From assembly GCA_944388955.1 (NCBI GenBank), contig CALXKJ010000005.1, forward strand, positions 1 to 64,000: a stretch of DNA of 64,000 nucleotides. Reading direction: 5' to 3'. Of the stretch, positions 1 to 64,000 are shown piece after piece; within the stretch, counting starts at the first letter, position 1, and each line of letters begins with the position of its first letter. This DNA is from an uncultured Spirochaetaceae bacterium. Lineage in GTDB: Bacteria > Spirochaetota > Spirochaetia > Sphaerochaetales > Sphaerochaetaceae. The notes under the pieces were generated by a model. It had not been told where the DNA came from. It did no database searches and was given only the letters and a program-made list of their open reading frames with translations. The translations under genes were made by a program, and so were the position numbers.

Positions 1-236
1 GGATCGTACCCTAATGAAATAGTAAGGTATTGGCCTCTTATTTGATTATCTCATAGAGATTTTTGATTGTCAAAATACTACCTTTTTCGGTCAGCTTTCA
101 ATCACCTGAGAAAACGTAAAAAGCATAAAAAACTTTGCGGAAGAAGCACCCGAGTACCCAATCATTGCAGCAGGCTCCCTTCTTGCATAGCGGAACACAA
201 GGAGCTGTCGTTTCCAGTAGGGAAAATCCTGGATAC
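1..236. other. left edge, no gene recognised
   Basis: No convincing gene is visible here. A short + strand reading frame starting with TTG near 67 is rich in Lys, Arg and His, has no ribosome binding site and overlaps the 3' end of the MgtC gene, so I do not call it. No clear terminator for the minus-strand MgtC gene was found. Confidence 0.4.
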
Positions 237-911
237 TCATGAGAAAGTGTAAAGCGTGAGATCATCTACGAAATCATACGCCATTAGACGTGAGAGCGCG
301 TCATGATTCTTCTTCTCTCTGTATGAGATAAAGAAAGTCGCGATAGTTTTCTCCTCCGTCTTGTATATCCTGATACTCCGGAGTGAAATCCTGTCCTCCT
401 TCAGTATTTCCTTCACATCATCAATAGACTTCGATGAAGATTGAAGGTCAACGGAAAACTCCCCTGCTGTCTCAGACATAAGGCTGAGCTTATGTGAATG
501 GAGAATCACCTGCACAAGATATATAAGGACTGTGGACGTAAAGCCTAGCGCATACATTCCCGCACCGAGTGTGATTCCCACACCTACAGTTGCCCAGATG
601 CCGGCAGCTGTAGTAAGGCCTATCGCTGCCGCGTCATGACGGAGCATGATGACACCAGCACCAAGAAATCCTATTGCGGTGACGACTCCTGCCGCTATAC
701 GCGATGGATCGAGACTGATGCTATCGTGGATTATCACATCAAAAAATCCGTATTTGGAGACCATCATCATCAGGCTGGAGGCCATAGCAACGATGATATG
801 CGTTCTTATGCCGGCATTCTTCAGCCTCTTTTCGCGTTCAACACCTATAAGCGCGCCACAGAGAATAGCAGAAAGCAGCCGTAGTATATATTCAAGCTCG
901 GAGATAGGCAT
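237..911 (-). CDS. MgtC/SapB family membrane protein
   Basis: A 224-residue protein of the MgtC/SapB family, inner-membrane proteins linked in other bacteria to magnesium homeostasis and intracellular survival. The N-terminal half shows family features: GALIGVEREKR near residue 20, then hydrophobic segments with IGFLGAGVIM and GLTTAAGIWATVGVGI. The C-terminal third is a soluble ACT-like tail. I chose the ATG at 911 over an upstream GTG at 926 because a -10 hexamer (TATGAT, 918-923) ends exactly 6 nt before it, so the mRNA may be leaderless. It stands alone, downstream of the metal importer operon on the same strand. The family is clear; the transported ion or true role is not. Confidence 0.85.
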   Translation of the reverse strand: MPISELEYILRLLSAILCGALIGVEREKRLKNAGIRTHIIVAMASSLMMMVSKYGFFDVIIHDSISLDPSRIAAGVVTAIGFLGAGVIMLRHDAAAIGLTTAAGIWATVGVGITLGAGMYALGFTSTVLIYLVQVILHSHKLSLMSETAGEFSVDLQSSSKSIDDVKEILKEDRISLRSIRIYKTEEKTIATFFISYREKKNHDALSRLMAYDFVDDLTLYTFS

Positions 912-965
912 GAAATTATCATACACGGTTTTCCGGAGAAATCAGCATAATTCTTTGCAATGGAC

Positions 966-1790
966 TCAGATTGCTTTCCTCAACCTGATACGCGCGCTCT
1001 TGATGATGACAGCAAGAATGAAGACAATCACATGCACAATGACAATAGATGCGCCGGTCGGCAAAGAGAAAGCATAAGATGCCACGAATCCGATGATGAA
1101 CGCCACGACAGCTTCCACAGCCGCCGCAACAGAAACAGAAAAATATGTCTTTCCGATTTTCATGGCAATCGCTGCAGGGAAGATTATAAGAGAAGAAATC
1201 AGAAGAGAGCCAAGGATGCGCATTCCGACAACTATCACAAGGGCTGTCATCAAAGAGAGAAGCGCTGTGTAGTGTTCTGCTTTGACACCAGTTGCCTTGG
1301 CGAATGCCGGATCAAATGTCGTCAGGTATATCTGATGATAGAACACGATGAACGAGAATAGCGTTACCGAGGAGACTATCAGGGATATCCAGCCATCGCT
1401 TTTCGACACAGATAGAATGGAGCCGAAAAGGAATGCGTTGAGATCCGTGTTCACTCCAGCGACGGAAACAAGCACCACACCTATGGCAAGAGAAGCAGAT
1501 GAAAGAAGTGCGATTGCGCTATCTCCACCAGCTTTTCGCCTTGCGGATATATGCAGAAGGAGAAATGCGGAAACAACCACCACAGGTATTGTCACAGCCA
1601 TCGGTGAAAGAGAGAAGAATGCCGCAATCCCAAGCGCGCTGAAACCGACATGTGAAAGCCCATCCCCGATCATCGACAGGCGCCTGAGAACCAGGCTGAC
1701 TCCCAGCAAAGAGGCTGAGACAGATACAAGAAGCCCAACGATGAAAGCCCTCAGGAGAAATGAGTAACTGAAGATCTCAGCTATGATCAT
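966..1790 (-). CDS. znuB: metal ABC transporter permease
   Basis: A 274-residue integral membrane permease of the ABC-3 family (ZnuB/TroC/MntB type), forming the channel of a zinc or manganese importer. The sequence is almost wholly hydrophobic, with family segments SLLGVSLVLRRLSMIGDGLSHVGFSALG near the N-terminus and LLISSLIIFPAAIA in the C-terminal half. It is the last gene of the regulator-binding protein-ATPase-permease operon and overlaps the ATPase gene by 14 nt, which suggests translational coupling. The symbol znuB is used for the zinc-like set; manganese cannot be excluded from sequence. Confidence 0.88.
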   Translation of the reverse strand: MIIAEIFSYSFLLRAFIVGLLVSVSASLLGVSLVLRRLSMIGDGLSHVGFSALGIAAFFSLSPMAVTIPVVVVSAFLLLHISARRKAGGDSAIALLSSASLAIGVVLVSVAGVNTDLNAFLFGSILSVSKSDGWISLIVSSVTLFSFIVFYHQIYLTTFDPAFAKATGVKAEHYTALLSLMTALVIVVGMRILGSLLISSLIIFPAAIAMKIGKTYFSVSVAAAVEAVVAFIIGFVASYAFSLPTGASIVIVHVIVFILAVIIKSARIRLRKAI

Positions 1791-2490
1791 GGCCTGCCTC
1801 CTTCATGAAAACACGGCCCATCGGCGATTGGAAGTACTTCTCTTTAGGACCGAAGAAATACCCATTATGCGAAAGATGAAGTATAGTGCGCGCGTCATTG
1901 AGCGCGGGATGGATATCGTGTGTGACCATCATTATCGTTATTCCGCTCCTGTTGAGGCTATCGACTATCGAATAAAGCTCACTTGAGGTCTTGGGATCCA
2001 GGCCTGTGACAGGTTCATCGAGAAAGATAAGCTTCTCTGTCGCCATCAGGGCTCTGCAAAGAAGCACACGCTGCTGCTGCCCACCCGAAAGCTCCTGGAA
2101 AGATGCTTTCCTACAACCATCCATGCCTAGCCTTTCAAGCGCGGAAAGCGCTTTATTCTTCTCATCCGCTGAGTATCCGAAAAGCTTTCTGTGCCTGTTG
2201 AGGCAGCCTGAAAGAACAACCTCCATCACAGATGAAGGGAAATCACGCTGAATCCCTGATTGCTGCGGAAGATAGCCTATCTCATTCTTCCTGAGACCGC
2301 CTTTGTAGACTATTTCTCCTCCAAGAGGCTCAACAAGGCCAAGCACAGTACGGACGAATGTGGATTTTCCCGAGCCATTCTCGCCTACGATGCAAAGATA
2401 ATCGCCTTGCTCAACAGAGAATGACAGATTGCTTATTATAGGCTGGCCATCATAGCCCAGCGTGAGATTCCTGCCTGATATGAGTATCAA
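1777..2490 (-). CDS. znuC: metal ABC transporter ATP-binding protein
   Basis: A 237-residue ABC ATPase that powers the importer. All motifs are present: Walker A GENGSGKST near residue 37, Q-loop region YLPQQSG, signature LSGGQQQR, Walker B LIFLDEP and switch His in VTHD. The start is a TTG that overlaps the stop of the binding-protein gene (TTGA), a coupling arrangement seen elsewhere in this window. The length is normal for ZnuC/TroB proteins. Confidence 0.92.
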   Translation of the reverse strand: MILISGRNLTLGYDGQPIISNLSFSVEQGDYLCIVGENGSGKSTFVRTVLGLVEPLGGEIVYKGGLRKNEIGYLPQQSGIQRDFPSSVMEVVLSGCLNRHRKLFGYSADEKNKALSALERLGMDGCRKASFQELSGGQQQRVLLCRALMATEKLIFLDEPVTGLDPKTSSELYSIVDSLNRSGITIMMVTHDIHPALNDARTILHLSHNGYFFGPKEKYFQSPMGRVFMKEAGHDHS

Positions 2491-3416
2491 TAGAGTGCCT
2501 CCCTTAAGGTGGTGAGATTCTCGCTCATCAGATCGATATACGTCTTCCCCTGATGGAAATCCGCGGCTGTTACATTATGAAGCGTGTTGAAGGTGGCTAT
2601 GCCACACCCCGCCTCAGATGCAATTACCCGTGCAATCATGTCTGATGAGAGCTCGATATTCAGAATACATGGGACATCGATTTCCCTTGCCTTGTCTATG
2701 AGAAACGCCACGGTTCTAGCGCTGGGCTCTGTCTCTTCAGCACAGCCCGGGAACGCAGCGTAATAATCCAGACCATATTCACGAACGAAATAAAGAAGAG
2801 GAAAACGGGATGCGAAGATGAGCGTGCGACGTGGAGCGTTATCCACAACTTCCCTTATCTCACTATCAAGCTCATGAAGTTTATCAATATAATCCTCTGC
2901 ATTCTTCCTATAAGTATCTGCGTTATCTGCATCAATGGAGGACATAAGGTGCTGAAGCGACGATATGATAGCAATCTCATTGACAGGACTTGTCCAGACA
3001 TGCTCATCGATTCCGTGATCTATATGGTCATGGTCATCCTCCATATGCTCCATGCCATCCTTTGTTTCCTCAGCAAGAAGCCTCACCTGCTCAGTAAGAG
3101 CGAATGACGCGGGCTTCTCATCAAGAGAAGAAAGAATTGACGCCACCCATTCATCTGACGGACCTCCTGTGTATACGACAAGGTCAGACTCCGAAAGAAG
3201 AATCATATCCCGTGGAGTTGGATCATAGCTATGGCTTTCAGTTCCCGGAGGAAGAAGCATGACAAGGTTATCATCGGAGCCAAGGATTGCACGAGCCGCA
3301 TCATATGATGGGAAATCGACAGCAACGACAGAGAAGGACTTTTCATCCTGATTTTCTGTTTCCGGGCAGGATAAAAGAAGAGGGATGACAAAAAGCAAAA
3401 TAATCAATCTTCTCAT
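2487..3416 (-). CDS. znuA: metal-binding lipoprotein of ABC importer (ZnuA/TroA family)
   Basis: A 309-residue solute-binding protein of the cluster 9 (ZnuA/TroA) family. The N-terminus is a lipoprotein signal (LLLSC, Cys17), so the mature protein should be membrane-anchored outside the inner membrane. Metal-ligand features include the first His in ESHSYDPTPRD, an acidic His-rich loop around residues 118-138 (HMEDDHDHIDHGIDEH), and TLIFASRFPLLYF. The His-rich loop favours zinc. The gene starts at ATG overlapping the stop of the Fur-family gene (ATGA) and is followed by its ATPase and permease. Confidence 0.9.
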   Translation of the reverse strand: MRRLIILLFVIPLLLSCPETENQDEKSFSVVAVDFPSYDAARAILGSDDNLVMLLPPGTESHSYDPTPRDMILLSESDLVVYTGGPSDEWVASILSSLDEKPASFALTEQVRLLAEETKDGMEHMEDDHDHIDHGIDEHVWTSPVNEIAIISSLQHLMSSIDADNADTYRKNAEDYIDKLHELDSEIREVVDNAPRRTLIFASRFPLLYFVREYGLDYYAAFPGCAEETEPSARTVAFLIDKAREIDVPCILNIELSSDMIARVIASEAGCGIATFNTLHNVTAADFHQGKTYIDLMSENLTTLREALY

Positions 3417-3799
3417 TTCCTCTCCTTCATGCAGTCACTGCATAGACCTTCGAATATAGTGGAGTCCAGTGCCTCAAAACCAGATGATGACGCAACAAGT
3501 TTCTCAATCAGCCTTGTTGTCTCAGCATCAAGGTGCTCTGTACGACCGCAGCGGCAGCATCTGATATGCATATGCTCAGGACATCCGGAGCCCAGATGCC
3601 TGTAAAGGCTTGTCCTGTCCACTCCAGTCTCCTGTCTTATAATCCCTTCAGCGGAGAGCTGCGACAGCAACCTGTAAAGCGTTGAACGCGGAATTGCTGG
3701 AAGATATGATGAAACCTCCTCCGCGCTGTAGCTTTTCGTCTGGTGCTCAGTGAAGAATGAGATTATCGCGGTCTTCTGATGCGTATTGTACCTTGCCAC
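3413..3799 (-). CDS. Fur-family metal-responsive repressor (Zur-like)
   Basis: A 128-residue Fur-family regulator with an N-terminal winged helix (AIISFFTEHQTKSYSAEEVSSYL, then RSTLYRLLSQLSAEG) and a C-terminal dimer/metal domain carrying two CxxC structural zinc motifs (CCRC and CSDC). As first gene of the zinc-type importer operon it most likely represses its own operon when metal is sufficient. The start is GTG; the frame closes just upstream and no Shine-Dalgarno is present. A promoter with -10 TATTCT ends 8 nt before the GTG, so the message is predicted leaderless or nearly so. Fur, Zur or Mur/MntR-like function cannot be told apart by sequence alone; context favours Zur. Confidence 0.88.
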   Translation of the reverse strand: MARYNTHQKTAIISFFTEHQTKSYSAEEVSSYLPAIPRSTLYRLLSQLSAEGIIRQETGVDRTSLYRHLGSGCPEHMHIRCCRCGRTEHLDAETTRLIEKLVASSSGFEALDSTIFEGLCSDCMKERK

Positions 3800-3800
3800 G

Positions 3801-3825
3801 GAAAATGAGAATAATTCCCATTTTC
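3801..3825. promoter_or_regulatory. Fur/Zur-type operator
   Basis: A 25-bp near-perfect palindrome with arms GAAAATG and CATTTTC and inner GAAT/ATTC, mismatched only at two symmetric positions. It lies directly upstream of the Fur-family start codon and covers the predicted -10 element, so a bound repressor would block the whole operon. The form matches known Fur/Zur boxes. Confidence 0.8.
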
Positions 3826-3836
3826 ATAATCGTCAA
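3808..3836 (-). promoter_or_regulatory. promoter of the metal importer operon
   Basis: On the minus strand TTGACG (3831-3836) is followed after 17 nt by TATTCT (3808-3813). The expected start of transcription falls at the GTG at 3799, implying a leaderless mRNA. Confidence 0.65.
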
Positions 3837-3881
3837 CAGTATTATGGAAAACAGGAGCTGTGAAATCAAATGCGCCAGATA

Positions 3882-3937
3882 ATTAAATCAAAATTTAATA
3901 AATTTAAGTTTAATAAATCATAATTTAATATTATCAT
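3882..3937 (+). promoter_or_regulatory. AT-rich promoter region with repeated TTTAAT motifs
   Basis: A nearly pure A/T stretch precedes the ATPase gene. It has an inverted repeat ATTAAAT (3882-3888) / ATTTAAT (3893-3899) and further TTTAAT copies. TATCAT at 3932-3937 ends exactly 6 nt before the ATG, fitting a leaderless start. The repeats may bind an autoregulator; this is inference. Confidence 0.4.
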
Positions 3938-3943
3938 AGATAT

Positions 3944-5326
3944 ATGAAAATGAAATTCATTGGAAGACAATATGAGCTTGCAATGCTTGAGAAGTTCTGG
4001 AACAGCGACGATTTTGAATTCATTGTCATTTATGGAAGGCGCAGAATAGGCAAATCTTCACTGATAGATGTATTCAGAGAAGGAAAAATGGGCGTGTATT
4101 TTGAAGCTGTTGAGGGAGGAACGGAGGTTTCACAGCTGCATCTGATGTCTCGTGCAGTTTCGAAAGGCCTTTACAATTCAGATAATCTTACCTATCCGGA
4201 TTTTATTTCACTTTTTGATGATATAGCGAAAAAAGCTACGTCTGAGAGAATCTACCTCGCTATCGATGAGATTTCCTATCTATGTGAGAGCTGTCCTGAG
4301 ATGGTTGGTCTTCTCCAGCATTATGTAGATGTCGTTTTCAGGAATACGAAACTAATGCTGATTCTCTCCGGTTCTTCGCGTAGATTCATCGAGGAGAACA
4401 TCCTTGGCAGTCAAAGTCCGCTTTATGGCAGACGAACAGGCCAGATAAAGCTATTTCCATTCTCCGCAGCGGAAGCATCCGATATGTTTCCACGCTGGAG
4501 CATAGACAGTCTGGCTTCAGCTTATGCAATTACCGGAGGCGTACCATACTACTTAAGCTTTCTGGCAAAACATGCGAGTGTCACAGAGGCAATACATGAT
4601 GAATTCTTTCTCCCCGGAAGCAGTCTTTTCACCGAAGCAGAACTATTCATGAAAGGGATTTACAGAAAGAGCAGCACCTATGACTCGATACTTTTCCAAC
4701 TTGCAAATGGAAATAATGAGGTATCTAAAATAAGCGGGAAAACAGGATTAAGCGAAGCAAATGTCAGCATAGCACTTTCCTCTCTTGCCTCGCAGGGGAT
4801 TGCCGCAAAGAGAGAGAAGGTTGCTGGTTATGGAATCGGAAAAGGCTGGGAGATAATCGATGGATACTTCGCTTTTTATTATCGCTATGTTTATCCGTAT
4901 CGCTCTTTCATAGAAAGAGGAAGAGGGGAAGCGGCATTTGAGAATGCAATGAAAGAAGTAAAAGGTTTTACAGCCAAGAGAATAGAGTCTGTTTTCCGTG
5001 AATACGTGCTTTCACACTCTACTCTTCTTATCAGTTCTATTGGCTCCATCGATTTCCCCAACCCCACCATGAAACGGAATGAAGAAGTGGATCTCTTTGG
5101 ACAGAGCAATGAAGGCTGGATTATCGGCGAGTGCAAATGGCAGAATCATCCAGTGCGGCGCGATGTATTCAATCTCCTTGAAATGCGGAAAATGCTGCTC
5201 GTTGGAGAAGAGAGGGTTCATTACTTTCTTCTGTCGAAGTCTGGTTTTGATGATGACATGCTTTCTCTTTCCCGTAATCGCGGTGATATCCATCTGATTA
5301 CAGGAAATGAGCTTTTCGGAAGATAG
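3944..5326 (+). CDS. AAA ATPase with C-terminal DUF234-like domain
   Basis: A 460-residue P-loop ATPase of the archaeal/bacterial ATPase_2 type: Walker A GRRRIGKSS near residues 30-38, Walker B YLAIDEISYL near 105-115, sensor LILSGSSRRF near 146. A winged-helix middle section (ISGKTGLSEANVSIALSSLASQG) leads to a C-terminal DUF234-like domain with EEVDLFG and GECKWQ, resembling a PD-(D/E)xK nuclease core. These proteins are common as solitary genes in spirochaetes and archaea; their role is unknown. No operon partner is visible. Its promoter region is far more AT-rich than its neighbours, hinting at horizontal acquisition. Confidence 0.8.
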   Translation: MKMKFIGRQYELAMLEKFWNSDDFEFIVIYGRRRIGKSSLIDVFREGKMGVYFEAVEGGTEVSQLHLMSRAVSKGLYNSDNLTYPDFISLFDDIAKKATSERIYLAIDEISYLCESCPEMVGLLQHYVDVVFRNTKLMLILSGSSRRFIEENILGSQSPLYGRRTGQIKLFPFSAAEASDMFPRWSIDSLASAYAITGGVPYYLSFLAKHASVTEAIHDEFFLPGSSLFTEAELFMKGIYRKSSTYDSILFQLANGNNEVSKISGKTGLSEANVSIALSSLASQGIAAKREKVAGYGIGKGWEIIDGYFAFYYRYVYPYRSFIERGRGEAAFENAMKEVKGFTAKRIESVFREYVLSHSTLLISSIGSIDFPNPTMKRNEEVDLFGQSNEGWIIGECKWQNHPVRRDVFNLLEMRKMLLVGEERVHYFLLSKSGFDDDMLSLSRNRGDIHLITGNELFGR

Positions 5327-5371
5327 CATGCACTCTGTATCTGACACAGTATGAATCTACAGGTTCTGGTT

Positions 5372-6289
5372 TCAGCTTTTCCAGAGATCGGTAGAGAGAT
5401 ATCTCTCGCCTGTATCAGGAAGGATGACAGCAATAGTCTTGCCTTTATTCTCTCTAGACACTTCAATCGCAGCGTGGAGTGCTGCACCGGAAGAGATACC
5501 TGAAAGGATGCCCTCAGTACGGGCTAATAGCCGGGCTGTCTCGTACGCGCACGAGGTGCTGACTGTCATTATCCTGTCTATCACACTCCTGTCGAGAACT
5601 GAAGGAATGAAGTTTGCTCCTATTCCCTGTATGCCGTGACTTCCGCTTCTCCCTTCTGAGAGAAGCGGAGAATCCAATGGCTCGACACCGACAACCTCAA
5701 CACTCTTCTTCTCTTTGAGGAAGCGTCCTGCCCCTGATATCGTGCCACCTGTTCCGATACCAGCGACAAATATATCGACATCGCCATCGCTGTCATCCCA
5801 GATTTCCGGGCCAGTCGTCATATAATGAGCCTCCGCGTTGCTTTTATCGGTGAATTGTCCCAGTATCATCGATGACGGGATTGAGTCCTTAAGCTCTTCT
5901 GCTTTCCTTACAGCGCCGTTCATGCCTTCCTTTCCAGGCGTGAGCACAATCTCAGCGCCATATGCCGTGATAAGCATTCTACGCTCAATGCTCATGGAAT
6001 CGGGCATCACGATTATGACTCTATATCCATGGCGCGCACCTATAGCCGCAAGCGCAATGCCGGTATTACCTGAAGTCGGCTCTATAATCGTAGAGCCCTC
6101 CGAGATAAGTCCATTCTTCTCAGCCTTCAGGAGAATACCCTTCACAGCCCTGTCTTTCGCGCTTCCTGTTGGGTTTGCCTTCTCCAGTTTCAGAAGAAGC
6201 CGCGCTTCAAGGCCGAGCGTCCTTCTGAGATTTTCTGCCTCAAATAGCGGTGTATGACCTATTAGCTCATCAATCGATTTATACAGCAT
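5372..6289 (-). CDS. cysK: cysteine synthase (O-acetylserine sulfhydrylase)
   Basis: A 305-residue PLP enzyme of the cysteine synthase/beta-synthase family, which makes cysteine from O-acetylserine and sulfide. Seen: HTPLFEAENL at the N-terminus, the PLP lysine in NPTGSAKDRA, the phosphate/substrate loop SGNTGIALA, and GIGTGGTISGAGRFL. The ATG at 6289 was preferred over a start 33 nt upstream because GGAGG lies about 10 nt before it and the homologous region starts there (MLYKSIDELIGHTP). It overlaps the end of the phosphodiesterase gene by 11 nt, so the two are probably co-transcribed. Confidence 0.9.
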   Translation of the reverse strand: MLYKSIDELIGHTPLFEAENLRRTLGLEARLLLKLEKANPTGSAKDRAVKGILLKAEKNGLISEGSTIIEPTSGNTGIALAAIGARHGYRVIIVMPDSMSIERRMLITAYGAEIVLTPGKEGMNGAVRKAEELKDSIPSSMILGQFTDKSNAEAHYMTTGPEIWDDSDGDVDIFVAGIGTGGTISGAGRFLKEKKSVEVVGVEPLDSPLLSEGRSGSHGIQGIGANFIPSVLDRSVIDRIMTVSTSCAYETARLLARTEGILSGISSGAALHAAIEVSRENKGKTIAVILPDTGERYLSTDLWKS

Positions 6290-7031
6290 CGGAAAGAATC
6301 CTCCTCGCCTTTTCTGTCTCATTCGTTATGAGACCATCAATACCCCACTCAAGGCATTTCTGTATATCCGTATCATCATTGACCGTCCATACATTAATCA
6401 TGCGTCCATTATCCTTTAGCTCACGTACACTCTCATCAGAGAGCATGGAATATGCGGGATGGTAACATTCTATGCCGTTATCTTTCATCTGAGCACCTAT
6501 GTTTCTCAGCGAAGGACCTTCTATAAGAAGTCCAAGCTTTGACGTCACTCCCATTTCCTTAAGCCGGAATACAGAGAGCCAGTTGAATGATGAATAGATG
6601 ACTCTATCAGAAAGGGAGAATGATTCGACCATTCTCACTGTCTTCTCTTCTATCCCTGGATAATACACAGGCATTGTCTTCAGCTCTATATTCACATAAA
6701 GCGATGTCTCTTTGAGCCATGAAAGGAATTCTTCTAGCGATGGTATGGGAGTGAAGCCAAAGGCATCATTTTTTGTCTTTCCCGCATTGATATCCTCAAG
6801 CTCGGAGCGCGTATAGCTATAGACAAAACCATCTTTGCCACATGTCCGTATAAGAGCTTCATCGTGAATAATCATAAGCTCGCCGTCTTTAGAGAGATGG
6901 ACATCAAGCTCTATGCCATCTGCTCCAGCTTCTTCAGCTTTCATGAAGCTGAGCATCGTGTTCTCCGGATATGCTCCGCTATAACCTCTATGTGCGATTA
7001 CATCCATACCCGGATGGTAGAATCGTTTCAT
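6279..7031 (-). CDS. glycerophosphodiester phosphodiesterase
   Basis: A 250-residue GDPD-family TIM-barrel enzyme that hydrolyses glycerophosphodiesters to glycerol-3-phosphate and an alcohol. Catalytic features are all present: AHRGYSG near residue 12, PENT, GIELDVHLSKDGELMIIHDE with the metal-binding Glu/Asp and second His, and INVWTVND near the C-terminus. No signal peptide, so it is probably cytoplasmic. It is first in a two-gene unit with cysteine synthase. Confidence 0.9.
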   Translation of the reverse strand: MKRFYHPGMDVIAHRGYSGAYPENTMLSFMKAEEAGADGIELDVHLSKDGELMIIHDEALIRTCGKDGFVYSYTRSELEDINAGKTKNDAFGFTPIPSLEEFLSWLKETSLYVNIELKTMPVYYPGIEEKTVRMVESFSLSDRVIYSSFNWLSVFRLKEMGVTSKLGLLIEGPSLRNIGAQMKDNGIECYHPAYSMLSDESVRELKDNGRMINVWTVNDDTDIQKCLEWGIDGLITNETEKARRILSDAV

Positions 7032-7119
7032 CTGCGTTGCAATACTTTCCCTTTATTGATATCGCCTTTTCACATTGACTTGTTGACACCTTTTTAGATG
7101 GATGGGATATTATAGATGT

Positions 7120-7203
7120 AAAGAGGCACTGCCGATAGACGGCTGGCCCAAACTCAACTAAATTACATAGCCGCGGTCTGGATCACCGGCGGCTATTTTC
7201 TTG
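7120..7203 (+). ncRNA. putative type I antitoxin RNA, copy 1
   Basis: The promoter is TTGACA (7083-7088) with a -10 around 7106-7113 (GATATT/TATTAT); it differs from the promoter of the other three copies. The RNA begins near AAGAGGCACTGCC; its 5' end can fold GGC-acu-GCCG-loop-CGGC-ug-GCC (7125-7148). It ends in a hairpin with 8-bp stem ATAGCCGC (7167-7174) / GCGGCTAT (7189-7196) followed by TTTCTT. The 3' end is antisense to the last codons and 3' end of the toxin message. Confidence 0.65.
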
Positions 7204-7261
7204 AAGCGATAATCAAACCTATGACTGTGAACACAATCATCAGAATCTGGTAATCGTCCAT
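7193..7261 (-). CDS. putative type I toxin peptide, copy 1
   Basis: A 22-residue peptide, MDDYQILMIVF then TVIGLIIASRK: short polar head, one hydrophobic membrane-spanning segment and a basic tail. This is the pattern of Fst/TxpA/holin-like type I toxins that insert in the inner membrane. GGAGGAGGTG lies at ideal spacing before the ATG. The leader (7262-7340) can form a stem pairing 7307-7313 with 7265-7271 and a small CTCC/GGAG hairpin, covering the ribosome binding site. The promoter is TTGAGC (7370-7375), 17 nt, TACATT (7347-7352) on the minus strand. The peptide is identical to copy 4. Confidence 0.72.
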   Translation of the reverse strand: MDDYQILMIVFTVIGLIIASRK

Positions 7262-7538
7262 GAAGCATCACCTCCTCCCGAGCGGAGATTCCGGATCGTG
7301 CCCGAAGCGATGCCAGCCGCCTACCGCATATAGCAGTGCCATAGGTAATGTATCATATAGCTTGAACATGCTCAATTATTAATATTTTTATTCCAATATC
7401 AAAGCGTATTCCCCAATATTTGCTATTATACTATCTCTAATACATATGAAATTCGATGTATCGATTTTCACTTAGAGGTTATCGAGAGGAAATACACGTT
7501 TGATTGACGACTTAAACACAATGGCTTAATATTCAATA

Positions 7539-7646
7539 AGAGAGAGGCACTGCCGATAGACGGTTGACCTCAGAGTTCGTTAGACGAACAACATTTATTT
7601 GCTATCCGCCCGCTTACTTTCCACGGTTTTTCGGGCGGTTATTTAT
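7539..7646 (+). ncRNA. putative type I antitoxin RNA, copy 2
   Basis: The promoter is TTGACG (7504-7509), 17 nt, TAATAT (7527-7532). The 5' box matches the other copies but reads GGTTGACC where they have GGCTGGCC. It ends in a hairpin with 7-bp stem CCGCCCG (7606-7612) / CGGGCGG (7632-7638) then TTATTTAT. This hairpin lies across the 3' end of the copy 2 peptide gene. Confidence 0.6.
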
Positions 7647-7724
7647 AAAGAGGAGAATTGCTGTTACAAGGGAGAGAGCCCTAGAGGCCAGATCCGCAAG
7701 TTTCAGTAATATATCCAAAACCAT
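7614..7724 (-). CDS. putative type I toxin peptide, copy 2 (different payload)
   Basis: A 36-residue peptide beginning MVLDILLKLADLASRALS, then a hydrophobic stretch LVTAILLFI and the basic tail NNRPKNRGK. It has no sequence similarity to the 22-residue peptides of copies 1, 3 and 4, though both are small, hydrophobic and basic at the C-terminus. AAAGGAG lies 5 nt before the ATG. The minus-strand promoter TTGAGC (7848-7853), 17 nt, TACATT (7825-7830) is the same as in copy 1. The leader carries the shared GGCACTGC box (7811-7818). Confidence 0.62.
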   Translation of the reverse strand: MVLDILLKLADLASRALSLVTAILLFINNRPKNRGK

Positions 7725-7976
7725 ATAAGCTCCTTTCATCATGAAGAATCCATGAAGCCTATACAGGCTCCAGTGTGTTACGACTGGAAGCCAACCGCTT
7801 ACCGTTTACTGCAGTGCCACAGACAATGTATCACACAATTTGATTATGCTCAATTATTGATTATTTCTATTCAAAATTAGAGATTATTGCTCAATATTTG
7901 CTATTGCAGATAAGCTGTGCTGATAGACAATACATGTTTGATTGACGACTTAAACGCAATGGCTTAATATTCAAGA

Positions 7977-8055
7977 AGAAAGAGGCACTGCCGATAGACG
8001 GCTGGCCCGGTTAAGCTAGATGCCGCCCCTAAGGTCCAATTGGGCGGCTATTTTC
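7977..8055 (+). ncRNA. putative type I antitoxin RNA, copy 3
   Basis: The promoter is TTGACG (7942-7947), 17 nt, TAATAT (7965-7970). The conserved 5' hairpin box is at 7984-8007. The terminator has stem GCCGCCC (8022-8028) / GGGCGGC (8042-8048) followed by TATTTTCTT. The stem sequence differs from copies 1 and 4 but the pairing is kept. Confidence 0.65.
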
Positions 8056-8116
8056 TTAAAGCGATAATCAAACCCATGACTGTGAACACAATCATCAGAA
8101 TCTGGTAATCGTCCAT
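8048..8116 (-). CDS. putative type I toxin peptide, copy 3
   Basis: A 22-residue peptide equal to copy 1 except Ile14 to Met and Ser20 to Leu. It has the same GGAGGAGGTG ribosome binding site and leader. The promoter on the minus strand is TTGGGT (8225-8230), 17 nt, TATATT (8202-8207). The stop codon lies in the terminator stem of the opposing RNA. Confidence 0.7.
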   Translation of the reverse strand: MDDYQILMIVFTVMGLIIALRK

Positions 8117-8403
8117 GAAGCATCACCTCCTCCCGAGCGGAGATTCCGGATCGTGCCCGAAGCGATGCCAGCCGCCTACCGCATATAGCAGTGCCACGGG
8201 TAATATATCACACAGTTTAATTATACCCAATTATTGATGTTTTTATTCAAAGATAGGAGCATATTGCTCAATATTTATTATCAAATCTTTTCTCAGAAAA
8301 TGAGAAGAAAGCTATAGAGTAAATATTCGCTTGAAAGAGATATATGCCGATTGACAATACACGTTTGATTGACGACTTAAACGCAATGGCTTAATATTCA
8401 AGA

Positions 8404-8491
8404 AGAAAGAGGCACTGCCGATAGACGGCTGGCCCAGTTAACGAATTATCCGAAGATAGCCGCAGTTGGGACGCTGGCGGCTATTTTCTTG
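8404..8491 (+). ncRNA. putative type I antitoxin RNA, copy 4
   Basis: The promoter is TTGACG (8369-8374), 17 nt, TAATAT (8392-8397). The 5' box is at 8411-8434. The terminator stem is ATAGCCGC (8456-8463) / GCGGCTAT (8477-8484), then TTTCTT. Confidence 0.65.
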
Positions 8492-8549
8492 AAGCGATAA
8501 TCAAACCTATGACTGTGAATACAATCATCAGAATCTGGTAATCGTCCAT
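8481..8549 (-). CDS. putative type I toxin peptide, copy 4
   Basis: A 22-residue peptide identical to copy 1, with one silent change in the Val10 codon (GTA for GTG). The ribosome binding site region reads GGAAGGAGGTG. The promoter on the minus strand is TTGAGC-like at 8658-8663, 17 nt, TATATT (8635-8640). Confidence 0.7.
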   Translation of the reverse strand: MDDYQILMIVFTVIGLIIASRK

Positions 8550-8818
8550 GAAGCATCACCTCCTTCCGATCGGAGATTCCAGATCGTGTCCGAAGCGATG
8601 CCAGCCACCTACCGCGTATAGCAGTGCCACGGGTAATATATCATGCTATTTGAGTATGCTCAATTATTAGTATTTATATTGCGATACTAAGGCATATTAC
8701 TTGAAGATTATTATTAAACCCTTTCAAGAGATGAAAATTGAAGAGAGAATCAATAACTTCAATATCCTTTTCCTTCAGTCATATAATTATCCACGCTTTG
8801 CAATACTGCCTCTTTGAT

Positions 8819-8847
8819 TTGACAGATTTTCCATCTCATACGATATT
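8819..8847 (+). promoter_or_regulatory. promoter of the zinc-ribbon gene, leaderless
   Basis: TTGACA (8819-8824), 17 nt, GATATT (8842-8847), then exactly 6 nt to the ATG at 8854. No Shine-Dalgarno is present between, so the transcript should start at the ATG. Confidence 0.7.
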
Positions 8848-8853
8848 CAGAAT

Positions 8854-9273
8854 ATGTCAAACGGAATGTTCTATGGCCGTAATGGCTCTGATCATCTATC
8901 GGTTTTCCTTGTTGCGATAGCCCTTGTACTGGCGGTCGCGGCATCTGTGATAATGAATGAGGCTGCAAGAGCTATAGTCTCAGCCATCGCGGTAATTCTT
9001 GTCGCGCTCTCACTCTGGAGAATGCTTAGCAAGAATACAGGGAAACGGAGAGCCGAGAATGAGAAGTTCCTCTCATTCTTCAGAGCAGATCCGGACAAGA
9101 AGCGGAAGAAAGAAGAGAAGAAAAGAGCGGAAGCAGAGAGGAAGGTGAGCAAGAAGACTCATAGATACTTCCGCTGTCCAGAATGCAAGAAAGAGCTCCG
9201 CGTCCCGAAAGGAAAAGGGAAGATCAAGATTACATGCCCGCATTGCGGACATCAGTTCATAAAGAAGACATGA
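8854..9273 (+). CDS. membrane protein with C-terminal zinc ribbon
   Basis: A 139-residue protein: two N-terminal membrane helices (about residues 15-35 and 37-57), a long Lys/Arg/Glu-rich linker (residues 60-105), and a C-terminal zinc ribbon with CPEC (about 113-116) and CPHC (about 130-133). It is first of three adjoining genes with the DUF5685 protein and the DnaJ-like protein, an association I know from Firmicutes. Its function is unknown. Confidence 0.75.
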   Translation: MSNGMFYGRNGSDHLSVFLVAIALVLAVAASVIMNEAARAIVSAIAVILVALSLWRMLSKNTGKRRAENEKFLSFFRADPDKKRKKEEKKRAEAERKVSKKTHRYFRCPECKKELRVPKGKGKIKITCPHCGHQFIKKT

Positions 9274-9274
9274 T

Positions 9275-10078
9275 ATGTTCGGTTACGTTCTTGCAAATGG
9301 CAATAAGCTGACAAAAGAAGAGAAAGCCACATACAAAGCTCATTACTGCGGGCTTTGCAAGGTGCTAAAAGAAAAGTATGGAGCACAGGCGATTCTTGCA
9401 CTTTCCTATGACATGGTGTTTCTGGAGCTGCTTCTGGCGGACCTTACAGATAGCGAGGAAGAAAATGGGAGAGAAAGGTGCATCGCTCATCCTCTGAAAG
9501 AGCATGAGTATATAATCACGGGGACAACTGGATACGCCGCTGATATGCAGATACTTCTCTCCTACTACTCCCTTCTCGATCATATAAGGGATGATGGCAA
9601 GGGAAAGGAATCCGAGAAGAAGCTGAGGGCTTTCATCCCAAGCCTTGAGGAGAAATATCCGCGGCAGAGCAAAGCGCTCAAGGATAATCTTTCACTGCTT
9701 ACAGAGAATGAAAAAGCCAATACGCGGGATGCAGGTATGATGTCTCTTATATTCGGCACGATACTTGGTGAGATTTTCGTGCTTGATGACTCATCATTCT
9801 TCCGCGACGACTTAAGAGGGCTTGGATGCGGGCTTGGGCGTTTCATATATCTTCTTGATGCGTGGTGCGACAGGGAGAAAGACAGGAAGAAAGGTGCTTA
9901 TAATCCTCTTCCTGATGATATCTCCAGGGATGAAATGAGAGAAATGCTTCTCGATGCCGCTTCAGCTGCATCAGATGCAGCAGAGCGTCTTCCGCTCGAT
10001 CAGCATGTTTCCATTCTCAGGAATATCCTTTACAGTGGGATATGGTCTCGCTTTGAGGACAGGAAAAAAGAGAAATGA
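9275..10078 (+). CDS. DUF5685 family protein
   Basis: A 267-residue protein of the DUF5685 family, recognised from its N-terminus (MFGYVLANGNKLTKEEKATYKAHYCGLC style, with a CxxC motif) and Asp/Glu-rich helical body (e.g. YLLDAWCDREKD). Its biochemical role is not known. It begins 1 nt after the zinc-ribbon gene stop and overlaps the DnaJ-like gene by 4 nt (ATGA), so the three are one translationally coupled operon. Confidence 0.75.
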   Translation: MFGYVLANGNKLTKEEKATYKAHYCGLCKVLKEKYGAQAILALSYDMVFLELLLADLTDSEEENGRERCIAHPLKEHEYIITGTTGYAADMQILLSYYSLLDHIRDDGKGKESEKKLRAFIPSLEEKYPRQSKALKDNLSLLTENEKANTRDAGMMSLIFGTILGEIFVLDDSSFFRDDLRGLGCGLGRFIYLLDAWCDREKDRKKGAYNPLPDDISRDEMREMLLDAASAASDAAERLPLDQHVSILRNILYSGIWSRFEDRKKEK

Positions 10079-10656
10079 CAGATCCATACAGCGTGCTTGG
10101 GCTCAAGCCCGGAGCCACAGACGATGAAGTTAAGAAAGCATATAAAAGGCTTGCGAAGAAGTACCATCCGGATATAGCCGGAAACAGCGCGGAAGCCCAG
10201 AAGAAAATGCAGGAGATAAATGCTGCATATGATGCGATTATAAACCATAAAGGAAGTTATCAGAGCAGTTACAGCTATCAGGGTGGATACAGCGAGAGTG
10301 AAAATGATGAGCCGATTGAGCTCAGGGCCGCTGTCGCGTATATCAACGCTCGCCGCTATATGGAAGCACTCAACACACTCAATTCAATACCTGCAGAGAG
10401 AAGAAGCGGTCGCTGGTACTATCTTTCCGCATACGCCAAAGCTCATGTCGGTGATTCCATAGGCGCGATGAATGACATCAACGCGGCAATCGCAAGAGAG
10501 CCGGGCAACATCACATATATCTCTTTCCGTGATAGGCTGAGCGGCAGGCGCACTCAGTATGAGGACTTCTCAAGATCCTTCGGGAACATCAGCACAGGAT
10601 TCTTCCCATGCTGCTTCCCGCTTTTTCCATTCTTCCCGTGCTGCTGCATCATCTGA
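10075..10656 (+). CDS. DnaJ-domain protein with Cys/Phe-rich tail
   Basis: A 193-residue J-domain protein. The J domain (residues 1-60) has the HPD motif in YHPDIAG, so it should stimulate an Hsp70 ATPase. A short linker rich in Ser/Tyr/Gly follows, then a TPR-like helical pair (about 80-150). The last 20 residues are unusual, with CC, FF and CCC clusters between Pro and Phe, possibly a membrane or lipid attachment tail. It lacks the Gly/Phe and zinc domains of classical DnaJ, so it is not the housekeeping chaperone. Confidence 0.78.
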   Translation: MTDPYSVLGLKPGATDDEVKKAYKRLAKKYHPDIAGNSAEAQKKMQEINAAYDAIINHKGSYQSSYSYQGGYSESENDEPIELRAAVAYINARRYMEALNTLNSIPAERRSGRWYYLSAYAKAHVGDSIGAMNDINAAIAREPGNITYISFRDRLSGRRTQYEDFSRSFGNISTGFFPCCFPLFPFFPCCCII

Positions 10657-11257
10657 TTGACTCAGAGAGCGGACGGACAATCATCCCGATAGCTCTTGTG
10701 AGCATTTCAGGCGCTTCCTCAAGCGTCAGCGGGATTTTATCCAGAAGGACATCACAATAGATATCAAATGCAGCAGAGACTATGAAATCTATGAAAGCCA
10801 CCATCTTGATACGGCGCGCTTCATCCTGTCCGATGCGCTCCGCAAGTGTCGATGACATCAGATAATTGATTGCCTGATACTTGCATTCAATTACGAGTGG
10901 CCTGATTCTGTCTATTGAAATCAGAAGCCTGTAATATTCACGGTCACGCGATACGAACTCGGATACTGAATCCAGAAGCGGCCTGGGGTTGGCCAATGCG
11001 ATATCAGGAGAAAGGCCGGCAAACGCTCCTTTGAGTTCTGAGATGATATTTTCTTTTATTGAATTCAGTACATCACCAGAATCCTTGAAGTGAGCATAGA
11101 ACGTACCTCTGTTGATATCTGCTTCCTTGACAATATCCGTGATTGTGATTTTCTCGAATGGTTTCTCTCTCATGAGACGTACCATAGCTTCGCGTATAAG
11201 CTTCTTAGATCTCAATGAACTCCTGTATTCAGCTTTTGTCCTTTTCTTTTCCTCCAT
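10649..11257 (-). CDS. TetR/AcrR family transcriptional regulator
   Basis: A 202-residue repressor-type regulator. The helix-turn-helix is at about residues 28-55 (ITITDIVKEADINRGTFYAHFKD); the rest is a helical ligand-binding/dimer domain. I prefer the ATG at 11257 because GGGGAGG lies about 9 nt upstream; an ATG 6 nt earlier is too close to it. The 3' end overlaps that of the convergent DnaJ-like gene by 8 nt. No target gene is adjacent, so the regulon is unknown. Confidence 0.82.
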   Translation of the reverse strand: MEEKKRTKAEYRSSLRSKKLIREAMVRLMREKPFEKITITDIVKEADINRGTFYAHFKDSGDVLNSIKENIISELKGAFAGLSPDIALANPRPLLDSVSEFVSRDREYYRLLISIDRIRPLVIECKYQAINYLMSSTLAERIGQDEARRIKMVAFIDFIVSAAFDIYCDVLLDKIPLTLEEAPEMLTRAIGMIVRPLSESIR

Positions 11258-11354
11258 TTCCATCGGCCTCCCCTATTGTTTCCTACAGTTTAGTAGACTT
11301 TCAGCGATAATGAAAGAAAATTGTTCACCATTGAATTCAGAATGCTGATTACAA

Positions 11355-12164
11355 TCATCTAGAGAGTATGGAAATAGCGTATTCAATCCCGCGTGCGATT
11401 CCGTCATCCTCAATATCCGAAGTCACGAAACGCGCTTTCCTTTTAAGGCCTTCAGTAGCATTCCCCATCGCGATGCCTACAGCTGCAGCACTCACCATCT
11501 CTTCGTCATTCGCGCCATCTCCGAAGACAACGGTATTTGAAAGATCCTCACCGTAATATCTCATGATTCTCTCAATACCGGTAGCTTTTGAAATGCCTTT
11601 GATGACTATCTCGCCCATCGTACTGTCTGGGACGCCAAGCGTGTTTGAAACAACAGCAAAACTCGCTGCAAGATCATTCCTGATTCTATCGATACTGACA
11701 TCTCTGGCAACATACAGTACTTTACAGATCCTCGCGCCAGAGGGGATTGTCTCAGCTTCCACCATGGATGAGACAGCCGCTATTTCCCCAGTATACTCAA
11801 GCATCAATGACTTCCACAGAGAGAAAACAGCGGGTGCCATGTATGTACCCCTGTCTGTCTGCACCATCATGCCAAGATTATTCTCCTTGCAATAGGAGAA
11901 AACCTCTTTCTTCTCCTCCTCCGTCATGAAACGGTTATAGATTTCACGGCCATCCGCGATAGCTATTCCCCCTGCGGAGAAGACACCGTCCCTGAAACCA
12001 AGCTCATAGATTTCAGGAATCACCTCCACTGGGCTCCGTCCCGTTGCCAGGAATATGCGATGCCCATCAGCCTTCACTTTCTGAAGTGCCTTCACTGCGC
12101 TTTCAGGGACACTCTTGCCAAATGGCAGAAGAGTCCCATCGATATCGAAGAAGAATGAAATCAA
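11355..12164 (-). CDS. HAD-superfamily (Cof-type) sugar phosphatase
   Basis: A 269-residue Cof-type HAD hydrolase, likely acting on sugar phosphates or nucleotides in the cytoplasm. Motif I is FFDIDGTLLP at the N-terminus, motif II SAGGIAI/LATGRSP region, motif III KGISKATGIERI and motif IV VFGDGANDEEMV. The start is TTG overlapping the ilvA stop (TTGA), so it is co-translated with threonine deaminase. Confidence 0.85.
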   Translation of the reverse strand: MISFFFDIDGTLLPFGKSVPESAVKALQKVKADGHRIFLATGRSPVEVIPEIYELGFRDGVFSAGGIAIADGREIYNRFMTEEEKKEVFSYCKENNLGMMVQTDRGTYMAPAVFSLWKSLMLEYTGEIAAVSSMVEAETIPSGARICKVLYVARDVSIDRIRNDLAASFAVVSNTLGVPDSTMGEIVIKGISKATGIERIMRYYGEDLSNTVVFGDGANDEEMVSAAAVGIAMGNATEGLKRKARFVTSDIEDDGIARGIEYAISILSR

Positions 12165-13363
12165 TGACTCTCTCCCAGAAGCTGAAAACCATTTTTAAGG
12201 AGACTTTCCTTTATTTCAGCGATATGCTCAAAGCCTCGTGTCTCCATAGTGATACGGAGCGTGCAGCTAGTGAGTATCTTCTCATTGCCGGTTTTATCAT
12301 GGAATACACCCACGACATTAGCACCTGAGGAAGCGACGATTGATGACACTTCCTGAAGCTGGCCGGGCTTATCCTGAAGCTCTACTGTTATATCTGCAAG
12401 GCGACCTTCCTTTATAAGGGCCCTGTTGATGACTCTGGAGAGAATAGTCACATCGATGTTTCCTCCCGAGACAAGGCAGACAGTCTTGCCTTCGAGCGGT
12501 AGCTTGTCGAAAAGAGCGGCAGCAACAGCAACAGCCCCGGCTCCTTCGGATACGAGTTTCTGTTTCTCCATCATATCGAGTATAGCGACAGCTGTCTCAT
12601 CATCAGTGACAGTAACGACACCGTCCGCGTACTTTGAGCACAGATCATAAGTGAGGTCGCCAGGGCATTTGACGGCGATACCATCAGAAATCGTGGAAAC
12701 AGAAGGAAGCGATTCTATCTTATGCTCATTGATTGAGCTGACCATCGAAGCGGCGCCAGCAGCCTGCACACCGTAGACTTTCACACGAGGATTCAGCATC
12801 TTCGCTGTAAAGGCGACACCTGCAAGAAGTCCGCCTCCGCCCACCGGTACGATAATGTTATCTGCATCTGGCATTTCCTGGAGGATTTCCAGAGCGATGG
12901 TTCCCTGCCCCGCGATGACATCAGGATCATTGAAAGGATGAATCATCGTGCGCCCTGTCTCTTCCATAATCTCAAGAGCCCTGTTATATGCGTCATCATA
13001 CACGCCTTTGACCAGCTCGACTTTTGCCCCATAGCCTCTTGTCGCCTCCACCTTTGATATCGGGGCACCTTCTGGAATGCATATGAGTGCATCAATACCC
13101 TGTCTCTGAGCGGCAAGGGCAACACCTTGCGCGTGGTTTCCTGCCGAGCAGGCGATGACACCTTTCTTCTTCTGCTCATCTGAGAGCTTTGAAATCTTAT
13201 AGTAAGCGCCTCTCAGCTTGAAAGAGCCTGTAGTCTGAAGGTTCTCCGTCTTGAGATAGACTTCCTTATCAGGGAACATACGAGGTGCGCGGATGAGATC
13301 CGTTACACGGCAAGCCTCCTTGAGTGTGAAGGATGCCTGATAAACTGTATCGAGTGTTAGCAT
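12161..13363 (-). CDS. ilvA: threonine ammonia-lyase
   Basis: A 400-residue PLP enzyme that deaminates threonine to 2-oxobutanoate. The PLP lysine is in TTGSFKLRGAY, with SAGNHAQGVA and the Gly-rich loop VGGGGLLAG; a C-terminal ACT-like domain (about the last 80 residues, starting ADITVELQDKPGQL) suggests allosteric control. The frame stays open upstream, but the conserved protein starts at the ATG at 13363. There TATATC (13370-13375) ends 6 nt upstream and TCGACA (13393-13398) lies at 17-nt spacing, so a leaderless mRNA is predicted. Confidence 0.88.
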   Translation of the reverse strand: MLTLDTVYQASFTLKEACRVTDLIRAPRMFPDKEVYLKTENLQTTGSFKLRGAYYKISKLSDEQKKKGVIACSAGNHAQGVALAAQRQGIDALICIPEGAPISKVEATRGYGAKVELVKGVYDDAYNRALEIMEETGRTMIHPFNDPDVIAGQGTIALEILQEMPDADNIIVPVGGGGLLAGVAFTAKMLNPRVKVYGVQAAGAASMVSSINEHKIESLPSVSTISDGIAVKCPGDLTYDLCSKYADGVVTVTDDETAVAILDMMEKQKLVSEGAGAVAVAAALFDKLPLEGKTVCLVSGGNIDVTILSRVINRALIKEGRLADITVELQDKPGQLQEVSSIVASSGANVVGVFHDKTGNEKILTSCTLRITMETRGFEHIAEIKESLLKNGFQLLGESH

Positions 13364-13507
13364 GTTTAAGATATATTCTCTCTCACGGAAATTGTCGAGA
13401 TACAAAGGGTGCTTTCGCATAGCAAAAGAAAAGGCTATAATGCTTGAGAATGCCACATAATCTGATTCCCTGAATGGGATTCATAAAATATAAGGAGGTG
13501 GCTTAAT

Positions 13508-14665
13508 ATGAAACATCTCTTCACTTCTGAATCCATCACAAACGGGCATCCCGACAAAGTCTGCGATCAGATATCTGACGGTATCCTCGACGCGCTTCTT
13601 GCACAGGATCCATATTCCCGCTCAGCATGCGAAGTCATTGCAGAGCCCGGAGCTGTCCACATCATGGGCGAAATCACGACGAAAGCAGATATCGATCCAG
13701 TTGCTATCGCGAGGGATGTGATAAAAAGCATCGGCTATACAAAGCCTGAATATGGTTTCGATGATACAGCGAAGATCACATGCTCTATACATGAGCAGTC
13801 CGGTGATATAGCGATGGGCGTAAACTCTTCTTATGCAGACCCAACAACGCTTGGCGCTGGAGATCAGGGCATGATGTTCGGCTACGCATCATCAGATGGT
13901 GATGAGTGCATGCCGCTTGCCGCAACGCTCTCAAGGCGTCTTACAATGGGACTTAGGGATGCAAGGGTCTCGGGAGAGCTTCCATATCTCCGCCCGGATG
14001 GCAAGAGCCAGATAACTATCGAATATGACGGAAAGACACCGAGAAGAATCGATGCTGTCGTTGTTTCAGCCCAGCATGATCCAGACATCGCACTGGAAGA
14101 TCTCAGAAACGATATCAAGGAGCATATCATAAAGAAGCTACTTCCAGCTGACATGCTCGATGCTGACACGAAATACTTCATCAATCCGACAGGGCGTTTC
14201 GTCCTTGGCGGACCGGCAGCTGATACAGGACTGACAGGACGCAAGATCATCGCTGACACATATGGTGGCTATGCCCACCATGGCGGTGGAGCATTCTCCG
14301 GAAAGGATCCCACAAAAGTCGACAGAACCGCTTCCCTGCAGCTGAGGCAGATTGCAAAGACTATCGTCAGTGCTGGAATCGCTTCAGAGTGCGAGCTTCA
14401 GGCAGCATATGCTATCGGAGTGGCAGATCCTGTCTCGCTCTATGTCACAACTTATGGAACAGGAAAGATAGATGAGGAGAAGCTCACGAAATGGGTTCTT
14501 GATAACTTCGACCTCCGCCCAAGTGGCATGATTGAGCATCTGAATCTCCGCCGCCCTATCTTCCGCGACTCGGCTTCATTCGGAGCTTTCGGACGTCAGG
14601 ATGTCCTCTTCCCGTGGGAAGAAGTTGATTCCGCGCTTGTGGAAAGTCTTAAGAAGCTTATTTGA
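13508..14665 (+). CDS. metK: S-adenosylmethionine synthetase
   Basis: A 385-residue enzyme that makes S-adenosylmethionine from methionine and ATP. Diagnostic motifs: GHPDKVCDQISDGILDA at the N-terminus, GAGDQGMMFGYA in the middle and GGGAFSGKDPTKVDRTA. AGGAGGTGG precedes the ATG. Only about 50 nt separate it from the divergent ilvA side; no SAM riboswitch is visible. A strong terminator follows. Confidence 0.96.
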   Translation: MKHLFTSESITNGHPDKVCDQISDGILDALLAQDPYSRSACEVIAEPGAVHIMGEITTKADIDPVAIARDVIKSIGYTKPEYGFDDTAKITCSIHEQSGDIAMGVNSSYADPTTLGAGDQGMMFGYASSDGDECMPLAATLSRRLTMGLRDARVSGELPYLRPDGKSQITIEYDGKTPRRIDAVVVSAQHDPDIALEDLRNDIKEHIIKKLLPADMLDADTKYFINPTGRFVLGGPAADTGLTGRKIIADTYGGYAHHGGGAFSGKDPTKVDRTASLQLRQIAKTIVSAGIASECELQAAYAIGVADPVSLYVTTYGTGKIDEEKLTKWVLDNFDLRPSGMIEHLNLRRPIFRDSASFGAFGRQDVLFPWEEVDSALVESLKKLI

Positions 14666-14669
14666 TCTG

Positions 14670-14693
14670 ATGGCCGGTCTCCGGCCATTTTTC
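14670..14693 (+). terminator. metK terminator
   Basis: A perfect 8-bp stem ATGGCCGG (14670-14677) / CCGGCCAT (14681-14688) with a 3-nt loop, followed by a T run, just after the metK stop. Confidence 0.85.
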
Positions 14694-14707
14694 TTTCAGG
14701 AGTGATT

Positions 14708-16363
14708 ATGAGAACAGTGATTATCGGGGGCGTCGCTGGTGGAGCGAGTGCCGCTGCCAGACTCAGAAGACTAGATGAGAAGATGGAAATCATCATCATT
14801 GAAAAAAGCGGTTTCATATCATACGCGAACTGCGGCCTTCCATACTATATCGGCGGCATAATCACAGACAGATCCCAGCTCACACTGCAGACTCCGGAAA
14901 GCTTCTGGAAGAGATTCAGGATTGAGGCAAGAGTAAGCGAGGAAGCTCTCTCGATAGACAGGGAAAGAAAGGAAATCAGCATCAGAAAGCTCAAAGACGG
15001 AAGTGAATACAAAGAGCACTACGACACACTGATTCTCTCCCCCGGAGCCGAGGCAATTGTACCCGCTCTTCCCGGCATCGATTCTGAAAAAATATTGACA
15101 CTCCGTCATACAGAAGACTCTTTCAGGATAAGGGAGGAAGCTATAAGGCATAAAGGAGGAAGAGCTGTTGTCATTGGAGGGGGATTCATCGGGCTGGAAA
15201 CGGCAGAGAACCTTGTGCATGCAGGACTTAATGTGACGCTTATACAGCGCTCTGAGCATGTGCTTCCGCCATTTGACAGAGATGGAGCGGTATTCCTTCA
15301 CAGCGAGCTGAGGAAGAATGGTGTAAATCTGCATCTCAACACTGCCGTGACAGGATTCGAGGAAACAGGAAACGGGATTGCAGTCATCGCAGGAAGCCAA
15401 CGCTTTGAAGCGGATTTCGCTGTTCTGGCTATCGGTGTGAAGCCCGACTCTCATCTTGCTTCGGAAGCGGGTCTCGAGACAGATAAAAGGGGATCTATAA
15501 TAGTCAGCGACAGAATGCTCACATCCGATCCATCGATTTACGCAGTCGGAGACGCCGTAAGCATCCGGAACAGGATAACAGGACTGGATACGATGATTGC
15601 TCTTGCAGGACCTGCGAACAAGGAAGGAAGAATAGCGGCAGATAATATCGCAGGACTCGACAGCCGTTACCGTGGGAGCACAGGAGCATCGGTCGTGAAG
15701 CTTTTCTCTCTCACTGCGGCCTCTGTAGGCATCAATGAGGACAGCGCGAAGAATCTCGGCATGAATTATGACACTGCCGTCACATTCCAAGGCAGTCATG
15801 CATCATACTACCCTGGCGCGGAAACAATGATGCTCAAGCTTGTCTATGACAAGGGCACAGGGCGTGTGCTCGGTGCTGAGGCTGTGGGGAAAGAAGGTGT
15901 TGAGAAGAGAATCGACACAATCTCTGTCGCTATCGCAGGCGGCATGACTGTCGAGGATCTTGTCTCCCTCGATATGTCCTACGCCCCGCCATATTCATCA
16001 GCGAAGGACCCCGTGAATATTCTTGGGTACATAGCGGAGAACAAGCGACACGGAATCCTCCGTGAATTCACACATAGCGATATAAAAGCATTCTCTCCAG
16101 AACATGATCTTCTCATTGATCTAAGGACTGAAAGGGAAATCGCATCAGGCATGATAGAAGGTGCTATAAACATCCCGTTGGATGATCTGAGAAGCCGCAT
16201 CGCGGAGATAGACAAGACAAAGAAGATACATGTCTATTGCAGAAGCGGCCAGCGGAGCTATATAGGCATGCGCATACTCAAAGGCTACGGCATCGATTCT
16301 GATAGCCTTTCAGGCGGATACCTTCTTTATAAAGCAATCATGGATGAAAGGAGCGGGTCTTAA
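14708..16363 (+). CDS. CoA-disulfide reductase-like flavoprotein with rhodanese domain
   Basis: A 551-residue protein: FAD/NAD(P)H pyridine nucleotide-disulfide oxidoreductase (residues 1-440) with GGVAGGASAAARLRR at the N-terminus and the single redox Cys of this family in SYANCGLPYYIGG; a second nucleotide fold at VIGGGFIGLETAENL. A C-terminal rhodanese domain (about 455-550) holds its active-site Cys in VYCRSGQRSY. Such fusions reduce CoA disulfide, CoA persulfide or polysulfide. The ATG at 14708 follows AGGAG at good spacing and is preferred over the GTG 6 nt upstream. Confidence 0.87.
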   Translation: MRTVIIGGVAGGASAAARLRRLDEKMEIIIIEKSGFISYANCGLPYYIGGIITDRSQLTLQTPESFWKRFRIEARVSEEALSIDRERKEISIRKLKDGSEYKEHYDTLILSPGAEAIVPALPGIDSEKILTLRHTEDSFRIREEAIRHKGGRAVVIGGGFIGLETAENLVHAGLNVTLIQRSEHVLPPFDRDGAVFLHSELRKNGVNLHLNTAVTGFEETGNGIAVIAGSQRFEADFAVLAIGVKPDSHLASEAGLETDKRGSIIVSDRMLTSDPSIYAVGDAVSIRNRITGLDTMIALAGPANKEGRIAADNIAGLDSRYRGSTGASVVKLFSLTAASVGINEDSAKNLGMNYDTAVTFQGSHASYYPGAETMMLKLVYDKGTGRVLGAEAVGKEGVEKRIDTISVAIAGGMTVEDLVSLDMSYAPPYSSAKDPVNILGYIAENKRHGILREFTHSDIKAFSPEHDLLIDLRTEREIASGMIEGAINIPLDDLRSRIAEIDKTKKIHVYCRSGQRSYIGMRILKGYGIDSDSLSGGYLLYKAIMDERSGS

Positions 16364-17181
16364 TCCTCTTTATCCTCTTCTTTTTCATTCTTTATCATCG
16401 TGGGAATGAAACGGCGGGCGAATTTGCCAGTACCTCTGTTCTTGATGTAGAAGAAGCCGATGAATGAGAAGACAAGCGCTCCGATGAGATTCACGAAAAG
16501 ATCTTTCATGGTATCGATAAGCCCGATATCAAGATAGCCATTTATACCGAGATCTGTACCATTGACTGCGGTATTCGTTATCCCTTTTATAACCACCACT
16601 TTATTAGACCTCGTCGGATCGAGAGTTACAGTCCTTATCGTGTTGACGATAGTATCCTTCTGCATATCAGTGCCGAAGAATGTGTCCATTGAGAATTCGA
16701 AGAACTCCCAGAGGACACCGATAGTCATTGAGAAACAGAAAGCTCCGATAGCGACATACAATGGAGAGAGATAGAGTTTCGTGCGCTCGTTGCGGTTGAT
16801 GATATCGACAAGCGAAAATCCTACAGCCGCAGACAAAAAGCCTGTTATCGTATGAAGCGCCGTATCCCATCCTGGAATGTTTATATAGAATGAGCGGATT
16901 TCGCCAAGTATCTCAGCAGCATAAATGAAGCATATGACGATTATTTCCAGCGTATCGGGTATATCGATATGCCAGTTACGCTCAATGAATGTCGGGACTG
17001 TGAAAAGCACAAGAGTCAGGACACAGAGCGCGACATTCTGCCAGTCTCTATTGAGAATCTGAGCAATCATGACAAGCACTACAGATATCCTCAGAAGGAT
17101 ATATACAGTGAACTTGCCCGGAGCAAGCTTTATCTCCTCCCTGAAGGAGCGAGAGTGAATCCGTCTTTTTCTCTTTGGCAT
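16360..17181 (-). CDS. polytopic membrane protein (DUF2238/YjdF-like)
   Basis: A 273-residue membrane protein with about six hydrophobic helices, basic N-terminus (MPKRKRRIHSR) and acidic C-terminal tail (EKEEDKED). The segment WDTALHTITGFLSAAVGFSLVDI and GVLWEFFEFSMDTFFGTDMQKD with conserved His, Trp and acidic residues resemble the DUF2238 (YjdF) family; I am only moderately sure of that family name. It overlaps the convergent flavoprotein gene by 4 nt at the 3' end. TATCAT on the minus strand ends 6 nt before the ATG, so it may be leaderless. Confidence 0.6.
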   Translation of the reverse strand: MPKRKRRIHSRSFREEIKLAPGKFTVYILLRISVVLVMIAQILNRDWQNVALCVLTLVLFTVPTFIERNWHIDIPDTLEIIVICFIYAAEILGEIRSFYINIPGWDTALHTITGFLSAAVGFSLVDIINRNERTKLYLSPLYVAIGAFCFSMTIGVLWEFFEFSMDTFFGTDMQKDTIVNTIRTVTLDPTRSNKVVVIKGITNTAVNGTDLGINGYLDIGLIDTMKDLFVNLIGALVFSFIGFFYIKNRGTGKFARRFIPTMIKNEKEEDKED

Positions 17182-17252
17182 ATCATGATGATAGCAGATA
17201 GTGCTCTTTTCAGCATCAATGTCATTGGCTATATTGATTTCTGGAGGTCAGC

Positions 17253-18563
17253 ATGAATCTTATTGACAATTACCGTTTGTTTCTCGATAAAGGAAAAACG
17301 GAAAGGGAATGCATCCGCGAGATTATCGGGCTTGCCGAAAAGGAAGGCTATCGCGATATAGAGAAGACAGAAAATCTGAAAGCAGGCGACAAAGTCTATT
17401 ACGTGCAATATGGCAAATCCATAGCACTCTTCAGAGTCGGCGAAGACAAGCTTGAGAATGGAATGAATATTCTGGGCGCACATATCGACTCCCCACGCCT
17501 TGATGTAAAGATGAATCCCATCTACGAAAGCGAGAATGTCATCTATCTCGATACTCATTACTATGGCGGCATCAAGAAATACCAGTGGGTAACGCTTCCG
17601 CTTGCCATACATGGCACCGTAGTGAAGAAGAATGGTGAAAAGATTGAAATCACAATCGGAGAGGATGACGACATGGCCTTCGCCATCTCTGATATCCTTC
17701 CGCACATGGCGCAGGAGCAGATGAAGAAAAATGCTTCCGAATTCATTCCTGGCGAGGATCTTGATCTCATCATCGGACTCGATCAGGAAGAAGGCGAAGA
17801 GAAGGATAAAGGCAAGAAGAAAATCCTATCGCTTCTCTCCTCGCTATATGGTATCGACGAGAAGGACTTCCAGAGCGCGGAGCTTGAGATTGTCCCTCAG
17901 GGAAAAGCGAAGCTCATGGGATTCGATAAATCCATGGTTCTGGCCTATGGGCAGGATGACAGGGTATGCGCATTCACATCCCTCATGGCAATGCTTGAGT
18001 CTGAAAACACGAAGCGTACAGCATGCTGTCTTCTCGTAGACAAGGAAGAGATAGGCTCAAATGGTGCAACGGGAATGGACAGTGTCTTTTTTGAGAACGC
18101 TTCAGCGGAGCTTCTTTCAAGAGTCTCTGGCTACGATGGTCTTCTGCTGAGACGGATGATGAGAAATTCATATATGCTATCAAGCGATGTCAACGCGGCT
18201 TTCGACCCCCTCAATCCATCACTCTATGACAAGAAGAATGCATCTGTCCTCGGAGGAGGTGTTGTCTTCAATAAATACACCGGCTCAAGAGGAAAATCAG
18301 GGGCGTCGGACGCGAATGCTGAATTCATCGCCACGCTCAGGGAAACAATGGATAGCAATAACGTAAAATACCAGATGTCTGAAATGGGCAAAGTCGACAC
18401 AGGCGGAGGCGGAACGATTGCAAAATATGCGGCATATTATGGTATGCAGGTCATAGATTGCGGCGTCGCCGTACTCTCTATGCACTCGCCCTGGGAGATT
18501 ACAGCCATAAGCGACATCGAAGCCGCGAAAGCGTGCTACAGTGCTTTCCTTGGCATCAGATAA
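17253..18563 (+). CDS. M18 family aminopeptidase
   Basis: A 436-residue cytoplasmic zinc aminopeptidase of family M18 (aspartyl aminopeptidase-like). Metal-site motifs: GAHIDSPRLD near residue 78, VDKEEIGSNGATG near 262, MGKVDTGGGGTIAKY near 370 and MHSPWEITAISD near 410. GGAGGTCAGC precedes the ATG. Confidence 0.92.
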   Translation: MNLIDNYRLFLDKGKTERECIREIIGLAEKEGYRDIEKTENLKAGDKVYYVQYGKSIALFRVGEDKLENGMNILGAHIDSPRLDVKMNPIYESENVIYLDTHYYGGIKKYQWVTLPLAIHGTVVKKNGEKIEITIGEDDDMAFAISDILPHMAQEQMKKNASEFIPGEDLDLIIGLDQEEGEEKDKGKKKILSLLSSLYGIDEKDFQSAELEIVPQGKAKLMGFDKSMVLAYGQDDRVCAFTSLMAMLESENTKRTACCLLVDKEEIGSNGATGMDSVFFENASAELLSRVSGYDGLLLRRMMRNSYMLSSDVNAAFDPLNPSLYDKKNASVLGGGVVFNKYTGSRGKSGASDANAEFIATLRETMDSNNVKYQMSEMGKVDTGGGGTIAKYAAYYGMQVIDCGVAVLSMHSPWEITAISDIEAAKACYSAFLGIR

Positions 18564-18607
18564 TCGTATCATGATTCTCTCGCCTTTCCGCAGGCGGGGG
18601 AATCTCA

Positions 18608-19126
18608 TCAGAGGAGATTTTTCCTGAAAAGCTCTGTGTAAACCATACCGTGAGTACCGCGTTCGCTGAGCATCAATGAGAAAGATGAAATGCAGGCTGT
18701 AATCGGACTGATTCTGCAGGCTGCAGACTCTGTCACTACCCTGCGCCCCAGCGTAATGTGTGGTTTATAGCGTCTCTTCTCCACTCTTAGCCCATGCTCG
18801 ACAAGCTCTCTATGAAGACTCCCCTGAAGAGACATAAGCGCACTGCTCTCTTCTATTCCAATCCACCAAGTATTGCCATCCGGGCGAGAGAAGAAGCCTC
18901 TTCTGTCCATAGTGATGTGGAAACGCTTTCTCTCCACCATATCCATTGCATTTACAGCCTCATCGCACTCTTCCTGAGTGCATTCACCAAGGAATTCAAG
19001 CGTGAGATGAAGATTATCCCTGGAAACAAAAGAGCCTGATACAGAGAGATTATGAAGAGCGTCCCTCTCTTTGGAGAGACGCTCGATAGTGTTCTCATCG
19101 AATAGCGAAGCTATGAAAAGTCTCAA
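18608..19126 (-). CDS. thpR: RNA 2',3'-cyclic phosphodiesterase (2H family)
   Basis: A 172-residue 2H phosphoesterase (ThpR/LigT family) acting on 2',3'-cyclic phosphate or related RNA ends. Both catalytic motifs are seen: HLTLEFLG near residue 41 and HITLGRR near residue 122. It overlaps the symporter gene by 4 nt. The true RNA substrate is not known for most members. Confidence 0.87.
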   Translation of the reverse strand: MRLFIASLFDENTIERLSKERDALHNLSVSGSFVSRDNLHLTLEFLGECTQEECDEAVNAMDMVERKRFHITMDRRGFFSRPDGNTWWIGIEESSALMSLQGSLHRELVEHGLRVEKRRYKPHITLGRRVVTESAACRISPITACISSFSLMLSERGTHGMVYTELFRKNLL

Positions 19127-20592
19127 CCTTCAGCCTCGATCTTCGCAGCTTCTTTCGCTGAAAGGAATGCGGACGGAGCAGGAGCCACTCCATTCTTCCA
19201 CTCAATCGCGTTGACAATGAAGAATGTAACAGTGCCCACAGCACAGCCAAAGACGACAGGAAGGATTCCGAGGTAGAAATCACCGCCCGAAAGAATCTGC
19301 CAGAATACTACTCCGATGGTTCCCGTTATGATTGAAATCTGTCCGGAATGCTTTGTAGCACGCGGTACAATCATTCCCAATCCATATGCCGCGAACGGAC
19401 CTGCGCATCTGATAGCAAATGCAAATGTGTTCATCGTCACAATCGGTATATTCAGAAGCGAAATGAGCATCGCGATTGCACAGAAGATGACATTGCATGT
19501 CCTCGTCCAGAAGATAACCTGCTTATCTGTGAGATTCCTGCATTTTTCGCTATAGTTCTTCATGATGTCATTCATGAACATCGTAGACATACAGAGAAGG
19601 TTTGAATCTGCAGAGGACATTGTCGCAGAAATGATAGCGGCGGACACGATACCCGTGATGATTGTAGGGGCAAAATGCTCTGTTACAGCCATCATCGCAT
19701 TCGAGCCATTCGCCTCGATACCTGGAATCTGATCCTTAAGTGCAAAAGCCGCAAGACCGAGAAGTGTCGGGAAAATGGACATGGCTGCCATGAGAACGCC
19801 AGAGAAAAGGGATGCGCGGAAGGCGGTCTTCTCATCCTTGGCGCTTTCAAAGCGGCTTATCATTTCAGGACCAGAGAGGAATGTGCAGAAGTAGTTGAAG
19901 ATATATCCGATAATGACAACCCAGCCGATACTTGTCATGCTGAGCTTCTCTCCTGGAAGCATTGCAGAAATCTCACCCCATCCGCCACAGCCATGGATAA
20001 CAATCGGTGTCGCGATAGCAAGACCAGCGAGGATGATGATGAACTGCACAAGATCGGAAATCTGGTCAGCTATCATACCACCGAGCGTGGTGTAGAGGAT
20101 GATTACAAGTCCCGCGATAATAAGACATACATTCATCGGAATGCCTGTAAGCGTCGCAACAACCACACCCGATGCCGCGACCTGTGATGAAGTAAGGCAG
20201 AAGAGTGCGAGGATGTTGAGGACTGCAGAGAAAACGGAGCTCCCCTGTCCGAAGCGTCTTCCAACGACTTCAGGAATCGTAACTGCAAGTGTCTTCCTGA
20301 TTCTCGGCGCGAAATAAGCAAGCGGAATCATCGCAACCGATGCGGCAAGGACGTACCAGACAGCGCTCATACCCCAATTACCGAACGCTTTCTGCGCTAG
20401 TCCTGTCGTAGATCCACCACCGATATTATTCGCCGAGAGAGAGAATGCAACCATAAAGAGCCCCATTCTTCTACCTGCAAGCATGTAATCACTGCTGGTT
20501 TTGATCTTTATCTTGCCGACTACAAAACCGATGATGAGCATTCCGATAAGATAGCCACCGACAATGAGAAGGGCACCAGTATTCAGAGCCAT
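19123..20592 (-). CDS. sodium:solute symporter
   Basis: A 489-residue member of the SSS family with about 13 membrane helices. Family features: ASDYMLAGRRMG near residue 35, LSANNIGGGSTTGLAQKAF, TLGGMIADQISDLVQFIII, and SATMSSADSNLL in the C-terminal half, typical of the sodium site region. The substrate cannot be read from sequence. AGGAGGAAGACT precedes the ATG; it is the first gene of a two-gene unit with thpR. Confidence 0.87.
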   Translation of the reverse strand: MALNTGALLIVGGYLIGMLIIGFVVGKIKIKTSSDYMLAGRRMGLFMVAFSLSANNIGGGSTTGLAQKAFGNWGMSAVWYVLAASVAMIPLAYFAPRIRKTLAVTIPEVVGRRFGQGSSVFSAVLNILALFCLTSSQVAASGVVVATLTGIPMNVCLIIAGLVIILYTTLGGMIADQISDLVQFIIILAGLAIATPIVIHGCGGWGEISAMLPGEKLSMTSIGWVVIIGYIFNYFCTFLSGPEMISRFESAKDEKTAFRASLFSGVLMAAMSIFPTLLGLAAFALKDQIPGIEANGSNAMMAVTEHFAPTIITGIVSAAIISATMSSADSNLLCMSTMFMNDIMKNYSEKCRNLTDKQVIFWTRTCNVIFCAIAMLISLLNIPIVTMNTFAFAIRCAGPFAAYGLGMIVPRATKHSGQISIITGTIGVVFWQILSGGDFYLGILPVVFGCAVGTVTFFIVNAIEWKNGVAPAPSAFLSAKEAAKIEAEG

Positions 20593-20659
20593 AGTCTTCC
20601 TCCTATGTGTAAGTTATGTAAAGTTTCACATGGCATCATGAAATAAGGCAAGAAAATAT

Positions 20660-20707
20660 TTGACCGTTCTATATAAAAGGTTTATCTTATTAATAACGAT
20701 TATCAAT
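20660..20707 (+). promoter_or_regulatory. rubredoxin promoter and Fur/PerR-like operator
   Basis: TTGACC (20660-20665), 17 nt, TATCTT (20683-20688). Just downstream, over the expected transcription start, is the imperfect palindrome ATTAATAACGATTATCAAT (20689-20707) with arms ATT-ATAA / TTAT-AAT, close in form to Fur or PerR boxes. A metal- or peroxide-responsive repressor would fit rubredoxin. Confidence 0.55.
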
Positions 20708-20721
20708 AATGGAGGCCAAAA

Positions 20722-20877
20722 ATGAAGTATGTATGCAATCTCTGCGGTTACGTATATGACGAAGCTGCAGGTGACCCTGATAACGGAATCGCGCCAGGAA
20801 CAAAGTGGGAAGATGTTCCAGAAGATTGGACATGCCCGCTCTGCGGAGCTGGAAAAGAAGAGTTCTCAGCTGAGTGA
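20722..20877 (+). CDS. rubredoxin
   Basis: A 51-residue rubredoxin, a one-iron electron carrier in oxygen and peroxide defence of anaerobes. It has both Cys pairs for the Fe(SCys)4 site, CNLCGY at residues 5-10 and CPLCGA at 38-43, plus the family segment [18 protein letters not shown] and the [11 protein letters not shown] stretch. GGAGG lies about 8 nt before the ATG. A strong terminator follows at once, so it is a single-gene unit. Confidence 0.96.
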
Positions 20878-20882
20878 GAAAT

Positions 20883-20922
20883 AAAGGCTGTCAAAGAAGC
20901 CATGGCTTTTGAGACAGCCTTT
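20883..20922. terminator. bidirectional terminator between rubredoxin and glnN
   Basis: A long hairpin: outer stem AAAGGCTGTC (20883-20892) / GACAGCCTTT (20913-20922), and an inner palindrome AAGCCATGGCTT. T residues follow on both strands, serving the convergent rubredoxin and glutamine synthetase genes. Confidence 0.8.
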
Positions 20923-20935
20923 CTTATGCACCAGC

Positions 20936-23017
20936 TCATACATAGAAGAGCATTTCACCGTATGTCGGTATCGGCCAATGCTTCTTCGAGCATATAAGCT
21001 CAAGACTATCAGAGTACTTCCTTACCTCAAGCATCTGCGGAAGGATCTTATCAGATGAATAATGCGCAAGCGCAGAGCCATGCTCTGAAGATGAAAGCGA
21101 GACAATGCGCTCGAGCTCATTCACGGAGTTATAGAGAGAAGATATAAGGACTTCAATCTCCGCAAGCCTTGCCTCCTCTGCATCTATTTTCATCTCTGGA
21201 AGTGCCCCCTTCTTGCGGCATATACCTGTCGCTATCTCCGATGAATAATCCATAACAGCAGGAAGTATCTCCCTGTTGATCATATCTATAAGAGTCAACG
21301 CTTCTATATGCACAGTCTTGGAATATTCGTCATTAAGGATTTCATAACGGGAATGAAGCTCCACGGAGCTGTAAATCTCGAACTCGCTGAAGAGAGCGAT
21401 ATTCTTAGGCGAGCATAGCGTATCGAAGGCATCTGGAGAGGTGGCAAGATTGAGAAGGCCTCTTCTTCTCGCCTCCTCTACCCATTCAGATGAATAGTTG
21501 TTGCCATTGAAGACAATCCTGCGATGCGCGATATACGTATCCCTTACGAGATCCGATACAGCCTTATTGAAATCCTCGGCATCCTTGAGCTTTTCATAGA
21601 ATTCCTTCAGCTCTTTCGCAACAACTGTATTCAGCACAGTGTTTGGCTCGGCAACCGAGAATGATGAACCGAGCATTCTGAATTCGAATTTGTTGCCAGT
21701 AAATGCAAACGGGCTTGTCCTGTTCCTGTCTGTCGTGTCCTTCGGGATCGCAGGAAGAACATGGACTCCAAGCTGCATCTTTTCCTTTGTGCGGCCAGGG
21801 GCTGAATGTCCAACAGCCAGCGCCTCAAGGATCCCTGTCAGTTCATCCCCGAGGAAGATAGAGACAATAGCTGGAGGTGCTTCATAGCCACCGAGCCTAT
21901 GATCATTACCTGCAGATGCAACAGAGACGCGAAGCAGATCCTGATACTCATCGACACCTTTTATGACGGCGGCAAGGAATAAGAGGAATTGGGCGTTATC
22001 CTTAGGATTATCACCAGGCTCAAGGAGATTCGCATCTTCAGTTGAGAGAGACCAGTTATTATGCTTGCCAGAGCCATTCATACCCGCAAATGGCTTTTCA
22101 TGGAGAAGACAGGCAAAGCCATGGCGCTCTGCGGTTTTCTTCATTATCTCCATCGTCAGCTGATTGTTATCGACTGCAACATTAGTCGTTGTGTATATTG
22201 GAGCGAGCTCATGCTGACACGGAGCAGCCTCGTTGTGAGAGGTCTTTGCATAAACCCCAAGCTTCCAGAGCTCCATATCAAGATCCTGCATATATTCAGA
22301 CACTCTTGTTCTCAACGCGCCGAAATAATGATCCTCGAGCTCCTGTCCCTTCGGTGCCCTTGCCCCTATAAGAGTCCTTCCTGTATAGATGAGATCCTTA
22401 CGCCTTTCATAGTCCTTCTTGTCAATAAGGAAATACTCCTGTTCCGGCCCCACTGTCGTAATCACCCGCTCCGGATTCTTACCGAAAAGGGAAAGAATCT
22501 TCTTTGTCTCCTCTGCCACAGCCTCCATGCTTCTCAGAAGCGGTGTCTTCTTGTCGAGGACTTCGCCTGAATATGAGCAGAAAGCTGTAGGGATGCATAA
22601 CGTACCATCTTTTATGAAGGCATAGCTTGTGGGATCCCACGCTGTGTAGCCCCTCGCCTCGAATGTGGCCCGGAGACCGCCTGAAGGGAATGATGAGGCA
22701 TCCGGCTCGCCTTTGATGAGCTCCTTGCCAGAAAACTCGAATATTGCTCTTCCTCCTGGAGCCGATGCAATGAAGGCGTCGTGCTTTTCCGCTGTTATAC
22801 CTGTCATAGGCTGGAACCAATGAGTATAATGCGTGCATCCTTTCTCCAATGCCCAGTTCTTCATCGCATTCGCAACAGGATTCGCTATCGCAAGATCAAG
22901 ATCCTTTCCCTGGTCTACAGTCTGACGCAGCGCTTTATATACATCCTTGGGAAGCCTTTCCCTCATCTCGTCATCGTTGAAAACCAAGCAGCCGAAAAAA
23001 TCCTCTATGCTTTCCAT
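20936..23017 (-). CDS. glnN: type III glutamine synthetase
   Basis: A 693-residue glutamine synthetase of the long GSIII type, making glutamine from glutamate, ammonia and ATP. Catalytic-core motifs: VGPEQEYFLIDK near residue 215, GMNGSGKHNNWSLST near 318 and TDRNRTSPFAFTGNKFEFRM near 440. The length matches the ~700-residue GSIII family rather than GSI or GSII. The ATG at 23017 follows GGAGGATTTTG. No regulatory nitrogen gene is adjacent. Confidence 0.95.
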   Translation of the reverse strand: MESIEDFFGCLVFNDDEMRERLPKDVYKALRQTVDQGKDLDLAIANPVANAMKNWALEKGCTHYTHWFQPMTGITAEKHDAFIASAPGGRAIFEFSGKELIKGEPDASSFPSGGLRATFEARGYTAWDPTSYAFIKDGTLCIPTAFCSYSGEVLDKKTPLLRSMEAVAEETKKILSLFGKNPERVITTVGPEQEYFLIDKKDYERRKDLIYTGRTLIGARAPKGQELEDHYFGALRTRVSEYMQDLDMELWKLGVYAKTSHNEAAPCQHELAPIYTTTNVAVDNNQLTMEIMKKTAERHGFACLLHEKPFAGMNGSGKHNNWSLSTEDANLLEPGDNPKDNAQFLLFLAAVIKGVDEYQDLLRVSVASAGNDHRLGGYEAPPAIVSIFLGDELTGILEALAVGHSAPGRTKEKMQLGVHVLPAIPKDTTDRNRTSPFAFTGNKFEFRMLGSSFSVAEPNTVLNTVVAKELKEFYEKLKDAEDFNKAVSDLVRDTYIAHRRIVFNGNNYSSEWVEEARRRGLLNLATSPDAFDTLCSPKNIALFSEFEIYSSVELHSRYEILNDEYSKTVHIEALTLIDMINREILPAVMDYSSEIATGICRKKGALPEMKIDAEEARLAEIEVLISSLYNSVNELERIVSLSSSEHGSALAHYSSDKILPQMLEVRKYSDSLELICSKKHWPIPTYGEMLFYV

Positions 23018-23056
23018 CAAAATCCTCCGGTTCTCCCGAAAAAGAGCTTATGATTT

Positions 23057-23086
23057 GTTATACAAGAAAGATTTTTCTGTAGTCAA
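23057..23086 (-). promoter_or_regulatory. glnN promoter
   Basis: On the minus strand TTGACT (23081-23086), 18 nt, TATAAC (23057-23062), about 45 nt upstream of the glnN start with a normal leader and GGAGG. Confidence 0.55.
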
Positions 23087-23087
23087 T

Positions 23088-23633
23088 TCAAGCAGGAAAG
23101 AATGAAATCATAGTCTCACCAGAGACAAGCGTGAGCGTTTCCACATTGCCATTCCTGTCTTCAGATATAGCAAGAGAGAAAAGCACGCCATTGAGACTGC
23201 CTGAAAACTTTCCTTCCACTGCCCTTACCGGGATGACACGGCCAGAGACAGAGAAGCCAATAGTGTCATATGAAAGCCTCTCAAGCTCCGCTGTACCATC
23301 ACTGTCCATGAAGAAGAGAGAGGCAAAATCCTTAGCGCCCTGACTGTCTGTCTGCCAGAGACTTCCATCAAGCTTCAGCATGAGAATCGGGATATCCTCT
23401 TCGGATATGGAAATGTCAGAGAAGCTGGAAGCGAGGACAACAAGGAAGAAGACAACCATGGCTATCAGGAGAAAAACAATGATTACAGCAATCGATACCT
23501 TGATAACGGAAGCAGGAATTACTTCTCTATTTATCTTCGTCTCAAGGTTCTCCGCCTTCTTCTCAGCATCCAACGCTCTCTTCTGCCATTTTGAAAGAAG
23601 CTCCTGAAGCTTATTCACACTATTTTCTGCCAT
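23088..23633 (-). CDS. membrane-anchored protein of unknown function
   Basis: A 181-residue protein I do not recognise. Residues 1-37 are a charged heptad-like coiled coil (LQELLSKWQKRALDAEKKAENLETK), then one membrane helix (about 43-68, Val/Ile/Phe-rich), then an extracytoplasmic domain of beta-strand character with repeated SVSGRVIPV and FSGSLNGVLFSL segments. The ATG at 23633 gives the best start; the ribosome binding site is weak. Confidence 0.6.
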   Translation of the reverse strand: MAENSVNKLQELLSKWQKRALDAEKKAENLETKINREVIPASVIKVSIAVIIVFLLIAMVVFFLVVLASSFSDISISEEDIPILMLKLDGSLWQTDSQGAKDFASLFFMDSDGTAELERLSYDTIGFSVSGRVIPVRAVEGKFSGSLNGVLFSLAISEDRNGNVETLTLVSGETMISFFPA

Positions 23634-23755
23634 TCTTTTATGCTTACATTCTTTTGAAAAGTACAAAAGCTATCATCGAGTGCAGTGAAACATAGTGGCA
23701 AAGAAGTACATCACACCGCCTTTCATGATATAATCATTAGAAAAAAGGAGTATTT

Positions 23756-24085
23756 ATGAAGCTTATTCTCGCGATAATACAGGCTGCTGATGAGGCTGAT
23801 ACAGTACAGGAACTCAACAAGAAGGGGTTCTTCGTCACAAAGCTTTCGACAACAGGTGGATTCCTGAAGGCAAAGAACACGACATTGCTTATCGGAACAG
23901 ATGACGAGAAAGTTGATTCAGCCATTGAGGTACTGAAGAAATACGCAGGACACAGAATGCAGCTCAGTCCTATCACAGGTGCTGACATGCGCATGTTTCA
24001 CCCAGCAGGGGCCAATATGGTCGAAGTTCCAGCGGGCGGCTGTGTTGTCTTCGTCATTGATATAGATAAAGCACAGAAATTCTGA
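23756..24085 (+). CDS. cyclic-di-AMP receptor-like PII protein (DarA/PstA family)
   Basis: A 109-residue PII-like protein of the DarA/PstA (DUF970) family, a trimeric cytoplasmic receptor of the second messenger cyclic-di-AMP. Characteristic segments: MKLILAIIQAADEADTVQEL at the N-terminus, the ligand loop region TKLSTTGGFLKAKNTTLLIG (residues 28-47) and GGCVVFVIDIDK at the C-terminus. AAAGGAGTATTT precedes the ATG and TATAAT lies about 25 nt upstream. It is monocistronic. Confidence 0.88.
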   Translation: MKLILAIIQAADEADTVQELNKKGFFVTKLSTTGGFLKAKNTTLLIGTDDEKVDSAIEVLKKYAGHRMQLSPITGADMRMFHPAGANMVEVPAGGCVVFVIDIDKAQKF

Positions 24086-24166
24086 ATAACACGAAATCAA
24101 TTCTTGAGAATCCTCAATCGATTGAGAAAACAAGCAAAGAATAGTGGCGGTGAATAAACATCGCAC

Positions 24167-24219
24167 TACCTGCATTTGCATGCTGACGGTATTCCAAAAC
24201 CGCATGATGAATGCAGGTA
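24167..24219. repeat. long imperfect hairpin between convergent genes
   Basis: Perfect 10-bp outer arms TACCTGCATT (24167-24176) and AATGCAGGTA (24210-24219) enclose weaker inner pairing (GCATG/CATG and GGT/ACC). Neither side has a clear T run, so it is not a standard terminator. It sits between the convergent PII-like and ATPase genes. Confidence 0.45.
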
Positions 24220-24222
24220 TAA

Positions 24223-25419
24223 TCAAAAGTCCAGAAGGAAACGATCCAATGGGATAATCCTTATTCCATCAAAATTATCAGATCCATACTTGTCTAGCGT
24301 GATCACCATCTTCGGATAATCGTCTCCTATTGCCCTGAGATTTGCTATCTCCCTATCTGAAGAAGAGGGCATTGTCAGGCATACCTGCACATACATTCTC
24401 TCCATGCCCCGCTTCTCTGCCACGAAATCAATTTCCTTATCGTAAAGTTTCCCGACGTATACTTTATAGCCACGTCTCCGAAGCTCGAGATATACGATGT
24501 TCTCGACTACAGCGGCCATATCTGTGCCGCGGAAACCCTTAAGTCCATACAGAAGGGAATGATCTGAAAGGTAGTACTTCTCCTGTGTCGCAAGTACCTC
24601 CTTACCACGCAGGTCATACCGCTGGCAACGAAATACCACAAACGCTTCCTCAAGCCATCTTATATAATCATACACCTGCTCGATGTTCTGGGTGCGTCCT
24701 TGCCCTTTGAGGAATCTCACCACAGAGGCGCCCGAGAATGTCTTTCCCATGTTATCCAGAATAAAATCCACAACCCTGCTGAAGAGATCCAGATTAGTCA
24801 CTTTATGCCTTCTCTGAATATCCCTGATGACGATGGAAGAATATATCCCGTATATTATCTGATAAGCCGTATCACTATCGAAACTCCCCGTAGATATGAC
24901 AGGAAAGCCACCGCATTCCATGTAGTTACCGATATCATTCCCATCAATCCCCAAGTCTTTCCTGAACAATCTGAATTCATCGAATGACAAAGGATAGACA
25001 GGTATCTCCACATACCGACCAGATATGTATGTAGAGAACTCACCAGCAAGAAGCTTTGAATTGGAGCCTGTAACATAGAGACAATGTCCATCATCCTCGA
25101 AGAGAGAATTAACAGCCCTCTCCCACCCATCAACCTCCTGAACCTCATCAAGCAGCAGATAGCAGTGCTCCTTCCCTGCGGTTTTGTCTCTAAGTTCCTT
25201 ATACATCGAAGAGGCATCATTGACTCCGGAATTTTCCAGGGCGGTATATCTTCTATAGATAATCCGTTCTTCCTGGATTCCCCGTTTTTTCAGCTCTTCA
25301 GCCAGAAGTGCCAGCAATGTGGATTTCCCAGATCGTCGGACTCCGTTGATGATCTTTATTAGAGGTACATCAAGAAACTTCAGTAGCTCTTCCATATATT
25401 GCGGTCTATTGATTTTCAT
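24223..25419 (-). CDS. AAA ATPase with DUF4143 domain
   Basis: A 398-residue protein of the AAA_14/DUF4143 type. Walker A is NGVRRSGKSTLL near residue 25, Walker B YLLLDEVQEVDGWE near 92, sensor YVTGSNSKLL near 114; the C-terminal DUF4143 part includes YYLSDHSLLYGLKGFR and a nuclease-like segment KEIDFVAEKRG. Function unknown; such genes are multi-copy in spirochaetes and many anaerobes. A second family member lies at 48709-49971. TAGAAT ends 6 nt before the ATG, so it may be leaderless. Confidence 0.83.
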   Translation of the reverse strand: MKINRPQYMEELLKFLDVPLIKIINGVRRSGKSTLLALLAEELKKRGIQEERIIYRRYTALENSGVNDASSMYKELRDKTAGKEHCYLLLDEVQEVDGWERAVNSLFEDDGHCLYVTGSNSKLLAGEFSTYISGRYVEIPVYPLSFDEFRLFRKDLGIDGNDIGNYMECGGFPVISTGSFDSDTAYQIIYGIYSSIVIRDIQRRHKVTNLDLFSRVVDFILDNMGKTFSGASVVRFLKGQGRTQNIEQVYDYIRWLEEAFVVFRCQRYDLRGKEVLATQEKYYLSDHSLLYGLKGFRGTDMAAVVENIVYLELRRRGYKVYVGKLYDKEIDFVAEKRGMERMYVQVCLTMPSSSDREIANLRAIGDDYPKMVITLDKYGSDNFDGIRIIPLDRFLLDF

Positions 25420-25425
25420 GTGTAT

Positions 25426-25458
25426 ATTCTATACAAACTTTAAGAATTAATAAAGTTT
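25426..25458 (-). promoter_or_regulatory. ATPase promoter with inverted repeat
   Basis: A perfect 8-bp inverted repeat AAACTTTA (25435-25442) / TAAAGTTT (25451-25458) spans the region between the presumed -35 and the -10 TAGAAT (25426-25431, minus strand). It may be an autoregulatory site. Confidence 0.45.
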
Positions 25459-25697
25459 ATACTGATTTTTGCGATGAACTTTAAATTATATTGTCCCGAT
25501 AAACCATACACTTAACCTTGATGGCAAGCATTTCATATCTAAGAGATACCATCTTGTAACATTGAATATGGGAGCTGAATAAGGCCCGCTTCTGGACATG
25601 AACACAATGGAATTCTGGCAAGCTTGAAGCTTATGATGAGAATGCCACCCTGATCTCTATGAGGTTTAAAGTTTAAATCAAATTCTTCAGCAGAAAA

Positions 25698-25723
25698 CCC
25701 CATCCTAGCTCGTTAGAATGGGG
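25698..25723 (-). terminator. tRNA-Ala terminator
   Basis: A hairpin with arms CCCCAT (25698-25703) and ATGGGG (25718-25723) and inner CTA/TAG pairing. On the minus strand it is followed by TTTTC and lies about 40 nt past the tRNA 3' end. Confidence 0.7.
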
Positions 25724-25762
25724 GTATTTCAAAATTTTCATTTAATAAGATTTTTCGTTTAA

Positions 25763-25835
25763 TGGAGCTGATGGGACTCGAACCCACCACTTTCAGATTG
25801 CGAACCTGACGCTCTACCAGATGAGCTACAGCCCC
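25763..25835 (-). tRNA. tRNA-Ala(CGC)
   Basis: A 73-nt cloverleaf on the minus strand: acceptor stem GGGGCTG / CAGCTCC with the G3-U70 wobble pair that identifies alanine tRNA, D arm GCTC...GAGC, anticodon stem TCAGG/TCTGA with loop TTCGCAA (anticodon CGC, codon GCG), and T arm GTGGGTTCGAGTCCCAT. The CCA end is not encoded. Confidence 0.96.
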
Positions 25836-25913
25836 TTTGAGTGATATTCAACACATTTTGGCAACTGAAGTCAATACGATGTCATTCACTGAATATGGCG
25901 CTATCATTGGATT

Positions 25914-27248
25914 ATGAAAGAAGATTATCTCATTTCCGATAATCCACTGAAAGCTATTCTTGTTTTCTCATTGCCGATGATGATAGGAAACTTTTTCCAG
26001 CAGTTCTACACCATGGCAGATTCCATGATAGTAGGACGCTTCATCGGAGAAGAAGCCCTTGCGGCAGTAGGCGCATCCTATGCTTTAACAACAGTCTTCA
26101 TCTCAATCGCAATCGGTGGAGGAGCTGGAGCCAGCGTGCTTACCAGCCAGGCATTCGGTGCGGGGAACGGGGCAGCAGTGAAGGAAAGCATAAGCGTGTC
26201 GCTTATCTCCTTTCTTATTCTGTCACTGGTTCTTGGTATCTTAGGTGTCATATTCACGCCTAAGATCATCAATGCCTTGAATACACCAGCGAATATACGC
26301 TCCGATGCTATCGCTTATCTCAGGATATATCTTCTCGGTCTCCCCTTCCTTTTCATGTACAATATCCTCTCATCCATCTTCAATGCACTGGGTAAATCGA
26401 GGATACCGCTTTATCTTCTTATATTCTCCTCTATCCTGAACATCCTACTCGACGTAATCGCAGTAACTGCACTGGATATGGGTGTATCAGGAGCAGCGTG
26501 GGCAACACTTATTGCGCAGGCGGTTTCCGCCGCTATTTCATTCCATCTGCTCTTGCGGACACTCAGAAGAATTGATGGGAAGATATCAAGGATGTTCTCT
26601 TTCCAGACATTGCGCTCGATGTCTGCAATCGCACTTCCATCCATCCTTCAGCAATCAGTGATAGCCTTCGGCATGATGCTTGTACAGGGAGTAGTCAATG
26701 GCTTCGGCTCAGAGGTGCTGGCTGGATACTCCGCCGCAATACGTGTAGATAGCATAGCTACAGTACCTACAGGAGCGATAGGCAACGCGTTAAGCTCGTA
26801 TACAGCGCAGAATATAGGCGCAAGAAAAGAAGAAAGAATCATCAAAGGGTATCATCTTTCATACTTTCTTATAATTTTCTTCTCCGCGCTGATCTGCCTT
26901 ATCCTCCAGCTGTTCAACGAAAAGATAATAGGATTGTTCATTGGAAGCGATGGCTCCCTTGAAGCATATGCCACCGGCATCGCTTATCTCAGGTATCTCA
27001 GCTGGTTCTACCCTATTCTCGGATTTGCTTTCATCACAGGAGGCGTCCTCAGGGGAGCGGGGACGATGAAGCTGTTCACGATAGCAAGCATCTCAAATCT
27101 GACACTTAGAGTTCTAGGGGCTGTACTTCTCGCATCCCGTTATGGCGTAAGCATCATCTGGGAGGTTGTACCTGCTGGCTGGGCTGTATATTTCGGCATT
27201 TGTCTCTATGCGTATAGGAAAGGAAACTGGAAACGCGTTCTAAATTGA
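25914..27248 (+). CDS. MATE family efflux transporter
   Basis: A 444-residue polytopic protein with about 12 membrane helices and the MATE family pattern: NPLKAILVFSLPMMIGNFFQQFYTMADSMIVGRFIGEEALAAVGASY at the N-terminus and a second, similar half starting near residue 230 (FQTLRSMSAIALPSILQQSV). It probably exports cationic compounds or drugs by sodium or proton exchange. TATCAT (25902-25907) ends 6 nt before the ATG and there is no Shine-Dalgarno, so a leaderless mRNA is likely. Confidence 0.9.
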   Translation: MKEDYLISDNPLKAILVFSLPMMIGNFFQQFYTMADSMIVGRFIGEEALAAVGASYALTTVFISIAIGGGAGASVLTSQAFGAGNGAAVKESISVSLISFLILSLVLGILGVIFTPKIINALNTPANIRSDAIAYLRIYLLGLPFLFMYNILSSIFNALGKSRIPLYLLIFSSILNILLDVIAVTALDMGVSGAAWATLIAQAVSAAISFHLLLRTLRRIDGKISRMFSFQTLRSMSAIALPSILQQSVIAFGMMLVQGVVNGFGSEVLAGYSAAIRVDSIATVPTGAIGNALSSYTAQNIGARKEERIIKGYHLSYFLIIFFSALICLILQLFNEKIIGLFIGSDGSLEAYATGIAYLRYLSWFYPILGFAFITGGVLRGAGTMKLFTIASISNLTLRVLGAVLLASRYGVSIIWEVVPAGWAVYFGICLYAYRKGNWKRVLN

Positions 27249-27287
27249 CGTTTCACCGAGATATTGTCATAAATCGCCGTGAAAATA

Positions 27288-27318
27288 TTGCATCTTGATA
27301 TGCAAAGTAAATAGAATA
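27288..27318 (+). promoter_or_regulatory. cstA promoter with inverted repeat
   Basis: TTGCAT (27288-27293), 18 nt, TAGAAT (27312-27317). The -35 hexamer is one arm of an inverted repeat TTGCAT / ATGCAA (27300-27305), a possible operator. Confidence 0.4.
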
Positions 27319-27341
27319 CGGCAGTTCTAAAGGGGATACTT

Positions 27342-29030
27342 ATGAACGGAATACTTATACTTCTGATTGCTATCATTGCACTGTCAGCAGGTTATATCTT
27401 CTATGGCCGCTGGCTTGCAAAGAAGTGGGGAGTCTCAAACAATCTAAAGACTCCCGCCGTGGAAATCAATGACGGTATCGACTACGTCCCTACTAAGAAG
27501 CAGGTTGTCTTCGGCCACCAGTTCGCATCAATTGCTGGCGCAGGTCCTATAAACGGGCCTATTCAAGCGGCTGTCTTCGGCTGGCTTCCTGTAATGCTCT
27601 GGTGCATTATCGGAGGAATATTCTTCGGTGCTGTACAGGACTTCTCATCGATGTTCGCTTCAGTCAGGAACAAGGGAAGATCGATAGGTGTTATCATCGA
27701 GCTATATGTAGGCAAAACAGGAAAGAGACTCTTTCTGCTTTTCGTTTACTTCTTCTCGATTCTCGTTGTTGCCGCTTTCTCAGATATCGTTGCAAAAAGC
27801 TTCGGTGTCTCTTCTGCGTTCTCCGCTGAAGTGAATCATGCGAACGCCCAGGTTGCATGTACATCAACCCTATTCATCGTAGCGGCAGTCGCTCTCGGAT
27901 TCTGGATCAAGAATATGAAGCCAAGCACAGCTATAAATACTGCTGTATCAATCATCATGCTTGTCATCTGCGTCACGCTTGGCTGCCTATTCCCATTCTC
28001 ACTCTCAGTGAATACATGGATGTATCTTGTATTCATCTATATCCTCATTGCCTCTGTCGTTCCTGTATGGGCGCTTCTCCAGCCTCGTGATTACCTCAAC
28101 AGCTACCTGCTTATCTTCATGATTGCCGCAGCTGTCATAGGAATCTTCGTCTCCAATCCTACTGTCGAGCTTCCAGCGTTCACAGGATTCTCATCTTCAA
28201 TCGGCTCGATGTTCCCGATTCTCTTTGTGACTATCGCATGCGGAGCTGTATCAGGATTCCATTCACTTGTCTCTTCCGAAACCGCTTCCAAGCAGGTTGA
28301 GAGAGAAAGCGACATGCTTCCTATCAGCTACGGAGCTATGCTTGTCGAGTCACTTCTCGGAATCATCGCGCTTGTCGCAGTCGGAGCCGTCGCAGTCAAT
28401 GGGGTTATTCCATCAGGAACTCCTCAGGTAATCTTCTCGCAGGCTGTCTCAGGCTTCCTTGCCGGAATCGGAATTCCTAAGGATATCTCATTCACGCTTA
28501 TCTCCCTCGCTGTATCGGCATTTGCACTCACTTCGCTTGATTCAGTCGCCAGAGTCGGAAGACTTTCATTCCAGGAGCTCTTCCTCGACAAGGAAGATGA
28601 GGATGTATCAAAGCTCCCTATGTGGAAGCAGGTGCTTACAAACAGATGGGTTGCTTCTATTATCGTTCTTGTACCTTCATTCGCGCTCGCGAAAGTCGGT
28701 TATCAGGAGATATGGGCACTCTTTGGATCTGCGAACCAGCTTCTTTCCGTCCTTGCGCTTGCGGCTGTTGCTGTGTATCTCAAGAAGATAAAGAAATCAA
28801 ACAAGATGATGCTTTTCCCGATGTTCTTCATGCTTGCTGTCACAGTCACCGCTCTTATTGAGCTCATAATCAGCAACATAATGACATTCGGTGAGAGTGC
28901 CGCAGTATCCGCATTCGGTCAGTCAATGCAGATTGTCCTGGCGGCCCTTCTTGTTGCGCTTGCAATCGTAGTTGTAATCGCATGCTGCAAGAAGCTCTTC
29001 GGAAAGGAAGAGGAAACAAAGAAAGCCTGA
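27342..29030 (+). CDS. cstA: carbon starvation protein A, peptide/pyruvate transporter family
   Basis: A 562-residue CstA-family transporter with about 16 membrane helices. Family motifs: YFYGRWLAKKWG-like N-terminus (YIFYGRWLAK), DGIDYVPTKKQVVFGHQFASIAGAGPI, GPIQAAVFGWLPV and GAVQDFSSMFASVRNKGRSIG. Members take up peptides or pyruvate. AAGGGG lies before the ATG; a terminator follows. Confidence 0.92.
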   Translation: MNGILILLIAIIALSAGYIFYGRWLAKKWGVSNNLKTPAVEINDGIDYVPTKKQVVFGHQFASIAGAGPINGPIQAAVFGWLPVMLWCIIGGIFFGAVQDFSSMFASVRNKGRSIGVIIELYVGKTGKRLFLLFVYFFSILVVAAFSDIVAKSFGVSSAFSAEVNHANAQVACTSTLFIVAAVALGFWIKNMKPSTAINTAVSIIMLVICVTLGCLFPFSLSVNTWMYLVFIYILIASVVPVWALLQPRDYLNSYLLIFMIAAAVIGIFVSNPTVELPAFTGFSSSIGSMFPILFVTIACGAVSGFHSLVSSETASKQVERESDMLPISYGAMLVESLLGIIALVAVGAVAVNGVIPSGTPQVIFSQAVSGFLAGIGIPKDISFTLISLAVSAFALTSLDSVARVGRLSFQELFLDKEDEDVSKLPMWKQVLTNRWVASIIVLVPSFALAKVGYQEIWALFGSANQLLSVLALAAVAVYLKKIKKSNKMMLFPMFFMLAVTVTALIELIISNIMTFGESAAVSAFGQSMQIVLAALLVALAIVVVIACCKKLFGKEEETKKA

Positions 29031-29051
29031 TTGTTTTCAGGACAAGCACAG

Positions 29052-29083
29052 GAAGCCGGGGCCTCACCTCGGCTTCTTCCTTT
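29052..29083 (+). terminator. cstA terminator
   Basis: GAAGCCG (29052-29058) / CGGCTTC (29070-29076) stem with 11-nt loop, followed by TTCCTTTTCTC. Confidence 0.75.
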
Positions 29084-29117
29084 TCTCTTGCTACCTCCTT
29101 CTGATAATATTCCTCCT

Positions 29118-29567
29118 GTGAATATCATTGAAGTCAATGAAATTACAGAGGATCTTGTTGCAAGTCTGCTCTCCGTCTGGGAGTCATCAGTAAGGGCTAC
29201 ACATACCTTCCTCTCGGAATCTGAAATACTTGAAATAAAGAAGTATGTGCCTGAAGCACTCAGGAATGTTGAGCATCTTGCAGTAGCTTATGATGACACA
29301 TCATCTCCTGTTGCCTTCATGGGTGTACAGGATTCTTTTCTCGAGATGCTTTTCGTGAAAGCTGAAGAGAGAGGCAAAGGTATTGGCCGCAGATTGCTGG
29401 AGAGAGGAATCAAAGAGTACGGAGTGCAGAAACTCAGTGTCAACGAGCAGAATCCGCAGGCAAAAAGTTTCTATGAGCATATGGGATTCATTGTTTACAG
29501 CCGCTCAGAGCTTGATGGGCAAGGCAAGCCGTATCCTCTGCTATATATGAAACTGAAAGATAATTGA
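29118..29567 (+). CDS. GNAT family N-acetyltransferase
   Basis: A 149-residue acetyl-CoA-dependent N-acetyltransferase. The acetyl-CoA loop is VKAEERGKGIGRRLLE (about residues 80-95), followed by VNEQNPQAKSFYEHMGF (about 115-131), the typical C-terminal GNAT motif. The frame remains open upstream through the cstA terminator; the GTG at 29118 is preferred because TAATAT (29105-29110) ends 7 nt before it, giving a leaderless mRNA. The acceptor substrate is unknown. Confidence 0.82.
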   Translation: MNIIEVNEITEDLVASLLSVWESSVRATHTFLSESEILEIKKYVPEALRNVEHLAVAYDDTSSPVAFMGVQDSFLEMLFVKAEERGKGIGRRLLERGIKEYGVQKLSVNEQNPQAKSFYEHMGFIVYSRSELDGQGKPYPLLYMKLKDN

Positions 29568-29632
29568 CAAATCTCGCATCTCGCCTATCTGGAAAAGCAT
29601 TGCTGGAATCAAAGGCATGCTACACTTTATGC

Positions 29633-31600
29633 ATGAAAAGAAAACTATGCATAATGCTCATCCTCGCAATCACGCTGCTCTGCATCCACGCATCCCCTCT
29701 TTCGGATGCTGCGGGAAGCGGAAATCTCGAAGCTCTGAATACGATAATAGATAAAGGCACTACAGCTGAAGATCTCAATCAATCTCTTATCACAGCCTTT
29801 GAAATGCAGGAATGGGAGGCTGCTGAGATTCTCATCAACGCAGGTGCTGACATTTCTGCAGTGAATGATGAGCTTCTCGCCATCATCGTTTCGCATTATC
29901 TGGGCATTCCCGATGATTTAGCTGCACTGGTTATCGAATCCGGTGCCGACACATCGATAATCGATATGCAGACAGCAATCAGTCTGTGTTCTGCACCTCT
30001 TGTCAGAGCTGTTATTGCCAATGGAGGCAATGTATCAGAGCCGATACAAGATGACTGGGGAGACTTTCCTGTGCTCATCTATGCAGTAAACAGCTATTTC
30101 ATGTACAGCATGGTGACAGGAATTTACCCATCACAGTCATTCATCGAAGTTCTCCTTGAAGCTGGAGCAAATCCTGATGAGATGATGGAAGATGGCTCCA
30201 GCGCTATGTATCTATCAATGCAGTATGGTCTGAATGATATTGCCATGCTGCTGCTTGAGAATGGCGCGAATCCTCTTGAGGTATTCCCTGGCATTCCGCT
30301 TCTGAACTTCGCTGTCGCATTCGGCATGGATTGCTCATTCATCGAGGAAGTAATCGAAAGAGGCGCTGATGTAAATGGTGGTATAGAAGGTGAAGGATAT
30401 TCTGGCTATTCTCTTGCAATCGCTATTGATTCAGGCTTCTTTGATATCGCCACTCTTCTTCTTGAAAAGGGTGCAGATATCACGCTCGACGGGAAAGAAG
30501 GAGATGACTATCTTCTCAACGCTGTCATAAACGGCGCGCCTTCCTCTCTGGTGTCATCGCTTATACAGAAAGGAGCAAGCCCGGATGCATCCGATGCGGA
30601 AGGAAAAGCAGCTCTATACCATGCAATCACAGGAGGACAATGGGAAACAGCTTCACTGCTGGCTGAAGCAGGTGCAGATATCGAGAAGCTTTCACCGGAA
30701 ATCACTGACAGCTACCGTTATGCCACTTCACAGGATGCACCTTATAGCTTCATGAAAATCTATGGAGAATATGGATATGATCTCACTGAAGGATATATCG
30801 AGCGCTACGGCATAGAAGATGCGCTTCTTGAAGCCACTGAGGACAACAGACCGCTCAGCGTCATACAGGCATTGGTGGAGCGAGGCGCACCGGTAGATGT
30901 TTATGAGAGATCCGGCCTAGGCTACTCGCCGCTGAAAAATGCATTCTGGAGAAAGAACTGGGATACAGTACGATATCTTCTGGATCTTACAGAGCGACCT
31001 TATCAAGTCAATGGATACCATGAGACAGTCCATGAAGCAGCAGTTGATTCAGATGCACCGGAAGACATCCTGAGGAAAACTTCCGAGATGGTTGGAAATG
31101 GCTACATGCAGTACGGGCCTTTACGCGCGCTGCTGGAAGCCGTGAAGGATAATGCCGATACGAAGGAGATAGAAAGCCTCATAGAGCAAGGCGCGTACAT
31201 CGGCTCATATCGCAATGACACTTCCTCGGCACCGCTTTACGTTGCAATCAACAATGAAAACTGGGAAACAGTGCTTATGCTCATCGAGCATGGAGCCCTG
31301 GATTACTGGATCAACCCATATTACCCGCCTCTCGGTGAAGCCGTAGATAATGAAGCACCTGTAGAAATAATTGAGGCCATGCTCGAAAATGGTGCTGATG
31401 TGGATATGATGTATAGCGCTATGCTTCCTCTTGAATTATGCATAGGGAATCGCATGTGGGATCATGCATCCTTATTGCTTGCTAATGACGCTACAGTATA
31501 TAGATATTTCTACGAGCTTGCTGAAGAAAGAAATGCGCCTAGAAGCTTCCTTAATCAGCTCAGGGCTGCCTATCGAAAGCAGGGAGTTCCAATGAAGTAA
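29633..31600 (+). CDS. exported ankyrin-repeat protein
   Basis: A 655-residue protein with a cleavable signal peptide (MKRKLCIMLILAITLLCIHASPL) followed by about 15-18 ankyrin-like repeats, many ending in LLLENGANP, LIEKGADIT or similar. Ankyrin repeats bind other proteins; an exported copy may act in the periplasm or outside the cell. Upstream reading frame is open, but TACACT (29621-29626) lies exactly 6 nt before this ATG, supporting this start and a leaderless mRNA. A strong terminator follows. Confidence 0.85.
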   Translation: MKRKLCIMLILAITLLCIHASPLSDAAGSGNLEALNTIIDKGTTAEDLNQSLITAFEMQEWEAAEILINAGADISAVNDELLAIIVSHYLGIPDDLAALVIESGADTSIIDMQTAISLCSAPLVRAVIANGGNVSEPIQDDWGDFPVLIYAVNSYFMYSMVTGIYPSQSFIEVLLEAGANPDEMMEDGSSAMYLSMQYGLNDIAMLLLENGANPLEVFPGIPLLNFAVAFGMDCSFIEEVIERGADVNGGIEGEGYSGYSLAIAIDSGFFDIATLLLEKGADITLDGKEGDDYLLNAVINGAPSSLVSSLIQKGASPDASDAEGKAALYHAITGGQWETASLLAEAGADIEKLSPEITDSYRYATSQDAPYSFMKIYGEYGYDLTEGYIERYGIEDALLEATEDNRPLSVIQALVERGAPVDVYERSGLGYSPLKNAFWRKNWDTVRYLLDLTERPYQVNGYHETVHEAAVDSDAPEDILRKTSEMVGNGYMQYGPLRALLEAVKDNADTKEIESLIEQGAYIGSYRNDTSSAPLYVAINNENWETVLMLIEHGALDYWINPYYPPLGEAVDNEAPVEIIEAMLENGADVDMMYSAMLPLELCIGNRMWDHASLLLANDATVYRYFYELAEERNAPRSFLNQLRAAYRKQGVPMK

Positions 31601-31607
31601 GAAAGAA

Positions 31608-31631
31608 GGGAGCTGCCATCCAGCAGCTCCC
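31608..31631. terminator. bidirectional terminator
   Basis: A 9-bp perfect stem GGGAGCTGC (31608-31616) / GCAGCTCCC (31623-31631), with T-rich sequence on both outer sides, between convergent ankyrin and beta-barrel-like genes. Confidence 0.85.
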
Positions 31632-31636
31632 ACTCT

Positions 31637-32128
31637 TTAGAAATCCCATCCGAATCCGATTGCGGGAAGCGGAATGATGAATTTCGGATTCTTCGCGTAG
31701 TTTTCTCCGATTTCACCGAAATCAGTGATGAATCCAGTTCCAAGACGAATGTACATATTCTGAGCAAGATAGAAATCGAAATCAGCTGTGACAAAATAAT
31801 CGAGACTGACACCAGATTTGAGGCCAAGGATAGCCCCTGCTCCGAGAATGAAATCACAGTTGGAGCTGATGTCTGTCTGATACGCATAACCAATGCTCAG
31901 ATCGATGTCATTCATTGAAAGCAGCATGCCGACAAGCATTCCCTGTCCTTTGCCGAAATCCATATCGAGTTCAGCATCGATGGAGAAATTATAATTTGCT
32001 CCGCCTTCTCCAATACCCAGCTCACCATAAGTCCCCTGACCTCCGACTGCAAGCGAGATATCAACAGAAGCCGCAGCTGCTGAGATAGCGAGAACCAATA
32101 CGATAAGAATAGCGCCTAGTCTTTTCAT
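31637..32128 (-). CDS. probable small outer-membrane beta-barrel protein
   Basis: A 163-residue exported protein: signal peptide MKRLGAILIVLVLAISAAAAS, then alternating strands rich in Gly, aromatic and polar residues (ISLAVGGQGTYGELG, NYNFSIDAELDMDFG), ending in the aromatic residue Phe (GFGWDF), as outer-membrane barrels often do. I do not recognise a named family. AAGGAGGAGGGTGTA precedes the ATG. Confidence 0.65.
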   Translation of the reverse strand: MKRLGAILIVLVLAISAAAASVDISLAVGGQGTYGELGIGEGGANYNFSIDAELDMDFGKGQGMLVGMLLSMNDIDLSIGYAYQTDISSNCDFILGAGAILGLKSGVSLDYFVTADFDFYLAQNMYIRLGTGFITDFGEIGENYAKNPKFIIPLPAIGFGWDF

Positions 32129-32145
32129 TACACCCTCCTCCTTAT

Positions 32146-33060
32146 TTACAAGGATAGCACTCTCTGTGCATTCCTGTAGAATAGCTTTTCTATAATAGAC
32201 ATGGGCATTCCCTGCCTTTCAAGCTCATCGGAAAGCAGGTAGAACCTATCAGGAGATGATATCTCAAGATTGCCATCGATACCATCGAAATCAGAGCCTA
32301 ACGCGAGAATATCCTCACCGGCAGTCTTCCATATATGCATCACGTGACGCGCCGCATCTGACACCCGGCTCATAGCATTGGAATCATCGGTGGAGAATGA
32401 GACATCAAGAAACGCTGGACAGAGATTGAGTCCCGCGACCCCACCTTTATCGGCAAGCGCGCGAAGAGAGTCATCAGAGAGATTACGTGGAACGTCAGCA
32501 ATGCTTCTTGCATTGGAGTGCGTTGCCAACACGGGGCCTTCTGCATATCTCAGCACATCCCAGAAGCCGCCATCGGAAAGATGGGAGACATCAACGGCAA
32601 TTCCCAGCCTTCCGCATTCCTTGACAGCTTCGATGCCTCTCTCCTTCAGGCCTTTACACATAACATTTTTATCATGCGAATTGGGATACCCAAGTTCATT
32701 CTCGTAATTCCATGTAAGGCCGAATATGCGGACACCCCAGTCTTTGAGAGTCTGAAGCCTTGAGATATCCCCTTCAATCGACGCGCCCTCTTCAGTCGTA
32801 AGCACAGCTTTATCATCAATTCCCGCTTCAGCTGTCTTTTCGGCGAAGACGGAATGAAGCTCTAAAAGAATCTGCCATGGAGAAAGAGCACGTTTGCTCT
32901 CCGGTACATTCTCATACATAGGGACAAAGAGAGCAAAGCACTGGAATAGGACATCCCCCTTCTCAAGCTTTGCCTTGTCTATGCTGTAATCATTGCGGAT
33001 GAGATTTCCCCCATCCTTCCAGATTCTATATATCGTGTCAGAATGCAGATCGATAATCAT
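32146..33060 (-). CDS. membrane dipeptidase (peptidase M19)
   Basis: A 304-residue metallodipeptidase of the M19/renal dipeptidase family, which cleaves dipeptides including those with D-residues. Zinc-site motifs are DLHSDTIYR at residue 3, the bridging Glu in TTEEGASIEGD, ATHSNARSIADVPRNLSD and LGSDFDG near the C-terminus. No signal peptide, so probably cytoplasmic. It overlaps the upstream glycosidase-like gene by 4 nt. Confidence 0.9.
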   Translation of the reverse strand: MIIDLHSDTIYRIWKDGGNLIRNDYSIDKAKLEKGDVLFQCFALFVPMYENVPESKRALSPWQILLELHSVFAEKTAEAGIDDKAVLTTEEGASIEGDISRLQTLKDWGVRIFGLTWNYENELGYPNSHDKNVMCKGLKERGIEAVKECGRLGIAVDVSHLSDGGFWDVLRYAEGPVLATHSNARSIADVPRNLSDDSLRALADKGGVAGLNLCPAFLDVSFSTDDSNAMSRVSDAARHVMHIWKTAGEDILALGSDFDGIDGNLEISSPDRFYLLSDELERQGMPMSIIEKLFYRNAQRVLSL

Positions 33061-34022
33061 CTTTTCCTTCCAAGCAGAAGCCCCAGAGACTCCCTAGTGA
33101 ACGGCAACGGACCACTATGACCGGAAGCGGAGTAATAACAATACCAGGTCTCCTCATTCTCCTTGTATTTTATATCTGAAGATGTCAGATAAAGCGATGC
33201 CCAGCCCTCATCTGGGGAATTCTGAATCACTCGCCTCGTAGAGAATGAAATACCATCCTCACTTCCAAGAAGGAGCATTTTAGAACGTGGCCGTTTTGCT
33301 TCCTCATCGTAGTAGTATGAGCATTCAAACGCAGCTATCCCGTCAGATAGAGGGATAATGCGCACATGTCCCGTCGCAAGGCTTCTCTCAGGGTTATCCC
33401 CATCGGGCTTTATGAGTATCTCCGGATAGATATCATAGGGGCCTTCAGGATAGAAGGACTCAGCGCAGCCAAGAAGGACAGGCACTGTTTCATCAGGATT
33501 CCTCAACCGCCATTCTCCAGCTCCGAAATAAAGCCTGTACCTACCATTCAATGTCACAAGCTGAGGAAGAGAAAGCATTGGAGCACCTCCCCTCCAGGAT
33601 GAGAATGGTATATCTGCCGCATCCAGTATCTTTCTCGGTGAGGACCAGAGGAAGAGATCTGTAGATGTCGAGAGCATGATGCGTGATGAATGGCTCTTCT
33701 CCCCATTCTTTCCATATGTTGGCACATGGATTTCAAAAAGCATGTAATAGATTGCATCATTATGGAAGATAGATGGATAATGCCCGCCCCTGAAGAGGAA
33801 TTGCTCTTTCTTCCATTCCAGTCCCGATGTCGATGTATAGTGCTCTATCCCATACCATGTATGGGCGAAAATATGCCAGAGCGCATCAGGTGACTCATCA
33901 GGAAGAAGAAACGATGGTGCCGATAGCCGTGGCGTCAGATATGGATTTCCAGCTGCTATAGGCTCATCATTGAATGAATACCAGTAGCAGTCATCAAGCG
34001 CCTTGAATGGCTGGAAACGCAA
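33057..34022 (-). CDS. glycosidase-like five-bladed propeller protein
   Basis: A 321-residue protein resembling GH43/GH32-type beta-propellers: blade-like repeats such as PSFLLPDESPDALWHIFAHTW, HYPSIFHNDAIYYMLFEIHV, RYRLYFGAGEWRLR and TWYCYYSASG. No signal peptide is seen. The start is a TTG with GAGGAGG 8 nt upstream. It is followed by dipeptidase with 4-nt overlap. The sugar substrate cannot be told, and catalytic acids are not certain. Confidence 0.6.
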   Translation of the reverse strand: MRFQPFKALDDCYWYSFNDEPIAAGNPYLTPRLSAPSFLLPDESPDALWHIFAHTWYGIEHYTSTSGLEWKKEQFLFRGGHYPSIFHNDAIYYMLFEIHVPTYGKNGEKSHSSRIMLSTSTDLFLWSSPRKILDAADIPFSSWRGGAPMLSLPQLVTLNGRYRLYFGAGEWRLRNPDETVPVLLGCAESFYPEGPYDIYPEILIKPDGDNPERSLATGHVRIIPLSDGIAAFECSYYYDEEAKRPRSKMLLLGSEDGISFSTRRVIQNSPDEGWASLYLTSSDIKYKENEETWYCYYSASGHSGPLPFTRESLGLLLGRKR

Positions 34023-34025
34023 CGC

Positions 34026-34334
34026 TTATTCCTCCTCTCTCTTCTTTCTTGTCTTCTTCGATACAAAAAGAGGGTCAAGCTTATTCTCAAGATCGAACTT
34101 CACGATTATCCACTTCACGAGCTTATTGTAGATAAGGAATGATGAGACTATCGAAAGACCGAACCACGAAAGCGTCAGAAGCATCGAGATGCCCCCAGAC
34201 TCCGCGATTTCCGGGAAATTGTTCATCAGCAGAATCATAAGAACGCCGAAGACTGCGAAACATGCTATCAGAAGAACAAGATTGACAAGCGTCATGATCA
34301 GCATGAAGAGTACTGAATTTCCTTTTTTATTCAT
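34026..34334 (-). CDS. small membrane protein of unknown function
   Basis: A 102-residue protein with two membrane helices (about residues 10-35 and 47-68) and a very basic C-terminal tail (KKTRKKREEE). AAAGGAG precedes the ATG. It lies between lspA and the glycosidase-like gene in the same minus-strand run, overlapping lspA by 4 nt. I do not recognise it. Confidence 0.65.
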   Translation of the reverse strand: MNKKGNSVLFMLIMTLVNLVLLIACFAVFGVLMILLMNNFPEIAESGGISMLLTLSWFGLSIVSSFLIYNKLVKWIIVKFDLENKLDPLFVSKKTRKKREEE

Positions 34335-34840
34335 TTTTTACTCCTTTCACTTATAAACAGGCTGATAATCAGGATTATGACAGATATGACAACAGATGCA
34401 TCTGCTATGTTATATGTGGGGAATCTCTCCATGCCAAAAAGTCCGCCATTGTATGTGGATATCCAGTCAACGACACGAAGGGAGCGGAAGCAGCGGTCTA
34501 CGAGATTGCCTACCCCGCCCCCGACTATTCCAGCAAGGCACCATCGCTGCAAAGCGCTTGTATCCTTATCAAAACGAGGAGAGACAACGCACCAGGACAG
34601 AACGGCCATCAGCAGCAGAGGAAGTGCTATGAAGAAGATATATTTCACCCATAACGGAAAACCAGCGCCTAAAGAGAACGCCACAGCATCGTTACGCACA
34701 TGGCAAATCCATAGGAAATCGCCAAAGAGCCCATAAGCGACATTTCCCTCTGGAATGAAGTGCACAATAAGAGCCTTAGACAGCTGATCGAGCACTATTA
34801 TCGCTATTGATAGCAGAAATGGCATGTATCTCTTTCTCAA
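34331..34840 (-). CDS. lspA: lipoprotein signal peptidase (signal peptidase II)
   Basis: A 169-residue inner-membrane aspartyl protease that cleaves lipoprotein signal peptides. Four hydrophobic helices; catalytic region motifs GNLVDRCF (about residues 112-119) and FPTYNIADASVV (about 140-151) carry the two Asp. It would process the lipoproteins encoded elsewhere in this window. It overlaps the NIF3 gene by 4 nt. Confidence 0.9.
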   Translation of the reverse strand: MRKRYMPFLLSIAIIVLDQLSKALIVHFIPEGNVAYGLFGDFLWICHVRNDAVAFSLGAGFPLWVKYIFFIALPLLLMAVLSWCVVSPRFDKDTSALQRWCLAGIVGGGVGNLVDRCFRSLRVVDWISTYNGGLFGMERFPTYNIADASVVISVIILIISLFISERSKK

Positions 34841-35595
34841 AGCCCTGTCTCCGCATCAATGAAGAAGGATTCGATACCCATTTCCTTCTCAGTCATCCTC
34901 ATCAGCGCCTTGACGCCGAATACTTCGCTTCTGTAGTGACCTCCGGCAAGAAGATTCATACCGCTTTCCTTTACAGTGTGGAATACCTCATGTGGTGCAA
35001 CGCCGGTTATGAAGAGATCAAGACCTTCCTTGATAGCCTCATCCACATCCTCTCCTGCAGAGCCTGAGATGATACCGACTGTATCAATCATATCCTTACC
35101 GAACTTAAGCACCTGCATTCCCGTATCAGAGGAAAAGCCAAGAAGACGTGCGACTTCAGGAATAGTCATTGGGAATGGAAGATGTCCTTTATAACCCACA
35201 TTCACGCCTTTATACATACCGAATGGATCGAATGATGTCATTCCAAGCGTCATCGCCATCTGCGCGTTATTGCCATACACCGGATGCGCATCGAGCGGGA
35301 GATGTACGGCAAGAAGCGTAAGACCACCATCAATAACCCTCTTCACTCTTCTGTAATGATTACCTGTGATAGCCACCGGTGAACCCCAGAAAAGCCCATG
35401 ATGGACGACAAGGACATCAGCTTTTCCTTCCACAGCTTTATCAATCGTATCAAATGATGCATCTACGGAGAACGCCACCCTCTCAAGCTCTCTGTCGGGT
35501 GCACCGATCTGCACGCCGTTGAGAGAGATATCGAAAGGAAAGGAAGCTACAGAAAGACGCTTTTCTATCTCATTGGTGTATTCTTTCACAAACAT
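34837..35595 (-). CDS. NIF3-like dinuclear metal-centre protein
   Basis: A 252-residue protein of the NIF3/YbgI (GTP cyclohydrolase I type 2) family. Metal ligands lie in VVHHGLFWG, LAVHLPLDAHP and the C-terminal LAGGHYRSEVFG. Function is not settled in this family. The frame is open for 13 more codons, but the ATG at 35595 has TATACT (35602-35607, minus strand) exactly 6 nt upstream and is where homology starts; leaderless mRNA is likely. It is divergent from the Lon-like gene. Confidence 0.88.
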   Translation of the reverse strand: MFVKEYTNEIEKRLSVASFPFDISLNGVQIGAPDRELERVAFSVDASFDTIDKAVEGKADVLVVHHGLFWGSPVAITGNHYRRVKRVIDGGLTLLAVHLPLDAHPVYGNNAQMAMTLGMTSFDPFGMYKGVNVGYKGHLPFPMTIPEVARLLGFSSDTGMQVLKFGKDMIDTVGIISGSAGEDVDEAIKEGLDLFITGVAPHEVFHTVKESGMNLLAGGHYRSEVFGVKALMRMTEKEMGIESFFIDAETGL

Positions 35596-35613
35596 AGGGA
35601 AAGTATAATCCGT

Positions 35614-35642
35614 TTGACAGAGAATAATCCACAATCTACACT
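35614..35642 (+). promoter_or_regulatory. promoter of the Lon-like gene, leaderless
   Basis: TTGACA (35614-35619), 17 nt, TACACT (35637-35642), then exactly 6 nt to the GTG at 35649. It overlaps back-to-back with the NIF3 promoter. Confidence 0.75.
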
Positions 35643-35648
35643 CACATC

Positions 35649-37535
35649 GTGATCAGGGAACTCTGTACAGACGAGCTTGGGTTATCAGAGCCCATAAAGG
35701 AATTCAGCGATATAGAAAGCGGAGAAGGAATCATCGGTCAGGAACGCGCCATGAGCCTCCTCTCCCTTGGGCTTTCTATCGACCGTGTCGGCTACAATAT
35801 ATTCCTCTCCGGAGAGGATGGCTCGGGACGGCTTACGGCAGTGATGGAATCCATAGCAGGAACTGAAGCGAAAGCTGAGTTCATGCAGGATGCCGCCTAT
35901 GCATGGTCCCCTGATTCCTCATCGCCGCGGCTTCTGATGTTTTCCAGAGGAATGGCCAGACTATTCCAGGATGACCTTGAATCCTATGGCAAGAAGGAAA
36001 TCTCAGAAGAAGAGATGCTTTCACGCTGGAAAGACAGCAATATAGCCTCATTCATTCTATCTCTTCCTCCATATGAAGAGAACAGGGATGCATATAGAAT
36101 CAATATCGTGCTCGACAGGACTTTCTCGGAAAGAAGACCCGCTATAATCGAGACGCATCCATCGCATCAATCACTCTTCGGCCTGATAGAAAAAGATATG
36201 CCGCCGCATCTCGCGATAAGAACAGGCTCGTATCAATCAGCTTCCGGTGGGTATCTCATCATGAACGCAGAGGAGATAACAGGCGATGAGAATCTATGGA
36301 AGACACTCAAACGCTATCTTGAGATGACGCACAGAGCGCTTTCATCCTCTTCTGTTCCCGGCGAGATGATTGACAATGTCCGTCCTTCCCCGATACCCCT
36401 TCTGACGAAAGTCATACTCATAGGCACGGAAGACACATACAACCATCTTATCGAGAAAGACGATAAATTCATCCGCTATTTCCGTATCGCGCCAGAATTC
36501 AACCTGACGATGCCCCGCACGGAGAAGAATATACGAGGCACGATAAGCTATCTCAAAGCCGCTGGCAGGAATTTCCTCAAGACTGATGATTCTGCGTATC
36601 TGGCTATTCTCCGCTATTCATCATCGCTTGCAGAGGATAAGGATAAGCTTACTACAGAGCTTTCACTCCTTGGGGATCTTCTCGAAGAAGCAGATCTGAA
36701 CGCGAGGGAAAGGAATAAGAGCTATATCGGAAGAGATGACGTGGAAGAGGCTATCGAGAAAAGGAAATGGCACGCGTCGCTTGAAGAGGAAATCATCAAT
36801 GACGAGATACGTACAGGCGAGATGGTCATTTCGCTTTCAGGCAGCCAGACAGGAATCGTAAACGGTCTTGCCGTCATGGATCGCGGTGTCTCGTCATTCG
36901 GCACTCCCGCTGTCATCTCCGCGACAGTTGCTCCTGGAAGCGAGGGAATCGTGAATATTGAGCATGAAGCAGGACTTTCAGGGGGAATACACGACAAAGG
37001 CCTTCTTATCCTTGAGGGGTTTCTCCGCCATCGCTACGCTCTCGACTTTCCTCTCTCGCTCTACGCCGGTATATGCTTTGAGCAGAGCTATGCGGAAGTT
37101 GATGGTGACAGCGCATCACTGGGGGAACTATACGCGCTTCTCTCTGCAATCGCTGAAGTACCGTTCAGACAGGATATTGCGGTCACTGGCTCTGTAAGCC
37201 AGATGGGGGCATTGCAGCCGGTTGGAGGCATAAACGAGAAAATCGAGGGCTTCTTCAACGCATGCTCCGTCTCAGGCCTCACCGGAACACAGGGCGTGAT
37301 GATACCGCGCCAGAATATCTCATCGCTTATTCTTCCAAGGAAAATCGAGGAAGCCATAGACAGCGGAATCTTCCATATCTATGCAATCAGCGAAGTCGAT
37401 GAGGGAATAGAGCTCCTATCCGGGATGAAAAGCGGAAAGAGGGACAGAAAAGGAATATTCCCTCCTTCATCATTCAACAGACGTGTCGAGGACGAGCTGA
37501 GGAATCTCTGCCGATACAGTCAGGAAAAAGGTTAA
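35649..37535 (+). CDS. Lon-family (S16) protease-like protein with AAA domain
   Basis: A 628-residue protein resembling the AAA_32/Lon-like proteases. The N-terminal ATPase core has GEDGSGRLT (Arg in place of the usual P-loop Lys; to my knowledge GxxGxGR is common in this family). The C-terminal S16 domain carries the catalytic Ser in VDGDSASLGEL (about residue 484) and Lys in GGINEKIEGF (about 528). It probably degrades selected proteins in the cytoplasm. The GTG start has no Shine-Dalgarno; its promoter predicts a leaderless message. Confidence 0.85.
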   Translation: MIRELCTDELGLSEPIKEFSDIESGEGIIGQERAMSLLSLGLSIDRVGYNIFLSGEDGSGRLTAVMESIAGTEAKAEFMQDAAYAWSPDSSSPRLLMFSRGMARLFQDDLESYGKKEISEEEMLSRWKDSNIASFILSLPPYEENRDAYRINIVLDRTFSERRPAIIETHPSHQSLFGLIEKDMPPHLAIRTGSYQSASGGYLIMNAEEITGDENLWKTLKRYLEMTHRALSSSSVPGEMIDNVRPSPIPLLTKVILIGTEDTYNHLIEKDDKFIRYFRIAPEFNLTMPRTEKNIRGTISYLKAAGRNFLKTDDSAYLAILRYSSSLAEDKDKLTTELSLLGDLLEEADLNARERNKSYIGRDDVEEAIEKRKWHASLEEEIINDEIRTGEMVISLSGSQTGIVNGLAVMDRGVSSFGTPAVISATVAPGSEGIVNIEHEAGLSGGIHDKGLLILEGFLRHRYALDFPLSLYAGICFEQSYAEVDGDSASLGELYALLSAIAEVPFRQDIAVTGSVSQMGALQPVGGINEKIEGFFNACSVSGLTGTQGVMIPRQNISSLILPRKIEEAIDSGIFHIYAISEVDEGIELLSGMKSGKRDRKGIFPPSSFNRRVEDELRNLCRYSQEKG

Positions 37536-38284
37536 CGCTTCGCGGCTTCAAGCCATTTATAGAGCATTATGGCTGTCGCTGAAGCGACATTGATTGAGCC
37601 TTTTGCACCGAACTGCGGTATTGTCACGATGCCGCATGATGAGAGCGCGATCTCCCTAGCCTCCCCTGTCAGACCAGTCTCTTCAGAGCCTATAAGGCAG
37701 ATTCCCTTCTCGGGAAAACTGAATTCCCTTATATCCGTTCCGCCTGTCTCAAGCGCGAATACAGGAATATCCTTATCCAGTTCATCAACTTCCTTCTCGC
37801 ACCAGGGAATTGCATTCACCGTACCTCTGGAAGTACGTTCCGCCCGGTGATGATCCGGCGATGCAGTGCCGGGAGCCAGGTATATCTCCTTTATGCAGAA
37901 CGCCTCGGAGTTTCGGAAGATAGCCCCGACATTATATGGAGAGCGGAGATGATCAAGATAAAGATAATGCTCAAGAACCTCACGCTTCGACCAGTCAATC
38001 TCACCATCATCATTCTTCTGGTCCCAATCAGAGGGGCTATCACCAAGAATGGAGAGGATGCAGTAGCATATATCCTCATATGCTATCCCTCTTCCTTTGG
38101 CGTAGTACCGTTTTATCTTCTCCTTATCTGCCTCCGTAAGCAGCTCTGATGAGAACACGATGGAAAGAACATCGTCGAGATATCCATCCTCCGTGTCCTC
38201 GGTCATGGCTTCATGAAAGACATCAGCGCACTTCCGGAGCTGGACTCTTGGCTTAAGCGTCCGGATCTTCTTTATCGTTATCAT
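37532..38284 (-). CDS. TrmH/SpoU family RNA methyltransferase
   Basis: A 250-residue SPOUT methyltransferase that 2'-O-methylates rRNA or tRNA. An N-terminal substrate-binding extension is followed by the catalytic knot: LDHLRSPYNVGAIFRNSEAF (about 133-152), GTVNAIPW, ICLIGSEETGLTGEA (about 207-221) and SINVASATAIMLYKWL near the C-terminus. GGAGG lies 6 nt before the ATG at 38284. The gene overlaps the end of rsmI by 32 nt and meets the convergent Lon-like gene at its 3' end. Confidence 0.88.
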   Translation of the reverse strand: MITIKKIRTLKPRVQLRKCADVFHEAMTEDTEDGYLDDVLSIVFSSELLTEADKEKIKRYYAKGRGIAYEDICYCILSILGDSPSDWDQKNDDGEIDWSKREVLEHYLYLDHLRSPYNVGAIFRNSEAFCIKEIYLAPGTASPDHHRAERTSRGTVNAIPWCEKEVDELDKDIPVFALETGGTDIREFSFPEKGICLIGSEETGLTGEAREIALSSCGIVTIPQFGAKGSINVASATAIMLYKWLEAAKR

Positions 38285-38960
38285 CAACAGCCTCCGGGAT
38301 TACGATTACAGCGAACTCTCCCTTCACCTTATCCCTGGATTTCAGATTCGAAAGCACTTCATCGACATTGCCTCTGAGAATTTCCTCATATGCCTTTGTC
38401 AGCTCACGCCCTGCTATGACGGTGGCATTTCCGGCAATCTCCTTTATATCCTCAAGTGTCTTGATGATTCTGAATGGGGATTCATAAATCACAAACGCGT
38501 TTCCCGCGCTGAAAAGCTCGCATAACCTCTTTGTGCGTCGCCCCTTCTTCGGTGACAGGAAACCCTCGAATGTGAAGCTTTTCCCTATATTGCCTGCAAC
38601 AGAGACAAGCGAAATCACAGCAGAGGCCCCCGGTATGGGGATGATGCGATGCTTTCCATCCTCAATTATCCTCTCACAGAGCCTCGCGCCTGGATCGGAA
38701 ACCCCAGGTGTGCCCGCATCGGAGCAGTAAGCTACATTCAGACCGCTATCGAGAAGCTCCAGTATTCCTTTCGAGCTTTCTTCCTCATTATGTGCGTGAC
38801 ATGCTATAAGGCGCTTTCTTATCCCATAGTGCGATAGAAGCTGCATCGTATGCCGCGTGTCCTCACATGCAATCACATCGACCTCACCGAGAATGCGGAC
38901 AGCTCTGTATGTTATATCCTCAAGGTTTCCTATCGGAGTCGCGACCATATAAAGGTTCAT
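38253..38960 (-). CDS. rsmI: 16S rRNA 2'-O-ribose methyltransferase RsmI
   Basis: A 235-residue tetrapyrrole-methylase-fold enzyme that methylates C1402 of 16S rRNA. Motifs: MNLYMVATPIGNLEDITYRA at the N-terminus, VIACEDTRHTMQLL, YCSDAGTPGVSDPG and IPIPGASAV. The frame runs on upstream, but the family start is this ATG; TACAAT (38967-38972) ends exactly 6 nt before it, with TTGCTT (38990-38995) 17 nt farther, so a leaderless mRNA is predicted. Confidence 0.93.
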   Translation of the reverse strand: MNLYMVATPIGNLEDITYRAVRILGEVDVIACEDTRHTMQLLSHYGIRKRLIACHAHNEEESSKGILELLDSGLNVAYCSDAGTPGVSDPGARLCERIIEDGKHRIIPIPGASAVISLVSVAGNIGKSFTFEGFLSPKKGRRTKRLCELFSAGNAFVIYESPFRIIKTLEDIKEIAGNATVIAGRELTKAYEEILRGNVDEVLSNLKSRDKVKGEFAVIVIPEAVDDNDKEDPDA

Positions 38961-38966
38961 GGTGAG

Positions 38967-38995
38967 ATTGTAGACCAATAGGAAGCTGAAAGCAA
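38967..38995 (-). promoter_or_regulatory. rsmI promoter, leaderless
   Basis: TTGCTT, 17 nt, TACAAT on the minus strand, with 6 nt to the ATG at 38960. Confidence 0.6.
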
Positions 38996-39019
38996 TGAAA
39001 TCACGAACGTCGCATTTGT

Positions 39020-39088
39020 GTTGCAGTCCGTTGTTTTTATTCAACTTGCGTTGCATATGAGTTGCAATATCCGTTACCATCCTAACGG
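39020..39088 (+). promoter_or_regulatory. carA promoter region with three GTTGCA repeats and a hairpin
   Basis: GTTGCA occurs at 39020-39025, 39050-39055 and 39061-39066, spaced 30 and 11 nt (whole helical turns), so all face the same side. Possible -35/-10 elements lie within this stretch. A hairpin CCGTTA (39071-39076) / TAACGG (39083-39088) ends 9 nt before the carA ATG. This may be a regulator-binding region for carbamoyl phosphate synthesis. Confidence 0.45.
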
Positions 39089-39097
39089 TCAGAGAAA

Positions 39098-40195
39098 ATG
39101 AGAAAAGCAATACTGAAGCTCAAAGACGGAAAAGAATTCGAAGGTATAGCCTTCGGAAGCGAGAAAGACATTCCTATCGGGGAACTTGTCTTCAACACTG
39201 GAATCCCTGGATATCAGGAGATACTTACAGATCCATCATACGCAGGACAGATTGTCATGCTTACAAGCCCTATGATAGGCAACTACGGTACAGATGCCGC
39301 CGATAACGAAAGCGATAGCATAAAGGCATCGGCACTTGTGGTACGTAAGCTTTACAGGGGGCCAATCATGAAAGGACGTGTCTCCCTTGATGATTTCCTT
39401 AAGAAACACGCAGTACGCGGCATAGAGGGAATCGATACAAGGGCACTGACACTCCATATCAGGGAGCATGGCTCACAGAATGCTGTCATATTCTTCCCAG
39501 AGGAGCGGGAAGAAGCAGAGCGTCTTATCGAGACATTCCCATCAATCACGGAGCGCGATCTCATCGATGGTGTTTCAGTGAAGAAGGCTGTATATAACCC
39601 GGACCTTGGGGAAGGCTTCGAGAAAGCTCCTGAGAATCCGCTGAAGCATATCGTCATGGTTGACTATGGCATCAAGCGCTCAATAATCGAAAATTTCTAT
39701 AAGCTCGGGGCATCTGTCACGCTCCTGCCACATACAGCAAATGCGGATATGGTCATGAAAGAAAAGCCCTCAGCCCTTTTCCTATCTAACGGCCCAGGAG
39801 ACCCCGCCCTGCTTCATGATGCCGTGAATCTTGTGAAATCCCTGATTGGAAAGCTGCCCATCGAAGGCATATGCCTTGGACATCAGATAATAACAATCGC
39901 TATCGGAGGAAAGACAGAGAAGATGAAGTTCGGGCATCACGGCTCCAACCATCCTGTACGCGATGAAATCACAGGGAAGACATTCGTCACAGCGCAGAAT
40001 CATGGCTTCATGACTGTAGCCTCATCCCTTCCTCCAACCACATCTATCTGGTTCACAAACGCAAATGATGGAACAGTTGAGGGACTTTTCGATGAGACTC
40101 TCAATGTGCGCTCCGTGCAATTTCACCCAGAAGCAGCACCGGGGCCTGAAGATGGGCGCTGGATATTCCGTACATTTATGGAGAAAGCAGAATGA
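39098..40195 (+). CDS. carA: carbamoyl phosphate synthase small subunit
   Basis: A 365-residue glutaminase subunit supplying ammonia for carbamoyl phosphate (pyrimidines and arginine). The N-terminal CPSase small-chain domain starts KAILKLKDGKEFEG; the class I glutamine amidotransferase domain has the catalytic Cys in GICLGHQ (about residue 258) and the His/Glu pair in VQFHPEAAPGPED. Its stop overlaps the carB start (ATGA). Confidence 0.95.
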   Translation: MRKAILKLKDGKEFEGIAFGSEKDIPIGELVFNTGIPGYQEILTDPSYAGQIVMLTSPMIGNYGTDAADNESDSIKASALVVRKLYRGPIMKGRVSLDDFLKKHAVRGIEGIDTRALTLHIREHGSQNAVIFFPEEREEAERLIETFPSITERDLIDGVSVKKAVYNPDLGEGFEKAPENPLKHIVMVDYGIKRSIIENFYKLGASVTLLPHTANADMVMKEKPSALFLSNGPGDPALLHDAVNLVKSLIGKLPIEGICLGHQIITIAIGGKTEKMKFGHHGSNHPVRDEITGKTFVTAQNHGFMTVASSLPPTTSIWFTNANDGTVEGLFDETLNVRSVQFHPEAAPGPEDGRWIFRTFMEKAE

Positions 40196-43100
40196 GAAGA
40201 GATGATATTCACCATATCCTTGTCATCGGCTCAGGTCCGATTGTCATCGGTCAGGCCTGCGAATTTGATTATTCAGGAAATCAGGCAGTACAGGCCCTTA
40301 AGGAAGAAGGCTATGAAGTCTCTCTCATAAACCCTAATCCCGCGACTGTCATGACAACACCGGGTCTGGCTGACCATATCTTCCTCGAGCCTCTCAGAAA
40401 AGAATATATAGAGCGTATATTCGATCAGGTCGGACCAGACGCGATTCTCTCCACAATGGGAGGACAGACCGCGCTCAACCTCACGATGGAGCTTGAGAAG
40501 GAAGGTCTTCTGAAAAAATACGGTGTGAAGGTCATAGGAGCCTCTGCGGAAGCTATCGAGAGAGCTGAGGACAGGGGAAAATTCAAGGATATTATCACAT
40601 CACTCGGCTATGAAAGCGCGAGAAGCGGCATAGCTCACACCCTCGAGGAAGCCGAAAGAATTGCAGAGGAAATACCTTTCCCGCTGATTATAAGGCCATC
40701 ATTCACACTCGGCGGAATGGGCGGCTCAATTGCAAATGACAGAGATGAGTTCAGGACACTCGCACTCCGTGCTCTCGACATGAGTCCCGCAAGCGAGATC
40801 CTCATAGAAGAATCACTTATTGGCTGGCGTGAATTCGAGATGGAAGTCATGCGGGATAGGAAAGATAATGCAATCATCGTGTGCTCAATCGAGAATGTTG
40901 ACCCTATGGGCGTCCATACTGGTGACTCGATAACAATCGCACCGATACAGACACTTTCAGACAGCGAGTATCAGAAGATGAGGAATGCATCTATTGAGAT
41001 ACTGAGAGCTGTAGGTGTAGATTGCGGTGGCTCAAATGTACAGTTCGCTATCTCCCCGGATCACTCCAGGATGATAGTCATCGAGATGAACCCGAGAGTA
41101 TCAAGATCTTCTGCGCTTGCAAGCAAGGCCACAGGATTCCCCATCGCGCGCATTTCAGCAAAACTTGCCGTGGGATACACGCTGGATGAAGTCCAGAACG
41201 AGATTACAGGAGCCTCGGTCTCCTGCTTTGAGCCAGCACTTGATTATGTGGCGGTGAAAGTACCGCGTTTTGAGCTTGAGAAATTCCCGCTTGAAGCCTC
41301 CGCACTGGGTACTCAGATGCGCTCTGTAGGAGAAGCTCTTGCGCTTGGGCGCACAGCTCTCGAAGCCATCAACAAGGCATTCAGGGCATCAGAGCAGAAA
41401 CTCGATGGTATAACAGCCTTGGATAAGAATCGTTATGATACATCGCTCCTCCTTCGCTCAGCCCATCCGCTGAGATACCTTGCCGCATATACTGCGATAA
41501 AGGACGGGGAGAAAGATCTTGAGAAACTTTCAGCTATCACAGGTTTTGATATCTATTTCCTGTCGCTTCTTCAGGAGCAGAAGGAAATAGAAGAGAAGCT
41601 TGAAAGCGGCAATCTTACGGATGATGTGTATATCGAGGCTAAGAAGGCAGGACTTACAGATAGATACATAGAGCGTCTATCAGGGAAGAAACCTCCTCTT
41701 AAGATGATTCCGGCACGGCACTATGTCGATACATGTGCAGGCGAATTTGCGGCCCTCACTCCTTATTGCTACACATCATACGGAGAGGAAGATGAAGGAA
41801 AAGGAATCGGAAAAGACGGTGTTATAATCGTAGCTTCAGGACCTAATAGAATCGGACAGGGACTGGAGTTCGATACGTGCTGCACGCTCTCTTCCAAGGC
41901 TTTCAGGAAGCATGGAAGGAAGACTATAATGATAAACAGCAATCCGGAGACTGTCTCAACCGATTACAACACGTCAGACAGGCTTTATATCTCCCCTCTC
42001 ACCGCGGAGGATGTTCTTTCCATAATGAAGAAGGAAGGCACGTCAGACGTGGTTGTGCAGCTTGGTGGGCAGACACCGCTGAATATGGCAGCAGAGCTCG
42101 AGAAAAACGGTGCTCATATCGTAGGAACCTCCCTTGAAAGCATAGATATGACTGAAGACAGAGGACTCTTCTCAAGCCTGGTGAAGGAGCTTGGTCTCAG
42201 GCAGCCCGATAACCGCAGCGCGTCAAGCGTGAGCGAAATCAAAGCAATGGCTCATGAGATAGGATTCCCTGTTCTTCTCCGCCCATCCTTCGTCCTTGGC
42301 GGACGAGCGATGTTCATTGCTTATGATGATAACGGGCTTGAGGAATTCATAAAGAAACCTGAAGTCGCGATATCTGAGGACTCACCAGTGCTTGTCGATC
42401 AGTTCCTGGAGGATGCATTCGAATACGATCTGGATGCTGTCTCTGATGGGAAAAGCGTGTATATCGGTGGCATATTGCAGCACATAGAAGCAGCTGGAAT
42501 CCACTCTGGAGACAGCGCAGCTGTATTCCCACCATACAAGAGCAAGCCTGAGATTCTTGAAGAGATGAGAAAATGGACACTCGCATTAGCCAGACGCCTT
42601 AATGTAAGAGGTCTCATGAACATACAGTTCGCGGAGAAGGATGGTAAGCTGTACATAATCGAAGTCAATCCAAGGGCGAGCCGCACAGTACCTTTCATAT
42701 CGAAGTCAAGCGGAACTGACCTTGTAGAGACAGCGGTGAGAGTCTGGCTTGGCGAGGACCTCGTCCAGCAGGGCCTTGTAAAAGAGGAAGGCGGAATCGG
42801 CGAAGGAAAATGCATCACAGGATGGGCCATCAAGGAAGCTGTCTTCTCATTCGACAGATTCCCCCACATCGATCCAGCGCTCGGCCCGGAGATGAAAAGC
42901 ACAGGAGAAGTCGTAGGCTATGGCAGGACTTTCGGAGAGGCATACGCGAAAAGCCAGGCTGCGGCACATAACAAGCTGCCATCAAAGGGAAGAGTCATCA
43001 TCAGCGTGAACAGCAAAGACAGGAAAACGATAGTCCCTATCGCGAAAGCTCTTGAGGAGCTTGGCTTCCATATACTCGCCACGAAAGGAACAGCAAGGGA

Positions 43101-43383
43101 TCTTTTTGAGGCTGGAATACTAGCGGATGTCGTCCTCAAAACGCAGGATGGGCATCCGAATATCGTGGATTATATAAGGGAGAGGAAAGCTGACCTGATT
43201 ATAAACACACCTATGGGTTTCCATTCGCGTCAGTCCGATGATGATATCAGGACAGAGGCGCTGAGAGCTCATATACCGTATACAACGACCACAAGTGCGG
43301 CAAGCGCGGCAGTCGAGGCTATAAGGTATATACAGGAGAACCGCTTCATAGTCAGGGAGCTTCCTGATAAGAAACACAGATAG
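40192..43383 (+). CDS. carB: carbamoyl phosphate synthase large subunit
   Basis: A 1063-residue enzyme with two ATP-grasp halves. GSGPIVIGQACEFDYSG at the N-terminus and the parallel ASGPNRIGQGLEFDTCC at about residue 545 mark the two synthetase units; each has a PSF(T/V)LGG motif. The C-terminal MGS-type allosteric domain (about 935-1063) has NTPMGFHSRQSDDDIR. Length is typical. It forms an operon with carA and is followed by a strong terminator. Confidence 0.96.
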   Translation: MRRDDIHHILVIGSGPIVIGQACEFDYSGNQAVQALKEEGYEVSLINPNPATVMTTPGLADHIFLEPLRKEYIERIFDQVGPDAILSTMGGQTALNLTMELEKEGLLKKYGVKVIGASAEAIERAEDRGKFKDIITSLGYESARSGIAHTLEEAERIAEEIPFPLIIRPSFTLGGMGGSIANDRDEFRTLALRALDMSPASEILIEESLIGWREFEMEVMRDRKDNAIIVCSIENVDPMGVHTGDSITIAPIQTLSDSEYQKMRNASIEILRAVGVDCGGSNVQFAISPDHSRMIVIEMNPRVSRSSALASKATGFPIARISAKLAVGYTLDEVQNEITGASVSCFEPALDYVAVKVPRFELEKFPLEASALGTQMRSVGEALALGRTALEAINKAFRASEQKLDGITALDKNRYDTSLLLRSAHPLRYLAAYTAIKDGEKDLEKLSAITGFDIYFLSLLQEQKEIEEKLESGNLTDDVYIEAKKAGLTDRYIERLSGKKPPLKMIPARHYVDTCAGEFAALTPYCYTSYGEEDEGKGIGKDGVIIVASGPNRIGQGLEFDTCCTLSSKAFRKHGRKTIMINSNPETVSTDYNTSDRLYISPLTAEDVLSIMKKEGTSDVVVQLGGQTPLNMAAELEKNGAHIVGTSLESIDMTEDRGLFSSLVKELGLRQPDNRSASSVSEIKAMAHEIGFPVLLRPSFVLGGRAMFIAYDDNGLEEFIKKPEVAISEDSPVLVDQFLEDAFEYDLDAVSDGKSVYIGGILQHIEAAGIHSGDSAAVFPPYKSKPEILEEMRKWTLALARRLNVRGLMNIQFAEKDGKLYIIEVNPRASRTVPFISKSSGTDLVETAVRVWLGEDLVQQGLVKEEGGIGEGKCITGWAIKEAVFSFDRFPHIDPALGPEMKSTGEVVGYGRTFGEAYAKSQAAAHNKLPSKGRVIISVNSKDRKTIVPIAKALEELGFHILATKGTARDLFEAGILADVVLKTQDGHPNIVDYIRERKADLIINTPMGFHSRQSDDDIRTEALRAHIPYTTTTSAASAAVEAIRYIQENRFIVRELPDKKHR

Positions 43384-43389
43384 CAGCAT

Positions 43390-43416
43390 GGGGCAGCAAA
43401 TGACGCTGCCCCTTTT
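43390..43416 (+). terminator. carAB terminator
   Basis: An 8-bp stem GGGGCAGC (43390-43397) / GCTGCCCC (43405-43412) with 7-nt loop and TTTT, directly after the carB stop. Confidence 0.9.
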
Positions 43417-43443
43417 CTTAGAGGTAAAACCTCTCTGCTTTTC

Positions 43444-43550
43444 CTTAACAACTGTTAAGAATAAGTAAGAAGTAGGTAATTCTTACAAAATACGGTGTCA
43501 CGGCAGACAAAGAGCAGTTTTTTCATAATGATTGTGTAAAATTTAGCGAT
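43444..43550. other. palindrome-rich intergenic region before aspS
   Basis: No gene is seen between carB and aspS. Inverted repeats CTTAAC/GTTAAG (43444-43459) and GTAAGAA/TTCTTAC (43465-43486) are present. Further on, AGAGCAGTTTTTTCATAATG near 43508 and TGTGTAAAATTT near 43534 resemble pieces of the small RNA locus at 62.1-62.4 kb, but there is no -24/-12 promoter here. Confidence 0.35.
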
Positions 43551-43648
43551 ATTTCCTTAATCTATTGAGAATTGCTCACACAGATTATATTTTCAATCTT
43601 CATGTTTTCTACATAGGCAAACCGTTGATAAAGTGCGATATTACAGGT

Positions 43649-43716
43649 GGCGAGCATGAACGCAGAAAAAACCTCAGATCCCCCCACGGACAAAACAGCG
43701 CATGCTCGCCTTTCTT
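43649..43716 (+). ncRNA. structured RNA or attenuator hairpin with C6 loop
   Basis: A perfect 10-bp stem GGCGAGCATG (43649-43658) / CATGCTCGCC (43701-43710), extended by CGC/GCG after a 2-nt bulge, closes a 36-nt loop containing six consecutive C residues, and is followed by TTTCTTTATC. It lies about 70 nt upstream of the aspS start. It could be an independent small RNA with a C-rich loop or a leader attenuator of aspS. It fits no riboswitch class I know. Confidence 0.45.
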
Positions 43717-43778
43717 TATCTCCCCTTGTTTTCCTTTTCTCCCGTAGATGATATCATCCACATTACCGGAGGAATCCT

Positions 43779-45569
43779 ATGGAAGAAGCATTCATGCAGC
43801 GAACGGTTACATGCGGTGAGCTCAGAGCTGCAGATGAAGGTAAAACGGTAATACTCAATGGCTGGGTGCATAGAGATAGAAATCATGGTGCACTTCATTT
43901 CATAAACCTGCGTGACCGCTATGGTCTGACCCAGGTGGTTGTCGATGATGATGCTGACGAAGCATTGCAGAAGAAGGCTTCAGAACTCAAGCTTGAATAC
44001 TGCATCGCTGTCAAAGGCATCGTAAGGCGCCGCCCTGACGAGATGATCAACCCTGATATGGAAACTGGGGAGATTGAAGTCAAAGCTGAGCGCATCGACA
44101 TACTCTCGAAGTGCGATACGCTTCCATTCATGATTGACGAGGAAAACCAGTCAAGAGAGGATCTCAGACTGAAATACCGCTATCTTGATCTCAGATGCTT
44201 TGGCATGCAGCGCCGTATCAAGATGAGGCACGATATCGTGAAAGCTATCAGAGAGTATTTCTACAATACTGATTTCCTTGAAATCGAGACACCGACTCTC
44301 ATAAGAAGCACCCCGGAAGGTGCAAGGGACTTCCTTGTTCCATCAAGAATCTATCCGGGTAAATTCTTTGCGCTGCCACAGTCACCACAGCTTTATAAGC
44401 AGCTTCTCATGGTTTCAGGATTCGATAAGTATTTCCAGATTGCAAGATGCTATCGTGATGAGGATCCAAGAGGTGACAGACAGCTTGAATTCACTCAGCT
44501 CGATATCGAGATGAGCTATGTAAAGCGCGATGATGTTCTTCTCCTTATGGAGGATCTCTTCAATTCAATCTTCAGAAAAGTACTCAACGTCGAGCTCCCT
44601 GCTCATTTCAGAAGAATTGCTTATCACGATGCGATGAACACATATGGCTGCGATAAGCCTGATCTGAGATTCGAAGTCGAGATTCACGATGCAGCCTCAT
44701 TTGCATCCCGCTCAACATTCAAAGCGTTCACTGACACGCTCAGCGAAGGCGGTTATGTGAAATATATTGTCGCTCCAAAGACAGAAGGCCATGACTATAC
44801 AAGAAAGTATCTTTCCGAGCTTGAGAGTGCCGCAAAGATATATGGCGCGCACGGACTGGCTTGGATGAAAGTCGAGAATGGTACTGTGTCTGGAGGCGTA
44901 TCAAAGTTCTTCCAGGGCATGGAGCAGAGTGTTCTTGAGGAAACAGGTGCAAAGGACGGCGATGTCATCCTCATGATAGCGGAAAAAGACTGGAAGAAGT
45001 GCTGCACATCAATGGGCGCAGTAAGATCAAAGCTCGGTGCAGATCTCAAGCTTATAAGACCGGGATTCGAGTTCTGCTGGATTATTGACTTCCCACTCTT
45101 CGAGTACAATGAGGATGAAGGTCATTGGGAAGCCGCGCATCACATGTTCTCAATGCCGCAGGTTGAATACCTTGATACGCTGGAGTCCGATCCAGATTCA
45201 GTAAAAGGTGATCTCTACGACCTTGTCCTCAACGGCTATGAGCTTGCCTCTGGATCGATAAGAATCCATGATGTTGAGCTGCAGAAGAGGATCTTCAGGA
45301 TATGCAACATCCCAGATGAGGTATCGAAGGAGCGCTTCGGATTCCTGCTTGATGCATTCCGCTTCAGTCCACCACCACATGGAGGAATCGCACCTGGCAT
45401 CGACAGGCTTTGCATGATTATCGCGAATGAGGCCTCGATTAAGGAAGTAATAGCATTCCCGAAGAACACAGCAGCCCTCTCACCTATGGATGACAGCCCG
45501 TCATATGTAGAGGAGAAGCAGCTTGAGGAGCTTCATCTCTCAATTATCCAGGACGAGAAGAAAGAGTGA
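43779..45569 (+). CDS. aspS: aspartyl-tRNA synthetase
   Basis: A 596-residue class IIb synthetase with N-terminal OB-fold anticodon domain (VILNGWVHRDRNHGALHFINLRD, residues 22-45), catalytic motif 2 (FQIARCYRDEDPRGDRQLEFTQLDIE) and motif 3 (GIAPGIDRL), plus the bacterial GAD insertion. GGAGG precedes the ATG. It overlaps the flavoprotein gene by 4 nt (GTGA). Whether it charges only Asp or also Asn cannot be settled here. Confidence 0.95.
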   Translation: MEEAFMQRTVTCGELRAADEGKTVILNGWVHRDRNHGALHFINLRDRYGLTQVVVDDDADEALQKKASELKLEYCIAVKGIVRRRPDEMINPDMETGEIEVKAERIDILSKCDTLPFMIDEENQSREDLRLKYRYLDLRCFGMQRRIKMRHDIVKAIREYFYNTDFLEIETPTLIRSTPEGARDFLVPSRIYPGKFFALPQSPQLYKQLLMVSGFDKYFQIARCYRDEDPRGDRQLEFTQLDIEMSYVKRDDVLLLMEDLFNSIFRKVLNVELPAHFRRIAYHDAMNTYGCDKPDLRFEVEIHDAASFASRSTFKAFTDTLSEGGYVKYIVAPKTEGHDYTRKYLSELESAAKIYGAHGLAWMKVENGTVSGGVSKFFQGMEQSVLEETGAKDGDVILMIAEKDWKKCCTSMGAVRSKLGADLKLIRPGFEFCWIIDFPLFEYNEDEGHWEAAHHMFSMPQVEYLDTLESDPDSVKGDLYDLVLNGYELASGSIRIHDVELQKRIFRICNIPDEVSKERFGFLLDAFRFSPPPHGGIAPGIDRLCMIIANEASIKEVIAFPKNTAALSPMDDSPSYVEEKQLEELHLSIIQDEKKE

Positions 45570-46678
45570 TAGATTTCCTTATCATAGGAGGTGGAGCCGC
45601 GGGATTATACGCGGCTTCACTTATCCCGGAGGCAGTCATCCTTGAAAGAAATGATATATGCGGGAAGAAGCTCCTCCTTACTGGAGGAGGCAGATGCAAC
45701 TACACTCATAATGGGACTGTCCCGGAAATCATGGAGCATTACCACGGTAATATCAACTTCATAAGAAAGGTGCTCTATCGCCACACTCCTGATGATATCA
45801 TCACGCATTTCAGGGAACTTGGGATAAAACCGGGAAATGAGAATGGCAAGATATTCCCTCTTTACGGAGATGCTCATTCAATACGCGACGCGCTTCTGCA
45901 CAACGGAAACAGAATAATAAGGGGAAAAGCACTCTCAATAGAGAAGAATGATGCATTCTTTGTCATAAGAACGGAAAATGAAATCATCAAAGCAAGGAAG
46001 ATTCTCTTCGCCCCGGGAGGTATGGCCTATCCCAGAACAGGCTCAGATGGCTCTGGTTATCAGCTTATCAAAACTCTTGGACATAGCATTGAGCCACCCT
46101 ACCCAGCGCTTGCACCTCTTGAGCTGACACCGTCACTCAAAGATGCAGAAGGTATAACAATTCCCATCACAATCAGAAAAGACAAGAAGGAAATAAGCGA
46201 TACAGCTGTCATCACTAAACGTGGGATATCAGGACCGGCGGCGGAGAATTTCTCATACCTTCTCTCTGGAAGAGAAAATGTGACAATATCATTTGACGAT
46301 TGTGATATCAAATCACTGAGAGAAACCTCAGGAGCAGCGCTTCTCAAAAACGCACTCTCAATACCACCCCGCCTCTCTCAAATACTTCTAGGTCCTCTGG
46401 CAGAGAAGAAAATAGCGAATCTCTCGAAAGCAGAAGCAGCCAAAGCAGAAGAGATAATAACACGTTACACCTTCTCATGCCGCCCGATTGCGGAAGGTGC
46501 AATGTCTACCCGTGGAGGCGTGAAGACATCTGAGATAAAAGCGGAAACAATGGAATCAAAACAGGTTCCAGATCTTTACTTTGCAGGTGATATCATCGAT
46601 GTCGATGCAGACTGTGGAGGCTATAGTCTTACATGGGCATTTGCCACAGCTTATATAGTCTCTCTTTCCTGCAAGTGA
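45566..46678 (+). CDS. HI0933-like NAD(P)/FAD-dependent oxidoreductase
   Basis: A 370-residue flavoprotein of the HI0933 family. Dinucleotide motif FLIIGGGAAGLYAAS at the N-terminus, family signature CGKKLLLTGGGRCNYTH (about 31-47), FAPGGMAYPRTGSDGSGY and the C-terminal FAGDIIDVDADCGGYSLTWAF. Substrate unknown. Starts at GTG overlapping the aspS stop, so it is coupled to aspS. Confidence 0.88.
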   Translation: MIDFLIIGGGAAGLYAASLIPEAVILERNDICGKKLLLTGGGRCNYTHNGTVPEIMEHYHGNINFIRKVLYRHTPDDIITHFRELGIKPGNENGKIFPLYGDAHSIRDALLHNGNRIIRGKALSIEKNDAFFVIRTENEIIKARKILFAPGGMAYPRTGSDGSGYQLIKTLGHSIEPPYPALAPLELTPSLKDAEGITIPITIRKDKKEISDTAVITKRGISGPAAENFSYLLSGRENVTISFDDCDIKSLRETSGAALLKNALSIPPRLSQILLGPLAEKKIANLSKAEAAKAEEIITRYTFSCRPIAEGAMSTRGGVKTSEIKAETMESKQVPDLYFAGDIIDVDADCGGYSLTWAFATAYIVSLSCK

Positions 46679-46840
46679 TGCTTTCGTTTCAGAAAGGAAA
46701 AGTGGCAGACCACTGAAGAAGTATTTCGGAGTTTCTAACACCGATGGCAGGATAAATGATGCCAGATTAAGTAAAAACCTCAATCTGAAAGCAGCAGATG
46801 AGGTTTTGAAAAAATTTTCCTATTGATTACAGTTTCACCA

Positions 46841-47404
46841 TCAAGCAAGACCAAAAGGTACAATTACAGGATTGAGAACCAAGCCCTCGCCTTTAGATCC
46901 GATTCTCTGCAGTACACGCAAGTCCTGAGTATATCGTGTCCGTCCAGAGATAATCTCAATATTCAGCATTGCATCGTAGAATTTATATGTCAGATCATCT
47001 GTAAGTCTTATTACAGCATAATATTTATTCCCAGATTTAAGGATATCCGCAAGAACTGGATTGCCATCAAAAACAGCCGTGATTGAAGCTCCTTCGTTTA
47101 TTCCTCCTGTAACTATTTCAAGCGGAAGGAAAAATCCTTTGACGTTCTCAAGTCCTGCAAATCCATTTATACCGCTATTGATGTATGTGCTTGCACAGTT
47201 TCCATCAACAACCACAGAGCCTTCGATTTCTATCGGTGAAGTAGTGAATACATATCCGGTAATGCCATCAATTGTGAAAACAACATCATCTTCTGCACCA
47301 TTCACAGCAAGAATATCATCCTTAATCTCGCCATTATTCATATCGCAAGCAGCAAACATAAGAATGATGCAGAATGCAAGCAGTGCAATAGCTTTTCTAT
47401 TCAT
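46841..47404 (-). CDS. putative lipoprotein
   Basis: A 187-residue protein with lipoprotein signal (MNRKAIALLAFCIILMFAAC, lipobox Cys at 20) and a beta-rich mature domain of unknown family. GGAGAAAGAT precedes the ATG at 47404; this start overlaps the end of the upstream helix-turn-helix gene by 8 nt, so they form a pair. Confidence 0.65.
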   Translation of the reverse strand: MNRKAIALLAFCIILMFAACDMNNGEIKDDILAVNGAEDDVVFTIDGITGYVFTTSPIEIEGSVVVDGNCASTYINSGINGFAGLENVKGFFLPLEIVTGGINEGASITAVFDGNPVLADILKSGNKYYAVIRLTDDLTYKFYDAMLNIEIISGRTRYTQDLRVLQRIGSKGEGLVLNPVIVPFGLA

Positions 47405-47624
47405 ATCTTTCTCCTCTGCTATCTGTTTTTGTTCCACGATTTGCCCAGCTCAAATCCCCCGCCTTATATCTCCTGTTGTATTCACGGACAGTGTATTTAT
47501 TCAGGCCTGTCGTCATGGCTGTCTTCTTGTACCCATAGCCACTCCTAAACAATTCAAGACATTGCTTTCTTATCTCATTTGGAATTCGTGGACGAATAAG
47601 AACTTTCAGATTTTCACTTCTCAT
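47397..47624 (-). CDS. orphan transposase-like helix-turn-helix protein
   Basis: A 75-residue protein whose core, RIPNEIRKQCLELFRSGYGY then KKTAMTTGLNKYTVREYNRRY, is a helix-turn-helix like that at the N-terminus of IS-type transposases. There is no catalytic DDE domain downstream, so it is either a remnant of an insertion sequence or a small regulator. I chose the ATG at 47624 (GGGGA upstream); the frame is open farther but crosses a terminator. It overlaps the lipoprotein gene downstream. Confidence 0.6.
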   Translation of the reverse strand: MRSENLKVLIRPRIPNEIRKQCLELFRSGYGYKKTAMTTGLNKYTVREYNRRYKAGDLSWANRGTKTDSRGERYE

Positions 47625-47698
47625 GATGATAGTCCCCATGAATACTTCATGGTTATGTACAGATATTGCTGAGCATGATGGAACAGCAGTTATAAATA

Positions 47699-47720
47699 AT
47701 GGGGAGCAGGAACTCCCCAT
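47699..47720 (-). terminator. terminator of the 47739-48290 lipoprotein gene
   Basis: Stem ATGGGGAG (47699-47706) / CTCCCCAT (47713-47720); on the minus strand the downstream side is ATTATTTAT. Confidence 0.7.
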
Positions 47721-47738
47721 TTGAGATGTTTGACAATG

Positions 47739-48290
47739 TCAGGGATCAACAGGATCCATATTGTCGGTACCTCCTACATCCCCACCAGGTTGTGTCGATT
47801 CTTCCTCGCCATCGTCTGGTGACGTCTGCTCTTCCTCGTCATCATCAGCAGTTACAGTTCCCGTGATTGTGTTTCCTTTCGTGATACTCGAAGCAGAGAC
47901 TGTATAATTCTTGCCATTAACAGTTACCGTTACTTCTGTTGATGAATTGGTTACAGTAAATTCCATTGAGTAATTATCGTCAGATACTGTAATTGTCACA
48001 GACCAATTGTCCTTAGACGTCCATGAAAGGTTATACTTTACGCTGTATGACTTATCCCCTGACGTGAAGGTCGCAAGTGTCTGCTCTCCACCTGCTGCAG
48101 ATTCCGGATTATCTGTTCCGTTCTCAGCAGTCTTGCTGTTGATATCATCAATTACAGCCTTGTATGCATCCACCGCGACATCTAGGTCTTTGGCAGAAAT
48201 TGCAGCCTCTTCTTTATCTGGCTCATTATTACATGCTGTAAACGCGAACAGCATCATTCCTGCAAGAAGCAGAATAAGAATCTTCTTCAT
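47739..48290 (-). CDS. putative lipoprotein with acidic low-complexity tail
   Basis: A 183-residue lipoprotein (MKKILILLLAGMMLFAFTAC, Cys20). The mature part has a helical segment (residues 30-52), a Thr/Ser/Val-rich beta domain (70-145) and a tail rich in Asp, Glu, Pro and Gly (146-183). No family is recognised. GGAGGTTTTAA precedes the ATG. Its promoter contains a nine-G tract in the spacer, suggesting phase-variable expression of a surface protein. Confidence 0.68.
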   Translation of the reverse strand: MKKILILLLAGMMLFAFTACNNEPDKEEAAISAKDLDVAVDAYKAVIDDINSKTAENGTDNPESAAGGEQTLATFTSGDKSYSVKYNLSWTSKDNWSVTITVSDDNYSMEFTVTNSSTEVTVTVNGKNYTVSASSITKGNTITGTVTADDDEEEQTSPDDGEEESTQPGGDVGGTDNMDPVDP

Positions 48291-48320
48291 TTAAAACCTC
48301 CATAGAAGCTAGATACTTTA

Positions 48321-48351
48321 AACCTACCCCCCCCCGGTAGTGTTTTGTCAA
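48321..48351 (-). promoter_or_regulatory. lipoprotein promoter with poly-G spacer
   Basis: On the minus strand TTGACA (48346-48351) is followed by a 19-nt spacer that ends in nine G residues (48327-48335), then TAGGTT (48321-48326). Loss of two G would give the optimal 17-nt spacing. The tract also sits between inverted arms CTACC/GGTAG. Confidence 0.5.
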
Positions 48352-48447
48352 GTTTTTTCTTCTCTTTCTGTACTGCAAGTGTAAAATATGAGGCTGTATC
48401 TGCGACTCCGTCCATTGAATGAATCTTTATGCCTGGAGGAATCGAGT

Positions 48448-48525
48448 ATGAAAATCAATCAGCCTGTCACTTCCGTTATAACAATTCAGAAACGACTGCT
48501 ATCTATTGAGCTCAAATCATCATAG
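48448..48525 (+). CDS. possible 25-residue peptide
   Basis: A short frame (MKINQPVTSVITIQ..., 25 residues) with GGAGG at 8-nt spacing in an otherwise empty 420-nt gap. Its first residues resemble MKINRP at the start of the other AAA/DUF4143 ATPase, so it could be a relic of such a gene. No other support. Confidence 0.25.
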   Translation: MKINQPVTSVITIQKRLLSIELKSS

Positions 48526-48708
48526 AAGGATGTCTGGGACACGAATAATCTATTATGCGCTCAATTAGATTGCACAATGGAGATAAATCAATGAAAAGAT
48601 GTGCATTACAAATTTATATCGATTAGTAACTTATAAAAATATGGAATTTCATCGGTCAGTAATCGACAAAATTAAATTATGCTCTTAAACTTTCCATTGG
48701 AGGTTGCA

Positions 48709-49971
48709 GTGGATAGAGAAGTACTCAAAAAGGTGATACTGGATCAGCATGAGATAATCAAGAAGTTCAGCATAGTCCCAAGAGAAATCAGACTCGAGAA
48801 GAATATCAACTACGTTCTGACAGGGCTGAGGAGAGCTGGTAAGACAGTGCTTCTGTACGGACTGGTTCAGAAGCTGGTTTCTGAAGGTACAGACTGGAAA
48901 CAGATCATATATATAAATTTTGAGGATGAACGGCTGGAGGGTTTCACTCTTAAGGATTTTGACGACATTGTTTCCCTTCAGGCTCAGTGGGGAGGAAAAG
49001 GGCATTTCTTCTTTGACGAAATCCAGAATATTGATGGCTGGGAGAAATTCGCGCGTCGTCTCAGCGATGCAAAAGAACACGTATGCATCACCGGAAGCAA
49101 TGCAAAAATGCTCAGCCGTGATATTGCAGAACGCCTCGGAGGCAGATACATCCCTGTAGAGGTTCCTGTATATAGCTTTACCGAATACCTTTCCGCCTCC
49201 GGAGTCCCATATGATACGGACTCATGTGCTTCAACGAAGGGGCAGGCAGCAATACGCGCGTCTTTTGATGATTATCTTCACTGGGGAGGCTTTCCAGAAA
49301 CGCTTGATTTCACAAATAAAAGGCAATATATATCAGCTGTTTTCCAGAAAGTTCTTTTAGGAGATGTCATACTGAGGAACAATATCCGGAATGAACAGGC
49401 AGTAAGAATGGTCATCAAGAAGCTGGCAGAAAGCGTAAAAGACGAGATGTCAGCTACAAGACTGGCAGGTATCGTAACAGCAACTGGATGCAGGACAAAC
49501 ACTGATTCAGTTCTCAGCTATCTCATAAATCTTCAGGATGCATATCTCTGCTTCCCTATCAGAAATCATTTCTCCTCCTTAACAGAAAAAGAAGGAATAC
49601 AGAAACGCTATTTTTCCGACACAGGACTCCTTTCGCTTTTCCTTGTTGATAAGAATCCGCTGCTGCTTGAGAATCTAGCCGCATTATCTCTTGTCCGCCT
49701 TTATGGTCATGAAAGCGTCCATTACATCAAAAGCTCAAAAACAGGTCTCGATATAGATTTCTTCATCCCGTCTTCAGGCGAAGTTTTCCAGGTAAGCTGG
49801 GTTCTTGATAGCCTCTCAAGTACACGGGAGATAATGGGTCTCGTGAAAGCCAGAAAACTCATAGAAGAAGCAAGCCGTTTCATCATACTGACTTATGATA
49901 CAGAAAGCATCATACATATGAATGACTTTGATATCGAGGTAATTCCGCTCTGGAAATGGATGCTGAAATGA
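48709..49971 (+). CDS. AAA ATPase with DUF4143 domain
   Basis: A 420-residue second member of the AAA_14/DUF4143 family. Walker A LTGLRRAGKTVLL near residue 38, Walker B HFFFDEIQNIDGWEKF, sensor CITGSNAKML; the C-terminal part has KRYFSDTGLLSLFL and the nuclease-like KTGLDIDFFIPSSGEVFQVSW. The GTG at 48709 has GGAGG 5 nt upstream and is preferred over the ATG 30 nt earlier. It lies among lipoprotein genes and is monocistronic. Function unknown. Confidence 0.8.
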   Translation: MDREVLKKVILDQHEIIKKFSIVPREIRLEKNINYVLTGLRRAGKTVLLYGLVQKLVSEGTDWKQIIYINFEDERLEGFTLKDFDDIVSLQAQWGGKGHFFFDEIQNIDGWEKFARRLSDAKEHVCITGSNAKMLSRDIAERLGGRYIPVEVPVYSFTEYLSASGVPYDTDSCASTKGQAAIRASFDDYLHWGGFPETLDFTNKRQYISAVFQKVLLGDVILRNNIRNEQAVRMVIKKLAESVKDEMSATRLAGIVTATGCRTNTDSVLSYLINLQDAYLCFPIRNHFSSLTEKEGIQKRYFSDTGLLSLFLVDKNPLLLENLAALSLVRLYGHESVHYIKSSKTGLDIDFFIPSSGEVFQVSWVLDSLSSTREIMGLVKARKLIEEASRFIILTYDTESIIHMNDFDIEVIPLWKWMLK

Positions 49972-50173
49972 ATGGGGGTGAAACAGCAAAGAGCTGATGG
50001 GTTTTGCCTATTGTGAAATATCAAATCAGAATGATTTGGGAAAGCGCGTGCTATCAGAATCAGCATCTTCTACCGAAGGAGACAACAACCCGGTGATTTA
50101 ACAGAGGCTTATTCAAGCAAAGGCCATGCACAATAAGCACAGCCTTAATCTACAGAAGATGAGCCTCCAAGGA

Positions 50174-50575
50174 CTACCCAAGAATAATCGCCTGAGTTGT
50201 ATCTCCTTCTGTATTCCCGCGCTGTGTAAATATTCTTACACCACTCCTGCCATCAATAACATGCTTATCAGCCTTGGATACAAACTTGATTTCGTCACCA
50301 TTTTCGTCCCATGCACATCCATCAAGGAGTTCAAGACCATCATTTTCAAGATCATCAATGAGATCATCATCCTGTTTTGTTGTGTAGAATTCGTTTACAA
50401 GCAGGTTATCGATATCAATAACAGCGGCTTTGTGATCGAAACTCTTAACATATACTGAGAGAGCTTCAACCTGCTCCTCAGTCGCAGGCTTTACTTCATT
50501 TTCGTTGTTACATGCTGTAAATGTGAGAAGCATCATAACAGCAAGAAGTAATACAGAAATCTTCTTCATTTTCAT
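50174..50575 (-). CDS. putative lipoprotein
   Basis: A 133-residue lipoprotein (MKMKKISVLLLAVMMLLTFTAC, Cys22), acidic (many Asp/Glu in residues 65-95), family unknown. The signal sequence closely resembles that of the 47739-48290 gene, and both genes share upstream sequence (TACC-G-rich-GGTA followed on the + strand by GTTTTTTCTTCTC), so the two leaders derive from a common ancestor. Confidence 0.65.
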   Translation of the reverse strand: MKMKKISVLLLAVMMLLTFTACNNENEVKPATEEQVEALSVYVKSFDHKAAVIDIDNLLVNEFYTTKQDDDLIDDLENDGLELLDGCAWDENGDEIKFVSKADKHVIDGRSGVRIFTQRGNTEGDTTQAIILG

Positions 50576-50664
50576 TGCCCCATGTATTAGATGCCTATAG
50601 GCTACCCGCCCCGGTAACTTTTTTTGTCAGGTTTTTTCTTCTCCCTCTGTGCTATACTGCTTCC

Positions 50665-51045
50665 ATGGGACAGATAAGGAATATCAAAGCTCACTTTTCT
50701 TCTGAGCGTATGTATTTTGAGAATAGTATTGGACGTGAATTTGACTTCACTCAGTCAACTGGGCCTTATGAATATCTTCTCGGTGCGCTTTCAGGCTGTT
50801 ATTACAAGACTCTTCTCTCAATACCGCATAACTCTAAATGGGGCAACGTTGAGATTACTGTCACTGGTGAGAAACGCGACGAAGAGCCTACAACACTCAA
50901 AAAGACTGTTCTGGATATCAAAGTAAGAAATGCGGAGGATGAAGATGAATTCAGAAGCCTTGCGAAGAAGGCCTCTGAACTCTGCTCAATATATTCGACA
51001 ATCAGCAAAGTAAGTGATATGGAGCTGAGAATCAGCTTTATATGA
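50665..51045 (+). CDS. OsmC family protein
   Basis: A 126-residue OsmC/Ohr-type protein, thiol-dependent reductase of peroxides in characterised members. The first conserved Cys is in GPYEYLLGALSGCYYKTL (about residue 44) and a second in ELCSIYSTISK (about 108). The ATG at 50665 was chosen over a longer frame because TATACT (50653-50658) ends exactly 6 nt before it; leaderless mRNA is likely. Confidence 0.82.
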   Translation: MGQIRNIKAHFSSERMYFENSIGREFDFTQSTGPYEYLLGALSGCYYKTLLSIPHNSKWGNVEITVTGEKRDEEPTTLKKTVLDIKVRNAEDEDEFRSLAKKASELCSIYSTISKVSDMELRISFI

Positions 51046-51792
51046 TTATCTCTTTTTTACAGGGTCGATGACTCTTGCTTCCCCAATAAGCTTATACACA
51101 GCGCGTTTCTGTGCATCTTCACAGCCATTCCATGGTTTGTCCTTGTTCTCGCTCTTGTATTTCTGGGTCATCCACCAGTCATCATGCTGGATTCTATCAA
51201 GATTCTTCTTCAGAAGAGCAAGCATTGATGAATAGAATGATGCGAGATCCTCACCGGAGAGAGCCTCCTTTGCAATACGCAGAAGCGCTTCTGTATGATG
51301 AACACAGAAGCCTTTTGACGCTTCCAGCGCGGTGCGGAAATCACTGTCATCACGCCAGAGAGATGCGACAGTATAGCAATAGCGGATAAGCCGCTCCTCC
51401 ATTCTTGAGCAGATTAGACAACCCTTCTCACGCTCGTGAATGATATCAAAAAAAGCGGAGGCCGCTTTCTCAGCTTTTCTCGCATTTCTCCTCTCGCCTA
51501 TTGCCTTATCGAGAGCAGAAGCCATCAGTCTCTTGTTTTCGTCATAATATGTATCCATGACAAGCGCTAGAGGCTGAGGTTTACCGCCTTCCGCGAGAAG
51601 ATGCATGTGATGAGAACAGAAACCATAAGTATTAGTCTCAACTCTTATCTCAGGTGTCATGACAGCAGATGAGAGATAATACCTTACTGCATCTGCTTCC
51701 GCGCCCTTCATCAACGAGCACAGAAAGCATTCGCTTCCTTCCTTAAGGCCATCCCATACAGGGATGGTCTCAAGCTGGAGCTGGACTTTCAC
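51046..51792 (-). CDS. DUF6062 family protein
   Basis: A 248-residue protein with two similar Cys/His units: CFLC...GFCSHH (about residues 22-63) and CLIC...GFCVHH (about 128-170), suggesting two metal-binding sites. This is the DUF6062 pattern; function unknown. It starts at GTG overlapping the stop of the transketolase C-subunit gene and is probably in that operon. Confidence 0.72.
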   Translation of the reverse strand: MKVQLQLETIPVWDGLKEGSECFLCSLMKGAEADAVRYYLSSAVMTPEIRVETNTYGFCSHHMHLLAEGGKPQPLALVMDTYYDENKRLMASALDKAIGERRNARKAEKAASAFFDIIHEREKGCLICSRMEERLIRYCYTVASLWRDDSDFRTALEASKGFCVHHTEALLRIAKEALSGEDLASFYSSMLALLKKNLDRIQHDDWWMTQKYKSENKDKPWNGCEDAQKRAVYKLIGEARVIDPVKKR

Positions 51793-52733
51793 TTTATAAG
51801 AGCCTCCGCCTTTCTGGCTATGTTGTCGGCAGTGAAGCCGAAACTTTCCGCAAGATACTTCAGGTTTCCTACTTCCCCGAATCTATCGCCCACATTCAGG
51901 AATGACATCTTTACCGGGTTCACGGTCGCAAGATGAGATGCAATCATTTCCCCGATACCACCTGCGTAACGTCCATTCTCACATACCAGAAGAGCGCCGC
52001 ACTCAGAAGCTGTCTTCTCGATAAGCTCTGTGTCGAGCGGACGTATTGTATGAAGGTCAATTACCGTTGCGTTAATGCCTTTTGCCTTGAGAAGCTCAGC
52101 TGCCTCCATAGCGGCATCGACCATTACTACGCCAGTTGCAATGATTCCAACATCTTTTCCATCACGAAGTTTGATGCCCTTTCCAAGTGTGATCTCGTCA
52201 TCAGGCGAATAACGGAAATTGCTCCCCTTTCTCGGAGTGCGGATATAACATGAGCTGCCGCTCTCATACGCCTGAATTGTAAGGGCATAGAGGGACTGGA
52301 TATCAGAAGGCTCGAAAATCACGAAGCCTGGAATCTGCCTCATAAGAGCGATGTCCTCAAATGGCATGTGCGTTCCGCCATTATATTGGGCTGTTATTCC
52401 AGGATCCGAGCCAATTACAAGCACTCTCTGATGAGTATAGCCCACAGAGATAAAGAGCTGATCATACGCGCGTCTTGTAGCAAAGCATCCAAAAGAATGG
52501 ATAAACGGCACCAATCCTGTTGAAGCGAGACCAGCAGCCACACCCGCCATATTCGCTTCCGCGATTCCGCAATTGAAGAACCTGTCCGGAAATTCCTTCT
52601 TAAATGCAGTACTGCCGATGCACGATGAGAGATCGGCGTCAAGGAAGACTATCTCCGGATGCTCCTTTGCCAGATCAACGACCGCTCCGATTACAGCATC
52701 CCTGTAATGTGAGTATGCATGTGCGTCTTTCAT
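51789..52733 (-). CDS. transketolase C-terminal subunit
   Basis: A 314-residue protein corresponding to the pyrimidine-binding and C-terminal domains of transketolase. Seen: FFNCGIAEANMAGVAAGLAS with the catalytic Glu, GGTHMPFEDIALMRQIPG, SCYIRTPRKG and VIDLHTIRPLD. With the partner subunit it transfers two-carbon units in the pentose phosphate pathway. Overlaps its partner by 4 nt (ATGA). Confidence 0.9.
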   Translation of the reverse strand: MKDAHAYSHYRDAVIGAVVDLAKEHPEIVFLDADLSSCIGSTAFKKEFPDRFFNCGIAEANMAGVAAGLASTGLVPFIHSFGCFATRRAYDQLFISVGYTHQRVLVIGSDPGITAQYNGGTHMPFEDIALMRQIPGFVIFEPSDIQSLYALTIQAYESGSSCYIRTPRKGSNFRYSPDDEITLGKGIKLRDGKDVGIIATGVVMVDAAMEAAELLKAKGINATVIDLHTIRPLDTELIEKTASECGALLVCENGRYAGGIGEMIASHLATVNPVKMSFLNVGDRFGEVGNLKYLAESFGFTADNIARKAEALIK

Positions 52734-53566
52734 GCTCTGCCCTCCCTCTTCCTCAATGCTTCGATTGCCTCTTCGGCACCATCCTTTGTAATAGGCATGG
52801 AATGATTTGCCTCCTTGCCTTCTCCAGGAATATATCCATAACTCTTGACAGTATGCATGACTATCATATGCGGCATACCCGGGATGCGCTTTGCATCATT
52901 TATAGCCGCTTCAAGCTGCTCGAAATCCTGTCCGTCCACCTCATGGACATCCCACAGGAACGCACTCCAGCGCTCAGGAATATGCAGCTGAGGAATGATA
53001 TCTTTTGTATAACCATCGAGCTGCTGGCCATTGAGATCGAGGAAGACAAATAGGTTATCAAGCTTCCAGGCCCCTGCGCACTCCGCAGCTTCCCAGACTT
53101 CTCCTTCCTGAGACTCCCCATCACCGATAATGCAGAATGTTCTCGCATTCTGCTTCTTCACTCTCTGTCCAAGCGCGATTCCAACCGCTGCGGATATACC
53201 CTGCCCAAGAGAGCCACCTGTGAAATCGATGCCAGGCGTTTTTGTCATATCACAATGAGATGGGAGCTTAGTACCGCCCTGATTGAGCGTAGAAAGCCAC
53301 TCTTCAGGGAAAAAGCCTTTTCTTGCAAGTGTTGCATATACAGCCGGGCCTGAATGCCCTTTTGATACAACAAGCCTGTCTCGATCCTCCTTGTGAGGGC
53401 AGGATGGATCAACATTCATCTCCCTATAATACAGGTATGCCAAGAGCTCTACTATCGACATGGATCCGCCGATATGACCGCTTCCGAATGAGGCTATCTC
53501 GCGGATGGTACTGCATCTGATTTCAAATGCTTCATCCTTAAGCGCCTGCAGGACAGATTTATCCAT
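52730..53566 (-). CDS. transketolase N-terminal subunit
   Basis: A 278-residue thiamine diphosphate-binding half of split transketolase. Motifs: SGHIGGSMSIVELLAYLYY, KGHSGPAVYATLARKG, GSLGQGISAAVGIALG and the TPP motif GDGESQEGEVWEAAECAG...LDNLFVFLDLNGQQ. AGGAGACAAGCTTT precedes the ATG. First gene of a three-gene operon. Confidence 0.92.
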   Translation of the reverse strand: MDKSVLQALKDEAFEIRCSTIREIASFGSGHIGGSMSIVELLAYLYYREMNVDPSCPHKEDRDRLVVSKGHSGPAVYATLARKGFFPEEWLSTLNQGGTKLPSHCDMTKTPGIDFTGGSLGQGISAAVGIALGQRVKKQNARTFCIIGDGESQEGEVWEAAECAGAWKLDNLFVFLDLNGQQLDGYTKDIIPQLHIPERWSAFLWDVHEVDGQDFEQLEAAINDAKRIPGMPHMIVMHTVKSYGYIPGEGKEANHSMPITKDGAEEAIEALRKREGRA

Positions 53567-53716
53567 AAAGCTTGTCTCCTACTTCACCCAAAGAGTAACA
53601 GTAATCGTCTTTCATATTCTACCACCCTTTGGGAATTACAGAAATACCGCTTTCCAGAGTTGTTGCCCCTCGTCGCGTAGAAACATATAATCAGCATCCG
53701 TTGAGGAGATAGCATC

Positions 53717-55474
53717 ATGAGAATGTCCAGGATGTTTTCAAAGACTCTCAGAGAAGCTCCGACAGGAGCAGACACAAAAGGCTACGAATACCTTCTGAGA
53801 GCTGGTTATATAAGGCAGATGGGTGCAGGAATATTCTCTCTGCTTCCGCTTGGTTACAGAGCGACTGTGAAGATTGAGAATATCATCAGGGAAGAGATGG
53901 ATAGAATCGGAGCTGAGGAGCTTCTGATGCCTGTTGTCAATCCTGCTGATATCTGGAAGGAAACAGGACGTTTCTACTCCATAGATAAGGAAATGGGCCG
54001 CTTCAAGGATCGCAATAACCGCGACATGGTTCTTGCGATGACACACGAGGAAGCGGTTACGGACCTCGCGAGGAATCTCATCGACTCCTATAAGAGACTT
54101 CCACTTCTTGTTTATCATATCCAGACAAAATGGAGGGATGATCCGCGTCCTAGAGCTGGACTGATAAGAGTGCGCGAGTTCACAATGCTCGACTCCTATA
54201 CATTCGATCGTGATTACGAGGGACTGCAGAAGCAGTATGCCGCTCATTACAAGGCATACTTCCGTATCTACTCGAGATGTGCGCTTCCCTGCGTTGCTGT
54301 AGCCGCTGATACAGGCATGATGGGAGGAAAGGTTTCACACGAATATATGTATCTTTCACCTATTGGGGAAGATACGATTATCCTCTGTCCAGAATGCGGA
54401 TACACAGCTAACAGGCAGGTCGCAAGATTCACGAAGGAATACTTCAAGGAAGAGATGAAGGCTATCGAGAAAGTCGAGACTCCAGAAGCGAAGACCATCG
54501 AAGCCCTTGCTGAATATCTTCATATCGATCCGAAGAAGACAGCCAAATGCGTTTTCATGGTCGGCTCATTCATCAACGATAAAAATGGAGAGGAAGAAGA
54601 CAAGCTGATCGTGGCACTTGTGAGAGGGGACCTCGAGGTTGAGGAATCGAAGCTCTCGAATGCTGTCAAGGCAAACTCGCTCCGTCCCGCAAGACCGGAG
54701 GAGATTGAGACCCATAACATGGTTCCAGGCTTTGCCTCCCCCATCGGAGCAACAGGGGATTTCATCACAGTCGTCGATGACACAGTCGCTGAGTCAAACA
54801 ATCTCGTAGCTGGTGCTAACGATGCAGGTTTCCATTATCTCAACACGAACTTCGGTCGCGACTATACGGGAATTGTCGCTGATATAGCTTCCGCTCGTGA
54901 AGGCGCAGCATGCCCGCATTGCGGAAAGCCTCTAAAAGCTTCAAAAGGCGTTGAAATAGGAAATATCTTCCAGCTCGGGACAAGATACTCTGATGCGATG
55001 AATGCGACGTATCAGGATGAAGAAGGAAAGCAGAGACCTATTGTCATGGGCTCCTATGGAATAGGTGTAGGAAGACTTCTCGCATGCCTCGCGGAGGAAT
55101 ATAACGACGAAGGAGGCCTTTGCCTGCCGATGTCAGTCGCGCCGTATCAGGTGCACCTTGTGTCACTTGTAAAGGACACGGCCATTGCCGATGAAATCTA
55201 TGACAATCTCACGGCGAAGGGCATCGAGGTTCTCTACGATGACAGGAAGGAAACAGCTGGCGTCAAATTCGCGGATGCCGATCTTATCGGAGTCCCAATC
55301 CGCATAACACTTGGCAACAGGGGCCTCAAGGAAGGCAAAGCTGAAGTCAAGATAAGACGCACGGGAGAGGAGACAAGCTATCTCATCTCCGACCTCGCAG
55401 AGGAAGTCAAAGCCGAGATTGCACGCGATATGGCGGCAATAGACGAAAACATCGTCGAGAAAGAACTCGACTGA
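53717..55474 (+). CDS. proS: prolyl-tRNA synthetase
   Basis: A 585-residue bacterial-type class IIa synthetase. Motif 1/2 region: RAGYIRQMGAGIFSLLPLG, MTHEEAVTDLARN, QTKWRDDPRPRAGLIRVREF; an editing insertion domain (about 230-400); motif 3 GSYGIGVGRLLACLAEE; anticodon domain at the end (VEVLYDDRKETAGVKFADADLIGVP-like). GAGGAG lies before the ATG. Confidence 0.95.
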   Translation: MRMSRMFSKTLREAPTGADTKGYEYLLRAGYIRQMGAGIFSLLPLGYRATVKIENIIREEMDRIGAEELLMPVVNPADIWKETGRFYSIDKEMGRFKDRNNRDMVLAMTHEEAVTDLARNLIDSYKRLPLLVYHIQTKWRDDPRPRAGLIRVREFTMLDSYTFDRDYEGLQKQYAAHYKAYFRIYSRCALPCVAVAADTGMMGGKVSHEYMYLSPIGEDTIILCPECGYTANRQVARFTKEYFKEEMKAIEKVETPEAKTIEALAEYLHIDPKKTAKCVFMVGSFINDKNGEEEDKLIVALVRGDLEVEESKLSNAVKANSLRPARPEEIETHNMVPGFASPIGATGDFITVVDDTVAESNNLVAGANDAGFHYLNTNFGRDYTGIVADIASAREGAACPHCGKPLKASKGVEIGNIFQLGTRYSDAMNATYQDEEGKQRPIVMGSYGIGVGRLLACLAEEYNDEGGLCLPMSVAPYQVHLVSLVKDTAIADEIYDNLTAKGIEVLYDDRKETAGVKFADADLIGVPIRITLGNRGLKEGKAEVKIRRTGEETSYLISDLAEEVKAEIARDMAAIDENIVEKELD

Positions 55475-55488
55475 GAAATGAAGCTCAG

Positions 55489-55510
55489 AGGGGTACCGCG
55501 CGGTACCCCT
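55489..55510. terminator. 22-bp perfect palindrome after proS
   Basis: Perfect inverted repeat with 11-bp arms (AGGGGTACCGC and its complement). It sits 15 nt after the proS stop and 5 nt before the -10 (55516-55521) of the next gene. The T run is weak, so it may be terminator, operator or both. Confidence 0.5.
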
Positions 55511-55527
55511 TATGTTACAATCGCTGT

Positions 55528-56262
55528 ATGAAAGTCTTCTCAAACTACCCGGAGCTATATAAGCCAGCACGGAACAAGAGCATATATTTCCCCTATTCAT
55601 TAGGAGCTGACTATATCCTTGAGGAGCAGCTTGGTCCTGAAACAGTCTGTCCTTTCGAAGAGAAGACAGGGGTAATCGACTATGCGGTATTCGACCCCGA
55701 TACAAGTGTTGTCACCATCGAGGCTGAGCCAGATAACCCCGTAGATCCATTCGCGCTTAAAGTCCTCATAGACAATATCTGGGTAGGCTACTTCTACAGA
55801 CGAAGCGGTGTCCGCACGAAGATCCTCGAAGCTATGAACAGCAGCAGGAAATCCTTCCTTCTTGGAAGAATCGCCTCGATGGATGATTACACCGGAAGAC
55901 TCGATATATGCATCGGCATATACAGAAAGGTGAAGATGAAACGCTTCAGGAGCGTTGGAAGATGCGTCCTGAAAGGCAAGCATGTCTCAAGCACGAAGGA
56001 AGTGGCGGTGGACACAGGCTGCTTTGTCAGAGCGGAAAAGGAATACAACGGAAAGAAAACTGTCATAAGCCTTTTCGACAACTATGGAAGATACCTTGGG
56101 AGAATCCCTTATAAAACCGCACTATCTTGGGATAGGAAATACACTATAAGCGATATGCGCTTCCGCATCATCGATGCAGAAAGAAGGGAGGACGGGAGCA
56201 TCCGTTATGAAGCGGAGGCTTTCGCGAAGAAGAAGGAATGCCCCGCACTCATGGAAATCTGA
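55528..56262 (+). CDS. HIRAN-domain protein
   Basis: A 244-residue protein with a HIRAN-like segment EAEPDNPVDPFALKVLIDNIWVGYFYRR (about residues 65-92) and a second, weaker similar part (about 160-220, NYGRYLGRIPYKTA). HIRAN domains are thought to bind damaged or single-stranded DNA ends. No helicase domain is attached. TACAAT (55516-55521) ends exactly 6 nt before the ATG, suggesting leaderless mRNA. Confidence 0.68.
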   Translation: MKVFSNYPELYKPARNKSIYFPYSLGADYILEEQLGPETVCPFEEKTGVIDYAVFDPDTSVVTIEAEPDNPVDPFALKVLIDNIWVGYFYRRSGVRTKILEAMNSSRKSFLLGRIASMDDYTGRLDICIGIYRKVKMKRFRSVGRCVLKGKHVSSTKEVAVDTGCFVRAEKEYNGKKTVISLFDNYGRYLGRIPYKTALSWDRKYTISDMRFRIIDAERREDGSIRYEAEAFAKKKECPALMEI

Positions 56263-56266
56263 AATC

Positions 56267-58240
56267 TCACTGCGGCAGATTTCCATCAAAACCCATGAAA
56301 TAGAATGGCATGTAGTCAGGGACACCATTGTATTTTGAGCGATATGTGTCATCAATCTGGATAAAGACTGTAACTATGTCACCAGGCTTTACTCCAATCT
56401 TTTTTGACTTCAGGAATGACCAGTCATCAGCTTTATATACCAGCTGTGAATTTACAAAAATCTGGCACCGTCCATAATAGACACCATAGAAAATCCTCTC
56501 TTCTGACGACAAAGCGGTATCCGTATAAGGTCCAATGAGATTCTCAACGCCCTCGGGAATGGAGAAATACGAAGAGACGAAATCACAAGTGCCATTTGAA
56601 AGAGATACAACATCCCTGGGTGTAAGCGGTATGCGGACACCGGTACTGTAGCCTGAACAGGATCTGAGGATCTTCTCATTATGGTTATCTATCGTATTCC
56701 AGAACTCACGGTTGTCGTAGATGTATTCTTTTCTTACAGCCTCGTCATTGACGACTTTCGGCCTCAGATATCCAATACAGATAGTCTTTGGCTCGATTTC
56801 AACATCGAGGTAAATCGACACAGCGTCACCTTTCGCGACTTTCACATACTCTGGTATTGCAGCTGAACCCACTTCAATCTGCTCGCCATTATGAACATAT
56901 CTATATGCGCCAAGGGATGAGAGATCGCAATCGGACTCCTCAAACAGCTTGAGATAAGAGATGTCCCTCTCAATAGTCAAAGGCCCGATAACAGTACTGC
57001 CACCATCAACAAGCATCAGATTCTTGCCTATGGCACTTACTGACGTGATGTAATCAGACTCATCGAAAGCCTTGCTGCTGTCAAAAGCGATGATATTCTT
57101 CTGCGCTGGATCGAGATTCGCGAATCTATCGACACCTGAAAAGGATGCGGTGTTCGCTGTGGTCTCCTGCGTTTTCTGTTCTTCATGTCCCCGCCCCGCA
57201 TTGCAAGCTATCGCCTTACTCGCCGTCCTCACGAGTTTCTGTGTTTCTTTCTTATTACTCTTTACTTCGCGCTTATGTGCTCTGACAGAAGACGCTTTGA
57301 CAGATTTGCTGCCAGGATTTTTCAGATAGGCGCTGTATGACTCTCTTGTATATGCCATTCCAGCTCCAAGAATGAAAGCTGGGAAGAATGCGCACATTGC
57401 CGAAAGCTCTGAAGAGCGATTGAATATATACAGAACTGCAAATGGCAGGAATGGGATCCACTTCGGGAAGAATGAAGATAACCCGACAAAGGAAATCAGA
57501 AGCAGTGACACCGCAAAAGCCAGATAATATGGGGAGCCTTCAAGACATACTGTATACATCGCCACGACAGCGGCGAAGATGAATGCAATCATACCGAGTC
57601 CCGCAGCGCCTTTGTTCAGCCTTTTTCTTATGATTCCCGCATACAGCGGCATCGCTAGGATTGTTATGAGAATGACAACCAGCCTTCCTATGGCATCTGA
57701 GGCTGGAAAACTATTGCCGATTCTTATTCCGAAATCCTCAAGAGCTGAAAAACCGTATGAAGATGCATAGGGATCTGAGGCAGAGAAGAAATCTGTTGAG
57801 ATCATAAGCGCGTACAGTATCGCGGCTGCCGCTGTCAGAAGAGTAAAAACCGCGCTTGGAGCTTTTCTTCCATATGCCAGTACCGCAGTATTTATCGTCA
57901 TAAGAGAAATAAGAATCGCAAAATATATCCTTTTCTCGGTGTAAATGCTGACTATCTCCTCTGGTGATGAGCATGTCCAATAGAGGAATAGAAAAGACAG
58001 CACAAAGTAGACAGCGCCTTTCTTCTCCCCCTTGTGTGCGAGGAAGCACATCAGGAAGATGAATGTGAATAAAGCCATAAGCAGGGATTCCAGAAAGAAA
58101 GAAGACATCAAAGAAAAAAGAAGGCCTCCGAAAAGAAGCACAAGCATGAAAGCACAGCTTCCGCCATTTATTGACGTATGCCTTCCGAAGATATCATTCT
58201 CATATATTTTCCCTGAACCATCTGAATATAGCCTAGCCAT
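56267..58240 (-). CDS. large membrane protein of unknown function
   Basis: A 657-residue protein I do not recognise. Residues 30-300 hold about ten hydrophobic helices; a basic Lys/Arg/Ser-rich linker follows (310-345); residues 370-657 form a soluble domain with beta character (e.g. GKNLMLVDGGSTVIGPLTI, KIGVKPGDIVTVFIQID). The context gives no partner. GGAGGGATCGC precedes the ATG. The 3' end meets the HIRAN gene. Confidence 0.6.
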   Translation of the reverse strand: MARLYSDGSGKIYENDIFGRHTSINGGSCAFMLVLLFGGLLFSLMSSFFLESLLMALFTFIFLMCFLAHKGEKKGAVYFVLSFLFLYWTCSSPEEIVSIYTEKRIYFAILISLMTINTAVLAYGRKAPSAVFTLLTAAAAILYALMISTDFFSASDPYASSYGFSALEDFGIRIGNSFPASDAIGRLVVILITILAMPLYAGIIRKRLNKGAAGLGMIAFIFAAVVAMYTVCLEGSPYYLAFAVSLLLISFVGLSSFFPKWIPFLPFAVLYIFNRSSELSAMCAFFPAFILGAGMAYTRESYSAYLKNPGSKSVKASSVRAHKREVKSNKKETQKLVRTASKAIACNAGRGHEEQKTQETTANTASFSGVDRFANLDPAQKNIIAFDSSKAFDESDYITSVSAIGKNLMLVDGGSTVIGPLTIERDISYLKLFEESDCDLSSLGAYRYVHNGEQIEVGSAAIPEYVKVAKGDAVSIYLDVEIEPKTICIGYLRPKVVNDEAVRKEYIYDNREFWNTIDNHNEKILRSCSGYSTGVRIPLTPRDVVSLSNGTCDFVSSYFSIPEGVENLIGPYTDTALSSEERIFYGVYYGRCQIFVNSQLVYKADDWSFLKSKKIGVKPGDIVTVFIQIDDTYRSKYNGVPDYMPFYFMGFDGNLPQ

Positions 58241-58344
58241 GCGATCCCTCCAACTGGAAAGATTATAAAAGCAAAAACTATATCTTTATAGCTTTTCCGT
58301 CATTCCTGTATTCTTTTTATGTTATGATGCTTTCTGGAGGATTT

Positions 58345-58896
58345 ATGAAAAAAAAGATTTCCGCAATTCTTATTCTGTTTATGATTATCCCAGTCTCGCT
58401 CTTTGCTGAGTATAGTATTCTGGTACCCAGACCGGGAGATAATACATTCATCGTAGCCGATAAAGATGGCGATACAATGCCTCTTGATGATTACATATAT
58501 TACAAAAGCTGGCATAACCTTCTTCTGCAGAACATGGGCGACAACATCTACATGATTACTGAAGATGATGACAATGTCCTTGTCATCGGTGAGAATGCGT
58601 CACCCCGTGATGTAGAATCCGCCGCACGTTTCAACGATATCTCGACAATCATTAATATCGGACAGCTTCTTCCAGAGGATATCATTGAGGACCTCGATGA
58701 CTGTGATATGCTGATGACATCCCGCTACGACAAGCTCTATGAGGTACTGCTCGAGCGCTATGATCTGGATGCGTACACAATCCGCCGCGGAGACAGAATA
58801 ATGATAGATGATGGAGAGTATGTACCATCACATGAAGGCAAGGAAGTCTATGTGAGCTGCCCGCATTGCGGTCACTCATTCAGAATCTACATCTGA
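58345..58896 (+). CDS. exported protein with C-terminal CPHC motif
   Basis: A 183-residue protein with signal peptide (MKKKISAILILFMIIPVSLFA) and acidic body. Family unknown. The C-terminus VSCPHCGHSFRIYI has one Cys pair of a zinc ribbon, with no second pair, which is odd for an exported protein and could instead be a redox pair. GGAGGATTT precedes the ATG at 58345. It is followed after 8 nt by the hexomutase gene. Confidence 0.65.
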   Translation: MKKKISAILILFMIIPVSLFAEYSILVPRPGDNTFIVADKDGDTMPLDDYIYYKSWHNLLLQNMGDNIYMITEDDDNVLVIGENASPRDVESAARFNDISTIINIGQLLPEDIIEDLDDCDMLMTSRYDKLYEVLLERYDLDAYTIRRGDRIMIDDGEYVPSHEGKEVYVSCPHCGHSFRIYI

Positions 58897-58904
58897 GGCA
58901 AGAT

Positions 58905-60665
58905 ATGGTATATGACAGAACAACAGGAGTACTGATAGGCAATCCCGGATATGATATCACTGACGGGACAGCCACAGATGAAAGCCTCAAGAAGGAGCTC
59001 TCATCATTCATTCTTTCTGCATCCGGCTGGAGAGCTGTCGTTACAGCCTCCAAAGATGAGGAAGACAGAGATGGAAAGGTAAAAGAGGAAACGCTGCTCT
59101 TTGCTGCCGCTGCAGCTCTCTCTTTCTTCAGATATCTCGGCATTGAGAAGCCTAGGATCCTCATGGGCCGCGATGCAAGACCGACAGGTTATATCCTCGC
59201 AGAAAGCGCAAGAAGAGCACTTGTCTCGCAAGGTGCGTATATCGATGATATCGCGATATCATCGGCACCTGAGATTATGGCATTCTCCCATAAATATGAT
59301 GGATTCTTCTATATTTCCGCTTCGCATAATCCTGTCGGGCACAATGGCTTCAAGTTCGGCACAGAAGGCGGTGTTCTTCCAAAGGCTGAATGCGATAAAA
59401 CCATTGGAATACTGAAGGAAATCATCAACAGTGACGGAGCTTCGGAGTATCTGAGATCGCTTATCAAGACTGATGACTCAGAATGTCTCAAACGCCATGA
59501 CAAGGCAAAGCAGAAAGCTCTCAGCTACTACTCATCATTCGTGATGAAGACGGCGGCTGTGCCTTCTTCTTTCACTCTGCCATTCGGTGTCGTGATTGAC
59601 TTCAACGGTTCCGCAAGAGCTACCTCTATTGATATCCCATTCCTGAGGGAGAGAGGTGCAAAGCTCTGGACTGTGAATGCAATCCCCGGACAGATTGAGC
59701 ATGCAATCGTTCCAGAGGGCGAGAATCTTGAGAGAGCAAGAAAAACGCTTGAAGAGGCATATAGAAAGGATTCTGACTTCATTATCGGATATACACCTGA
59801 CAATGATGGGGACAGAGGCAATTTCGTTTACATGACAAAGCGAGGAAAAGCAGAGATTCTGAGCGCTCAGAAAGTATTTGCGCTAGTCTCGCTCATTGAA
59901 GCCGCTTATGATGTCATGAAAGGCAGAAAGAAAACGGCGCTTGCCGTAAATGGTCCGACATCACTTCTCATTGATGATATCGCATCAAGACTTAATGTGT
60001 CGGTCTTCAGAAGCGATATAGGGGAAGCAAATGTCGTCACTTTAGCGGAGCAGAAGAGAAAGGAAGGATATTGCTGCCGCGTCTCAGGCGAGGGCTCAAA
60101 CGGAGGCAATATAACTTATCCCGCGAAAGTAAGGGATCCAATGAATTCACTTATGACATTCGCAAAGCTCTATTCCACAGAAGGGCTTTACAGCTTCATC
60201 ATGAAAGCGCTTGGAAAGAAAGCTGACAAAACTCCTTCCCTGTCTTCTGTCGTATCAGCTCTTCCCTCTTACATAACCACATCAGCATTCTCTTCAGATG
60301 CAGTGATGAAGATAAAATGCACGGACTACAACAGGCTCAAGGCTGAATATGAGCGCATTGTAAAAGAAGAAGCTGAAGCGAATCTCCCCGATGGCGCGAC
60401 GCGCTGGGAAGAGCGGCAATATGAAGGCTCTGCTGAGACAATCGGAATGGGGACTGAATACAGGACACCTGACTCAACAGGAGGATTGAAGATCCAATTC
60501 TATGATGAGAAAGGCCCTATTGGTTATCTCTGGCTCAGCAAATCCCGCACAGAGCCTGTAATACGCACGATTGTCGATATAAAAGGAAACGACATGAATG
60601 CGCATGACAAGCTTCTTGAATGGCTCAGATCGATGGTTGAACGAGCCGACAGGGCATCGTGCTGA
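58905..60665 (+). CDS. phosphoglucomutase/phosphomannomutase
   Basis: A 586-residue alpha-D-phosphohexomutase. The active-site Ser is in YISASHNPVGHNGFKFG (about residue 142); the metal loop is TPDNDGDRGN (about 299); the sugar loop GEGSNGG (about 397); phosphate-binding SRTEPVIR near the C-terminus (about 555). It interconverts sugar 1- and 6-phosphates. GAGGCAAGAT precedes the ATG at 58905; a longer frame upstream overlaps the exported protein gene. Confidence 0.9.
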   Translation: MVYDRTTGVLIGNPGYDITDGTATDESLKKELSSFILSASGWRAVVTASKDEEDRDGKVKEETLLFAAAAALSFFRYLGIEKPRILMGRDARPTGYILAESARRALVSQGAYIDDIAISSAPEIMAFSHKYDGFFYISASHNPVGHNGFKFGTEGGVLPKAECDKTIGILKEIINSDGASEYLRSLIKTDDSECLKRHDKAKQKALSYYSSFVMKTAAVPSSFTLPFGVVIDFNGSARATSIDIPFLRERGAKLWTVNAIPGQIEHAIVPEGENLERARKTLEEAYRKDSDFIIGYTPDNDGDRGNFVYMTKRGKAEILSAQKVFALVSLIEAAYDVMKGRKKTALAVNGPTSLLIDDIASRLNVSVFRSDIGEANVVTLAEQKRKEGYCCRVSGEGSNGGNITYPAKVRDPMNSLMTFAKLYSTEGLYSFIMKALGKKADKTPSLSSVVSALPSYITTSAFSSDAVMKIKCTDYNRLKAEYERIVKEEAEANLPDGATRWEERQYEGSAETIGMGTEYRTPDSTGGLKIQFYDEKGPIGYLWLSKSRTEPVIRTIVDIKGNDMNAHDKLLEWLRSMVERADRASC

Positions 60666-60676
60666 GAAAAAAAAAC

Positions 60677-60705
60677 AAGCTGCCGTCCGACATGGATAGC
60701 AGCTT
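60677..60705. terminator. bidirectional terminator
   Basis: AAGCTGC (60677-60683) / GCAGCTT (60699-60705) stem. On the minus strand nine T follow; on the + strand TCTCTTTCT follows. Serves convergent hexomutase and ankyrin genes. Confidence 0.8.
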
Positions 60706-60727
60706 TCTCTTTCTGTTGGCAGAAACC

Positions 60728-61240
60728 TCAGATTGCGCCCTTCTCCTTGAGAAGATTGACAATATAAGTCTTCTTTGCAGCCTTTGCGTAATCAAGAACG
60801 GAATGTCCCTGATAGTCACGTGCATTGATATCTGCACCGCTCTTGATGAGCTGTGTTGTGATCTTTGTCTCGTCATTGCTGTTTACAGCCATGATAAGAG
60901 CAGTCTCACCAAGATAGTTGCGAGCGTCGATGTTCGCACCAGCCTCAAGAAGAGTCTCGATGATCTTAGGATTCTTTGAGCTGTTGGCTGCGAGGTGAAG
61001 AGCGTTTGATCTGTACTTCGGCTCTGCCTCATGGATATCAGCACCAGCTTCGATGATTGCCTTGAGAACAACTACTGAGTGGTTGTACTGAGAAGCAAGC
61101 ATTACAGGTGTAAGACCCCATTCATTATGTGTGTTGATATCTGCTCCTTTCTCGAGAAGATCCTTAATATCCCTAGCTTTTGTTGCGCTGATAGCTGCAG
61201 CAAGAAGCTTCTTGTTCAGAGATTCAGCTGATTTTGCCAT
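60728..61240 (-). CDS. cytoplasmic ankyrin-repeat protein
   Basis: A 170-residue protein made of about four to five ankyrin repeats (DLLEKGADINTHNEWGLTPVMLAS, AIIEAGADIHEAEPKYRSNALHLAA, TLLEAGANIDARNYLGETALIMAV, QLIKSGADINARDYQGHSVLDYA). No signal peptide, so cytoplasmic, unlike the exported ankyrin protein in this window. GGAGGATTATTGAA precedes the ATG. Its partner is unknown. Confidence 0.85.
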   Translation of the reverse strand: MAKSAESLNKKLLAAAISATKARDIKDLLEKGADINTHNEWGLTPVMLASQYNHSVVVLKAIIEAGADIHEAEPKYRSNALHLAANSSKNPKIIETLLEAGANIDARNYLGETALIMAVNSNDETKITTQLIKSGADINARDYQGHSVLDYAKAAKKTYIVNLLKEKGAI

Positions 61241-61419
61241 TTCAATAATCCTCCGCAAGAATATTCTCGCGAATATGACATAATGTAAAGACCTTTACCC
61301 TCGTTTTTAATATAGATAACTCACTATATTCAGAAAAAATACAGACGCAATGTGAAAAAATCATCATGTTTGGCTGTTTTTGTCTTACCGTGCCGATGGA
61401 CTGTTCAGCAGAGGCAGGC

Positions 61420-62046
61420 TCACATCGTCCATGCCTTCCAGACATTGATGCGCATTCTGATCACACAGTACAGATAAGCAAATACAAGGCCGAAGAGATG
61501 AGTCATGTGAGCAACTCCTCCACCATACGCACCTACGCCGGAAAATAGCTCGATTAAGAAATATATGATCACCAGTACTGGCGCCCTTACCGGAATAATG
61601 CCGAATACAAGAATCACAGCTCTAGGATAGATAACAGAGAAAAGGAGCATCAGAGCATAAAGCGCGCCGGATGCGCCCATTAAAACCGCATTCGTACCCG
61701 TGAATAGAAACAGGAAGAAACTTGCTATTCCGGACAGTGTTCCTGTCAGGAAGTAGAAAAGAATGAACTCCCGCGTACCGACAGCTCTCTCAACCGCAGA
61801 GCCGAAGATAAAGAGCCCGAGCATATTGGAAAAGAGATGCCATATGCCTCCATGCACGAACATGTATGTCACGAACTGCCAGTATGTATGGCCATAGATA
61901 ATCGAGGAGGGAATAAGAGAGAGCGTGAACATAAGACGAGGGGCAATCATATATGTGAGAAAATAAACAATGACATTAGCGATAACAAGAATCGATGTAG
62001 CATTGCTGTATGTATAAGTGAATTTCCTGTTTATTATGCTGTTCAT
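61420..62046 (-). CDS. rhomboid family intramembrane serine protease
   Basis: A 208-residue rhomboid protease with about six helices. Catalytic Ser in GASGALYALM, catalytic His in AHMTHLFGLVFAYLY, and the early HGGIWHLFSNMLGLFIFG segment. The frame is open for 126 further codons upstream, but those residues are Cys-rich and unlike any rhomboid and would cross two small RNA loci. TATATT (62053-62058, minus strand) ends exactly 6 nt before the ATG at 62046 with TTGACT 18 nt farther, so this start and a leaderless mRNA are favoured. Confidence 0.87.
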   Translation of the reverse strand: MNSIINRKFTYTYSNATSILVIANVIVYFLTYMIAPRLMFTLSLIPSSIIYGHTYWQFVTYMFVHGGIWHLFSNMLGLFIFGSAVERAVGTREFILFYFLTGTLSGIASFFLFLFTGTNAVLMGASGALYALMLLFSVIYPRAVILVFGIIPVRAPVLVIIYFLIELFSGVGAYGGGVAHMTHLFGLVFAYLYCVIRMRINVWKAWTM

Positions 62047-62052
62047 CACCGT

Positions 62053-62082
62053 AATATAGTCAGCGAAAGCACATATAGTCAA
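62053..62082 (-). promoter_or_regulatory. rhomboid promoter, leaderless
   Basis: TTGACT (62077-62082), 18 nt, TATATT (62053-62058) on the minus strand; 6 nt to the ATG. Confidence 0.65.
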
Positions 62083-62125
62083 ATTCCAGCATTTGTAAAT
62101 ATAGTGAAGTGCAGAATATTTACAG

Positions 62126-62144
62126 TGTGTAAAAATTTTACACA
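62126..62144. promoter_or_regulatory. inverted repeat, possible enhancer-binding-protein site
   Basis: Perfect 9-bp arms TGTGTAAAA and TTTTACACA around a single A. The centre lies about 86 nt upstream of the expected start of the first sigma-54 RNA, the usual place for an upstream activating site. Confidence 0.5.
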
Positions 62145-62193
62145 GTAAGATATCTTTTGTTGCTATTTGGTGCATTTTATCAATTTTAAAAAG

Positions 62194-62210
62194 TTGGCAC
62201 GGTACTTGCA
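62194..62210 (+). promoter_or_regulatory. sigma-54 promoter 1
   Basis: TTGGCACGGTACTTGCA: GG (62196-62197) and GC (62208-62209) separated by exactly 10 nt, an almost ideal -24/-12 element. The expected transcription start is near 62221. Confidence 0.82.
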
Positions 62211-62220
62211 TTATGATTGC

Positions 62221-62296
62221 TGAGCAAACAGTTTTTTCAACAAACCTCCTTTTTAGTGTATTCAAAGACGCCTTCTCCGGCGTCTTTGTACTTTTC
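62221..62296 (+). ncRNA. putative sigma-54-dependent small RNA 1 with anti-Shine-Dalgarno motif
   Basis: A short RNA of about 75 nt. It begins TGAGCAAACAGTTTTTTCAA, then has ACCTCCTTT within 62244-62252, the same sequence as the 16S rRNA 3' tail, and ends in a terminator with 9-bp stem AAAGACGCC (62264-62272) / GGCGTCTTT (62279-62287) and T-rich tail. There is no credible peptide. It shares the GAGCAA-CAGTTTTT-CCTCCTTT order with RNA 2. Confidence 0.7.
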
Positions 62297-62325
62297 TTAC
62301 AGAATTCATCGTCAAAAACATCTGA

Positions 62326-62342
62326 TTGGCACATATAATGCA
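62326..62342 (+). promoter_or_regulatory. sigma-54 promoter 2
   Basis: TTGGCACATATAATGCA: GG (62328-62329) and GC (62340-62341) with exactly 10 nt between. The expected transcription start is near 62353. Confidence 0.75.
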
Positions 62343-62352
62343 ATAAAAATGT

Positions 62353-62449
62353 TACAGAGCAACAGTTTTTCATACCTCCTTTGCAACGTGTGAAAAAACT
62401 TGCGCCAGGTAGCTTCTCTCCCACCCCATTCTGCTGCCTGGCGTTTTCT
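62353..62449 (+). ncRNA. putative sigma-54-dependent small RNA 2 with anti-Shine-Dalgarno loop
   Basis: A short RNA of about 95 nt. AGTTTTTCA (62364-62372) can pair with TGAAAAAACT (62391-62400, one bulged A), placing ACCTCCTTT (62374-62382) in an 18-nt apical loop. A terminator follows: CGCCAGG-TAGC (62403-62413) / GCTG-CCTGGCG (62433-62443), a C-rich loop, then TTTTCTTTT. Related in order of motifs to RNA 1 just upstream. Confidence 0.7.
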
Positions 62450-62467
62450 TTTATCTTTTCTTCCTGT

Positions 62468-62496
62468 TTGACGGCTTTTTATGTAACAGCTATGCT
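62468..62496 (+). promoter_or_regulatory. rlmE promoter, leaderless
   Basis: TTGACG (62468-62473), 17 nt, TATGCT (62491-62496), then exactly 6 nt to the ATG at 62503. Confidence 0.75.
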
Positions 62497-62502
62497 CTTC
62501 GT

Positions 62503-63114
62503 ATGGCTGTATCAAGAAGAGACAAGGCAGATTTCTATACGCAGAAGGCACACAAGGAAGGCTACCCCGCGAGATCGGTTTATAAACTTGAGGAAATCAA
62601 CAGCACGCATAAGCTGATAAAACCCGGAGACAGCGTGCTTGATGTAGGTGCGGCTCCTGGCTCATGGACACTATACACGCACAGAGTGCTTCTCAAGGGA
62701 AAAGGGAGGATTGTCTCTGTAGACCTTAATCCCATCTCTCTTGACCCAATACCACCGACAGTGACAGCTCTTGTCGGCGATGCGTTCTCGAAGGAGATAC
62801 GGACACGTCTTGTCGAGGAAGGGCCATACGACGCAATCATCTCAGATGCCGCCCCGATGACAACAGGAAACAGGATTGTAGACACTTCACGCTCGGAGTA
62901 TCTTGCAGAACAAGTTGTAATGCTTGCGGAAGAACAGCTCAAGGCACACGGCAACATGGTGATAAAGATATTCCAGGGCGGAGGAGAGCAGGAAGTCCTC
63001 AAGCGGATGAGAGAGATATTCCAGAAGGCGAAGGCATTCAAGCCGAAAGCTTCCCGTGATGACTCTTTTGAAGTTTTCCTTATCGGCCTTGATAAAAAAG
63101 AAGGGACCAACTGA
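62503..63114 (+). CDS. rlmE: 23S rRNA 2'-O-ribose methyltransferase RlmE
   Basis: A 203-residue FtsJ/RrmJ-type enzyme methylating U2552 of 23S rRNA. SAM motif VLDVGAAPGSWTLYTHRVL (about residues 45-63), VSVDLNPI, and the catalytic Asp region DAIISDAAPMTTG with Lys in NMVIKIFQGGGEQE. It has no Shine-Dalgarno and a promoter placed for a leaderless mRNA. Confidence 0.93.
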   Translation: MAVSRRDKADFYTQKAHKEGYPARSVYKLEEINSTHKLIKPGDSVLDVGAAPGSWTLYTHRVLLKGKGRIVSVDLNPISLDPIPPTVTALVGDAFSKEIRTRLVEEGPYDAIISDAAPMTTGNRIVDTSRSEYLAEQVVMLAEEQLKAHGNMVIKIFQGGGEQEVLKRMREIFQKAKAFKPKASRDDSFEVFLIGLDKKEGTN

Positions 63115-63145
63115 AAAGCGGCCCCTCCTCTGTTGATTCTTCCCC

Positions 63146-64000
63146 TTATTCAGAGAGAAGCTTCGTTAGCTCTGCGGCAAACGCAGCAGGATCCGAAGGC
63201 ATGACACCCTCCTGTATCAAAGCCTGATCAAGGATGACCGATGATAGAGCTTTGACATAATCCTCATCATCGCTCTTCTCAATCTTCTGGATTACCGGGG
63301 AATCTGGATTGACCTCAAGAATAGGCTTAACGTCCATATCATCTCCAGCTCCCATCTGCTTCATAAGACGCTGCATCTGCACAGACGGGTCATTATCTCC
63401 GAGAACGACTGCCGCAGGTGTTGATACAAGACGGCTTGAGATGATGACATCGCGTACCTTATCTCCAAGAGCCTTCTTGATTTTCTCAGCGACAGGCTTC
63501 TTCTCTTCTTCCTTCGCCTTATCCTCATCGCTCTTGAGATCATCCATAGCGCCTTGCTTGTTTATTGCCTTGAGCGGAGTCTTGTCATACTCACCGATTG
63601 TCTGGATAACGATATCGTCGATATCATCACCCATGATGAGGACTTCATAACCCTTCTCTTTATATGCTGCCACAAGCGGAGATGTTCTCAGGACTTCTTC
63701 CTTTCCGCCTGTGATATAGTAGATGGCTTTCTGTCCATCCTTCATCCTGGACTTGTAATCCTTCAATGAGACATATCCATCTTCAGCGCTGCTCTTATAG
63801 CGTACAAGCTCAAGAAGCGTTTCCCTATTTGCGTAATCGGAGTAAAGACCTTCCTTAAGCGGCCTATTGTACTCTGTTATAAACTTCTGATAGAGCTCCG
63901 GATTATTCTCTGAGATTTTCCTGAATTCCCCAAGAAGCTTCTTGACCGATGCATTCCTGATGGAAACCATGATACGGTTCTCCTGAAGTATCTCTCTTGA
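63146..64000 (-). CDS. htpG: chaperone HtpG (Hsp90), C-terminal part
   Basis: The last 284 residues of HtpG; the gene continues past the right edge. The frame enters as SREILQENRI, the conserved end of the middle domain core, then ...FRKISENNPELYQKFITEYNRPLKEGLYSDYANRETLLELVRYKSS and DGYVSLKDYKSRMKDGQKAIYYITG, both typical of Hsp90. The C-terminal dimerisation domain ends near residue AAELTKLLSE. The ATPase domain is outside the window. Confidence 0.93.
   Translation of the reverse strand, partial: SREILQENRIMVSIRNASVKKLLGEFRKISENNPELYQKFITEYNRPLKEGLYSDYANRETLLELVRYKSSAEDGYVSLKDYKSRMKDGQKAIYYITGGKEEVLRTSPLVAAYKEKGYEVLIMGDDIDDIVIQTIGEYDKTPLKAINKQGAMDDLKSDEDKAKEEEKKPVAEKIKKALGDKVRDVIISSRLVSTPAAVVLGDNDPSVQMQRLMKQMGAGDDMDVKPILEVNPDSPVIQKIEKSDDEDYVKALSSVILDQALIQEGVMPSDPAAFAAELTKLLSE

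Follow-up and report, generated by a model that had tools for sequence, protein, structure and literature searches.

The Fst/par system of plasmid pAD1 consists of convergent RNAs with a shared terminator region and repeats near both 5' ends, and these par repeats are direct, rendering the two RNAs complementary. In txpA/RatA, a type I system of Bacillus subtilis, the toxin terminator is located within the region of the antitoxin gene, at a distance of about 270 nt from the start, and RNase III acts on the duplex (PMC3531473). An RBS held in local structure is described for txpA, bsrE and bsrG (PMC6562991), and pairing of the toxin mRNA 5' and 3' ends, with local 5' hairpins, is established for hok and AapA (PMC6733600). 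Regarding hosts, a 2025 paper names no groups with type I systems other than Proteobacteria, Firmicutes and Tenericutes, to which it adds a cyanobacterium (PMC12390103). Within literature of limited coverage, comprising few subscription papers and some sources in part, we found no report of type I systems in Spirochaetes, of end pairing for Hol-Tox-like units, or of payload exchange between conserved RNA ends.

Here we describe a chromosomal array of cassettes that are probably type I toxin-antitoxin-like units, with insides exchanged at short terminal boxes and a toxin mRNA whose ends would pair with each other. The array lies in a window of 64,000 nt (the whole stretch of DNA analysed) from the 2.1-Mb genome of an uncultured spirochaete, probably of gut habitat. 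Four tandem cassettes occupy positions 7083-8663, between a glycerophosphodiester phosphodiesterase-like gene (6279-7031, minus strand) and a small zinc-ribbon-like gene starting at 8854 on the plus strand. The predicted genes of the first 20 kb look ordinarily chromosomal, not phage; all these names were read off translations.

Each cassette follows the same plan. The plus strand carries a promoter and a box, and a terminator stem is also present; on the minus strand, a promoter is followed by a second occurrence of the box, in the same sense, then by a leader that contains a Shine-Dalgarno (SD) sequence and by an open reading frame (ORF) of 22 or 36 codons. Candidate promoters, a putative terminator stem and the predicted overlap between toxin and antisense RNA are visible in the sequence. 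The antitoxin-side box, GGCACTGCCGATAGACGG, starts at 7125, 7546, 7984 and 8411 on the plus strand in copies 1-4, and the toxin-side boxes have their 5' ends at 7340, 7818, 8195 and 8628 on the minus strand. Copies 1, 3 and 4 (box to box 7125..7340, 7984..8195 and 8411..8628) encode class H, or Hol-Tox-like, peptides of the form MDDYQILMIVFTV(I/M)GLIIA(S/L)RK at 7193-7261, 8048-8116 and 8481-8549, all on the minus strand. The antitoxin promoters of copies 3 and 4 lie at 7942..7970 and 8369..8397 (plus strand). That of copy 1, at 7083..7111 on the same strand, is of another type, TTGACA-17-GATATT (TTGACACC...GATGGGATATTATAGATG), and is 0.82-0.87 identical to those of three cassettes elsewhere (L001, L036 and L100).

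Copy 2 differs in its inside. Its antitoxin side begins with a promoter TTGACG-17-TAATAT (7504..7532, plus strand), 0.93 identical to those of copies 3 and 4, followed by the 5' box GGCACTGCCGATAGACGGTTGACCTC (7546..7571), a hairpin GTTCG...CGAAC within the antitoxin RNA (7575..7589), a counterpart of which is visible in other class B cassettes, and a putative terminator stem CCGCCCG...CGGGCGG with a T-rich tail (7606..7646, antitoxin strand). The peptide ORF, on the opposite strand (7614..7724, minus), runs at its 3' end into this stem; its start was picked by its SD, and it encodes the 36-residue class B peptide MVLDILLKLADLASRALSLVTAILLFINNRPKNRGK. Upstream on the minus strand lie a class B-type leader with the SD AAAGGAGC (7725..7792), the toxin 5' box GGCACTGC-AGTAAA-CGGTAAGCGG with the start of the arm (7793..7818), and a candidate promoter TTGAGC-17-TACATT (7825..7853).

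The cassettes share with txpA/RatA a small hydrophobic peptide and, as predicted from sequence, a convergent antisense RNA over the 3' part of the mRNA, a toxin terminator inside the antitoxin gene region and an RBS in local structure. They depart from it in their spirochaete host and in having inverted boxes common to the 5' ends of the two RNAs, with predicted end pairing; the exchange of payloads, some of them non-Hol-Tox peptides, with no member reaching 23.3 bits, separates them from both txpA/RatA and Hol_Tox. Convergent RNAs, a shared terminator region and repeats near both 5' ends recall Fst/par, but the repeats here are inverted, which makes the toxin mRNA self-complementary. Paired toxin mRNA ends with local hairpins at the 5' end, here deduced from sequence and predicted folding, are a likeness to hok/Sok and aapA/IsoA, from which the cassettes differ in peptides and hosts and in a 3' partner that is complementary to the 5' end of the antitoxin itself.

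The consensus of the antitoxin box is GGCACTGC-CGATAGACGG-YTGRCCTC and that of the toxin box GGCACTGC-(4-10 nt)-CGGTAGGCGG-YTGGCCTC. The two boxes of a cassette have nearly the same sequence and form inverted repeats in the DNA, so that the two ends of an RNA that starts at the toxin box and extends through the antitoxin-box complement would be able to pair. If such end pairing matters, the boxes of one cassette should covary, and their differences should leave G-U pairs on the toxin strand, that is, toxin U against antitoxin C or toxin G against antitoxin A. Own-cassette box similarity and pairing energy were reached by 0 of 5000 permutations, and the similarity also beats permutations within payload class. 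G-U-compatible differences outnumber their mirror image by 68 to 6 in the arms and by 144 to 8 in the core 9-mer. Only one allele combination, antitoxin GATGAACGG with toxin GGTAGGCGG, would disrupt the helix, and it is absent from all 12 cassettes carrying this antitoxin allele. In a table of 25 columns, the share of paired cells (which are not independent) is 94.0%, compared with 86.8% when permuted, 82.6% on the mirror strand and 23-54% when slid, and 16 columns keep at least two Watson-Crick types. Two nearly fixed G/A columns supply much of the G-U excess; without these and the last column, our own count from this table gives about 140 against 36. A second set of 25 distinct Firmicutes and phage cassettes (Lachnospiraceae-family, viral and other Firmicutes copies) behaves in the same way, with z scores of 6.9 for own-cassette similarity and -7.9 for pairing energy (0 of 10,000 permutations) and 74 compatible differences against 4. 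At the level of aligned sequences, these comparisons demonstrate that the two ends covary cassette by cassette and that their differences favour G-U pairs on one strand. Pairing of the mRNA 5' and 3' ends is thereby backed by covariation, provided that the transcript spans the full cassette.

A rival account would treat each cassette as a plain txpA/RatA-type unit with 3' overlap only, its boxes serving as 5' stabilising hairpins kept alike by gene conversion between inverted repeats. Both boxes do fold as local hairpins beyond shuffled sequence, and neighbouring short repeats can convert; moreover, txpA/RatA needs no end pairing (PMC6562991). Conversion is strand-blind, however, yet toxin-strand G-U is favoured in all three counts above, and the toxin loop is absent from the antitoxin box. 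We therefore consider this account rather unlikely. Where the toxin transcript stops bears on the same question, since the shared stem could stop the toxin mRNA ahead of the antitoxin box, which would count against end pairing. Just past that box, the toxin strand holds 5.6 T per 10 positions against 2.6 at the mirrored end, and Firmicutes cassettes have CTTTTT-like runs there; this T-rich stretch may be the toxin mRNA terminator, or only the antitoxin's A-rich start.

Another possibility considered is that a shared protein binds the boxes, or that they are ends for DNA recombination or transposition, with no role for RNA pairing. The box is highly conserved, it marks the exchange joint, and the ends are inverted repeats, all of which would fit such a site. 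Neither role predicts cassette-specific covariation or a strand-specific G-U bias, however; what flanks the boxes is promoter sequence and not arbitrary DNA, and no transposase was seen near this array. This makes a purely DNA-level or protein-binding role improbable.

Under the preferred reading of self-pairing ends, the minus strand would yield a short mRNA encoding the small peptide, and the plus strand a short antisense RNA from the convergent promoter. The 5' box of the toxin mRNA (GGCACUGC, a bulge, and CGGUAGGCGGYUGGCCUC) would pair with the antitoxin-box complement at its own 3' end, and sealing of the ends would keep the mRNA stable and silent. The antitoxin 5' end, being approximately a copy of the toxin mRNA 5' end, could form a perfect and stronger duplex with the same 3' site, displace the toxin 5' end and open the mRNA; the toxin/antitoxin duplex might then be degraded, by analogy with RNase III action in txpA/RatA. 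Predicted folds of the full-length toxin RNA are closed end to end in 48 of 49 cases, as must be so for inverted repeats. The predicted duplex of the antitoxin 5' end with the 3' site exceeds the end pairing in 49 of 49; this is expected of perfect pairing, and the antitoxin should therefore win.

Pairing between the toxin leader and the SD region of the same RNA scores z -6.4 in spirochaetes and, more weakly, -1.9 in Firmicutes, and on these predictions translation of the toxin is probably held down locally. Predicted SD occupancy is 0.74 in the full-length RNA and 0.81 after 3' trimming. Trimming thus brings no release of the SD in prediction, and the activation step of hok/AapA, from which the cassettes differ in this respect, is not reproduced. 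The same-sense box could in principle let the antitoxin pair in trans with the toxin SD, given that the CCUC arm is anti-SD-like and that the leader fits its own SD in cis. The own-pair energy between antitoxin box and toxin SD, however, barely passes permutation (z -1.8) and falls to z -0.5 in Firmicutes, leaving this candidate unsupported and very improbable.

Turning to the payloads, 66 spirochaete cassettes with an ORF, drawn from the fetched loci, fall into three classes: about 42 H, 14 B (the class of copy 2) and 10 C by our own count. Class H includes MDDYQILMIVFTVIGLIIASRK, MTDFELLSLVISIISLVVIVVKK and MDDSTYYILVIILMVIGLLIDNRK. The underlying payload lists contain one mis-called peptide (L115) and two upstream starts (L001 and L036), with slight effect only. 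Profile-profile comparison gives a probability of 70% (E 4e-5) for B against C, and these two classes look related; H resembles neither, with 9% against B and 4% against C.

The initial annotation held that copy 2 keeps the flanking promoters and both 5' boxes of its neighbours while carrying an unrelated peptide. Segment identities, read against a background of 0.53 from shuffled promoter sequence and with the copy-4 toxin promoter and octamer values left out, uphold most of this description. The toxin promoter of copy 2 is 0.73-0.78 identical to those of copies 1 and 3, but its antitoxin promoter matches that of copy 1 at only 0.60, near background. The boxes are common to the copies (identity to copies 1 and 3 is 1.00 in the octamer and 0.90 in the box core), except for the 6-nt loop of the toxin box, which differs (0.33). 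The proposed difference in peptide, leader with SD and terminator region is borne out, as identities to copies 1 and 3 are at background level in the leader (0.48), the ORF (0.42-0.43) and the 3' region (0.45-0.48).

The broader proposal, modular replacement between conserved ends, agrees with what related genomes contain, namely the three payload classes between the same ends. In L112/L113, L026/L096, L024/L095 and L018/L085, from other genomes, different payloads are framed by control ends that are very similar on at least one side. Among cassettes with very similar promoters, those with a different payload subclass exceed those with the same subclass by 27 to 8 and by 17 to 4, and in several same-genome pairs with different payloads one or both promoters match while the leader is at background. 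Class B cassettes show the reverse across genomes, with leaders 0.89-1.00 identical and promoters mostly near background. For copy 2, the leader is identical to those of L002 and L020, and the promoters of L020 are unrelated (0.58 and 0.69). This opposition places the joint in or near the box. Judged by segment identities, the unit exchanged is the whole inside, comprising leader, ORF and 3' region, and not the peptide alone; recombination at the roughly 26-nt boxes capping both ends would swap such insides entire. Payload replacement is in our view well supported by these alignments, and copy 2 in all likelihood combines a class B payload with ends that elsewhere frame class H. That copy 2 is instead a diverged copy of the same peptide is scarcely credible: both peptides are short and hydrophobic and occupy the same place in the cassette, and the copy-2 class itself does contain gradual variants (L001 and L082), yet H and B show no homology, no intermediates between them were seen among the 66 cassettes, and identical class B leaders stand beside unrelated promoters in other genomes.

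The peptides themselves appear to be maintained. For class B, pN/pS is 0.32 in frame against 1.16 in frame +1; H classes give 0.22-0.31 in frame, and in frame +1 the values for B, H-DFE and H-YQI are 1.10-1.56. No clear frame contrast is seen for classes C and H-TYY, which have few sequences. In the larger classes, this codon pattern shows purifying selection on the peptide. Against Hol_Tox (PF16935, cut-off 23.3 bits), class H peptides of this genome score at most 11 bits, and Firmicutes peptides with the same box reach 18.8 and 22.1. Classes B and C have no match to Hol_Tox and nothing usable in Pfam, NCBIfam or PHROGs, and are named by no protein or RNA family among those searched. At gathering score, Rfam recovered only a tRNA in the window and none in seven relatives; a chance-level match to cow-rumen-2 (18.1 bits, E 3.4) covers 7301-7398, on the strand opposite the copy 1 toxin leader.

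This genome contains 10 occurrences of the box and none of the reversed pattern. The box was found in 29 of 48 genomes of the genus (reversed-pattern match in 2 of these) and, of 22 genera in the family, in 3. Exact matches in public genomes number 28, five of them Firmicutes and the rest titled Spirochaetaceae or Spirochaetales. In the family of a Lachnospiraceae relative, the whole-cassette pattern is found in 21 of 397 genomes, and the reversed control in 0. We put at roughly even odds the fuller picture of a two-phylum cassette whose antitoxin and toxin mRNA share their 5' sequence by design, in which the mRNA seals itself, the antitoxin wins by perfect Watson-Crick pairing where the mRNA's own helix is weakened by G-U pairs, and recombination uses the identical ends as joints for exchanging unrelated payloads. 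The shared, self-pairing end is the more surprising part, beyond modularity. If true, Spirochaetes would join the type I hosts, with many copies per genome, and the paired end boxes would offer a sequence signature that finds these units even when the peptide is not known beforehand, a need that has been named as an obstacle to their discovery. Competition of a type I antitoxin and its mRNA for one site becomes testable, as does toxin swapping under retained control via the conserved cassette ends.

Viral contigs in IMG/VR carry the same cassettes with Hol-Tox-like peptides (L072:11694 and L072:12992 on one contig, L148 and L149). Phages or prophages may carry cassettes between hosts; a tblastn search with a Hol-Tox-like peptide against phage records gave no match. 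Beyond the window array, this genome holds cassettes at three loci: a second tandem array of three (L013:1-2900, G000:C12), also between ordinary chromosomal genes, with two DFE-type H peptides and one class B; L012, with one C and one B; and L011, with a diverged B. A lone box-like GGCACTGCCGATAGAAGACAG at L014:961-981 (G000:C22:2561-2581) is a weak match that lacks surrounding promoters or cassette structure and was left out as a remnant or a chance match. Several loci, L029, L060, L061, L110 and L114 among others, have an antitoxin box for which a search over 520 nt found no partner toxin box; decayed or cut-off cassettes seem to account for some of them, and a few end at a contig edge. Finally, the H-type peptides of L108, L109 and L057, for example MNDYEVLDIIISVIGLVISAIAIGITIANKNNRH, exceed the 22-23 aa of other H peptides by an added tail and are possibly an older form.

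Follow-up and report, generated by a model that had tools for sequence, protein, structure and literature searches.

Is the run of nine G in the promoter of a spirochaete lipoprotein gene a phase-variation switch, and if so, at which tract length is the gene expressed? The window, the whole stretch of 64,000 nucleotides analyzed here, comes from an uncultured Spirochaetaceae bacterium. The initial annotation had described a promoter at 48351-48321 made of TTGACA, a 19-nt spacer ending in nine G, and TAGGTT, and had likened it to promoters in which a poly-G tract switches a surface protein gene on and off. The sequence reads exactly so: the minus strand is TTGACA-AAACACTACC-G9-TAGGTT with a spacer of 19, and paralogous promoters share arms and differ in G count. 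As in porA-type promoter-spacer phase variation, a homopolymer of at least 8 lies between the -35 and -10 elements, and the promoter drives a gene for a surface or secreted protein, recognized by its lipobox, whose ATG lies 36 nt downstream of the tract. The parts are as follows.

48346..48351, minus strand: -35 element TTGACA; TTGAC is common to all 74 slippery promoters compared below, for which it was a selection criterion.
48336..48345, minus strand: ten-base spacer arm AAACACTACC, whose last four bases, TACC, are part of a conserved WAC(C) element adjoining the tract.
48327..48335, minus strand: G9 tract, the presumed slippage switch, from the window sequence and the tract list of the genome.
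48321..48326, minus strand: -10 element TAGGTT (TANNNT); TANNNT directly follows the tract in 70 of the 74 slippery promoters (TA was demanded by the search, the T at the sixth position was not).
47739..48290, minus strand: lipoprotein gene behind the poly-G promoter, encoding a lipobox protein of 183 aa that starts MKKILILLLAGMMLFAFTAC.

Upstream of the promoter and divergent from it, on the plus strand at 48679-49971, lies a gene for an AAA_14/DUF4143 ATPase. The 183-aa lipoprotein has a weak Pfam match to DUF4969 (E 3e-6, below the family cut-off), and no relatives of it were found in the genome contigs database. The comparison with the tpr genes of Treponema pallidum that had been drawn for this locus stands for the mechanism; membership of the tpr family was rejected because the Pfam search of the 183-aa protein returned no Tpr domain.

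Within the window a run of this kind is not unusual (G7 gives 3 overlapping matches, and 41 of 100 shuffles reach as many), and the case for the tract therefore rests on comparison. The window's own genome (G000) contains 21 distinct tracts of at least nine G (28 overlapping matches), against about 2.5 expected by a first-order estimate from window composition. Eleven of the 21 sit in canonical TTGAC...TANNNT promoters with spacers of 17-21, and all of these carry G9 except one, which carries G10; the promoter list of this genome holds one additional site, with a spacer of 27. A further tract of the 21 belongs to a promoter split by an insertion element (C6:81). Across a genus set of 48 genomes, one assembly per species, the layout TTGACN{9,15}G7N{0,6}TA had matches in 38 and none in the other ten, and the reversed-pattern control was zero in 47 of 48, which places the promoter context well beyond chance. 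When spacer 19 and G9 were both forced, at least 114 stretches matched, including uncultured Spirochaetaceae, uncultured Spirochaetales, and Candidatus Ornithospirochaeta. The window and 120 loci (L029-L048 and L242-L341, a subset of the loci found) yielded 74 promoters that we call slippery, because their G run is unbroken and 7 or more long. Their ATG mostly lies 33-43 nt past the start of TA, and a strict lipobox is encoded behind 64 of the 74, compared with 5 of 59 window genes (Fisher p 1e-20); a loose lipobox is found behind 66. The window promoter is thus one of a genome-wide set of look-alike promoters and not an isolated case.

A relative of this promoter lies in the same window. The initial annotation had held that the related promoter of a neighboring lipoprotein gene has a broken tract and would be stable; the tract is indeed broken and presumably stable, and the -35 element of this promoter is CTGACA, not TTGACA.

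50599..50630, minus strand: related promoter with interrupted tract GGGGCGGG and spacer 20 (CTGACA-12 nt-GGGGCGGG-TAGCCT).
50174..50575, minus strand: lipoprotein gene of the interrupted promoter, 133 aa, from the list of open reading frames.

Tract lengths were tabulated for 78 promoters with at least seven G in eight genomes. The run was 9 in 45, 10 in 18, 8 in 11, 7 in 2, and 11 in 2, and the spacer was 19 in 38, 18 in 12, 20 in 7, 21 in 6, and another length in 15. Within single genomes, promoters with identical arms differ in G count (G048, 9, 10, 9, 10, and 10; G050, 9 and 10, and 9 and 11; G009, 11, 9, and 9). Such differences on near-identical arms favor slippage of the tract; since paralogues and not strains are compared, this speaks for slippage in the course of evolution and is no demonstration of switching within a population. 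A comparison of flanks between pairs at 78% identity gave mostly alignment noise and was meaningful in its top rows only. MutS1 scored above cut-off in 46 of the 48 genus genomes, so repair is not absent; porA is described as switching in a mutS-proficient background, and faster without mutS (PMC3639595). The motif GnT is a published mutation hotspot (PMC12344412). Loss of the first -10 base by such a change had 4 matches in the 48 genomes, 3 of them T to G, which is too few to conclude from. The three have lengthened tracts as the hotspot predicts, and the first is a further promoter of the window's own genome (C4:132544).

G000:C4:132544-132576: promoter with the first -10 T changed to G.
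G043:C4:12775-12805: promoter with the first -10 T changed to G.
G004:C15:11694-11724: promoter with the first -10 T changed to G.

Taken together, we consider it probable that this locus phase-varies through its promoter spacer, with the G9 tract as the switch, and that a genome of this genus has about a dozen such loci. Slippage at tracts of G8-G11 would alter the distance between the -35 and -10 elements, and the altered distance would change, cell by cell, the amount of the surface lipoprotein and of a small helix-turn-helix (HTH) protein whose gene follows. The productive setting is probably the modal spacing, 19 nt, which G9 provides here, and losses or gains of G would probably lower expression stepwise, by analogy with meningococcal porA. 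The sequence, its recurrence, its gene association, and the differing tracts on identical arms are observed; from these we infer population slippage, the effect on transcription, and the identity of the ON length.

As to that length, the initial annotation had remarked that 7 G would give 17 nt; the spacing data do not support 17 nt as the active length, for the commonest spacing is 19 in slippery tracts (38 of 78), interrupted tracts (16 of 27), and a TATAAT set from unrelated gut bacteria (28 of 43, a mode biased by the choice of genomes; see below). Since 19 is the mode in slippery and interrupted tracts alike, G9 is more likely the active setting. Interrupted tracts are natural locked controls, which makes the question of which spacing is on a testable one. 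This class has 28 rows, one of which is a second reading of the same site; in the 27 distinct rows the spacer is 19 in 16, 18 in 6, 16 in 2, and 17, 20, and 21 once each. For comparison with 73 slippery promoters (one row with spacer 10 was dropped), we used a set of 22 interrupted lipoprotein promoters that was hand-picked post hoc, leaving out L289, L330, L338, L263, L337, and the double reading; L330 has no gene call and a spacer of 16, and its removal favors a reading of 18-19 nt. In this hand-picked, post hoc comparison, the spacer was 18-19 in 20 of 22 interrupted and 47 of 73 slippery promoters (p 0.017), more than 1 nt off 19 in 1 of 22 and 19 of 73 (p 0.036), and exactly 19 in 16 of 22 and 36 of 73 (p 0.086, not significant). 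The difference is modest and post hoc, and it points to 18-19 nt as the productive spacing, with 17 disfavored. The tight mode at 19 could alternatively be a fixed promoter feature or the modal state of mostly silent genes, and interrupted tracts may simply carry the modal length from the time of breakage. The near-uniform G9 in the canonical promoters of the window's own genome also weighs against switching. An independent estimate of vegetative spacing was sought from TTGACA...TATAAT in four genomes, which gave only 17 scattered matches and no usable optimum; looking for a positional signal after TTGACA elements ahead of genes left 18 non-G7 cases, a number too small to use.

The strongest competing explanation, which we judge somewhat improbable, takes G9 as the silent setting: most members would be off at any time, with the modal length as their silent state, and expression would need a shorter tract (17-18 nt), in line with the initial annotation's remark that seven G give 17 nt. 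The usual sigma-70 spacer optimum is 17 nt, and promoters of the class "short," which have few G and a degenerate tract, have 18 nt in 5 of 7 cases. The tprL promoter of T. pallidum would also fit, as it is active with 8 G and falls close to background with 10 G (PMC7864442). Against this, the interrupted and presumably non-slipping lipoprotein promoters are mostly at 19, and promoters fixed in the off state should be expected to decay.

Another alternative involves the gene that follows the lipoprotein gene in the presumed operon.

47397..47720, minus strand: gene for the small HTH protein, which has a transposase-type DNA-binding domain (conserved over 47433-47624); in the presumed operon it comes directly after the lipoprotein gene.
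46841..47437, minus strand: a further lipoprotein gene, which overlaps the HTH gene at its end; G012 has this gene order too.
50160..50234, minus strand: degenerate remnant of a small HTH gene (E 1.4e-6), behind the second lipoprotein gene of the window, that of the interrupted promoter.

Pfam HTH_23 was found in 20 of 24 members of this family and a Sleeping Beauty-type HTH in 8. The protein is predicted as a helical HTH with a core pLDDT above 90, and a Foldseek search with this model gave no match at E <= 0.001, the top ranks being weak ones to paired and transposase DNA-binding domains. Eight genus genomes hold 5-13 copies each; the gene is not universal in the genus, as of the eight genus genomes in a class-level search G021 and G044 lack it and G055 has one copy, and the single match in G020 lies at an insertion element. 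The family looks restricted to the genus: none was found in 13 listed genomes of other genera in the same bacterial family, and the rest of 198 class genomes gave 4 weak matches. In five of the genomes with 5-13 copies, 30 of 35 copies lie on the same strand within 2.5 kb downstream of such a promoter, where less than 1% would be expected per copy, and 3 of the 5 exceptions begin no more than 1.3 kb from the end of a contig. The genes (those of the window and L342-L371) are stand-alone open reading frames, often followed by hairpin-like sequence (read by eye), and the protein is homologous to OrfA of an insertion sequence in the same genus; it is a possible co-transcribed, transposase-derived regulator.

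Such a protein, or a MerR-style one, could bind the G tract and WACC as an operator in a regulated promoter class with an overlong 19-nt spacer, the length being set by operator geometry and slippage being incidental. The spacing of 19 is kept while the border between arm and tract shifts (an arm of 10 goes with G9 in 26 of 38, an arm of 9 with G10 in 11 of 18), the WACC element is conserved (WAC or WACN closes the arm of 55 out of 73 slippery promoters), and an HTH gene stands behind 30 of 67 promoter-like sites in the five genomes, all of which this explanation would accommodate. It fares worse with the dyad CTACC...GGTAG of the window, which is not general, AACC or TACT arms being common; with the paralogues that have identical arms and vary in G count; with the same layout in bacteria of other phyla; and with G055, which has one HTH gene but many poly-G promoters. 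We regard it as unlikely. It is very improbable that the tract has no function and arose by chance or in assembly, and an assembly artefact was rejected as the whole explanation. G7 is unremarkable in the window and homopolymer lengths in draft assemblies can be wrong, but against this stand the excess of tracts of at least nine G, their fixed context, the empty reversed-pattern controls, and the lipoprotein association.

The insertion sequence itself is found beside G tracts. In 10 of the 11 junctions read, 2-4 nt separate a G tract from the end of the repeat carrying the IS3-like OrfA (L193, L202, L207, L195, L203, L208, L206, L194, L197, and L204): three in G000, three in G020, and one each in G014, G047, G063, where the tract is just G6, and G056. 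A second G056 junction has no G tract, and one G014 junction falls outside the 11. One G000 insertion splits a lipoprotein promoter; provided that C7 and C6 represent opposite ends of a single copy, it is flanked by a repeated AAA. For at least one insertion (L048), the adjoining G tract is not part of a lipoprotein promoter. The G9/C9 tract of that locus (G000:C29:12445-12453) seems to fall within the beginning of an opposite-strand gene for a protein with a signal peptide. The terminal repeat, CTACC-N4-GGGGG-TTAG, resembles the promoter; scored against 52 spacer-19 promoters, the repeat end scores higher than 1,987 of the 2,000 versions in which its first nine letters were permuted, and 13 reach the true score. 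In a scan of the window with the 20-base end, the promoter scored 14/20, tied second behind a 15, and is thus not the unique best match. The alignment was chosen after seeing both sequences, and we treat the likeness as a lead only; if true, it would explain the insertions beside G tracts. One may speculate, with less confidence than in the switch itself and as a rather unlikely case, that the genus has a regulon of slippage-switched lipoprotein operons with transposon-end-like promoters, in which a domesticated transposase HTH at the end of many operons would bind the WACC-G9-TAG core, such that a slip in one tract would alter its own lipoprotein and, by way of the HTH protein of that operon, other members, and so couple the otherwise independent random switches.

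Among the matches listed, the layout with spacer 19 and G9 also occurs in Lachnospiraceae, Clostridia, Bacilli, Mucispirillum, and further groups, where by eye it often precedes genes for secreted proteins (L081-L192). A search of 14 of these non-spirochaete genomes that left the spacing free and required a perfect TATAAT found matches in 10, with the controls at zero; the spacers (n = 43) were 19 in 28, 18 in 9, 20 in 4, and 17 and 21 once each, with a mode at 19 that is biased because the 14 genomes were picked for having one spacer-19 match. The Bacilli genome G064 has one arm at G9, G10, and G11 as well as an interrupted 19-nt version. It also has 21 layouts of the TTGACA-arm-G9-TATAAT type. 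On our reading, the layout in other phyla would be of independent origin.

To our knowledge, promoter-spacer switches are known mostly from a few pathogens. Here, one layout runs across most of a gut spirochaete genus and occurs also in gut Bacilli, Clostridia, and Lachnospiraceae; because it recurs so, tract lengths could be counted directly in public gut metagenome reads. If the regulon reading were true, the switches would be coupled, for example towards one surface protein at a time, and should the small HTH proteins act on these promoters, the system would be a family of random switches wired for cross-talk, as well as a clear example of a domesticated transposase. Our literature search, which covered titles and abstract starts and had subscription journals and preprints outside its scope, found no paper describing such a system, and none on phase variation in Sphaerochaeta or on poly-G promoter phase variation in Lachnospiraceae.

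How, then, does the locus compare with known systems? MerR-type promoters have an overlong spacer of 19-20 nt, a feature shared by the 19-nt spacer here, but the dyad in the spacer is not conserved across our set. The small HTH genes resemble IS3-family OrfA in being homologous to OrfA of the genus insertion sequence, and the N-terminal HTH of IS911 binds terminal repeats (PMC7780238); unlike OrfA, they are short (about 60-85 aa), stand alone behind lipoprotein genes, and apparently lack a catalytic part. With tprL of T. pallidum, also a spirochaete, the locus has in common a promoter poly-G (8-10 in tpr) and surface-protein genes, and in tprL activity depends on tract length (PMC7864442); the genes here are instead lipoprotein genes, and the tract lies exactly between a clear -35 and -10. 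Further precedent for such switching is found in PMC13293289. Another close parallel is porA of Neisseria meningitidis (also opc and fetA), in which a homopolymer, of 9-11 in porA, lies between the -35 and -10 of a surface-protein promoter (PMC3639595 and PMC2791445), and in which 11G gives high, 10G about 2-fold lower, and 9G about 13-fold lower surface expression (PMC3639595). The present system, known from its sequence, differs from porA in having about a dozen paralogous promoters per genome with one layout, a modal spacing of 19, and a small HTH gene in many of the operons. We would thus describe it as putative homopolymer-spacer phase variation with a possible co-transcribed, transposase-derived regulator.
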